Assembly: GCA_019096065.1 (NCBI GenBank)
Contig: JAGUCH010000006.1
Span: 4,732,001-4,796,000 of the forward strand
Direction of reading: 5' to 3'
Length of the DNA stretch: 64,000 bases
Origin: Paracyclopina nana
Lineage: Eukaryota > Arthropoda > Copepoda > Cyclopoida > Cyclopettidae
Shown: one piece after another, positions 1-64,000 of the stretch
Numbering within the stretch: position 1 is the stretch's first letter
Layout: every line of letters starts with the position of its first letter
Translations under genes and position numbers: made by a program
Notes under the pieces: generated by a model
Seen by the model: only the letters and a program-made list of their open reading frames with translations
Database searches by the model: none
What the model was told of the DNA's origin: nothing

Positions 1-54
1 GATATGCCATTGATGCTCGTATATTGGTCATTAGCTGTATCTTCCTTTTGAAAG

Positions 55-1392
55 GTTGCCAATATTGTGGAGGCTTCGATCAAGGAGCAGAGTGCAGCAA
101 TGCTGGAAATTGCGTTGGAAGAGCCTGTCGCTGTGACTTGGGATTCAGTGGAACTTACTGCCAACTTGAACGTGAGTTAACAAATATATAGAAAAATATG
201 CCTACTATATTGGCCTGATTGCAATCCTTTTACTACAGCCCTGGTCGAATTTGGAGCCTTTGCAATCTCTTCTTCGAGCAATTTCAATCCGGATTCGTAT
301 TATGACTTCCGGACTGGCCTCAATTGTGAATACTTTCATTATGGATCCATCCCGAGGAGTGACAACCAAGTGAAGGCTACTTTCATCTTTGATAGGGCTA
401 TTGTTTGCAACATCAACAATTTGGATGGCCAGTGTGCTTATTTCTGGCCTGGAAACCGCACTTGGATCCAATTCTCAAGATCCTCCATTTATGCCCAGTA
501 AAATCCGGATCTTAAAATTGGGCTCCTATTGAACTCTTTAAACTTTTTATCACCTGATTTAGTGACGATGGAGAAGCTGAAGTGTTCAAAGTGCACGGCG
601 AAGACAAATTCTGGATGATTGCTGGAGGTTCCAATAGTGTAGCAACCGAAATTCTCACTAGTGACTTGAAATGGTCCAATGGTCCGGATTTGCCCATTCT
701 CGTCACGGACTTTTGCATGGTGCAGATTTCTGACTGCGAAATGGCCATCATTGGAGGTCGAGTGCGAGATAATCCACTCTCTACCGCTACTCCATCGAAG
801 CAAATTTGGATCTACAATTTTGAAACCAATGCATGGACTCAAGGGCCCAAGTAAATCACCCTGGACTTGAATCTTAAATTCCCTTGATATGATCCGGGTT
901 TTTTTTTATAGCTTGAACTATAATAGAGTCAAGCACAGTTGCGTCCGGATCAAGGATCCACACACCAATCATTGGAATGTGGTCATCTCTGGTGGCTTCA
1001 GGGATCAGTTTAACTCATTTAACGAGGACAACACTGAGGCATGGGACGTTAAAACGAACATTGTGAAGAGTCTGTACGACTCTTCGTTTTCCAGCCAGGG
1101 CACGAGATTCCAACCTTTGCCTGATTACTTCGAATGGGCTGACGAACTCACAGATTATCAAGTAATTTTTTTTTTGAAGTAGCTTCATGAATTAAATTGC
1201 AATTCGCTTACACAGGCAATTTTCGCTCGTGGTTCCAACTTCAATTCCGATATGAGCAACATTTGGATCTTTGACTTAGAAAATGGCTTCCGTGAAGACA
1301 CTGCAGGTGATAGTGCGTTCGTTGCTTCAGAAAGCGACATGGCAGGAGCTGTTGTTCCTGCTGGCTATTTTGAGTGCTACTACGAATTCTAG
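55..1392 (+). CDS. EGF/kelch-like secreted protein, 3' part (5' end outside window)
   Basis: Five exons are visible: 55-171, 239-497, 563-850, 912-1161 and 1216-1392, joined by canonical GT...AG introns of about 55-67 bp and ending in TAG. The first visible exon encodes a compact cysteine-rich EGF-like module (pattern C-x2-C...C-x-C...GFSGTYC). The following exons encode a beta-rich segment with aromatic-glycine patches resembling degenerate kelch blades (for example MIAGGSN, MAIIGGRV, VVISGGF, each followed by a W-x-I or W-x-V strand). Cysteines and one N-x-T site suggest an extracellular protein, but the signal peptide would lie upstream of the window. The reading frame is open through all exons, so the gene looks functional. 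I do not recognise a specific orthologue. The EGF call is firm; the kelch call is by pattern only. Confidence 0.75.
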
Positions 1393-2041
1393 ATGCAAAA
1401 TGTCCTCATCCTGTATATATTGGTGGCGGAAATGAAAAATATATATTTGCTTGCAAGTTTCTATAAATTGGGTTTTCACTAAAATAATGCGTTAAGTATT
1501 TGCACAGTCTCTCGCAACCTACCCATAAAATGACTATAGGAACCCGAAGTCAAGCTGACTGCACTAGATGGCACTGAGTTCAGACGGCTTGACGTCATCA
1601 GCGCGCGAGCGTAGTTGACACGTTCATCAAATGAGCTACTAGACGTGAACTGTACAAAATAGTCAAAAAGAGCCAGCTTCCTACTATAAAAAAGCCACTT
1701 TAATTTAGTGTGTCAATCTGGAAACACTTTTAATTAGTGCTCTAGCTTGCCCGTAAGCCAGCCCAAAGGCCAGCCTGGAATTTTAGGAAAAGATGGAATT
1801 TCAGGAAATATACCACTCTTAATATAGTGAGATGTAAATATAATTGGTCTATTTGAAACTTAGGCTCTACTTAAGCTTGTGAAAATTACACCTTGCGAAA
1901 AATAATCAAGAAAATGAGGCATTTTGCTAATTCAGACGGCGCAGCGTGAGCAGCGATCAGCCGTCTGAAATCTAATGAGCTCGCCGGTAGGATAAATATG
2001 GTACCGTTTTACGGTTCCCTATGTCATGTGATAAATAGTTG
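1393..2041. other. Intergenic stretch between convergent genes, with short inverted repeats
   Basis: No coding potential is seen between the TAG of the EGF/kelch gene and the stop of the sugar transporter. A 10-bp motif, TTCAGACGGC, occurs at 1579-1588 and 1931-1940, and its reverse complement at 1960-1969. The last pair forms a hairpin with a 19-nt loop. See the findings. Confidence 0.6.
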
Positions 2042-4010
2042 TCATACAGCCATCGAGTCTTTGCTGGATTTCCTCAAGAAATAGGCTTTCATTTCATCTG
2101 GCGATTTTCCTTTCGTTTCGGGCACGAAAAAGATCAAGATGAAGATGCCTGAACAGGTAAAAAAACCAAGTTAAACTATCTTTTACATTCGGGCATCATA
2201 GGATAATGTAGGCTTACCAACAAAGCAAATTGCTCCAAAGAGGAAGTAAGTGCCTGAAGTATGGAGACCTTCTTCCATATCAGGATAGAATTTGGTGACT
2301 AAAAATGCACACGACCAATTAAAGGAGAAAGCTATGGAGGCACACAGCCTTTTGGCTTCAGGGGCATGAATTTCTGCATTTAGAGTCCACACCAGTGGCC
2401 CAAAGCCTACAAATAATGCATTCATTTTAAACATCTATAATGAGCATATGACGTTACCTATAGAGAATGCTAAAATGAAGACTATTAAGCTGACAACAGG
2501 AAGCCATCCCAAGTCTTTGACAGTCTCTGCATCAAATGAGCCATTTTGGCAATTCTCCTTGTAAGTGTGGAGAAATACTTGAAGCATATCCTTCCACTGT
2601 GGACCATCCAAATAAGTTGGCTGCAGAATGACAATTGTTTTTTTGCCATTTTTGTCACTATGAAAATTTCTTACTGTGATGTAGACTGTGGAATTCCCGC
2701 AATCAATGTATTTGTTTTCGTCCATAAAAAAGTAGAATCCCAGAGCCCCAATGGACACAGCCATAAATGCATTAGATAGGATGAGGAGAATCTTTCGCCC
2801 AAACTTGTCCACGATCAAGACAGCTGCCAATGTGCCAACAACTTGAGCTAATGCCACGATGAATGCAGCCAAGCCTAATAAGAAGCAGTCACACATTTTT
2901 CAAATATCACAAGCATTTCAAGAGTGGAGCTTACTTGGTTCAATGCTCGAGCCTGCTTTTTCGAAAATGGTCTGCAAGTAAAAGAACACAGCATTGACGC
3001 CGCAAAACTGCTGGCCAAACATGGCAAACATGGTGATGATGAACGGCTGGAAATACACTCTTTTTGTGAACAAGTCTTTGATTCCGATGCTGCCAACTTG
3101 GTCCTCTTTCACTTTCGATTGCTCTAATTGATTGAGCTCCACTTCCACGTCAACTTGGGGACCCCTAAACCACTGAAGCGCTTTCTTGGCGTCATCTCTT
3201 CGATTCTGAGCGACCAAATACACTGGGGAATCCGGCATAAACATCAACGAGCCCAGCATGATCACTAGATCAAATATCACCCATTATTAATGCATTTGGG
3301 TATAATCAGTGGCCTACCTGGGATTGCGATGCAAACAGCGGATATGGCAACCCAACCCATGGCTTCATTGACATTAAGGCCATCTACGAAGCAGACTCCA
3401 AGGGTTGACATTAATTGCATCATCGACGATAAACCCCCACGAATGGAAGGCTCTGAGATCTCGCTTACGTAGTAGGGAGCTACCAAAGCATATGCACCAC
3501 CACTGAAGCCTGAATGAATAAAGGCATGAGGTTGATATCAAGATGTGCATATTTTTAGCTATACCAGTCAGGAATCGGCCAATGAGTAAAGCTATGATGC
3601 TGTCCAGCGCTTTCGTGGATGTAAGCAGAATGTATCCGATGAGCATAGGCACTGAAAGGCACATTAGTGTCTTCTTTCGACCCAATTTGTTCAGCAGGAA
3701 AAAAGCGACTGGGCCGGAAAAGACTGCTCCCAGGGGGAAAAGGGGTCCAACCCATGAAACTAACGAGGCCGAGACATCACTGAGGTCGCAGTCGTTTTTG
3801 CACAATGAAGGGTCAATTTTTGGCAGCACTGGAGACGACCATGCAATGCCTGTCCCACATCCAAATGAGCCCAAAGTTGCTGCAAAAAATAATTTGCCAT
3901 CTATTGATATACTAATTAATGCTGTTTTGTGTACCTGCGAGAGCAGCTAGAATTTGAGGCCATTTTGAGGCTTTGGTTGGACTGCCTGCAGCCTCGATGC
4001 TTTTCTCCAT
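2042..4010 (-). CDS. SLC2/Tret1-like facilitated sugar (trehalose) transporter
   Basis: Seven coding exons on the minus strand (4010-3935, 3879-3565, 3509-3318, 3264-2935, 2874-2458, 2406-2218, 2148-2042) give a 541-aa major-facilitator protein; all junctions keep frame. Family marks are the GRKKT motif after TM2, the GRFLTG-FSGGAYALVAPYYVSE segment spanning the exon 2/3 junction, the PDSPVYL motif after TM6, the DKFGRK loop after TM8 and a C-terminal PETKGKS. About twelve hydrophobic segments fit the 12-TM sugar porter fold. The protein should sit in the plasma membrane and move hexoses or trehalose down their gradient; substrate cannot be read from sequence. The ATG at 4010 is chosen because it opens a short hydrophilic N-terminus just before TM1. 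A large N-glycosylated loop in exon 5 is longer than in typical GLUTs. Confidence 0.88.
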
Positions 4011-5584
4011 GATTTGTTTTCTCTCTATCCTCGATATCTATGAGACAAAGAAATAGGGATGGTGCCCATTCAGTGTCCTCACTTGTCCAGCAATTTGAGT
4101 CAAGTAACAGAAAAAATGTTGCAGACAAGCCCCCACCCCCATATAAAGATATGCTACTACGTTTGTCCGTACGCGCAAATTCGCGCACTCCGAACAAGTT
4201 GTAGTTCATGGATTTCATCATGTATGTTCCTTACCTACTGAATCGCTTTTGGCCGAGATCTCGAGTAGCTGGCTGTTTCAGAAGCGTTACCATATTGATG
4301 ACGAAAAAATGTTAATTGATCACCTTATCGTCTCGCGCGCAACATTCAATGTTTGCCATGTGCTGTGATTTTTTTAAAACGAAGTATTAGTGGGCTTACT
4401 ACATAAAAAACTGTTCTTTTCACTTATAGTTGCCATGCTAGTATTCACCCTTTCAGGAAAGTTGCTTTAAAATATAAATGATGCATGACTCATATATTAT
4501 TGACAAATTCTTTTTAAAGTATGAATAAATTGCAAAATCCCAATTTTTTGCTAGACGCATCTTTGCTTTAAATCAATTGAGGTAAATATTAGCTAAGGCT
4601 TCATGGCTATTCAATGCACAGATAGTAGCAGCTCGTATACGCACAGAAATTTTCGTAAGAGGAAAATTCCGCTGACATTAAATGGGGTTTGAATGGAACC
4701 TGTATGCACAAACTGCGCAATTTCGCTCGCACAGGAAAGTTTTTGGTTTCACATTTGACCGAAGAGGAGGAAAAAAGACGGTGAACGTCATCGTGTTGCG
4801 TAAGCCGCGAAGATGAACTCATTTTCCGAGATTTATGCGGGGTGGGGATAAAGTTGTTTAATTAAGCATTTGTTTTCATCACCAAGGCCAAGTTCATGAC
4901 TACGCTGCCTACCTTGAGCTTTGTACTCGTTTGAGTCCTTATAGTATATCATACTTATGCTATAAAAGTTCAACGACTTCCTGGTTTTGCGAAAAATGCG
5001 TATATCTCGCGACAAAAAAGCATTTTTCGACAGCAATCTATTTGCAATGAACAGAAACTGCATTTCATGCCAGCTATAAAGCAACCCGTCCAAATATTAC
5101 GAGAGAGGATCAGGATATGCCATAAAAAGAGCTCGCGCAGTTTATATACGGGAAAAGAAAGCCAGAGCGCAACTCTCATCTTTCAGATTTCTTCTCTTCA
5201 GTGGCAGCTTCGAGTCTTTCAGAACCTTTGCACAGAACAAGTGGTGCCAATCCTCCGTAAGTAATTTCATCGACAATCAGCTCGAAAAAATGAAAAGAAA
5301 AAGTTTTATTGTAAAGCCCAGAAAAAACTTTCCTTTTTGTAACGTGGTGCCCAAAAGAGCCATTTTTCACACAAAATGTATTGATAAAATGCAAATTTAA
5401 TTCTGTGCTGGGTGTATCGCGTTTGTTATATCAGCAAAAATGCGAAACTATCGACTTGTGCGTTTTGCTGGGGAAAGCCAGACAAATATGATAAATCGAG
5501 CTCCCATGTTGTGGGCCCTATAAAAAGCAGGAAATGATGTTTATTTTTTCTCCTTTCACCGAAAAATAGCTTGCCACAACCGTG
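4011..5584. other. Intergenic region between divergent transporter and Ly6 genes
   Basis: No convincing coding exon, RNA gene or repeat family is seen in these 1.57 kb. It must hold the promoters of both flanking genes, which are transcribed away from each other. Confidence 0.5.
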
Positions 5585-6478
5585 ATGACAATGACGACCA
5601 CTGGCTGCTGGCTAATTGGAATGCTCACATTGTCTGGAATTATTCAGGCCTCTAGAGCAGAAAGAAATTGTTTTGTTTGCTACTCTTGCTCCAGGGTGGA
5701 AACCAGCCAGTCTTTGCCATGTCAAGATGATCAGGATTTATGCATGGTGAGCATCTTAAGAATTCTCATTAATAGTAAACTAAAACAATGAACTGACTAA
5801 ACTATATTATACAAAATTACTATTTTTTATTTGTACTGAAAGACAAATCAGGAACAGAACTAGGCTTTGACTTCAACAAACGATGCAGTCAATTCTAGTT
5901 TTGCAGAATACCAGACAATTCTGGACTCTGCCTGTTATTTGGAGTTTATGCCAATAGACCCAAGAAGCAAATAAAAGACAAAGGCGTTGGATCATATGGC
6001 GAAATGATGCTGTAAAATAGCATTTCTGATCAAAAGCTACTGCAGCCAGCTCATAGCAATATGGGAAAATTATGTTATAGCCCCGATTGACATTTACGGA
6101 TCCTTTTATCCGGCCTAATTTCCTGTCTGGAAATGCATTGGCATCAACTTTCTCCTCGCCAATTCAACTTTTTGTCTAACTAAAAAAGCCAATTTCAGAC
6201 GGTCGAACTCATCACCGGGGAGATTGAGCGAGGATGCAGCAATCAGCAAAAGTGCGATGCAGGTAGCGGAAAAACTAAAGAAAAAACCCTGTCTTTTAAG
6301 CTCTAATTGGTCCACCTCTATCAACTTTTTCATTTCAGAGAAATCGACCCTTGGCCACAAGAAGGTTGAATGCTGCCCCCATGACAATTGCAACAGTGGC
6401 TACAAAATAGGCCAGGCATGGCCTTTGATTGTTGTATCATTATTTATTACGAATGTATCTTTATTCACAAAAACGTAA
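5585..6478 (+). CDS. Small GPI-anchored Ly6/uPAR (three-finger) protein
   Basis: Three exons (5585-5746, 6199-6262, 6339-6478) encode 121 aa. An N-terminal signal peptide (hydrophobic LIGMLTLSGIIQ core) precedes a full LU-domain cysteine pattern: CFVCYSC, then C...C, ERGC, C, and the diagnostic CC-x-x-D-x-CN (CCPHDNCN). After the final Asn a hydrophobic tail (WPLIVVSLFITNVSLF) fits a GPI-attachment signal. Such proteins sit on the outer leaflet of the plasma membrane as receptors or channel modulators; in arthropods some build septate junctions. Start ATG 5585 directly opens the signal peptide; a second in-frame ATG two codons later is equivalent. The 452-bp first intron is long for this locus. 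The TAA at 6476-6478 abuts the stop codon of the convergent Prp8 gene. The ligand or role is unknown. Confidence 0.85.
6443..6465 (-). promoter_or_regulatory. Two AATAAA poly(A) signals for Prp8, inside the Ly6 coding exon
   Basis: On the minus strand AATAAA occurs at 6465-6460 and 6448-6443, starting 14 nt downstream of the Prp8 stop codon. On the plus strand the same bases are codons of the GPI signal of the Ly6 protein. No earlier signal exists, since the stop codon is at 6479. Confidence 0.6.
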
Positions 6479-14184
<7,706 letters not shown>

Positions 14185-14887
14185 CGCGGACTATCCTTGC
14201 TTTTCGACTTCAAATTTCACTTTATCGGACGCCAAACTAATTCTTCGTCGTAAACAAACTCTGGTCGCAAGTCGAAACGTTTTTTGAATGAAGGATCAAA
14301 TACAAGACGGATTTTACCGCTTATGTAACTATATAGGTTTTTACATCATTCAATCAAAAGAACTTTGACTTTTCCATAATATAGGCTCATGACTCTTTCT
14401 ATCTTGATGAAAAATTAGGTACTATGGTTTGACGAGCTTTATAAGCACATTAGTAAATATATATTACGCCTCAAATAAACTTATATGTTTCATTCACGAT
14501 TGATCATAAAATGTCGGTTTCGGCGAATTCTGAAGAAAATCAATTAAATTATATAAATGGTGAAGACTATTTAGCTTCAAATTGGAGTGATATTTAACAT
14601 AGCATTATGTCACATCGTAGTCTTCTTCTAATGGAATATTCCACTTGATGTTTTGAATGTCGGCAAACTTTGAGCCTTAGAATTGTGAAACTTTTCGCTT
14701 GAGCGTCACCGGCATTAACTTCATGTCTGACTCACAATACAACCAAATGCTTCCCAAATACGCCAAACTAGCCATAATAAATAGAGAGCCTCTGCTGAAA
14801 CACCTACTGTTAAAAAAGCTTTCAACATCAACAAAAACAACAGGAAAAATTAATTTTGCGAACGTTTTCTTTTCCAATTGCTGAAAA
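14185..14887. promoter_or_regulatory. Divergent promoter region shared by Prp8 and Plrg1
   Basis: These 703 bp separate the two ATG codons, which point away from each other. No coding exon is seen. Being the only sequence upstream of both spliceosomal genes, it must contain both start sites unless there are distant 5' UTR exons. No TATA or other core element could be assigned with confidence. Confidence 0.55.
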
Positions 14888-16386
14888 ATGGCTCCGGGAG
14901 TGGACGAAGTGACAAAGCATTCAGTGCACACACTTGTTTTTCGATCTCAAAAACGAACGCACGAATTGTTCATTTCGGATCAAGGATCTCTGCCGGAAAC
15001 TGATCCTGACCTAGAGACTTTCATCAAGAAGCTTAAAGCAAAATCGTATTACAGCGAGAACCTGGTTAAGTATGTGGACAAAGCCAATCAGAAGAAGCAG
15101 CAATTTGACTCGAGACCTGAAAACTTGACTTCAGAAAATTCAGATGCGTCTGGAGCTAAGGTAGAAAATGATGATAGCTCTATTGCAAATTCAAGCAACT
15201 CTTCATCCATTGGCGGCCAATTGGTGGCCTTTACTGGAGGTGAGCAAATTTTGACAACGATCTATTTATTGTTCCATAAGCTATGTATTTCGTATTAGGC
15301 AACCAAATTCAAACCAAAAAAGCAATGACGATGTCAATGCCAAAGCCAACTTGGCATGCTCCATGGAAGTTATACAGGGTTATTTCTGGCCACACTGGAT
15401 GGGTTCGCAGTGTTGCCATCGAGCCAGGAAATGAGTGGTTCTGCACAGGAGCTGCGGATCGAGTTATCAAAATCTGGGACTTGGCCTCTGGAAAATTGAA
15501 ACTCTCTCTGACTGGCCACGTGTCCACTGTGAGAGGACTCGTTGTGTCCCCAAGGCAGCCGTACTTGTTTTCCTGTGGTGAGGACCGACAGGTTAAATGC
15601 TGGGACTTGGAATACAACAAGGTCATCCGCCATTACCATGGCCACTTGTCTGCTGTCTACGGCTTGGCATTGCACCCTACAATCGACGTACTTGTCTCAT
15701 GTGGCCGAGATGCCACAGCACGCGTTTGGGACATGCGCACCAAGGTGAACATTCACACTCTAGGTGGACACACCTCCACTGTGAGCAGTGTGGTTTGCCA
15801 AGCCACTGACCCTCAGATCATCACAGGTAAGACTATAATCGATATTTCGATGACAACTAGATATAAAATCTCTTGATTTGTAGGCTCAAATGACCAGACT
15901 GTTAGGTTGTGGGACTTGGCTGCTGGTAAATCCATGTGCACACTTACCCACCATAAAAAGAGTGTGCGTTCTGTGGTTCTGCATCCGAAGTTGTACATGT
16001 TTGCCTCAGCATCGCCTGATAATATCAAGCAGTGGAAGTGCCCCGAAGGAAAGTTCATCCAGAACTTGTCAGGTCATAATGCCATCATAAATTGCATGGC
16101 TGCCAACTCTGATGGTGTGCTCGTGTCCGGTGCTGACAATGGCACTATGCATTTCTGGGACTGGAAAACCGGCTACAACTTCCAGAGGCTACAAGCTCCT
16201 GTTCAACCAGGTTCGCTTGATAGCGAGGCTGGCATCTTTGCCATGGCTTTTGACCATTCGGGAAGCAGACTCATTACTTGCGAGGCCGACAAGACGATCA
16301 AAGTGTACAAAGAGGACGAGACCGCTACTGAAGACAGCCACCCTGTCAACTGGAAGCCTGACCTGCTGAAAAGGCGCAAGTTTTGA
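14888..16386 (+). CDS. Plrg1: Pleiotropic regulator 1 (PLRG1/Prp46), WD40 spliceosome protein
   Basis: Three exons (14888-15239, 15299-15826, 15884-16386) encode 460 aa. Residues 1 to about 140 are helical and low-complexity; from about residue 145 a seven-bladed WD40 propeller follows, starting with the family signature [18 protein letters not shown] and containing repeated GH...WD units (VIKIWDL, VKCWDL, ARVWDM, VRLWDL, IKQWKC, MHFWDW). The C-terminus [12 protein letters not shown] is conserved in PLRG1. The protein belongs to the Prp19/CDC5L (NTC) complex, which joins the spliceosome at activation, and acts in the nucleus. Human PLRG1 is 514 aa; this one is shorter, mainly before the propeller. 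The poly(A) signal AATAAA begins one nucleotide after the stop codon. The neighbour Prp8 is a direct partner in the activated spliceosome. Confidence 0.96.
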
Positions 16387-16387
16387 A

Positions 16388-16393
16388 AATAAA
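16388..16393 (+). promoter_or_regulatory. Plrg1 poly(A) signal AATAAA
   Basis: The hexamer lies one base after the TGA stop (16384-16386), implying a 3' UTR of only a few tens of bases, as expected in the 180-bp gap to the convergent Ran gene. Confidence 0.65.
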
Positions 16394-16432
16394 TGCTTTG
16401 TTCAGAATAGAGGATACCTCCAATTCTATCCG

Positions 16433-16438
16433 TTTATT
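16433..16438 (-). promoter_or_regulatory. Ran poly(A) signal AATAAA (minus strand)
   Basis: TTTATT on the plus strand reads AATAAA for the Ran transcript, about 130 nt downstream of its stop codon and within the gap to Plrg1. Confidence 0.55.
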
Positions 16439-16566
16439 TCGATAAAAAAGCGTATCATCCACTAAATACGAATTAATCGAAGAAAAATACAGTAATAGTA
16501 GCAGTAGTGTAAAGTAAATGTGACAGTTCCACGGATAGACCAAAGCTTGCTTTTTTAATGACGAAG

Positions 16567-19936
<3,370 letters not shown>

Positions 19937-22213
19937 ATGACCAGTTCGGCTGAAAATAGTGATGATGTGATAAATGATGATACCAGACAGAAATTCGGCT
20001 CAGAGGCCATTGAACAGTTGGCCTCCGGCCTCAACTTGGCAGCTCACACAATAGAAGAATTCAGCCAGAATGTAAGCCATATCATCTTGAATTTTTCCTG
20101 CTTAGCTCTAGATTGAATTATCTATTTTGCAGACAATTGATGAAGAAAGCTTAAAGCAGCTCAATGACGAGCAATTGTTCAGGCTGTTAGAGGAGGCGTA
20201 TCATTCGAAAAAACTAGACGAGAAGAATAAAAGTGCCATTTTTAAGGTAAATACTCTGCAGTAGCTAGAGAGTGCATAAAAGAAAACCTACAAAATCTAG
20301 TTCTCTTGCTACGCGTATATATAAGAAGCATGCATTCTACGTCGTAGCACATAAATGTATAAATAAATTGCGAAGTTTCTTGATAAACACTTTTACTTTC
20401 TTGCTCTAAGAATATTCTCACTTTGAGGAGCAAACAGAGCTTTTATCACATGTGTACTACTTTAGGAAATCCTTGAGGATGTTCATGAGTCGTTGGCCAC
20501 CCCTGATAAGAAAACGATTTACCAGTCCTCATCAAAAGTGACGTGCACATCGACAATAGCTTCGTCTCCGGCCCCCAAAAGTTCCTGTTCGGTCAGCGCT
20601 AAGAAGATGGCCTCGAATAAAAATCAAGCTGCCAGCACCTTTGACTCCATAGCTGCCTTGACCGAAATTATGGCTCCCTCTTCTCACATAAATATCCCAG
20701 TCGCAGGATCGCACAATGATCCGGATGCAGATACGTCGAGCACCAAAACTGAGGTTGAGGAGATGGAACTGGATCAGTTTTCAGATCTGGATGAGGCAGA
20801 CGAAAAAGTACGCACATACTCACAATTAAATTAAGCCAATTCACAGGGAATGTAATTTGCAGGGCAACGACAAGAAATTAGACGAAAATGGCAATCCCCC
20901 CTCGCAGCAGTGCTCGTCGTCGACAGTCACTTTTGCAGCTAGGCAATTAAAGCCGTTGTCCATTTACCGACACAATCCGGCATTTCACTCCCAACATGTG
21001 TCAGTTAATCAAATGGACGAAATTCCACCGCTATCTCCATCCTCACTGCAGCCAAATAATTCAAACGCTAGCAGCAGAGATAAGAGTGCTGAGGAGTCTA
21101 AAGGGAATGCCACCTCCATCAAAGCTCGAAGAAAAAAGAAGGTGACTATAGTACAAAATATCAATTGATTACTCAAGCATTAAACAGTTTTATCATAGGC
21201 TGTGAAAGCTGAGGAGACAATAAAAGCGGAGGAAATTGATGGCTATAGAGGAGCTGATGATTTAGAAAGCCTTCTCCAGTTCATTGAATCCAAGCCGAAA
21301 TCAAATGCTACTACTTCGATGGAAACTGACCAATCCGGATCCAAGCTGTCCTCCTCCAAGTGGAAACGATCTCGACGGACGGATCACAAATCCAAGCGAT
21401 CTAGAACGCCCTCGGTGACCACGCCGTCCAAGGAGAAATCGCCTGAATTACCCTCTCAGAAAACGTCCAGAGCTTCCTCAACTCGCCGTCCGGAGTTGGC
21501 TGATACCACCAATGATCATCATCATCATACTTCCTCTGCAACCAATTCCAGAAACTCATCGGTCAACCGCAATAAGGATCCGGATTGCCAGCCAGGAGTC
21601 ATTATTCCGCTGACTCCGGATTCAGTGACCACAGTCAAGAATAGCTTGATTGCAATTACGTCCAGTAGTAGCAATAATGCCAAAAAGACACTTAAGAAGC
21701 CGAAAAAGCAGGCAGGGTGGCTTGTGGACTTCAACAATGAAAGCAACAAAAGCGCTCGAGTAAAATCGAAGCCTCCCTCCGGGAAACCCCAGCAGCAAGC
21801 TCCTCAGCAACAGAAAAAGGAGTCGTCAATTTTGACCACTGACCAGGACTCGTCGGAGGATCAGGTTTCCATTCACGACGAGATCATCAATCAACCTGAT
21901 CCCGAGGTTTCTGAGCCTGTTGTTGATCCTCAAAACGATAATAACAATGTGGATGTAGAAGAAGAAGAGGATGTGACCCCAAAGGCTGTGCTTTCCAAAA
22001 GCCAAAACCAAGAGGTTGAAACTAACGTATGCATCAACTACGAATCTATTTTGAAGTTCATCAAAAAAGGTAACCGTCATTGAAAAAATGATCAGAACGA
22101 TGATTGAATGTGAATTATTTCCAGAATGGGATATTGTCACGATGGAAATATCAAATGGATCCAAAGACATCCAGTCTAAGGTTGTATACTATAAACCACG
22201 AGAGAAAGTATAG
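19937..22213 (+). CDS. Large serine-rich, low-complexity protein of unknown function
   Basis: Six exons (19937-20071, 20133-20246, 20466-20807, 20863-21141, 21199-22069, 22125-22213) encode 609 aa, with every junction in frame. Residues 1 to about 95 look helical and ordered (acidic, leucine-rich, including EEFSQN and QLFRLLEEAYHSKKL). The rest is mostly disordered: Ser/Thr-rich with basic clusters (KARRKKK; KWKRSRRTDHKSKRSR), a HHHH run, a PQQQAPQQQKK tract and an acidic run VEEEED. A short ordered C-terminus (EWDIVTMEIS...VVYYKPREKV) is carried by the last exon. Basic clusters suggest nuclear localisation. I do not recognise a family. A motif DDLESLLQFIES, and again YESILKFIKKG, recurs and may be a small helical interaction repeat. 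Confidence 0.8.
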
Positions 22214-22427
22214 TCAGCCAATAAATGTGAAAAGAAAACGCATTTTTGTCAACTTGGCGGTGGGTTCACTACATACGGCAGTGAAGTGAAAATCTCTATA
22301 TTTTGCTGAGATTTGGCGTGCGCTCGCATCTACCGTACAATAATGACTTTTTTTTCGTCACATGTGAGAAATAATATCCATTATTGTACAGTTGGCAACT
22401 TGAGAGTTCTTCTTCAATTTAAAAAAA

Positions 22428-22497
22428 GACTTCACCGGGAATCGAACCTGGGTCGGCTGGGTGAAATGTCTGTACTTTACCACTGTACCATCAGAAC
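22428..22497 (-). pseudogene. Degenerate tRNA-Glu(UUC)-like sequence with Pol III terminator
   Basis: Read on the minus strand, this 70-nt segment keeps an A box (TGGTACAGTGG) and an almost perfect B box/T-loop (GGTTCGATTCC, 22438-22448), with the loop ATTTCAC of glutamate tRNAs, giving an apparent UUC anticodon at 22463-22465. A run of seven T follows immediately, as for RNA polymerase III termination. However, the acceptor stem has three mismatches in seven pairs and the anticodon stem does not pair at all, so a working tRNA is unlikely. It may be a tRNA pseudogene or the head of a tRNA-derived SINE. Confidence 0.65.
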
Positions 22498-22999
22498 TTT
22501 CTTATTCAAATGAAAATTCTGGCATATCAAAAAAATATTACATTCTGTTCCAAGTCATTCATAATGAAGAACAGTCTTCTAAAACATGCTCTCTTTAAAA
22601 ATTTGCTTAAAGTTTTCTAAAAATCTAAAGTTCTTAATTAAGAAAAGTCTTATAGAACTTGTGTTTGTGATCTGTCATTCAAATCATTTTTATTTTAGAC
22701 AAGTCTTCTAAAAATGGATTTTAAAAAGTTGTATCTTTTCAGCTTCAAGCCAAATTCAACTTTAGTTAAGTCCTTTTCAAAAAAATTCGTACTTAAAAAC
22801 GTTAAAAATATCTGGTTACTCTGCAAATGTTGAGTTCGTGTCTTGCTACTAGGAAATTCATGCGCGCGCGTTTGACCGCAAGTTTTGACCTGCAACTGAG
22901 CTATCTTTTTTGAGGCTATTTTTCAGATTAAATCAATCAAATTCTAGCATTTAAAAGTAATTTAGGGATTCTGAATTGTCACGAAGCTGACAAAAATGT

Positions 23000-23149
23000 C
23001 AATACTGTCCTGATGACTCGTCCATATAGGGTTTTTCGCTCATTCGTAGTAAAATTCCAGATCACTCGTGGCTTCGCCACTCGATGATCTTTCATTTGAC
23101 TACTCATGAGCGAAAAACTCTATATGGACTCGTCATCAGGACAGTATTG
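23000..23149. mobile_element. 150-bp fold-back element (MITE-like)
   Basis: The left arm starting CAATACTGTCCTGATGACTC and the right arm ending in its reverse complement form a long near-perfect stem (about 40 bp with a few differences), continued by a less perfect inner stem around AGATCACTCG / CGATGATCT. With a 2-nt indel the pairing extends outward to about 22994-23156. There is no coding capacity. Size, structure and AT-rich surroundings suit a miniature inverted-repeat element or snap-back repeat, but no target duplication could be fixed. Confidence 0.6.
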
Positions 23150-23490
23150 TTACATTGCTACTGCTCTGGTGATATTAGCATACAACAATCATTGTGCATA
23201 GTGCAACTACTATATACAACAAATATCTCTTGAGGCCATGAGAAATAATAAGGAAATGTAGCATGTAATTGGTGGAGGCATGCGGCTAAGTTAGCTTTCT
23301 TCGAGATGGCTATATAGAGTGGTTTTTAAAATATGTATGAGCTATCGATTGTGGCATTCTACTACTTTTATAGTACATATGGCGATACCTACAGTGAGCG
23401 CGCTCTATGTTTTCTATGTGAAAAGCCAAAAAGTGCTAAGCATTTTAGCTGCCATATTATGATTGCATGTCCTCCTAAGCTGGGATAAGT

Positions 23491-23526
23491 CATAAAACTT
23501 GCATACTTGGGTATGCAAGTTTATGC
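23491..23526. repeat. Short hairpin
   Basis: ACTTGCATAC and GTATGCAAGT face each other around a TTGG loop; flanking CATAAA/TTTATG extends the stem to about 15 bp with one bulged base. It may be a transcribed hairpin or a snap-back remnant. Confidence 0.5.
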
Positions 23527-23672
23527 GAGCAAATCCTTGTCAAAATTCACACTGCTTTCACCATACATAGAGGTACAAGTAAGCTTGGCGACGACGTTGA
23601 AATACTTGGTTCCTGGCTTAGGCGTTTATTAGTTCAGGTCCACTTTTTGTCCAGCAATGACGTGGTGAAACA

Positions 23673-24907
23673 ATGAGCTCGAGAAGTAATCTGCGCAGAA
23701 GATCTCTGGAAATGGTTTCACCGCGCAAAAAGAACATTCCACATTCATTGCCACCCTTGACTAACCAATTAGTAAGAACAATCCTTCTTTCGCACTCAAA
23801 ATCTACCACTAAACTACGGCCCAATATATCAGCCAAGAGAGTTTGTCGATTTTTCTTCCAGTTGTGCTTGTCCAATTACCCGATTCTTTGTTGCGCATGG
23901 CCTAGTTCTTCTTCCCTTTGTTATCCCATTTTTTCCCCAACAATCCTTTATAAATGCGCAACAGCACTAAAGAGTTTGTCTACACTCCATAACTCTTGCT
24001 GTGCTCTCTTTTTAGAGCTTGTCCGTGACTCCTAACAATAGGCACCGGCTCATCCCAGGCAGCCCCGCCCCTCAGGCAATGAGACAGACCATCCCTTCGG
24101 GCCACTCCCCCAGCAGAAGGCGGAGGAATATGCCACAATCGCCCAAGATTTCAGTCAGCTCTGTGGACAATGATGATGACTCTGATGATGATGAAGAGGG
24201 TGGGAGAGCTAGCATGATTGGTGCCAGAACCCACGACCGCATCATTGAGGTCAAGGGTATCAAAGTTGGAATCAGTGATCCTTTTCGAGAGATTGATGAA
24301 CTCCACAAAAACCACCTACCACGAGCTGCAGCCTTGCCAAGCAAAGGTAATAAGTTTTGCACTAGATGCTATTTCTTCCAGTGCACATTTCCTTCACTAC
24401 GGTAGCTTTTACGTCACATCCCAGCTTGATATGTGGCGATGAAAATACCGCATTGACCACAATCTAGGGCGGATAATTTTGCACAACTCGTTTACCGGGC
24501 CCATCAATTCAGCATCGACATTCTAGCTCTAAAGCAGTAATTTTCATCTTTTAGGTCGCAATTCTCACCACAGGTCTCTGCCAAGTTCTGGTGGATCTGT
24601 GTCATCGATATCATCCAATGAGGGCCATCATCATCGACCTCCAACTTCTTTGTCTGTCCTCTCCGCCAGTAGTTTGGCTGAAGTAACTAAAACCATCAGA
24701 GAGAGACACTCATCCATGGACGGAGGTCTCACACCTCCTCCCAGAGTCGTGTCACTCGAGGACTCTAGAGGGTTCAAAGTAATGACAGAACTGGTGAATC
24801 CTGAAATCACCTACGACCCCGAGGAGAAAGCTCTCAAGAGTGAGCATCGACCCAAAAATCTTTCATCCAAGTATGCCCCTTTGAAGCCCATATCTAAGCG
24901 AAAATAG
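23673..24907 (+). CDS. Basic, serine-rich protein of unknown function
   Basis: Three exons (23673-23771, 24016-24346, 24555-24907) encode 260 aa in a continuous frame. The N-terminus is arginine-rich (SSRSNLRRRSLEMVSPRKK), followed by Ser/Pro sites of proline-directed kinase type (SPSRR, QSPK, TPPPR), an acidic run DNDDDSDDDEEGG, and a better-ordered stretch IIEVKGIKVGISDPFREIDEL that may be the conserved core. The C-terminus is again basic (SSKYAPLKPISKRK). Composition suggests a nuclear or cytoskeletal phosphoprotein. I do not recognise the family. The ATG at 23673 is the only one in frame before the basic region, and the exon ends at a good GTAAGA donor. Confidence 0.7.
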
Positions 24908-25805
24908 ATATTTTCTGTGTACGTAGAGCATCACTCATTTCTGGGCGGTAGCCGACAATATGATAAATGGCCATATGTGTGGTTATTAGCAGCATTCATC
25001 TGATATCTTGCGAGCGCATCTGCGCCTTCTATCCTAGCTTGGGGTCATTGAACATGAGGAATAATGAGGAGATCGATCAATACGAGCAAGCTAATATGTC
25101 CCCCACTCACCCTGATTAAAAAAAAAAAGATGTGGTTCGCGCGCGATACATTATGTGGAAACTCCTGGCTTTCATCTTCGGAATAAGGTTATAATATATA
25201 AGGTGCTTTTCCTATATATGCAATAGATGTAGTAGCACTGCTAGCTATTACGGCTAGGGTTGCTGCTCACTCAAATCGTGCGCGAGAGCACGTTCCGCGT
25301 CTGGCATCTCGCAAAGGAGTCTCAGTAATGACGACCCTGGCTGAATAATATTCAAGTCCCTTGGGACTTTGAACAAAAGAAACGAAAATTGAACAGCACC
25401 AGCTAGGTCGTCAATTTTCCGTGCGAATTCGCTGGAAATTCAAATGATGTCGTCCCTCCAAGAACCTACGTGATGCGCAGATGGCAATTTGAAAGTTTAT
25501 CACTCGATGGCAGAAGGAGACTGTGAAAGTTCAAACTATCGATCGCGAATGATGCTGCTGCTTTCTCATGACATTTTGCGCGTGTATATACTATATACTG
25601 CAGCGTAGGGCGAGTTATACGAGACTTGCGAAGTGCGGAGAGAAAGGAGGATGACCAACTTTTCAGAAAGAAAAGCCGGCGGCTGCAAGAAGCAGCAAGA
25701 GGAGCAGCAGCCTCTGGAGCTGATTCAGAAAGAGCCCCAAAATGTGACAGCAGCTGATTTTCCTTGGCATCGATGGAGGTGGCTTGAATTATCGATGAAA
25801 ACATC
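24908..25805. other. Intergenic region and 5' UTR of the rhomboid gene
   Basis: No coding exon is supported. The last about 200 bp probably form the 5' UTR of the rhomboid gene. An open frame at 25633-25815 overlaps its start codon in another frame and lacks protein-like conservation cues. Confidence 0.45.
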
Positions 25806-26801
25806 ATGGCTGTGACGCCTTCAGCAGACTCCAGCTCTGCAGCCTACAGTCCACTGAAAAAGGAAATTTTCCAAGTGCACGCAAAGTTCTCGGATTTCTT
25901 TGGCTCGTCCAACGAAGATGTGTTCAAGCCAGCTCTGGATAGTCTTACCAACACCAGTTCAACCATCAATGATGAAGAGGTAAGATAACTTCCAATAGGA
26001 GCCTAATCGTGGACTTGATTGGCTTTCTATTCGATTACTTTGCATTTGCATGCTTACAGCAATGCAATTATGCTAGAAAACATTTTGTGCTCCTCAGGAA
26101 GATGAAATCACGAGTAGCCTGTATACTGAAGAGGAGCCAGATCAGCTTTTTCAACTCCCCCCAATTCGTGACGAGTGGAGGGCTCTTTTTGACCTATTCG
26201 ATCCCGAGGGCTTTGGTGAAATTCCACTCGCAGACTTTGAAGAAGCGCTGGAAAGCCGAGAGTTTATCACTCACATCTCGCCAGGCAAGCTCATCATTCT
26301 TCGAGACAAGTTAATCGCCCATCGACAAATGGGAATTTCAGCTGTGACCTTTCAAGAGTTTGTCAACACCTTGTCAGGGAAGAGAACACTTAGCTTCAAA
26401 TGCGCAGTTCACGCCAAAGACAAGCAGGTATTGTGCATAATTACCCGGGAAATAATGGAAGCAAATAAAGCTAATGACATTTCGATTTGTACCACGTAGG
26501 TCAGTCAACCTGGAGACTTTCACTTGCGCAGGGAAGAGTCGATCTTCAGCATTAGCGACCGGTTAACCGAAGTGCTCGCCAATGAGACGCTAACTGATGA
26601 CCGAGACCGCAAATGGTTCCTCTACTCGACGCAAAGCAAAAAATGCTGCCTTCTATGGCCACCCCCGTGGCTACTTATCACCATATCCATCACCCAAATT
26701 GTTCTCTACTACTACAACTCAGTGGCTGAACACCCCCTCGTTTTGCACCCCTTAAAGCTACACGAGCCCTGGAGATACTTCACCTACTTCTTGGTACACA
26801 T

Positions 26802-26806
26802 TGACC
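26802..26806. other. Target-site duplication, left copy (TGACC)
   Basis: The five bases TGACC directly before the 5' LTR are repeated directly after the 3' LTR at 30680-30684. They belong to the rhomboid exon. Confidence 0.9.
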
Positions 26807-27039
26807 TGTCTGAAATATTTCGCTACTATATTTGAATATTCCCGCTCTTTATATTTTCCCTCCCTCTCGTTAAACTCGTCAGCTTCAGCTGAATAAAACA
26901 GTTACGTTCCACCTTTCAAACCAACAAGTTGTTCATCTCGATTTATTCGATAGATTCCAAACTTATACAAAAGTATTACTTCGTAAAGTCATCGGCAATT
27001 TTCTCCAAGGACTAGTATCCGGGTAGCAAATTGCTTACA
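26807..27039 (+). repeat. 5' LTR (233 bp)
   Basis: Starts TGTCTGAAATATTTCGC and ends AAATTGCTTACA. It contains TATATTT and TTTATATTTT stretches that could be core promoter elements and an AATAAA at about 26891-26896 that could serve as poly(A) signal. Identical to the 3' copy. Confidence 0.95.
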
Positions 27040-27051
27040 TGGCGCCCAACG
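27040..27051 (+). other. Primer-binding site, tRNA-Lys type
   Basis: TGGCGCCCAACG is complementary to the 3' end of animal tRNA-Lys (CUU type, ending CGTTGGGCGCCA). It begins at the base after the LTR. Confidence 0.8.
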
Positions 27052-27396
27052 GATTGCAGCAAGAACCAAACTTCCTGCCACCCTGGGTGTAAGAATACGC
27101 CTCGAAAGGCAGTAGCTCATGGGGCTTGATTTCAAAGGCCTGCTTATAAGCAACCCTTTGGATCTCGGAGGCCTGCAATAGCAACCCTCCGGCTCAAGCT
27201 AACAGTGTCTGGCACAAAACTTGGCCTTGAAAGTCCTCAAACGAGTGAAATCCCCCGGCATCGGCTCTATCCCATCCCCCGGCATCGGCCCAAAGGCAAA
27301 TCCCGAGGCATCGGTGGAAGCAAATCCCGAGGCATTAGATCTCCGCAAGCACTGGAAAACCCGAGTTCCAGCACTCAATCCTGCAACTTTACTAAC

Positions 27397-27517
27397 GGCA
27401 TCGGCAAAAGCAAATCCCTTGGCATCGGCTCAAGCAAATCCCGAGGCATCGGCAAAAGCAAATCCCTTGGCATCGGCTCAAGCAAATCCCGAGGCATCGG
27501 CTCAAAAGCAAATCCCA
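27397..27517 (+). repeat. 24-bp tandem repeats (GGCATCGG-x-AAGCAAATCCC)
   Basis: Two alternating 24-bp units, one with GGCATCGGCAAAAGC and one with GGCATCGGCTCAAGC, form two copies of a 48-bp higher-order unit (27397-27444, 27445-27492) plus a partial one. Looser copies extend upstream to about 27255. The unit length is a multiple of three, so open frames run through it, giving GIGKSKSL/GIGSSKSR octapeptides in one frame. Confidence 0.85.
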
Positions 27518-27976
27518 GAGGTAAAGACGCAAAAACCACGTGGCAAGTTCGGCTTCGAGTGATCTTCAGACAAGTGAAATCCCACGGCTTTCTATAAACG
27601 TTCCCGTGGCATGAGACCTTGCCTTTCATCACTAAAACCCAAGCTCCCACCTGGCCTTCTTCTCGTTGACTTGACAGTCAAATTTTCACTTTTTCCAGTT
27701 CTAAAGAACTAATTCCGTTCTATTTTCAGGTCCAACAGGACCAGTGAACCCCACCCAGACGTTCCTAAGGCTCAAAAGACCCAAAAGGACGTCGACCTCT
27801 TTTCTATCTATCCTATTCCGGAGAGACTCAGAAGCCAATCCGGACTCAACTTCTTCTTACACCCAGTTAAAACTGTCGCTGTTTAAGAACAATAAAGGAC
27901 CAAATTGCTTGCATAAACTGCTTACTTATCAATAAAAGGTTTAGTTCTTGAATAGCAAACTCCCTTAATTACTAAC

Positions 27977-28927
27977 ATGGCTAGCGCAATGAACACGAGT
28001 TCACCCAATCAGTCTGACGAGGAAAGTCCTCAGAGACATTGGAAGCTTGTCTACAAGGAACTCGAGACTGAAATGCAAACTATTCAGGCTCAATATGATG
28101 CTTGGTACCAAGTCATGCCTGATGTCATGAAAAAGGACATCAAACCGTACATGAGACAGCTCAAAAAACTTAAGCCAATAATCTCACACCTCGACAAGGA
28201 AGTTGAAGCTTTCGAGGAAGACACAGACTTCATCGATGCCGAAGATGGCGAGGCCAGAGACAAGGCTTTAATCATCCTCAGGGAAAAAATGGAAATGATC
28301 CTCATTAGGAAAAAAGGCTGGTTTGCAAGGTTCAGGCGATACCATGCTGAATATGAAATGCAGGAATCTACAATTAGCACAAGCTGCACAGCTCTATCAA
28401 AGCCTTCAACCAGCGCTCAAACGGGCGACTGGAACGATGCGCAAATGGCACTCAAAACCCCATCAAAACAAAAATTGGAGCTAACTCCAGCACCCCAAAC
28501 GGAAATGGGTAGCAAACCTTGCAAAGATCTTCTTGGAAATCCAGAAAACAAGGCCAATGACGCCTATGAGACAATCAAAGCAACAGAACTGAAGCAAACT
28601 GTTGAAAACTTCGAAAATGATCCCAATACCGATCAATTTGAAGCAAAAATCGTCTTAAAAACCCAACAAGCAAAAGCTGAAAGTGGGCAGACGAGATCAA
28701 CTACGAATTGGCTTTCACTTTTTCACTCTTTTGCGCGTATCGCTTATCGCAGCGCACCACCTTGGCCAATCCCTCATCGAAGTGCACCACCTTGGCCAAT
28801 TACAAAAAACCCGATACAAGTCGGCAAAATTCGTGCAACTCTTTCTAGTCACTTTTGCCCCCTTAAAATATCATCAGGCATGACAAACAAGGGGGCGAAT
28901 CATACCTATCAAGGGTTAAAAACTTGA
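27977..28927 (+). CDS. Gag-like protein of the LTR element
   Basis: A single 316-codon frame starting at ATG 27977. The first about 135 residues are highly charged and helical (HWKLVYKELETEMQTIQAQY, then KKLKPIISHLDKEVEAF), as expected of a capsid/matrix-type gag segment. The remainder is Lys/Gln/Thr-rich. Near residue 257 two copies of a SAPPWPI motif are encoded by a short direct DNA duplication (about 28747-28800). No CCHC zinc knuckle is present. It could help packaging of the element's RNA; this is inferred from position only. Confidence 0.6.
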   Translation: MASAMNTSSPNQSDEESPQRHWKLVYKELETEMQTIQAQYDAWYQVMPDVMKKDIKPYMRQLKKLKPIISHLDKEVEAFEEDTDFIDAEDGEARDKALIILREKMEMILIRKKGWFARFRRYHAEYEMQESTISTSCTALSKPSTSAQTGDWNDAQMALKTPSKQKLELTPAPQTEMGSKPCKDLLGNPENKANDAYETIKATELKQTVENFENDPNTDQFEAKIVLKTQQAKAESGQTRSTTNWLSLFHSFARIAYRSAPPWPIPHRSAPPWPITKNPIQVGKIRATLSSHFCPLKISSGMTNKGANHTYQGLKT

Positions 28928-30446
28928 ATTTTAAATTACAAAAATGCGGAGAAAATCCCATTGCATTGTGCAATTTGACATTGTTCAAATTTCCGCTAAA
29001 GCAAAAATGATCCAATGGCTTTAAACTGAAGTCAAAAGCTAGATATAAAAACATGATGAACTCATTTTTGCTAGAATTCAATCAAAAGACAGAATTCTTA
29101 CATTTCTATGAGTAAACTCATATTTTGATAATCATCCGCAAAATTCTAACTGAAAAAATCCTCGCAAATCCGGAAAGACCGGATCATACTCAGAAACTCC
29201 GTAGGCTTAAAGCTAAAGCAAAAGCAATACGAAAACCGAGTTTTTTACAAAAAGAAACTTGCACTTTCTTTCCTCATTCGCGAAGCGCAAAAAGAAGCGT
29301 TTCTGAGTATCAATTCTAATCTAAAGAAAGAATTGACTAGCTTTAAAGCATTCATACTTCATACTTCTTGCGATGCTTCTAAAAAAGCTTCCTGCGTAAC
29401 AGTTTATCTTCGCATCATTTACAATGATGAACGCGGGGAACAAAAAGCTGAAGCTAACCTTAAAACCTAAAAAGCTCTGACAAATCCGGAAACTTTCTAA
29501 CACACTCAGAAACTCCGTCAGGCTTAAACCTAAAGGAAAAGCAATCTAAAAAAGAAAAAGTTTGTATCGTTTCTGAGTGTCAATTCTGATCTAAAGAAAG
29601 AATTGGAAAGTTTCAACGCAAAGGGCAACCTTGGATACCTGTTGAAACAATCTCTGCATGGTCTGATTTGTATAAAAGATCCTTCAAACTGAGTCAAATA
29701 TTCAACGAAAAAAAGGGAGAAACTCCCAAAGGAATCTGACATTCCAAAACTCAAAGCTCTGGAAAGACTAGATGCTTTATTCGCTGACCAAAAAGGCGGA
29801 AAAGGCTTTCTACAAACAAAGCTATCAAACCTGTCCCCTTTTGACCACTGAAAAATACAAATTAAAACCTGCAAAGAGAGAAATATATTCAATTAGACGA
29901 TTGATTCCACTTAATATTCTCTAAAAACGCGGGGAAAATAACACGAAAGTGTCGATTTAAGTTCTAAACGCGGGGAACTTTGAATTTGGAAACTGCGTGA
30001 AATCAAAACAAAAACAAAGGACTCGGCATCAAGCTTAGAGCCAAAGTTAAAACCGAGTCTAAATGACGTCACGAATTCTCGCAAAACTTGAGCAATTCCA
30101 AGGTTTAATTACTTCGTAATTGCGGGGAAAAAGTAAGAATTGCTCCATAACATTACGTACAGTTTAAAAACTCATGAAATGCGCAAATCGCGGGGAAAGT
30201 CAAACGGCGATCCGATCCTCTCAAAATATTGCACGAGAAAACTCGCACCCAAAAGACGAACCAGAAGCCCAAAAGTAAGGACTCCCCACTCTACATTGAC
30301 AAGAGCAACGAGCTACGCAAAAGGATACACAACACAGGATCAAAGCTGACCCCAGGCTACTCGCCACCCTAACAAGAACTATTGGACAAGAGAGAAGGAG
30401 AAGGCTCAATATTCGAACGTATAAAGCATTGTGCTTTAGCGGGGAA
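28928..30446 (+). other. Internal 3' region of the LTR element without coding capacity
   Basis: 1.5 kb with no long frame and no pol motifs. It contains an imperfect duplication (29165-29337 and 29481-29604) and repeated CGCGGGGAA motifs at 29432-29440, 29928-29936, 29969-29977, 30121-30129, 30189-30197 and 30439-30446. Confidence 0.6.
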
Positions 30447-30679
30447 TGTCTGAAATATTTCGCTACTATATTTGAATATTCCCGCTCTTTATATTTTCCC
30501 TCCCTCTCGTTAAACTCGTCAGCTTCAGCTGAATAAAACAGTTACGTTCCACCTTTCAAACCAACAAGTTGTTCATCTCGATTTATTCGATAGATTCCAA
30601 ACTTATACAAAAGTATTACTTCGTAAAGTCATCGGCAATTTTCTCCAAGGACTAGTATCCGGGTAGCAAATTGCTTACA
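30447..30679 (+). repeat. 3' LTR (233 bp)
   Basis: Identical to 26807-27039 by direct reading. It is preceded directly by the purine tract GCGGGGAA and followed by the second TGACC duplication. Confidence 0.95.
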
Positions 30680-31247
30680 TGACCTCTCCTCACTAGTGGT
30701 CAATCTCTTTGTCCAGCTAATTGTGGGCATTCCCCTGGAGCTTGTCCACGGTAGCTTTCGTATCGGGCTAATCTACTTTTGCGGAGTCCTCTATGGCTCC
30801 TTGGCAGCCTCCATTTTCGACCCGCATGTCCGGCTGGCTGGAGCCAGTGGGCCAGCTTATGCTTTGCTCTCGGCTCATTTGGCAAATGTGATGCTGCACC
30901 ATGCAAAAATGTCCAGGCCCTTTCTCAGATTAGTGGGACTGCTCCTCGTTGCGAGCCTTGAGGTTGGGTGTGGCATCTACAGGCGCTATGCTCCGCCCGA
31001 GCCAGAAAAACCGCAGGTGGGCTTCACTGCGCACTTGGCCGGCGTGCTCGCCGGCCTCACCTTCGGACTGGTTATTCTCAGGAATTATGAGCAAAAGCTG
31101 AGCGAGCGACGGGTCTGGTGGGTGACGCTGCTACTCTTGCTACTCCTCAACTTGGTGGCCTTTCTGTACCAAAGACTGAGACACAATCCGGCCTTCACGC
31201 TCTTTTGCCCCTCGGGGCAAAACTGCCCGCAACTCTACCATGACTGA

Positions 31248-34084
31248 TGATGATATACACTATGGTTATTTCCACCACGATTGTCAAAATGATACTTTCA
31301 TACCTCACATGAACGTTTTGTACCGCAGCCACGAAATAAATACCACTACTTTTTACTCTGCTACAAATAATTCTGTGTTTCTCTACCGCGTGAACTCGCA
31401 ATCCTGAAATAACTTGACTTTTTAGCATAGTCAGGTCACAGCTAGCTCGCGCGCTCAGCTCAACCTGACTTGACTGGTTTACCATACTATACTATATGCT
31501 GATATCCCGTGTTGGAACCGGGCTATAGGATATCGGATATATGGGGCTATTTTACGCCGATGCTGTTCCCTCAAACTCAAAAATGCAGACTAGCAATATT
31601 TATGCAGAGCAGCATGCACGATTTTATTCAAGTCAAGGCAGAATATGCAAGGGCAAACACACAGTTAAAAAAATATGCTGAATGAGGCAAACTTTGCAGT
31701 GCAAATGTTACACTTTTCAGCTAGCAATTTTCGATGTTTGTTCGGACGTTGACAAGATGTCCTTTCCCGGCTTTCATCTGGGCCCACTTTGTTGTTTTTC
31801 CAAAGTGAGCCACTTTGAATGCAAAAACTGATGCAAAGCACGAGTCAGAACAGCCTGTCAACCCTATATATGTGTACGTTGTAATCTTCTTTAATGTTGG
31901 GTGTTATGATTGGCTTCTTGTTTCAGTATGAATTATCACTCACACAGACAATTGAGCACTGGTATCCTCTTAGCTGGGCACGCAAACCTTCCAACATTTG
32001 AGGGGGAATGAGGCTAAGGTGGGAAGGAAGCAAGGGAAGAACCAGCCAGGGGATCAATACACAACCAACAGCTACAGCTCTCTCTTTTACTCTTACAAGA
32101 GATGTTCCCTCTTACAAACTGCTAGGCATCGCCCATACATGCTCAACAGGATTTGCGTCCCGAAAAAATTTCAAAATACCGAGAAAATCAATGCTGGCCT
32201 GCCTTTAATTACCCAGCCCAGTTCCGCTGAATTTCAAGAAAAATGCCGCAAATGGGGAAAATTGTGGTATTTTGATATCGACAATCTCTAGCTGTGGTGA
32301 AGTGGTGGCGCTCCCTCCCTTTTTCATCTGGTAGCGCAGCAGAGTTGAGAAGGCCAAAATTGTGCTTTCTAAATCGGCAGCGTTGCTTTCTCCCGCCAAA
32401 GTAGTACGTACGTTGTACGGTGGCGGTCCGCTGCGCGGTTCGCGCGTGGATCTATCTGCAGGGAGCTGTGCTGAGCGAGAAGAATTCCCCTATGGCCGGA
32501 CTTTCCTACTTTCGGAAGCAGCGACAAAAGCGTGGTCGTTAATGCAACCAACCCAACCAAATGCTGGCAGGGACTGCTTCCATACTTCTTCTCCTTTAGG
32601 GGGAACAAATGAAGCTACAAAGAGGAAACAGGATTGAACCAAAGGCAAACATCATACCCCCCAAACCCAAAGTAGCCGCAACAACTTTCCCCCATTCATT
32701 TTCGGATCACAAATGTACCATATCCATTATATTATATCTGTGATGTACAAATGAGACGTAGTGCAGGCTATTTGCAGTTTTTTCGACAGAGCCTGTTCGT
32801 GTGTGTGTTTGAACATCAACATTATGGTTGTGAGTCAGCTTAGAAATTGCCTGGAGCATGACACCTAATATGCCCTTTCTGCTCTTTGATGGCAAAATAG
32901 TCAATTCTTTCCCCACATCTTGCAGTTTTTGCTATAGCAGCATCCCCAACTTTGGCTTTTATTTTGCATACTCTTTCACTTTCTTCCTATAAACTCTTAC
33001 TATCCTGCTTTTTGTCAGCCAGAAATGGTAGTTGATGCAGGCTGCCATTTTTCACAGATATAGTACTACTGCTTCTTCTATGGAACCTTTTAAAAATTAT
33101 CTCACTCTAAGAGGATTTTTCAAAGGAGATCGTTTGTCAGAATTAACAACTGATGCATTAAACTACTATATGCAGCAAGATAGGGAGGGGAATATAATAA
33201 TAACGTAAGCTCCGTTGCACAGCAGAGTCGAAATTCTGAAGAAACTTTATCTTTGTTTGCTCTAGGATTCTCAATCCCTATCGTACGTGCAGTGCGCGCG
33301 TCAATTGACAATTTCACAGTTTAAACAAAAGTAGATCCCTAAAGCTCAAATCCGCCTAGAGACAGATACTATACACAATTTTATTTGATCTGCATGATGA
33401 TGATCACGATCGATTTGACTGACTCGCTGTTACCACCAGGTACTTGGGGAGCAAAACACAACGTACATGCATGTCTCATTTTGCGACATGTACGAAAATA
33501 GTATGCTACATTTGTTAGATCAATAGAGCTCTCAATAATACCAACACACAAAAGCTATTGCTATTTTGAGAGACCTCTTTCGCTCTTTTTGACTTGCTTC
33601 ATTTTTCACTCGTATATACATATACCTGCATTTTAATAGTAGAGATAACGAAAAAGGCCCGATTTAGAATTTGCACTTTCTTATCGCCGATCACGGCTCG
33701 CTGTTTTTATTGTATATATATTCCACGCACAATTATTAGTTGCGGCCATATATTCATTTAGTGCAGTCGGAGATTTCCCATGTGATATAGAGGCTCCGAT
33801 TGTATATCGAGATTGTAACATTAGGGTAATAAGGATAGATATAGTACATACTATATACTAGCTGGCCTTACTTTGTAGCAAGAAGGCTTACAGTGTTTAT
33901 AGAATGCCGCATTTTTGAGTAAAATATGAGCAGAGCTGTTACTCACGATTACTTCGCTGGAAAGTGCTTGCGATACGATATCGTGTGTATCCAGAACTTC
34001 GCAGAAACATCAATCTGCAGTGTAGTGTAAATTAGCCTATAAAAGTCAGCCAACTTTCCAATCAGAACATCAGTCTCGATCAGA
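31248..34084. other. 2.8-kb interval with no supported gene
   Basis: It contains 3' sequence of the rhomboid gene and the promoter of the GPCR gene. Short open frames around 32000-32640 have no domain-like features or splice support, and I do not call them. AT-rich runs with TATA/CTATA repeats are frequent. Confidence 0.45.
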
Positions 34085-35322
34085 ATGGAGGAGCAAGATA
34101 ATGATACGAATATTGAGGCGCCAATGGAAACCCTGTCAAAGTCCATCAAATACACCATCATAGTGCCAGTTTTCATCGTGGCCTGCTTAGCTACTTTCAT
34201 CGTCAACCTAGTCATCATTTTAGCCTACCCTTTAATAAGAAATCTCTCAAGCGTGAGTAGCTTAAGATAAATGGGGAAAAACAAGAGACATTAATTATGC
34301 TTTTATATTCTATAGGTGACACGACCATACGTGACGTTCATTTTGTCCCTATTGATCTCTGATGCATTTGCCTCGCTACTTTTGGGAATTCAACTGCTCT
34401 TCGGGGCCTATTTACCTGTCGTACATGACATCGTCCTCTCAGGCTGCCTCCTTTTTGTCTGCGAAGCATTTAAGCTGGCAGGAATCATTGTTACAGTGTT
34501 CCACCTTCTCGTCATGGTGATGATCCATCTGGCAGGAGTCACTTATCCTGTCAAATTCAAAGAAGTAACCTAATCGAGCAAAGTGATCCGTTGATAGCGC
34601 AATTACTTTATATTTCTTTGCAGAACATGACCCAGAGGCTGTCGAGGAGCCTCGTGGCTGTATTATGGCTGATTCCTTTTAGCATTGTGCTGATTGTATT
34701 CTCGTCTATATCTGGGCAGGGCTTCCAATCCCATAATTGTCAGCAGCATGACTTTCTGCTGAACCTGCCATTCAGAGCTGTCTATTGCAGCTTCATCCTC
34801 ATTCCCATCTTGCTAATTCTGGTCATCTACGGATACTTCCACTTCCTATTGTGGGTCAAGAGGGACGTGACGAAGAGCACCGTGAGCAGGCAGAACATCA
34901 AAGCTGCCAAAACGACTCTACTCATTATGTTTACGTGCACATGTGGCTGGCTGCCAGCTGTGGTCAATCATTTGCTGATTTGCTATCAGGGCTGCCGATA
35001 TCAGAGCCAAGACTTTGCTCCCAACACACTCTTTCTGATGCATTCCATTTCCTACATTTTGGTCATTTTCAAGTCCTTCTCCAACCCCTTGATTTTTGCT
35101 GTTCGGCAAAAAAATATTCGACAGGCTCTGAAAAGGCTGGCATATTTAGTCACGCATTGCCACGACGATGTGCGAGGAGGAATCACAAGAAATGCCTCCA
35201 CATATTCCTCCATTGTGATGAACAGAAAGCATTCTGTCAGGCTCAGCCAATACAGAAAAATTGGAGCCTCGAGAGGAGAACTAGAGAAAGCATCGATTGC
35301 CAGGCAAAAAAATGTATTCTGA
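34085..35322 (+). CDS. Orphan class A (rhodopsin-like) GPCR
   Basis: Three exons (34085-34252, 34316-34564, 34624-35322) encode 371 aa with seven hydrophobic segments. Class A marks are the TM2 aspartate in LLISDAFASL (Asp72), Cys100 before TM3 and Cys178 in the second extracellular loop as a likely disulfide pair, CGWLP in TM6 (246-250; the usual CWxP site) and NPLIF at the end of TM7 (293-297). At the end of TM3, where D/ERY is expected, the sequence reads HLA (127-129) before the usual V-x-YPV. A basic, serine-rich C-terminus could be phosphorylated by GRKs. The ligand is unknown; I cannot assign an amine or peptide subfamily. The stop codon is 16 bp from that of the convergent Bbs2 gene. 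A short hydrophilic N-terminus supports the ATG choice. Confidence 0.85.
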
Positions 35323-35338
35323 AACACTTATTCTATCA

Positions 35339-38300
35339 TCATGAAGATTCTCCAGTTCGTATTACTTTCAGCAGTAAATTCACATTGTTTGTTTTGATTG
35401 CATTTCTACAGTCTGAAATAACTTTTGATTTGGATTTCCCAGCTGAAAACAGAAATCAGTGCGACCTTAGCCTAAAAGCCATGGATAAATAAGCACAAAA
35501 TTCCTCACCTCGAAGGCGTCCTGCTTTCTGAATGATCTGATTAATATCTTTCAACGTCTCCATCAATTCTTGGTGATTGTTCACCCTAATTTGGTATCCT
35601 GCCACCAAATCTCGGTTGATATCGTACAATTGCCCATACCACTTTTTCATGCTTTTCCTATATAGGAGCAAAGTTGCGCGGGGGAGTGAAAGGAACCTTC
35701 CGTTGAATAAAGTGTAAATATACTCACATATCCATCATTAGCCTAGAATCTTCTGCTCTCACAATCAAACTTCTGATGATGCCTGAATGATCTGCCATTT
35801 CAGCAGACAGCCTTTGACGAACACTTTGCATGTCATCGGCCCTAGCCAAAAGGTGTTCAATTTTCTCAAATTCCTCGGGAAAGTCACACACAGATGGCAA
35901 GTCATCAAGGCCTAAATATTCAGAAAGTGATTGCACAATATCTCCACAGAGGTCCATATCGTCACAAAGAATTTGCACCCGTCCATCAGCCTCCATTTTG
36001 ATATGAAGCTCCTTAAAAAAAAAGAAATATAATGAAACATGAACTGCTTCTGGTAATCAAATATCTGCCTACGTTAGGACGGTTTCTGAGGCAGACAAAA
36101 ATTAGAGTGGATAATTGCCCATTTTCATCTGGCGTGATTTCGTCATCTCCAAGCAGAAATGACTGGTTAATCCACATTGCCACCCTTGCAGCCCTCTCAT
36201 TGACCTTGAACTCGACATTTCCGATCGGGGGTGGCCTTTTCTCAGTTGGGCTCGGTGGAGGGCTCCCATCGCCAGCTGCTTCTTTCAGCAGAGCGCTAAG
36301 AAAGGTTGCGTGAGTTCCAAAACAAAAAGTTCCGAGGATAATTGACTTACTCAGTAATGCGGCAGTACATAGAAAACCTGGGCAGTTGCCTCGTCATTTC
36401 GAAAACGTGGTAGTGCTTGCTATTTCTATATCCCACAAATGCTTTGATGTGAAGATCCACAGGGATATCTCTTGGCGGGTAAATAGGAGCCACAATTGAT
36501 TGCGAGGGATCCCTTGGGTGCACCACCTGGCATTCTCCCTCGAAAATGCCCTCCGCAAAAATCAGGACACACTTTATGAGGGTGTCGTTTGAAGTTGACA
36601 GGCTGACTTCAACGTGAGGCTAAAAAATTTGAAATTGGTATTCTAGCAATTCTTTAAAAGCTGCTAATCGTGCGTTTAGCTTATTTAGCAAATGGCTTTT
36701 GTGTTTACTGCTAGGCAGTAATTTACATAATTTCGTGCAGAATTTAGTACAGATTGTCCCATAATGATCGGAGCTACTATATGCAACATTTTCTTGGCAG
36801 AACTTTTTCTGATAGCAATTAATGGGACACTCTGTTTATAATGTAAGCATTAGTTACTATTGCGGTGATGTTTTTTATATGTAATGGGTGCGCTAGCTTT
36901 TCAAACCTGAATTGGATAATAATCAGCGCGAATCTGCCTTGATCCCCTAGTTATGTAAACCTTTTCGTAAATTAGAGCAGTACACATCTATAAAAAAGGC
37001 ACACACATAATTAAAAAGCAAGAGCTCACCGATTTGCCATCCATGCCTAAATTGAGGGCTAATGAAGTGGAAAGCTGCGTTTGGGCTGGAATTATTCCCA
37101 TTGTGTCGTTATTGATGGGTGTAGCACCAGATGCATTTGCCTTGGTAGCAGCTAGCAAAATTCCAGCGCCAGAAGGAGCCAACTTTGAATTTTCCTCATA
37201 GTTTCTCAACTCTAGCAGCATATTTTGCCTGCGTTGCGTCATTTCCCTAATGGTATCTTGTTCACTAGATTGGTCAAACATTTTCGACCTCGTTTCTGCA
37301 TTTGACGGCAAAAATCCCCGGATTTCACCCTCAGTTGCACATGCTACCAACTCGAGTCTTCCATCCATTCTGTAGTCTCCTTGAGCCAAGCCAGCGATTG
37401 TATGGTTGAAATTGTCTTTGAAGACCACCTCGCCAGACCTGTCATTTCTAGCATCCAGCTTTCCATTTGACCAGCCAGTTATGAGCTCCTTGACGCCATC
37501 GCCATCCAAGTCATAACCAAAAATGCATGTGGCATTATTTTTCGATTTGATTCTCCACCACCTCGTGGTTTTTTCATAGACTCCTACTGTGCCATTGGCT
37601 AGTGCGTACCCAAATCTTCCCTCTTCGACTTGCGCCAAAGCAGTGACGGCTTCTGTTTCAGTGATTTCAGCCAGGATCTCATCCTCAGCGAATATTCTGA
37701 TTTCAAAGTCTTCCGAGCCAACGACAAGTCTCTTATTTCCATTGGCATGATAGTCCACCATTGTCAGGCTCGACACATTGTCCCCAGTAACAGTCCAAAA
37801 TGGATCATTTCCTTCATGATCAAAGCCTTGAATTGAACAATTTCCCCCAACGATTGCCAAGGGCTGTTTCCCAGTGTTAGCCAGGCCTAATGTGCCTACT
37901 ACCAAGGCATTTACACCGTCTGGCACATCTTTGTGGAACAAATCAGCATTTCTCTCCACATCATAGGCTAGCAGATTGGTTGGAGTTCCAATTAGTAAAA
38001 CATCCCTGTTGGAATCAGGGTCTAGCCTGCCAGCTTGTAGTGCTGTCACGCGTTGATTGATGTTCAACATGGCAATATCTTGATTTGGTTGCATTGATGC
38101 CATCCTCCCAGAAGGAGCAGACATGCCTAAATGCATTCAAATGTTAATCTGACTGTTGCATACCGTCTACATTGATACATCATTTCTTGTGCTTTTTACC
38201 TGTTAATTTCTGGTGGGGATTGTGTAAGAGCACTTTTTCACCGGTTGTAGCTGCAACCAGACAAGGATGCTCCCCATCGAACTCTCCTATTGAAATTCTA

Positions 38301-38350
38301 CCAGGCAGAAGCTTATGGTTCAAATTGAGCGTGAACACGGGCACGAACAT
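35339..38350 (-). CDS. Bbs2: Bardet-Biedl syndrome 2 protein (BBSome subunit)
   Basis: Seven coding exons on the minus strand (38350-38200, 38126-37030, 36619-36351, 36295-36073, 36011-35728, 35657-35509, 35442-35339) give 758 aa. The N-terminus [14 protein letters not shown], the VALAATTGEK-like [16 protein letters not shown] segment, the beta-propeller with [20 protein letters not shown], the GAE-like middle ([19 protein letters not shown]) and the helical C-terminus ([20 protein letters not shown] and the [13 protein letters not shown] tail) all match BBS2. The BBSome carries membrane proteins, many of them GPCRs, through cilia. Human BBS2 has 721 aa. The intron 37029-36620 is long, and a splice-like block at 36907-36987 could add 27 in-frame residues in a variant, but that insert has no BBS2 counterpart. 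It is divergent from the two-pore channel gene. Confidence 0.95.
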
Positions 38351-38804
38351 TTTGAAAAACTGACAATTAAGAAGGTGAAAGCCGATAGGGTACCGAAACC
38401 TGGATATGGTTCCTTATAAATGAAAGCAACACTTCAAATACAGTACCTTTAAAGAGCCTCAAAAGGCTTTGCGAAATTTATTGACGAATAAATTTCCTTT
38501 TTCTCTTTTATAATAATCTAATTATGCCAAGAATGTGCAAAATGGAATCATTAAAGTCAAAGTTTGGTGACTTATTTATTTTTAATGTTTCTTTTTAGGT
38601 TTATGTAGCGAATTTTGTTTTTCTTTTCTTCTGGGGCTCATTCATGATCTTTTCTTGTCAAATTGCTGCGCGTTACCCTAAAAGAGAACCAATTATAGCG
38701 ATATGTCTTTTTTGCTCTACCGTTTCTTAATACTCCCTCATTTTTGACAATAATTATGTCGAATTTCAAAGAAGAAGCAATTTCTTGAGTGTCTTCCCAC
38801 GAAA
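38351..38804. promoter_or_regulatory. Divergent promoter region of Bbs2 and the two-pore channel gene
   Basis: 454 bp between two ATG codons facing away from each other. An X-box (RFX site), expected for a ciliary gene such as Bbs2, was looked for and no convincing copy was seen by eye. Confidence 0.5.
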
Positions 38805-41800
38805 ATGGCCGGTAGATCTTTCCATTCGAGGCCTGGAAAATCTCAACTTTACTCCAGATCCGCGTCAGAGACCCACAACAGTTCACTAATTGGCGAAGAT
38901 GACCTGAACGGAGGGGTTGGCGACAATGATCGAAATGTATTGGTGCAGCACGATCAACTGCAAATGCAAAGTACGTCCCTATTTCAAGTTTTTATAGCGT
39001 TTCATAAACTGTTGTCAAGCAAATTGAGCAACGCATTCTTGTGGTGACGATAAACGCTTTGCTTGTGAAACATTAGTTTAAAGTGTTGATTGCAAATGGA
39101 ACTCGGCTGTCAAATCTCTTTAATTCGTTTTCCTTCCTCAGATCCAGTTCGACCATCGAGCATTAACACCAATAATGGGAATATTCATCACGATGTATCG
39201 CCTTCCTTGTCCACTCCATCGGAATCCAGCACTGATCTTCCAAACACGGTCGGAAATACAGCCAGAAGAGACAATGGATCACTTTTATATGAAGAAGTCC
39301 TTGAAGAATTCCCGTCCGAATTCCAGCAACATCACTCACAACAAAGAAGGCAACAATGGGAATCAAACTATAAAGAGGCTGCCATTTTCCTTGAGGTTAC
39401 CGCGCTACTACCTATTGTTGATTCAAAATGAGCTAAATGATTCATTTGCAGGAAGGAACGAATAATGACAAGTTCAGCCATCATCCCCGAAGCTTTGACC
39501 ACTTACCGGCTTACTTGTTGGTGCACAACAAGTGGTTCAATGCTCTTGACCTCGGTGCAGCCTTAGTGCTGCTTTGCCTAGGCTTCGTGGAAGAGCCTTG
39601 CCTAGGAAAACTTCAAGTCCCAGTACAAGTCCATGGTGCTATTGAGCTGTGTGCCCTCGTGCTCATTGGAGTGCAGGTGGCCCTGAAAACCAGGTGGATA
39701 GGGCTGAGGACTTTCATGCGGCACAAAAGAACTGCTATCAAAGTCTTAACATTGGCTATCATGACACTTGAAGCCTTGGTGGTGTTAGTCAACAGCCGCA
39801 ATCACTTTAGGATAACCAGATCACTGAGGCCCATTTTCCTCATTGACAACTACTTTTGTGGAGGTGTCCGGCGCTTCGTACGTCAAATTTTACAAAGTCT
39901 CCCTCCGATCCTGGACATGCTAGCCCTCGTCTTCTTTGTCATGCTTATTTACAGCGTATTCGGGTTTTACTTCTTTGGCGACATCGACCTCGAAAACTTC
40001 CAGACTTTGTCCAAATCATTTGTCAGCCTTTTTGTTCTACTAACCACAGCTAAGTATGTAGTAGTTCTATTAATGCTATAGCATGCGAAGGCTCACAAAC
40101 ATGTGTTGTTGTTTTTTGTGCTATTGCAGCTATCCAGATGTAATGATGAAAAGCTACAGCTTTAGTCCATGGTCTTCGGCTTTTTTCATATCCTACTTGG
40201 CTGTTAATCTGTACTTCCTCATGAACTTAATGCTGGCCGTCGTGTATGATGCGTTCACACGCATTGAAAAAGACAAGTTTCGAAGACTCTATTTGCACAA
40301 ACGGAAGGCTGCACAACATGCGTTCAAACTTTTGGTGACTCAGGAAAGGCCTGATGAAGTTAGTTTCCAGCACTTTGAAGGACTTCTCACCTTCTACAGG
40401 CCCAGAACGAGTATGAGCTATCTTGAATAATTATTATTGCTCAAATTGATAATGCTGTTGCTTTCTAGCTCCAACTGAGGCATATCTGATGTTCAAGCTC
40501 CTTAATAAGACAAACACTGGCTACCTGAACACCGAAGAATTTTACGGTAAGCTTAATTCTTACATAATAAAGCAACAAAAAGCGAGCAGGTTGTGGAGCT
40601 ATCCTGGTGCAAAGAAAAGAATGAAAGCTTTTAGCTAATTACTCGCTCTTTGGTAATTGCATAAACCATGTGCCGTCTCTTTCCAGACGTGTATGATGCA
40701 TGTCAGTACAGTTGGAACATTGGCCGCCCCATGACTGAATGGTACAATGATATGAGGCCCTCAGTTCGTCGATGTTTGGCATTGCTTCACAAACTTGTCA
40801 CAAGCTCTTGGTTCGAGTACACTATCTGTGAGGGATCATGCTTGTATGACGAGAGTCTAGTTGTATTAAATAACTTGTTTTTTGTTACAGGTTTAGCCGT
40901 TTTGGCAAATGGAGTCATTTTGATAATACAAACCAGCCTTATGTCTTCGCCCAAAGATGATTCTTCCAGCATTTATTCTCCATGGGTGTCTTATGCTTTC
41001 GTTGCATGTGAGCCAAGTCTTATTATGATTATAGCAAGAATATTCATTTTCATAGAGGCTTTCCTCTTTTTTCCTCCCATATAGTATACACAGTTGAGGC
41101 GAGCATCAAACTATTGGGACTGGGCTCGTACCAATATTTCTCCTCGTATTGGAACACTTTCGACTTTTGTGTCACACTCTTGGGCATTTTGGCACTCATA
41201 TTTGAGTTCATTGACATCCCACTATCCTACATCATCATTCTCAGGCCCCTGAGGTAAAAAATGGTTTATTTTTAATTGAAACGAAAGCTTTGCGGCGCAT
41301 GGCGTGAGAACCTTTTTTTGTGCCAATGGTTGGTGCCATCCAAGCAATGTACAAAAGAATGCCAGCATTTCTCCCTCGAGGAGCGTGTCTTTCTCGCGTC
41401 GACGTAGTTTGCTCAAAGAATGTTGCAGCTAATATGGAATGAAAATTTTCTTTCCCCAGGCTGTTGACCCTTTTTCGGATGAAACGACGTTTCCGTGATG
41501 TCTTTGGAACAGCAGTGATTCTGATGCCTCGATTAATATCCGCTCTGATTGTCCTGCTTCTAACCTACTACTTTTTTGCCATTATTGGCATGGAGTTTTT
41601 TGGCCACATGGATTTAACCGACTGCTGCAAGAATACATCGATGGAACAATACTACAGGTCCGGAAACGAGACTGGCTACTACTATCTGAACAACTTTCGC
41701 AGCCTCCCCATATCTGGAGTGACTTTGTTTGAGCTGACCGTGGTGAACAACTGGTTTATCATAATGGACGGCTATGCCATCGCCTCTGGCACTGAACTGA

Positions 41801-42489
41801 GTCGAGCCTTTTTCATGGTCTTTTACGTATTCACAATGATCGTCATGACAATTATTGTGGCGTTCATTTTGGAGGCGTTTCTCTTCCGAATCCAGTTCAA
41901 GGAGTTTCTGACAAAGCAAGATGGTAATGATTGATGATAACTTCGCTGTCTGTGCGTCTGCTAAAAACTTTGTTCACTTTCAGAGATAAAAAAGCTTTCT
42001 GCCGAAATAGCTCTCAATACAGAAGAGTTGAAGATGTTGCTTCAGCGAAATCATGATGACCAGCCAGTGGGAGCTGCAGATTCTGCAAGACTGGAGCGGG
42101 GCTGTGGGCCGATTGTAAGTGTTTTCGAATTTCATTTCTACGCGTCGTCATAGCTTAAACTTGTTGTTCTGTGGCAGGGAACCTATAAGTTTGTGGGTCA
42201 CAAGTCTCGCACGAAAGAGCAATTACAAAGTTTGATGTATTGCGACGAAATGGAGCAGTGGTTGGCGGAAGAGCGGCTGGAGGAGGCTCGATCACAAGCT
42301 CGGCTGATGGCTTCTCTAATCAGAGATGGCAGCGAAAATGGCATGCAGCAAAGTGGTAGCGGGGACCAGAATCAATTTGAACCTTCTTCCATGGTCAGCA
42401 ACTCTGGGGAAATTGTTCAAGTAGTTGAGGATGAGGATGAAGTCACAACAATAAGAAGGCCGATTTTGCCAGATCTGATGAGGCCCTAG
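38805..42489 (+). CDS. Tpc1: Two-pore calcium/sodium channel (TPC1-like)
   Basis: Eleven exons (38805-38970, 39142-39395, 39452-40053, 40130-40410, 40469-40546, 40687-40827, 40891-41007, 41085-41253, 41460-41923, 41984-42114, 42178-42489) encode 904 aa, all in frame. Two six-TM ion-channel domains are visible. The domain I pore is [15 protein letters not shown]; the domain II pore is [17 protein letters not shown], both as in animal TPCs. Domain II S4 is the [20 protein letters not shown] segment, and the C-terminus has the family motif FVGHKSRTK. The protein acts in endolysosomal membranes as a PI(3,5)P2/NAADP-linked cation channel. The N-terminus (about 120 aa) is Ser-rich and disordered. 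The donor of exon 2 (GTTACC) is unusual but the frame demands it. An AATAAA lies 78 nt after the stop. Confidence 0.95.
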
Positions 42490-42566
42490 AAACTCACGAG
42501 TAGGAGAGAATGAATTTACTTTTATTGCCTGCCTGTGATACGCAAATACTAATCTGCACCCCAAGA

Positions 42567-42572
42567 AATAAA
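42567..42572 (+). promoter_or_regulatory. Poly(A) signal AATAAA of the two-pore channel gene
   Basis: First AATAAA downstream of the TAG stop (42487-42489). Confidence 0.55.
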
Positions 42573-45500
42573 AGTTTATGTCTATTTTTAAAGATTTTCA
42601 ACTTTCTCCCCGCAATTCTGGCCACTCGAGCGACCACCCAACTCTCTTCATATGTATTGAGGGGAGCAAATAAAAGCTCCTACAGTTCCACAAACGCATA
42701 GTTAGTAGTTGATGTTTATCTTTTGCTCCTTCTCTTTTGACTATATATATGGTACGTGAGCTTCCTTACACCAGGATTTTCTCTCCTCGCAAGAGATGCA
42801 CAGAAACGGTCTCTTCACCACACTCCCCATCATTACCGTCCACGTGGGGTTGACCTTGTGAGCACTCAACGCTCGCAATCATTCATTTCTTTCACGTTTT
42901 TAAGTGGTTGGTTTTCTGGTGCAGAGAAAGTTTGACGGTGAAACGAGAGATTTGCGCAGTCCAAACGCAATTTATACGCCTCGCACAATGTGAATTGATC
43001 ATGCTCGACTGATTGACAAATTCTTGCCAATGTGCTGTTGATGACAAGGCCATATTGTAATCAAACGCATTCCATTGACCATATCATCCTTCTCACGAGA
43101 AAATGCCAGACTCCCTTGACAACCATCATCTTCACGAGGAGAAGCTTTCTGCTGCTGCAATAAGGATAAAAAATGTCTTTCAGGCCTGCAAGAAAGCCGC
43201 TCTCGATTATAATTATTCTGAATTGTAGTTCCGACTTTCTTGCTTGCTTGCCTGGGTGTGACATTAGCAATTAAGGTTCAATAGTGTCCCACGTAGCTGC
43301 TATACGGGTTTGGTTAAGTTCGCTACTTTACCATTTATATACTACAATTATCGATAAAACGATCGCGCATTGTGCAATATTATGGCCAATAGTACAAAGT
43401 GTCGACACGTGATGTTGTGGCAAATTCATTTTAGCATAAACTCTCCCTCTCTCAAAATTCGGCTGCAGAGTTTATGGCTCAAATTTATTGGAAGGCCGGC
43501 TGCTTTCACCACTTTGTATTATTTTGGCAGTGTACAATAATAATGCTTTCCTCGTGTTCAGAGCATAAATCTGGCTAATACAACATGAGAAATGCTTAAT
43601 TGAACTACCAGCAGTGCAGAGGGCGCTAAAGTAGATGTGCAACCAAATATAAGAAGATTCCTTGGGAAATAATATAGAATAGGGTCTGATCTCATTAGTT
43701 ACGCACTAATAAAGAACTATTACATGGAAGAATACTTCGAAACTCGTGCGCGCGTGCTTTCACTAAGCCACTTTTCCATTCCTAAGCTTCCTTATACTGT
43801 TGCTGGTAAAAAATTACCAAAGCCCATATGCGTTGATTTGAAAACTTTCTTGTTGGCTTTAGGAGCTGCCTTTAAGGACTTTTAAATCTTTTCTGCGGTA
43901 ATTTCAGGCCTACACAAAAGGCCACAAGGGCCCTGAAATACTGCTCTTGTTAGTTATGGTCTGAGGAAATTGCTACTATTTTTCACCAAACTCCAAGCCG
44001 AAATATTAGTCTTGTGCCAAAGTCCCGCATGCTAACTGGAGCGATAGAAACGATATAGTATGCAGAAATTGGTCTCTTTCAACGACTAACGAGCTCTAAC
44101 AGCTTGCGCTTCTTGCACCAATGGGACGGGCATTTCTAGCCAATTTTCTGAGCCATTTATTTCCAAGGTATAAATTAGGCGCGGGCTTTTACCAGCAGCC
44201 CCTAACAGGCAAATTTATGGGTGTCCACACGATACCTGAAATTGCGTCCAGATTATCGCGAGGAGGAGTAGTGATGGTATATGCTAATGCCCTTATGCCA
44301 CGTCACCGTTTCAAGTCCCAAGGGGGCTCATTTTAGGCTGCAAAATTCATAGGCTACAACTTTCCAAATCAGAGTTTCAGCCATTTGCAATTCACTTTGT
44401 CGGCCTCGAGCGCATCCTTCTCTCCCAAAAGATGATCCAGCAGAACACTCAATATATAGCTTGTGCCACGTTTCTCGCGCAAGTCATAAATCTTTAGGGC
44501 ATATAAGGGTATATGCTAGTATAATGCGTGCGTTGCGAATATGTACAACGCAGGGCTAGGTATGTTGAGAGAAAATCTCCTTTCTAACTGCAGGCAAGAA
44601 TTAGTATACTCGCGTCTCCTTATTTGCTTTGGTTGCCAGGCTACTAAAATTGTAATTTCTAGTTTATTTTCTTTTAAAGAGCAAAATACGGCTGTTTACT
44701 ACTGTAGCACAAAAATAGCCCTCACTTGGGTTTGTGGCCTTGAGCTGCGAGAATGATTGTATTAAGCGAGCTGAAAAGGCTGTTTAATTAGGAGCATCAC
44801 TCATGCTTTACACCTAATATCTGTGTACAAACCAAAAATTGCATCAGCTAGAATTTCTTCAAAACCATGTTTTATTAGAAAGAAGCCTTCGGAAGAGTAA
44901 AATAGGTATTGGTTAATAATATGGTGAAACAATTCATTCATTGGCTTTGACTAAAGCTATTATTAAGCTTCTAGGCCACACTCCTTCAGCTTTAAAGGAA
45001 ACAACCCTAGCTTGCTTTTTTGGCTCCTCGTATATACCAGTGGTATTATGCTGTTTTGTTCTTTCTCTACTGGTAACAACAATATTGTTATGTCAGACAT
45101 ATTTTCCTTCCTTGAATCAATTTTAGTCTAGCAGGAATAGATCTACTATATGTAGCATAAAAATAGCCTTGATTCTTGAATGAGCGGGATGTTTTCTTCT
45201 GGAATGAGGAATTTTTCTGGAAGTCTCTTTAAAATAGTATCTTTTCATTTTAAAATATTCAGCATATAATTTTGCAATGAATGAATATAAATTCCACGAG
45301 CAAGTATCGTTTCTTATGATGTCGTTAGGTGTCTGTGGGTGGCAGAAGCCTTGTGTGTGTGCTACTACAGATATAATTACTGCGTTTCCATAGCAGAGCA
45401 CTCGTGGGAAGCTGGGAAACCGAAGATAGCACGACATCGTGAAGGCTGTTCAAGCCAGGAAAAGCCTTCGACAATGCTTTTTCTATGTACCTCTACTATA

Positions 45501-48500
45501 TAACGTAATGAAATCGCGAGACATGGGCTCTCATTTCAAACTTGTATTTTGAAGCCTTCCAAGTCCCTCTCTTGTTGTTGGGATTTTTTCAAGGCCGTTC
45601 CATCTACACTAATATAGAAAAAAGGCTTCCACGAGCGTTATTTTGTAGAAGTATCCCAGGAAAGGATAAAATAAGTCGGCGCGAATTGATTACCAAGGAT
45701 TATCCTTTACTCACACAAAAAAAAATTTATTTGGAGATTTTTGGGGCCAAAAGCTGTAATCTTGAGCAATTCTTGCTAACTTGGTCTTTGGCTTTTTCTA
45801 GCTAGATTTCTGCTGAGCTACAACTTTGGCTGTGTGGCTGGGAAGGGCACAAAAAACAGGGAATGATTACGAAAGCTTGAATAGCTTTTTGTCCTCTCCG
45901 GTCACAGTCAGTAGTAATTTTCTGTGTGTGTCGTTTTTCGAGAGCTTTGTTCCCTTGTGTGGATTGAATCGAGGAAAAAGTTCTCCTCCTCGTTTTTTTG
46001 GCTCTGCCCTAATGATGATTTTTGGTCATCTCTTAGAGCGGCGTGGCCTTCAATTATATGGCCAATTCCAATTGCTACTGCTGCTGCTAAATCTCCTTGC
46101 CTGAGATAAAGAGGATTTGGAAGACTCTCCACCTCTCACTCTGTCTATGACGACGACGACGACGAAAAAAGCTTTGAAGTTCAATAATCAATATTCGAGG
46201 CGAAACTTTGTCAGTCTGGAGAAGCACAGTAAAGCCCTGAGGTGTAAATTTACAGCAGATGTAGCACGAGCAACTTTGCGATGGTTTCCTTCCTCAAAAG
46301 TTTCAAAAAAGAAGGCGCCATAGTATATTCCAGCATTATCCTAGTATATATAGCTAATGATGTATTAACGGTGCTATTGGGAATAGGGAGCTACTGCACC
46401 TATTAAGCTTTCTAGGCCTGAACAGCTCAAACTTGCGCGAGTAAGCATTTGCTACGGAGATGCGTTGTGCTTCATAATCTATTGAGGTGTTTGGTGTATC
46501 TGCGTGGCAACAGCCTCTTATCCTACCAACTTAACTCGTGGCATCCATTCATGCATAATGAGTCGTCAAATTGGAAGGATTAGGCAAATGAGGAGCAAAT
46601 TCGCTAGCTGCCATTTTCCCCTGAGCAAAAAATGCTTCCCACACAAATATACGCACAACAAGTTTGAAGCTACCTGTGGTGAATCCACAGAGCTTGAAAA
46701 TCATGCTATCCCTTTCAAAAACGAAGAAGCGAGCCTGTGAAATCAAACAATCGATCTTTTCAAGTCACGCTACTCATTGTCATTGACTTGGAGAAAACTT
46801 CTAAGACCAGCTCTATAATATGAAAGCTTCTGTGCCCAGGTTCATTTGTCTTATTTTGGAATTTTGCAAACTGGACCTTAATTAGGGTTAATGGTTTTTT
46901 CCCCTTTTTCTCAAGGTTAGTAGATAAATGCCACCCCCATATTACTTATCTTTAGGATAAAATTAACCAATTTAGCGCATACGAGCGCGTCGTGCCAAAC
47001 TGCGCGAGCACAAAATTGACTCAGCTCTGCGAATTTAAATTGATCGCTGTAGCGGAGAAGCTGTCAAGCGAGGAAATCTGCATTCATCCGCAGATCGCGA
47101 GCATGGTCCAGTTTTGGGATTTTGCAGCAAAATGTCGCTCATTCTTTGCTAGCGAAATGCTGCAGCGCGAGTGAATTTTATTCGCGCGAGCGCGATGTTC
47201 AATGCTACTTACAATCACATGCTTTTTAGTCTTTACTCGAAGAAAAACGAGTCCCGAGCGGCGGTTTGATATGCAGCGCATGGCGCATCATTAGAAAAGG
47301 TGCCCATGAAAGATTCAATAGGTGATTGGTTTTGTCGCATAGAATGACAATGTCACCATGCTCTGCATGTATCGACTGACCCAGCCACAGCCTAATAACG
47401 ATGTATGTATGTAGCAAGATTTTTTAAATGCAGTATGAAGTTAGTACAAAATATGGCAAACGTGTGAGATATCTTTGAAATCTGTTTAGTGTACAAAAGT
47501 TGTGGAAGCACAGCAGCTTTTGCTTCAGCGGCAAGTGGTGCTGCACATGACTTGTGTACGGAAAGAAAAAGGCCACGGCCTTGTGGCAGTGGCGCTCATC
47601 TGAAGGCCGCGGCCGAAACTGCATGGCTTGCTCAAATGCATAAGACCAGAGAAGAAAGTCCATGGCATAGCACGACGCGATCAATAGACTACTGTATAGC
47701 AAGCTGGAGAACACAGCGCGCGCCCTCTCCTCGGAATGCCTTTACTGTTTTACACAATGTCCCGAAACTCTTGTCCTTGCAGCCTTTTCCCACCCAAAAT
47801 ACGAGAAACACAATTTTTCTCGTACTTCAGAAGTAAAAAGCCAGGGCTTTCTCCTCAATACGCTACCTTGCTTAGCGTTTCTCCGCAAATGTTTAATGAT
47901 TGCTCAGCAGCTACTGTGTACAGTATATGGCTATAGCCTCTGCGCGAGGGGCAAACAATCGAAGGAAAATCGTAAATCTGACATGCATACTATTTGTCCA
48001 GCATATGTGTGCGAGGAGACAGTGTGCACAAGCAGTAGAAGTAGTACACGCTTTTTTGGGGCGAGCTGCTGTATGTAGTGTATAAGAGAGAGAGAGAGAG
48101 GAGGATATACCCTAAAGAGAAAGCGGGGGAGTTCGTCTTGTTTGGCGGCGCACTCTCCCTCCCCTCGCTCTGGTCTACTTTTGTCGTCGACGAAAACCAA
48201 GTGGCCTTCGTCGACGATGACGAGGTCGTCGTTGGAGGACGAAATTCCCCCCCTCCCTCCCTCTTGCTTTTCTCATGCGATAAAGATCCTCCGTTGGCCC
48301 GTAGATTTTCAGTAGTGCGCATCTGATGCACCCGTGAGACGTACACGCTTTTTCCAACTTCTATCTAAGGCCACTTTCTTCGTTTGGCCTTTTCGAGAGG
48401 TGCGTCAGCGGAGCAGCAGAACTCGTGTTCGCTAATCAATACAAGAATTGATACATACATAAATATCAGTGATTTGCTGCCACCAATGCAGGACTGTTCA

Positions 48501-48886
48501 TCCATCATATCTACTTGTACTATATCAAGATTCCTGGTGAGTAAATTGCATTCGAGAATTTTGGCAGTAATGCAGAGCTGATCTCGTGATTCAAGCTAGC
48601 GAAATGTGGCACGCAGCTCCACTCGACCACCGCGCAGGGCAAAAACAACACTGCTGCAGTCTCAAGTAGCACTTGTGTCCCTTTCGACCCCATGATGATG
48701 GTGACATCATCATCCCCTTTATGGCCTCTGACATGGTACCCTTGACTGCTTGATGACATCAACCTTCTTCCAATTTACATCGCATTGAGAGACTAGCGCA
48801 AGTTTGAACCCAAGGTAAAAAGACGCTTATGTATGCAGATAGCGTTGCAGTACGTGTATTTCTTATTGTAATGCAGCTGGAGCAAG
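42573..48886. other. 6.3-kb gene desert upstream of the TMEM151-like gene
   Basis: No exon with family resemblance was found on either strand, and the open frames are short, overlapping and low-complexity. Microsatellites include (GAC)n near 46147-46164 and (GA)n near 48084-48103. By size it is the largest intergenic block here and may hold distal regulation or 5' UTR exons of the downstream gene. Confidence 0.5.
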
Positions 48887-51800
48887 ATGACCAACGTGTT
48901 CAAAACCAACGTGTTGGGCACGTGTCCTGGTGGCTTTTGCGATTACATCCAAGCCTACTCCGAGATCCTGGTGGTCATTTTGTGCCTCGACGGATTCATT
49001 TTCTTCGTCACCCTTCTGCCGCCGCTCTTCAGTTGGTCTAATAAGAAGCCAGATGGGAGGAAGAGGATCTTTTTCGCAGCCTTGGCATGCTTCACTTTCT
49101 ACTTTTGGCTGGCCTTTTTGGCTGTCAACTCACTTTATTGTTTTGGCTTCCTCGCACATGAAGGACCGTGCAAAAAGGCCGTCAACGGGAGCGGGAGTGC
49201 AGCTGTGGTGACCTTTAGCACCAAGACCAAGTCCACCCTGCCAACGACAATTCCAACCTCAATCGCAACTTTTCCCACGCTGCCCGAGAGCAGCCTCGAG
49301 CGGCCGGCAGCCACCAAATCATCCATGACGGCCTCCACGAGCTCGCCCGAGTTTCAGGATATCCAGAGCACGTTGCTGCCCGAGGTCACCTCGCTCGTGT
49401 CCTACCTAATCACATCTGTCGTCGATCCTGCGGCCTCGGCAGAGCCCATTGAAAATATCACGTTGGAGGAGAATCCCAGCATAGGTGTGCCAATGCCCCT
49501 AATCTCGTGGACCAGTGACAAAGCCAATTCCTCTTGTGTTCAACTTGCCAACGAGCACGAGACCCAGCTCAAGAACTTGACCCTGGTCAACATTCTTATA
49601 CTCGTCGTGCTATTTATTGTGTTCATAGCCAACGCACGGGAAGGTAGGACTACTACTATTTTTGATACAGCCCTTACAAATTGTAAAATCCTACCTACTG
49701 CACTTTGCATAGTGGTCTCTTGAGAAGCTCGTTGATTTCGCATTAGATAGGCCGACAAATAGTAAACTGTGGCATGCTCTCTCACTTGACTCTATTGGAG
49801 CTGCGATCAAGATCAACATTGCGTGTCTGGCCTCAAATTGGTGCTAGACTTGTGCAGTTTGCCAGTTTCTCCTTCTGTGCTGGAAATCATCCATGGTAGC
49901 TTTCACTATATATAATTTTCCAGCAGCTGCAGCAAAGAGTTTTCCTTGCTGACAGGTAGCACTTTGCTGCTCTACTCTACGATTCCCTTTCATATCTAGT
50001 ATATGTAGCACAAATACAGAATAGCAGCAGCTAGCTGACTAGAAGAAAACTCTGCATATGCCACCAGTTGAGCTTGGAGGCTAATTCTTTCTTCTTCTTC
50101 TACACAGCGATGACGGCCAAGGCTCTCTATCATAAGGAAACTTTGTGCAAGAGGGAGGAGGTGCAACGATTCCTGTCTTCCTTGGTCTTAAAGCCTCCAG
50201 AGGTGGGCCACCTCATCAACTGCTTCCACGTGGCCAAGACTAACTCTGACACGCGCAACAAGAAGGCCAACGTGGCCGCCACCGCTGCCAATCTAAAGAA
50301 AAAGGACGCATGCAAGGACGGAGGTCCGCCAAGGAAAGTCATCACCTTCAGCGCCATTGAGAATTTCGCCTACCAAACTTGGAGGGATTTCAGCGACCTC
50401 AGGTAAACAACGCCGCGTTCCAATCCGCAAGATGGAGTAGCGATTCGCTTTAGCAAAAATTGCGCATGGTAGTAAGCTATTTTCGCCGTTCCGCAGCAAA
50501 AAAAGCCAATATTAGAAAATAGCAAAAAAGCCACTTCTGGTACTCCCAGACATATCTATGGTGGCGCCATCTAGCAAGAGCGAAAACTAGATATACTATT
50601 GCCTCGTTAAAAAATGCATCAATTCGTTATAGGCTGATCGAACCCTCGCCCACATACCCAATTATTGAGATTGAGATCGTTCTCAACTTCTTTCCTGGCG
50701 ACCACTTCACTGCAGAAAAGTACAAGGCCTTCGTGAACCAAATGACGAAAACGCACTCGGGCAAGGATCAGAGGATCACTATCGACGATTACTTTCACGT
50801 GGAGGACCACCGCGAGTGGACTTTCTTTGTGGGAAACGAAGGCTACATCACGCCTTGGTGGGATAAGGATGCGGCCAAAATCCCACTCAGTTGCTTCTTC
50901 CTTCTAGGCTGGCCCTTTAGAATGGCCTACGGGGGCCGCATTGCCAAGCACCAGGTAATGCAGACTGATCATCATCCACTTTAGAAAGTGTTTTTCTCCG
51001 TATCGATGTAATTGATGAAAAAAGGGCTCCTATATATATGGCTCTGAGTCAAGGTCAGACTGCGCTGTTATTCGATAACCCGATCCGTCCGCAATGGGTT
51101 TTCTGTTTATCAGCCTGCCATCAATTTTATGGGAACGCATTCCCAGCTACTACCTTTTTTCGCAAAGAAGCCCGCAAAAAGTTGTCAAGCCACCAAAGAA
51201 ATATATGTGCTCGCATTTGCATTCACTTTAAAAAAAGGCTTATTGTTGTAGAGCACAAAAGCTTTCAATAGAGCCCTTTATGTTTCAGGTGGAGATCAAG
51301 AAAGCTGTGTTTGTGGAAAACAACTCGGCTGACGAAGGCGTTTCACTCTCTGCCACTCCGGCCTCGGAGGACGTTGAGGCCACTGCAAGCAATGGAGTAG
51401 TGGTCGAAAACCATAAACAGCCGGCTGAGAAGACTTCGATCGACGGAGACGAAATCGACGAGGCCAACGACGACGATGATATGGAGGCCGAGACCAAGGT
51501 CATGCTGGAGGCCTCAAAGGGGCCTGCAGTGACCTCAACAGCCTCGAGTAGCAACCACGAACAGTTTACAGAGTATAGGGTGAACGCGGTGGTTTCGCAG
51601 CCGCCCAAAGAGGCGTTAGTGCATCAACAGCAGCAGCAGCAGCAGCAGAATTTCAGTGATCCGCTGCAGTCTCACCACCATTTTTTCCAACAAATGCAAA
51701 TGGGTCCTTCCATCCCGACCACTTATAACTCGAGGCCACATCCGGCTTTCGGCCATCCTCTGGCTCAGGTTCTGCCTCCTCATCCAACTCCAATAACTCA

Positions 51801-51978
51801 ACAACATCCACTGCTGCCTTTGAGGTCAGCAGCACACCAGCAGCCTCTGCGGCCTTTACGGGAAAAGGACTTGGTCACAGCCGTCACGCACCAAGATGTT
51901 AATGGCGTTAATACAGTGGCACTCAAGGATATTGACGTGCAAATGACAGCCGTATCTGGCTACGAGACATATGTGTAA
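48887..51978 (+). CDS. TMEM151-family multi-pass membrane protein
   Basis: Four exons (48887-49643, 50108-50402, 50633-50954, 51289-51978) encode 687 aa. TM segments are near residues 22-50, 59-90 and 232-251, then one at PLSCFFLLGWPFRMAYGG in exon 3. The segment after TM3 matches TMEM151 in order: a helical REEVQRFLSSL...LINCFHVAK block, FAYQTWRDFSD, a folded loop, and TPWWDKDA before the LGWPFRMAYGG/VEIKKAVF end. Unlike vertebrate TMEM151A/B, it has a roughly 140-residue Ser/Thr-rich putative extracellular loop between TM2 and TM3 (many T and S, several N-x-T/S sites, mucin-like). Its C-terminus is long, acidic, then Gln/Pro/His-rich, with eight glutamines from a CAG/CAA run at 51624-51648. 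TMEM151 function is poorly known. The introns here (464, 230, 334 bp) are longer than in neighbouring genes. Confidence 0.72.
51624..51648 (+). repeat. CAG/CAA trinucleotide run encoding eight glutamines
   Basis: An in-frame tract within the last exon of the TMEM151-like gene, between a His codon and an Asn codon; likely length-variable. Confidence 0.8.
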
Positions 51979-53161
51979 CAGAGTGTGCTACTACGGAGGA
52001 TACACTTGAAAACGATGAGTAAATCATCAGATTACGGACGGCATTTCCTCAGGCAAAAAGTTATTCAGTTGACGCGCCTCAACAACGAAAAGTTTAAGTT
52101 TTCAAGTAGGAATTAGTGCTACATTAAAAATAATAACTTCATCGTGCTGTGATACATCTACATGATAGTGTTGATATGTAGGTTTTCCTGGTATCCTCTG
52201 TTTCCGATCTCAAAAACGTCCTCGATCCACCCCCGATTTTCAGTTGGAATCATTTAAATTCAGTGAGGAAATATCGAGTCGCGCTACCTTCAGCAGCGAA
52301 ATTAACCTTTCAGTCACCCTTTAGAATTAATTAGGCTTTTCTACTACTAAGATATATATCATCAAGGCTACCACTTATCGAGAGCGTTTTTACTTAAAAC
52401 TCCCATATATCCTACATCGATACTTCACTTTTACGAGTATGTATTGTTATCTCCCCATCATCCTAGATCGCGTATGTAACGCTGTAGTATCTGTTGCAAT
52501 TGTTTATCATCCCTAATATTACTGAGCCCATTTCGTACGTCTATACTATATAGCTGCCACTTCATGGTATACATATACATCTATGCATCAACTTGAGACA
52601 ATTATTTACGCGCACATACGCACACACACAAACACCTTTGAAAAAACAGTTTGAGGTCGTACTTTTCAAATACTACATTAGTAATTGTGTATCGGAACAA
52701 CTTTCCACAAAATGCTCATCATCTATTGCTTTGTTAAGATTATTACGTAACGACAGGAGAAAGAGAGTGCGCGTGCGAGCGCACTCCATCACTGTCGCTA
52801 AGAAAATTGGTGCAAGCAGATATCTTTCTAAATAAATTATAACTAGAGAAAAGTATGTAGAGACCTACCTACTTCTACTAATTCTACAATAATTTGGGCT
52901 GAACTGGTGATTTAAAACGCTGACATTACACTGTTAGAAAGACCCTATTTTTTCCTTTTGAATGGTTGAACCAATTTGCAGAGTGCATGCCATTTCTTCT
53001 TGGATAGTTTCACTTTTTATCATCATCCAGTCGTTTTCGGACATACTTCAATTTTTGATGTTCATGTACATATACTACGATGCTTATTATTGATCATTGA
53101 TACATACTACTATTAAAACATGTTGAATTTAACTACTATATGAAAGAATAAAAGCGAAAAC
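51979..53161. other. Interval between convergent TMEM151-like and RUFY genes
   Basis: 1.2 kb of AT-rich sequence that probably contains the two 3' UTRs. An AATAAA occurs at 52833-52838 on the plus strand. On the minus strand, TTTATT at 53148 is close to the RUFY stop codon. No gene is seen. Confidence 0.45.
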
Positions 53162-56100
53162 TCATTTGGAAGCCATTTGGTCGAGCAGAATGGTGTAGCA
53201 GTTGTCGCAAATTCGCACAGGTTTCGAAGACGAAGGCAGAGGCAATTTGTTGTCACTGCAGGTATCGCAAAAAATGCCACCACAGTGTCGACAGTGGTGC
53301 TGAAATGATTTAGCATATGAAAAAGTGGCCTGCCACACCTGCACCTTAAGAAAATATTATTGGCGATATTTAGTGCGTAAAATTATCATAATTACGAGCA
53401 GGTGATCCCGAGAGCAATTTTTCCTGCTTAATAAAAAATGGAGAGAGAGAGACAAAGCAGCCCAATTTCCATAGAGGAGAGGAGACTTAGCCGTAAGGCC
53501 TACTATCTCTCTCCCTTCTTATGGATGGTTAGCATAATGGAAATCTCGATTTTCATGGTTCCCTGACTTTCCAGGACACCTGAAGTTTAACCTTGAGCCC
53601 ACAATTCCCAGAGTTACATGAAGGATACAGCATGCATATCACTAGCTGTAGCCAACTTGCTAACCAAGTGTCTGATAGTTGAACAAGTGCCAAACCGAGT
53701 ATGTAACAGCACAGCTAGTAAGTTTATGGCATATATACCTTTCTCCTTGAAATGCTGAAATCCTTGCTACAGATTGGACATTGATGCACGTTGGCGTCAT
53801 CCATCCAGAAATTCGCGGCGATGCCAGCAGCCTGCAAAGTTTGCTCTCTCAACGAGTCAATCTCCAATTTGGCCTGAAACAATTTGTCTGCCAACTCTTG
53901 AAGGCTCTTTTCATCCCCAGTCACTTTGTGATTTAATCTCAAGTTCTCCTCTAGAGTAGCATTATGATTCTGCCATGAAACAATGCATTATATGTGTACT
54001 AAAACTGAAAGAAGAATAGGGGGGGAAAGGTAATAACTCCTACTTGAGCAATGGTCTGCAGATGTGTCAGTTCCACTTGGTTCCTGTGAAGAGCCTCTTT
54101 GTCGGCCTCAGACGCGGCTTGCAGCCTCTGCCTCCATTCCTTTTCAATTTTGAGGTCAGCCTGTAATTCTGACAGTTTTTGGTCCTTTGCCACGAGGCTG
54201 GCCCTCGCGAGAGACAAAGCATTTATCACAGTCTTCTTTTCAACCTCGAGCTTTACGTATCTAAATCGATATACAATGTCAACTCATGTATTTCAACGTG
54301 TTTTTTTCTGTTGCACTAGTATTATTGTATGAGAATTATTATAACAGCAATTGGAGATGTGTCTACTGATTATGTTTGCATTGTTCAATACTGAAGCATT
54401 TTTAACGAGATTTTGCTTGGCTTTCAACATAATAACCATATTCAACTACTTTAGAATGGGATATAGAAGATTTTTTAAAACGCTTACTTATCGTCGAGCT
54501 TTTTTAGCGTGTCTGCCATCGCAGATGACTTTCCTTCTAATCTGGCAACCAGATCAGCTTTATACTTATGGCTCTTTTCGAGTTCCTGCAAAAGGGTGAA
54601 AAAAAGGGAGGATGTAAGGCACACGTAGTACATTAATGCGGCATATTATTGAGCCTAATCAGCATTCGACTGATGTCATGAGTTTTCGACTCGAGTCTTT
54701 GAATGATGTCGCTTTTTTGCGAAATTTCAAATTCACACTCCTTTTTGAGGGAAAGCAGCAGCAGCATGAGTAGAGAGGGGGAAAGAAACTTTTTTTAGAG
54801 AGAGAGAGACAGCCCAAAAGTTTTTTGAGGAGAAAAGCTTACCTGAAGTTTCGTGTACATTTCCAGGTTGATATTTCTGATATCTTCCAGCTGGTCCCTC
54901 AGAGAAACGATGGTGTCTTGCTTTTCGTGCACGTCTTTCTCCAGTAGTTTCATTGCAACTTCCATTTCAGCTTTCATGCTTTTCTGAAATTTGATTTCTT
55001 TCACTGTTGGAATCCGATTTTTGCAGGAGTTACTTATACCTGGAGGCTCAGCTCTTTCTGCAGCTCTTCCCTCCTTTTGACTTCTTCGCCTAACTTCTTT
55101 TTCATAGCTACGTCGTCACTTTTTTGTGTCAAACTCGAAGAAGAAGGAGGAGAAGTCATAATACTAAGTGAAGATGAATCGCCTCCAGTGGTCCTCCTCA
55201 CGTAGGAAGAGGAACTCACTGATGTGGTAGAAGTCACGGATGAGCAAGGCTAAAGAAAATTGTGAGAATAGGTTATGACAGCTCAACCAGCTCGTAATTA
55301 CTTTTTCTCCATTTTCTTGCAAATCCAGCTGTGCCTTCAACTTCCTATTTTCCTCTTGACTTCTCATCAAAGAGCTCTTGCATATGGACAAGTCCTCTTT
55401 CATTAGAGCATTCGTTGTAGCCAGTCCTTCAATTTTCAATTGCATCGAATTCATCGTAGTGCTAGGAGGGGAAAAATTAGTTTGTCTACATTTTCAAAAA
55501 TTAGAAAGCAGCAGATTTTCCGCCTTGCTGCCAAGCTTTGGCTTTTCTCGTAATATGAAAAGGGAAGAGAAATTACTTGAGGTGCCTATTGAGCTCTTCG
55601 ACGTAGTTTTTTTGATCGAGAACAGCCGTGATATCAGTAGCATTGTTTGATGTCGAGCCCACAGTGGAGGCCTCATCACTCAAACTTCCTTCCTTATTGT
55701 TCCGTAAATACAGCGAGAAATCAATCACACCTTGTTGGCTTTCCAAGTCATCCTCCTAAATATTCTTATATTTGTATACGGTTCTGGTGGCGAAAAAGGG
55801 AGCTAGCTAGGTACCTTCACGCATAAGTTGCAATCAACAATATTGAGGCTAAGGAGCAATCCAGTCACAATGGCAGCCTCTTCCGACCGAAGCAAGGCTC
55901 GAGGCTCGTAAAACTCGGACAAAACTTCGTCCCCTTGATCCACCAAATGCCTGAAGTAGTCGGCTAACTTTTTCTGCATCAATGCCAACCTCAACCAAGC
56001 TCGAGCTCGGCCTAATGGAGTCCTGCATTGGGAAAAAAGACTGTGTTTGACTTGGGCCTGAGCATAGGAGTAGCCGCGTTAGAAAGCAGCCACTCGTGAA

Positions 56101-58326
56101 TAAATTAGCCACGCGTGGCTTTAAACTTGAGCCCCTTCTCCCACTTCTTCTTAAAGTCTTCGCCTTGAAAATTATCCTATGATGTCTTCTTTCAGATCAC
56201 AGGATTAATTTATGCATGCAGCAAGCCCCTGACAATATAAACGTAGTGCAAATAGCCAGCCTTCACTACTCAAGCTATTTATCGGCCATTCAAATAGATA
56301 TTAGATGTTGCTTTATCTCCGAAGCTGAAAAAGCTCTTCTCAACCATTTCCAGAGGAGCTACTGACATTTTAAAAGGCTGTCATTGCATATTTTCTTAAA
56401 TCATATAAAAGTGCTTTTAAGGAAGTAAGGTGTGGCTAATTGTCATTGTCAAACTGCCATCGCACACGCTAGCTGGCTTCATAAAGTCCTTTTCATTAGA
56501 AGCTTATCTCAAAAAATTGTGTGAATATACGAGAATAAGTTCCCATTAGGACACTCACACCACAAAAGCCTACTAAAATTAAATTAAGACCTAAGGAAGA
56601 CAAAGTTTTTTCATTAGCCCAATTTGGGCACACAGGAAAAAAGCCTTGAAGGTGGCCATGTAATTTTTTCATTGAGGATATACGCGTGTCATTTTCTTCA
56701 CTAGGGAACCTAAATATGCATGAAAAGTACAGTATACGCAGCTAAATTATTTTCCCAAAGATCCATGCAATCAAGGAAAAGATAAGTTATTTGCTTTCGT
56801 TCCTTTCATTAGATCTAAAGGCTCATCTCTCTTCATTCAATATCAGACTCTCCTGGTCAAGAGCTCAAAGCTTAGCAACAGAAAAAGTCAGACCTTGCAG
56901 GCTTACATCCAAAGGCCCAGTAATGCGGAAGCACAATAATTAATTAAGGAAAGCAGAAGTGTAAGTGAAAGCAGAGGCTGGAATTAAAAACTCGGTAGCT
57001 TGCTTTTCTAAAAGCACTAAAACAGATACTAAACAAGAGTAGCAAGGAGTGAAAGTTTCTGACATCTAAAAGTAAACCTAATTGCACTTACTTCACCGTG
57101 GGTAATTCTCTGACACTGGCAGTTATGTCCACAGCCTCAAATTCCTTTTTCTCCACAAGTTGCAGCAAGTCCCACAACTCTTTTCTCTGCGAGCCCAGTA
57201 GGCCCTTTTTGGGCTTCAACCCGTGCTTCAGAACGTGCTCGAGAACAATGAAAAAATGCTGCAAGGGAATATGATCGGAATCCAATTGATGGCCGAACCG
57301 AAGACTCGAATCCAGGACTTCCTTGATCACCAGCTTCAGTATGTTGACCAAGTTGCTTTTTTCTATTTGCACAGGATCACGTTCTAGAAAAGGAAGAGAA
57401 TGGCTGTAAATTAAAGGCCACATTGGTACACACTGAATTAAAGGCCACCTCGGGCATTCCCCACCGGGTAATTAGGATAAATTTTCTCAAGGCGATCGAG
57501 CTCTGGCGTGATTGCTAAACTATCTGGGGGTTTCCTTTGTCTCATGACCTCGGAGGCCATGGCGGCCATGCCTTGGTCCTCGACCTCCTTCAAGCATAGC
57601 CAGTCGCCGTCCACGGACACGCGGAAATTGCACAAATACAGCGTATCGCTGTGGGTCGCAGTTTCACTACTTCCACAAGCCTCGCCTTCCCCTTTGTCCA
57701 ACATGGTATACGCGTAAATGGTAAACTATTGAAGTGAGCCTTTTTAAGATCAGCTTAACATTGGCTACAAGCACTTGCACGCATGCGTGAAAGGCTTTTC
57801 TTTGCGGGCTTTCTCCCAGGCCGGGCCCCTGGAGCTTGGAAGGCCCAAGGGACGTACAATGAATGAAATTGAGTGTCTGTTTTCTTGCGCAAAAAATCGT
57901 ACACTTTCTGAGCCCGAAATGTATGCTAATTCGTGCGAAATGGCAATTTTCGCAAAATGCCTTTGATTTGCAATTGCTTTTTGCTGCAACATCACTTTTC
58001 TAAATTGAATTAAAGCGTGATTGGTAGCCTGTTATGTCAATGCAATTTTTACCTCCAATCCATACTCGTTTTGATCTCATGGGAGATTGATCAATGAGCA
58101 AGTCAGGCATTCTTTGCCCAGCACGATCTAGGTTGTAGTAAGACCTGCTGGCCGCAGAGGAGTGGGTCATTTCTTGGAGAAATTCCCTCGTTTTCACTCC
58201 GAATGACGAGGTAGGCGATGAAGCTGAAGAGGTCGTTGCTGCTGAACTTGAGGTGGGAGTTGTCGAGTCCATTTTGAAACTATCAATATTGACATAGGAA
58301 AAAGGTGCTGATTCGACGCTGAGCAT
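53162..58326 (-). CDS. Rufy: RUN and FYVE domain protein (RUFY1/2-like endosomal adaptor)
   Basis: Core exons, 5' to 3': 57383-57092, 56022-55815, 55755-55577, 55461-55302, 55249-55040, 54983-54843, 54585-54488, 54260-54044, 53969-53739, 53299-53162. Two alternative first coding exons fit the frame: 58326-58053 (MLSVESAPF..., 91 codons) and 57704-57449 (MLDKGEGE..., with [17 protein letters not shown]). With the first, the protein is 715 aa. Exons 57383-55577 encode the RUN domain ([22 protein letters not shown]). A coiled coil follows ([32 protein letters not shown]), then a C-terminal FYVE zinc finger with RRK-HHCRHCG across the last junction, C-x2-C pairs and KPVRICDNC. The FYVE domain binds PI3P on early endosomes and RUN contacts small GTPases. 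A block at about 54737-54650 (ending near [18 protein letters not shown]) resembles the next RUFY coiled-coil exon, but I find no usable donor for it, so it is left out. Confidence 0.88.
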
Positions 58327-58648
58327 AAGCTCAACTTTGCGATTCGCGACTATGGCGATTTATGGGATTTCATGAAAGCTTTGGTGGGATATAGGGCAGC
58401 CCTAAGGACAACACTACACTATCATAGCCAACTGATATATAGTAGGAGCAAGTTTGTAACGATTGACGCGTAAGATAGCAACGCGCATGATGTGCGCAGC
58501 GAGTGCAAGAAGTGTGCAACGCTCACGGAAAGCGAGAGGGCTTTTCTAAGGCCAACAAAAGGCTTTCCGAATTCCAACAACTGTATGATGATAGGTTTGT
58601 TTTAGTGGGAGCAATTAGTAAGTCTTTTACAATTCATTGTGACAGTCG

Positions 58649-61600
58649 TCAGTGAAGGTTAGGAGTTGCTGCTACTCTTGGCGATTTACGAGTGGACGAC
58701 ACATATTTCCTTGAACTGCTGGGAGTTCGAGACGCCACCAAAACCTTTTTGATGAACGGAGCGGCCTCTTGTCGGCCTCCCCTGGGAGTCACGACTCGAT
58801 CAGACAAGTGCCTCTTGACTCTATCAGACTTGGGAGTGGTCACATCGTAGATTGTTTCCTTGAGACTGGTTGGTACGACGATCTGAGGCTTGGGAGATCG
58901 CAAGGACTTGCTCCGGTGAACATTGATCAAGTTTTCCGTGAATATTTGGCTGTCGTCATTCTCTTTCTGCATTGGGTGGGTGTGCAGTCTAACATTTATC
59001 TTGTTCTTATTGGCAGGGGTTTGAGCAGATTTGGACCGTTGCACAGTGGCCACAATATTGTTTTGCCTTTCTTTTAGGGGACTTCGCACCTCACCATCAT
59101 AGCCAATAGTAAGAAAACGACGACCTTCAATGCGCTTGGATTTTCTGGTTTGGTTCGACGACCCTGAAATAAATTATTCAAGAGGCCGCTTTTCTCGAGC
59201 TTGCAAAAAACTCTTTACCTTTTGGTGTGTTCGACCGAGCTGGCGGCTGCACAGAAGGTTTTTTGTCGCGAGCTTTTTCAACAGGCTGGATTTCCTTTCC
59301 ATACTCGATATTTCCATAAATAGGCTCGTCCTTAATAAGAGGAGAGGGCTTTGAAGGCATACCAGACCTTTTAGCTGTTTCGGTGGACGCTGAAGTCCTG
59401 ATGCCAGTTAGTGTTTGTCGTCTTGTAGCGTTGGCTGAAGCACCAACAAGAGATGGAGTCTTTCCTGAATGCAGACACACACAAAAAAGCTATAAATGAA
59501 AGAAGCTGGTAAAGCGAAATTATTCGTTACCTGCTATTCCCATCCTGGCAGATGTGCGTCTTGTAGTGACGGCCGATGCCGGAGTTCTTGCCGCAGGTCT
59601 CGGTCCTCTTCTAGGAGTAATCAAAGGAGGAGGCAATGCTGGTTTGGTAAAAGTTTCGACATTTTTGGAAACCAGGCCTCTTCTTTCAGTTCGAATCCTT
59701 ATGATGGAAGACCTTTTGCAGCCCGAAGTGTCCTCAAAAGCCAACTGAGTGGTTCTAGACTTAGAGCTGAAGAAATCATTGGCATCCATCCACTCGTTCT
59801 CATTTGAAGACGGAAAGTCATCCTTGGCCTCTTCAATCTCAGTCGGTGACTTGATAGTAGGGTTTCGAGAACGGGGCCGACCTCTCTGCAATAAACGGAA
59901 ATGAGTAAGTTTTCTGAGAGAGCAAAAATGAATAACCCACCTCTTGAATAATGCTGTTTGGAATGGAGGGCCTAACTGGAGTCTCCACTGGAGGCGAGGG
60001 GAGCATTAGGTCCGGGTTGGTAATGCAGGGCCTCGGGAGAGCCGACGTTGACATGGACATCCTTCTGCTGTCATCATTGGTCAGCTCCAATTTCTTGACC
60101 AAATCCTTGACCGAGGAGTTACGATTCTTCAAGCTAGCCCGAGCAGCAGCGCCTCTGTTGAGATTATTGTCAACCTTCAACGCAGCAAGCTCGAAAGCAG
60201 ATGATTGCCTTCGAACATAGGTCATAGGGATGTCAGTCCTAGGAGCGAATGCTTCATAGGCGGACGATTGCCTCCTCATTGATCTTGTGGTGACAATTGA
60301 CCGAGGCATAGTCAACTCCTCAAGGGTGAACCTATCAGGGTCGTCATCCGGTTTGCCGAAAGAGATCTCGTGGTCTTCCGGATCATGGAAGGGACCAAAC
60401 GACTTTTCGATCATGGAGCTAATGTCCTGTCTTAGATTGGACAAGGATTCGTTCACCTTTAACGAGGCATTTTTGGAGCTTTCATGCTGATCCTGGCTTG
60501 ATTTGATGTGCACTCTTGGCTCTTGCAGCTGGCCATCCCGAAAGCTGATCTTGATTCGTGTGGTCTTCCGACCGTCCGGCGTGGCATTTTCAATTTTCAT
60601 TGGACTTGGCTTGACTCGAAAAGTATTTGGTTTGCCACGTCTGAGTTGGCTTTTGAGTTGCGTATCTTCAAGTGAGGGCAAATTCAAGCTTTCCTTGTTC
60701 AAAAGCATCAATGCCTTCTTATGAGCCAATTCCTGGGACTTCCTCCTGGCCACTCCAATCTTCCTTTCGCTGGGGGAGCATGGTTTCTTATTGCCACGTT
60801 TTGCTACTCGTCCTGAACAAGAAGACTTGGAACTAGCCAACGAGTCCATGGAACCGACAGAATTCCTCGACGATCTGTAGGATGAATTGAGGCTGGCATT
60901 ATCCGTCTCGTCTTCGCCAAAAGCGTTAGCTGATAGATCTTGACTTGCGCTCGGCATTCCATACTCCAAGGAAGCTGGTGTGCCTGTAACAAAAAGATGG
61001 TGTGTAATAAAGCTCGGCTAATCATTTTCGAAGCAAGTGTTTTACCTGGAGTATTCTTTAAATTGTTGAAGGTTGGCTTGCTGGGTAAAGGCGTTTTAGG
61101 TAAAGTGTTTCCGTCAAAATGGTGATGAATGATCAAGGTGGGCTCCTTGAATTTGGCTCCATCAACCAAAGATTTCTTCCTCTTGAAGCGATTCTTGATG
61201 GAAACACTTCTTGCCCGTGTCACAACCTTTGGAGTGAACGCGGATTCCAAAGCCGCTTTCCTGTGCTTTGAGTTTGGAGACATGTCCGGCTCATCCACGG
61301 AAACCTTCCTCTTGACTGGTAATCGTGGCGATTGGAAGATTGGAGTGGGAGCCGCTGAAGAGGCCGCCGAAAAATCGGATCTCATGCCAGCCGGGGTTGT
61401 TGATCTGAAAGGAACCAATTGGTCAATGTTTACATCCATGGGTTACGACTGACATCAGTTTACCTTATTGCCTTGTGAAGGCCTTTCATAGTGGCAGTGA
61501 AAACCCTCGACAAGGACCCACTCCTCCTCTTCTTTTTGACAGACTTCCTTCGACGAGCACTGGGACCTGCGCCATAAACTTCGTAATCTTCGTCCTCGTC

Positions 61601-62578
61601 GGACAGTTCGTCACTACAGGCTGTCAGTAGCGGAATATGCAAGGCTTCGTCTAATGCCTGGTCAATCATGCAAACAGAGTCCGAATTCCTAATGAGGACT
61701 TCCACGATATCGAGCTTAACGTTCAAATCCGGATCGACCTTCTTGAGGTCTTCGTTCACAGGAAAAAGACTGGGTGTGAACACAATGGCCAAGCTTCTGG
61801 AATCCATTTTGTTCGAGGCCGAATTGGCGGCGACTTTCGACAAAAATCGTACAAGGCATGTCAATGATGAGGCATGCAATGGAGGTAGTAAAAGACAAGC
61901 GGACAAAATTGCATCAATTTTCTGCTCGGAATTGGACAATTTACAGCACCTGAGGAAAAAAAATAAAAGCTTCAGTAATAAACTCAGGTGACGACTGTTA
62001 TGCCCTGGGGCTACAATGTGTCATAAACAAGAAATGAGACTTGTGACCGTTTCGACTACTGCATAATGCCCCACTTACTTGATAAATGTGTCATGAAATC
62101 GTGTGGGTATCAATGGTTCGGGCAGCTCCCGCAGCCATTGTTTCAGCAAACTGCCGACATCCAAGGCCGAAATTGTATCTTGACTGGTGCCAATAAAAAA
62201 TGTCTCGGCTTCCTCAATTTCAACCCTCATGGCACGCTGGCGTCCGGCACTGCCAGCCTTGCGAAAAAGGCCATCCGTATCAATGTGTTCAGTGAGGAAA
62301 TTCAAAATCGCCACTAGAAAATGAGGCACTCGAAGATCGCAGCCTCCGTCCAGAATGAGCGAGGTTGGGGCAAGGTCTCGCAAAGGCCGTCCAAATACAC
62401 TTGAGATGGTGGTGGCAGCCGCGGCTTTTTTTCCAGGAGTTCCAGGGAAATGTCGACTTTTGGTCGCCTTGTGTGGCTTTGAAAGTCCGACCCCCAATGA
62501 CTTGAGTTTATCTCTACAAAGGCCGTGAAGGCCCCTCAAAGACTCGGGGTCATTGGCCAAGCTCGAACAGTGCTTCAT
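58649..62578 (-). CDS. Arhgap11a: ARHGAP11A-like Rho GTPase-activating protein
   Basis: Seven coding exons (62578-62079, 61949-61464, 61404-61046, 60983-59941, 59885-59531, 59464-59219, 59163-58649) encode 1,167 aa. The RhoGAP domain spans about residues 58-245: VFGRPLRDLAP at its start, the arginine finger in DGLFRKAGS, LLKQWLRELPEPLIPTRFHDTF, and the NKMDSRSLAIVFTPSLFP helix. Position near the N-terminus and a following long basic Ser-rich tail match ARHGAP11A. The tail (about 900 aa) is disordered, with many SP/TP sites, KRK/RRK clusters that can act as nuclear signals, and three RRQSSA(Y/F)E-type repeats near 60200-60280. Orthologues are mitotic proteins that locally tune RhoA at cytokinesis. 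Start ATG 62578 is close to an E2F-like site (62677-62687), in keeping with cell-cycle control. A C-terminal KRHLSDRVVTPRGG stretch may be a phospho-site cluster. Confidence 0.85.
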
Positions 62579-62676
62579 TTTCCCTTTTTAGAACTCGTCC
62601 ACCTTCGCCATAACAGTCAACTCAATTTTGTTGTGATTCTCAGTTTGGCTGCACTGTTTGAATTCGCCGCTTCCAA

Positions 62677-62687
62677 TTGGCGGAAAA
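62677..62687. promoter_or_regulatory. E2F-like site upstream of the RhoGAP gene
   Basis: TTGGCGGAAAA closely fits the E2F consensus and lies about 100 bp upstream of the RhoGAP start codon. Inverted CCAAT boxes (GATTGG) lie nearby at about 62707 and 63078. Confidence 0.45.
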
Positions 62688-63330
62688 AGTGACCGTACTC
62701 AATTTTGATTGGTTGCTACCAAGAAAATCTTCAGCTGCACGCCGGGTTCAAGAACTATCTTACATCGCAAAATTGAGAAAATTCCAAATGGAATGCAGGC
62801 CGCTTGAGTCCACAAAGATCGACGCAGCAATCAATTTGAATAAACTTTTGAACAATTGGAGCGAAATGACTTTGAAATTTTGCAAATGTTTCCCGAATGT
62901 CGTCAATTTTAGGCTTGAACTAAAAAAGTAGGCAATATTTGTAAACCTTTGAGTTTCTTATCATATGCAAACTTCATTTACCTTGGTGACATTATCAGTT
63001 TAGTTTTTGCATGAGTCATCTCTGCAGTTTTCACAATAAGGTTTTTAAAAGCACGCGTCCCACCGTGCATTTCGTTTGATTGGCTTGACAAACGCTCAGC
63101 ACGCCAATCAGCTGACTTAACGCCTCAAGAATGCGGTGGTGCGCTACCCAAATCGGAACAAAAGCCATCGTAAGTCAGGCCAAATCGACTTAACGCCCTT
63201 CATAAGGAGAAAGTGAATCAAGGGTGGACTCGGTCACAATTTGTGTTTTAAATTCACTCAAGATTTTTATTGTTCGTCAAATTGTCGTGTCATCCTCGTT
63301 TCTAGCTGTGTTTTTAGTCGCCCCCCGTGA

Positions 63331-63341
63331 TTTGGCGGAAA
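63331..63341. promoter_or_regulatory. E2F-like site upstream of the 63.4-kb gene
   Basis: TTTGGCGGAAA fits the E2F consensus and lies about 93 bp upstream of the putative start codon of the plus-strand gene. It is a second copy of the motif in the same divergent region. Confidence 0.4.
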
Positions 63342-63433
63342 TCTTGCCATTTGTTTATTGAGCCACGTGTTCAACTCCTTCAAGCGAAGCTAACCACCTG
63401 TAGCTTTTCAAGGTGACAAAAAAATGCCGGAAA

Positions 63434-63725
63434 ATGTCTCTTGAAAGTGTGGAAGAAGTTGAAACAGCTCCATCCGGGTCGCTTGAGGAGGTCAGTGTGA
63501 CCTCTGAATTTGACTCTGGAGCACCGAGACCGCGAAGAAGAAGTCTATCCCGGCTGAGGAGGAGGCTGTCCCGGACTTTTCGTCTCAGTTTTAGTGGGTC
63601 TTTGTCAGATTTTGCTCACAACTTTACGATCGACGAGCGAGCTGAAATACCGGATTCGGAAGGAGGAGGCAATAATGCGTCCAAGTCCTTGGATCCAGAA
63701 GACATTTTGCCAAACAAGTTTAACG
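63434..63725 (+). CDS. First coding exon of an unidentified gene (3' part outside window)
   Basis: ATG 63434 opens 97 codons plus one base, ending at a good donor (G|GTAAGA at 63726). The protein starts acidic (MSLESVEEVETAPSGSLEEV), then has a striking arginine-serine block PRPRRRSLSRLRRRLSRTFR, followed by SFSGSLSDFAHNF and a Ser/Asp-rich end. The Arg/Ser block looks like a cluster of basophilic kinase sites or a membrane-binding basic patch. A short upstream frame (63424-63444) overlaps this start. Only one exon is visible, so no family call is made. Confidence 0.6.
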
Positions 63726-64000
63726 GTAAGATAAACACAAAAGCACATACAATCTTTTTTATGGTGATCGATTGAAATGCTCGTATATCATTGTGTGATT
63801 TTCCTGAGGAGTCTTCCTTTTTTCTCTGCTCAATGTGTGTTCGTGCTGAAACAGCACTTTTTAATGCATGTTCCCCAGACCCCACTTGATCCACTCCAAA
63901 TAGTCTTTGAATGAATCCGGATTCTCTTTTTTGACAATTTGTGGTAGTAAGTAGGTGGCACTGAAGAGTGCTCTTAGAAATCTTTTCGATTTCTTTTTCT

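Follow-up and report, generated by a model that had tools for sequence, protein, structure and literature searches.

A non-autonomous BEL/Pao-family LTR retrotransposon inserted in the final exon of a divergent Paracyclopina nana rhomboid gene

A rhomboid gene and the element that splits it

In the window, the 64,000-nucleotide stretch of Paracyclopina nana DNA analysed here, a rhomboid gene of three exons on the forward strand is interrupted in codon 271 by an LTR element of 3873 bp (26807-30679), which lies inside the last exon and has the same sense as the gene. Exon 1 (25806-25979, 58 codons), assigned from its reading frame and splice sites, ends at the donor GTAAGA. Exon 2 (26098-26427, 110 codons) encodes a degenerate EF-hand region, assigned from a match to Pfam EF-hand_6 that at E 3.3e-4 and 20.6 bits is below the Pfam cut-off of 25. 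The part of exon 3 that is 5′ of the insertion (26500-26806), placed by frame and by alignment with paralogs, carries TM1 and the L1 loop and holds 102 whole codons before the break (26500-26805), for a total of 270 over exons 1-3; its TM1 was located by the paralog alignment and fails the hydropathy threshold of 1.6. Exon 3 resumes in frame beyond the element (30684-31247) and runs from TM2 to the C-terminus, with the stop codon at 31245-31247, and this downstream half of the gene has a Pfam Rhomboid match of 5.6e-26, which is over the cut-off. The serine of the rhomboid GxSG motif (Ser325) and the TM6 histidine (His387) are present there, separated by the element from the 5′ part of the gene. 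Both introns have GT/AG boundaries, no stop codons, frameshifts or broken splice sites were found in the coding pieces, and the open frame, counted over both sides of the insertion, is of 457 codons. Weak matches to solved structures were to two inactive-rhomboid chains (E 0.0033 and 0.0041).

The element is flanked by a target-site duplication, TGACC, on its left (26802-26806) and right (30680-30684). Its 5′ LTR (26807-27039, 233 bp, with TG..CA termini) has zero differences from its 3′ LTR (30447-30679, also 233 bp), and it is because the primer-binding site and the second target-site duplication both begin with TG that a repeat finder reports the LTR match as 235 bp. An AATAAA at 26892-26897 within the 5′ LTR is in the sense of the gene. 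The primer-binding site (27040-27051) is a 12-nt match to the 3′ end of tRNA-Lys(CTT) with its CCA, and the genome has two tRNA-Lys(CTT) genes that fit it. The leader contains a degenerate repeat with a unit of about 24 nt (27233-27516), and a 155-aa stop-to-stop frame over these repeats has no Pfam match. Further 3′ is a 316-aa ORF (27977-28927), the only start-to-stop ORF of at least 150 aa inside the element; its N-terminus is as in the gag-position ORF of long copies of the family, its C-terminus differs, and it has no confident Pfam match. Short, non-collinear shards of pol and gag occupy 29116-29921, with a Peptidase_A17 fragment within 29150-29467, and the polypurine tract, AGCGGGGAA (30438-30446), is the same in all nine other copies inspected for it. 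With TG..CA ends, a 5-bp target-site duplication, a primer-binding site and a polypurine tract coinciding, a chance match is not credible and the insertion is a genuine retrotransposition.

The sequence-only reading that preceded this analysis had described two 233-bp LTRs without a difference, a TGACC duplication on both sides, a rhomboid frame that resumes after the second duplication, a break after codon 270 (the sum of the 58, 110 and 102 codons above) and Ser325 and His387 numbered downstream of the break, all of which is borne out. Its label of EF-hand rhomboid fares well for the rhomboid part and less well for the EF-hand part, the score of the latter being under the Pfam cut-off. The insertion is real, was correctly read and is a case of ordinary insertional mutagenesis.

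Relatives of the element and its mosaic composition

Matches to the LTR in the genome number at least 40 scored, the window's two included, and the same genome has two long relatives (9821 and 9844 bp). In the longer of the two, ORFs have Peptidase_A17 (1.9e-30), DUF5641 and RVT_1 above Pfam cut-offs, and rve (30.8 versus 32.6 bits), an aspartyl protease and DUF1759 below them; this is the domain set of BEL/Pao elements. An Env-like nature was considered for the relatives' ORF downstream of pol and rejected, none of the four such ORFs having a hydrophobic 19-mer at threshold.

The window element and the 9844-bp copy have the LTR, leader and gag-start in common. Pol in the window element was sought with Pfam in the 316-aa ORF and nine of the 13 other frames of at least 70 aa (the remaining four, of 72-76 aa, are all on the minus strand), and only the Peptidase_A17 fragment was returned, at E 2.7e-4 and below threshold (21.4 bits, where 22.3 are required). 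The pol pieces detected by tblastn (1e-3) are of 37-69 aa, not collinear and interspersed with gag pieces; they derive from residues 330-366, 585-664 and 1023-1077 of a relative's 1077-aa pol ORF piece, and at the same threshold no piece matched its reverse transcriptase stretch (69-171) or integrase core stretch (782-865). A complete autonomous element is rejected for want of an intact pol in the window copy. Because LTR, leader and gag-start are shared with a long copy and only shards of pol are left, the comparison identifies the window element as a non-autonomous BEL/Pao derivative, deleted and scrambled, a point on which the sequence-only reading is silent.

Different parts of the element have different closest copies when compared in 120-base bins (element coordinates). 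Positions 121-240 are 100% identical to copy L035, 241-600 are 97-100% identical to L032, 1441-2040 are 99-100% identical to L027 and L040, and 2521-2760 are 99-100% identical to L040. The likeliest source of such a mosaic would be template switching between co-packaged RNAs, with gene conversion a conceivable alternative. Template switching has been reported for LTR elements (PMC1950507). The short ORF is found, at 316-372 aa, in six non-autonomous copies, that of the window included, and dN/dS among these copies is 0.26-0.43 (14 of 15 pairs with a ratio), whereas that between the two long copies is 0.07 over 830 shared codons. As these ORFs are mosaic and partly hard to align, the ratios do no more than hint at selection on the short ORF, at best weaker than in the long copies. 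Rather doubtfully, the copies could be taken together as a family of non-autonomous BEL/Pao derivatives with a gag-like ORF of its own that spreads in trans and recombines with longer copies through template switching, continually yielding mosaics in which U3 is exchanged and gag and pol shards are out of order; these would still strike coding exons, the rhomboid insertion being one segregating hit.

Age of the insertion, state of the allele and prior constraint

For zero differences over 233 sites the 95% upper bound on age is 0.64, 1.29 or 3.21 million generations at 1e-8, 5e-9 or 2e-9 substitutions per site and generation, respectively, the rates assumed here. Twelve other LTR pairs of the family were scored from 15 of 20 stretches, three pairs each extending over two adjacent stretches; stretches L028, L033, L034 and L046 contain no family LTR pair, L045 was left out and further LTR places are outside the sample. 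Seven of the twelve pairs are identical and the remaining five are 95.1-99.6% alike, and a 5-bp target-site duplication flanks eleven, with none at the twelfth, whose LTR was partly matched. The insertion is young by the standards of its family. Two identical 233-bp LTRs are no proof of extreme youth, and the LTRs alone do not make the insertion unique to the sequenced strain; of the description 'very young' in the sequence-only reading the youth is upheld, and the emphasis is weak from 233 bp that allow 0.64-3.2 million generations in a family where identical pairs are common (7/12).

The chances are about even that the insertion is polymorphic or heterozygous, with an intact allele still segregating. 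Identical LTRs and the lack of stops, frameshifts and splice-site damage elsewhere in the gene speak for this, but zero LTR differences also fit long-fixed ages. A second copy or allele of the rhomboid locus was looked for in the assembly and none was found; the single copy counts against polymorphism to the extent that a collapsed assembly would look the same either way.

It is also possible, though we consider it somewhat improbable, that relaxed constraint or pseudo-protease status predated the insertion, in which case little was destroyed by it. Rhomboid matches occur at ten loci of the genome, that of the window included, and five of the other nine were aligned with it (those at C2:10640852, C5:1817966, C2:13435810 and C1:9698252 were left out). 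In a tree of the window gene and four paralogs, the fifth, C9 paralog (99 residues) being aligned only, the window gene is the longest tip, 0.90 versus 0.32-0.61, on 144 columns, unrooted and without support values. The His of the TM2 HxxxN is replaced by Ser in the window gene and is retained in all five aligned paralogs, the residue after GASG is Pro where the same five have Gly in that column, and both EF-hand loops look degenerate in comparison with those that were read by eye in the C2, C6 and C7 paralogs. We take the TM2 His to be the counterpart of H150 of GlpG. GlpG H150 participates in oxyanion-hole contacts (PMC3690538). All these features would suit prior relaxation, but the window gene retains its catalytic Ser and His, its TM2 Asn and WR motif and a frame open over all 457 codons, and dN/dS of the window gene is not obtainable from paralogs alone. 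Absence of stop codons is no proof of full constraint, and the claim in the sequence-only reading that the rest of the gene has 'no decay' is sound for stops, frames and splice sites and not for the long tip, the Ser at the TM2 His position and the EF-hand loops. From its sequence the rhomboid gene appears to have been open and protease-like when hit, yet no typical conserved member of its kind.

Predicted product and comparison with known systems

The frame of the gene continues into the 5′ LTR for 9 added codons to a stop at 26833-26835. Transcription from the rhomboid promoter would thus enter the same-sense 5′ LTR and translation would end after these 9 codons, the message probably being polyadenylated at the LTR signal at 26892. 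Because the insertion is in the last exon, the truncated message should escape exon-junction-dependent decay and be stable. Its predicted product is a 279-residue stub with the degenerate EF-hand region, TM1 and the L1 loop and without TM2-TM6, Ser325 and His387, and therefore would be no protease; the loss of protease function expected from Ser325 and His387 being beyond the break is in this way supported. Other rhomboid paralogs would probably buffer the null allele, and such redundancy would explain tolerance of the broken allele. Longer copies elsewhere in the genome presumably supplied the machinery in trans for movement of the element. It is very probable, taking the above together, that a non-autonomous mosaic LTR retrotransposon of the BEL/Pao family, presumably with such help in trans, entered the terminal exon of a divergent rhomboid paralog fairly recently, with a truncated, protease-less product as the result and its loss probably buffered.

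That the element is instead spliced out, or that a chimeric transcript is functional, is highly improbable. The frame stays open into the LTR, for 279 residues in all, and its stop is in the last exon, as a functional chimera would have it, but the stub lacks both catalytic residues, and removal of the element as an intron was rejected, by a weak test, on finding no in-frame donor/acceptor pair at the thresholds used; such a pair occurred in 8 of 100 shuffled elements. The scan was a rough one, with matrices from 9 donors and 8 acceptors, one of the nine native donors being sub-threshold, and with acceptors sought within the first 40 nt of the resumed exon. An assembly artefact that joined an unrelated element into the exon is hardly conceivable and was dismissed: nothing was found in its favour, and a misjoin is not expected to leave a perfect 5-bp target-site duplication, LTRs with exact ends and a reading frame taken up again at the duplication.

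Truncation of the rhomboid product by a fairly recent non-autonomous insertion, the reading preferred here, makes the locus a clean case of a gene broken by a still-young retroelement of that type in a compact arthropod genome, and the insertion may represent a null allele, still segregating, of a protease of the signalling type. The arthropod affinity of the genome is also seen in its 80 matches to Chitin_bind_4, whereas COX1 returned no match.

EF-hand rhomboids of animals, by which we mean presumably the kind represented by Drosophila Rhomboid-4 and vertebrate RHBDL3, have an EF-hand-like region ahead of a Ser-His rhomboid core, as does the window gene; unlike them, it has degenerate EF loops, Ser in place of the TM2 His and a core split by the element. 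With BEL/Pao elements of animals the inserted element has in common a 5-bp target-site duplication and TG..CA termini, and its 9.8-kb relative has Peptidase_A17, RVT_1 and DUF5641, but unlike autonomous members the window copy is without intact pol, a short ORF with the gag-start and scrambled shards being what remains. In retaining LTRs, primer-binding site and polypurine tract while having lost pol it is like the TRIM and LARD elements (PMC3532108). By the description there TRIMs are under about 1 kb and LARDs have LTRs of about 4.4 kb, both without coding capacity, so that an element of 3873 bp with 233-bp LTRs and a 316-aa ORF is neither a TRIM nor a LARD. An ant TRIM family is likewise reported to have identical LTRs and to be associated with exons (PMC3532108).

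Surroundings of the rhomboid genes

Named by their Pfam matches, the neighbors of the element-broken rhomboid gene in the window are PRP8 (7076-13984, minus strand), a WD40 protein (15283-15876, plus), BBS2 (36988-38136, minus), an ion-transport protein (39437-40081, plus) and a RhoGAP protein (62075-62578, minus). On chromosome C7 of the same genome (G000), another copy of the window element's family (514-3811 of the stretch L027), with identical LTRs, lies ~4.5 kb upstream of a different EF-hand rhomboid gene, as measured to its exons as read (about 8272-9572), and by eye the EF-hand loop of the latter reads DKNKDGKISLQEW. This nearness is probably coincidental.

A conserved ORF 3′ of pol

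Longer BEL/Pao copies have a third ORF downstream of pol, and the 3.7-kb copy L042 still has it. In the four copies compared, L036 (710-2092, minus strand), L038 (696-2150, minus), L035 (5056-6600, plus) and L042 (2415-3812, plus), it is 461-515 aa long with 69-90% identity between copies. An env-like identity is rejected because none of the four matched Pfam or has a detectable hydrophobic segment, and each has 0-2 Cys.

Mosaicism and probable LTR exchange

The window's short gag-like ORF (27977-28927) is open in six non-autonomous copies, comparison of which reveals it to be a mosaic between lineages. The internal ORFs of L027 and a further copy, L040, are almost identical (dS 0, dN 0.003), and the two are on different chromosomes. 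The first 93 bases of the window LTR match L027 but not L040, a difference that points to LTR exchange.
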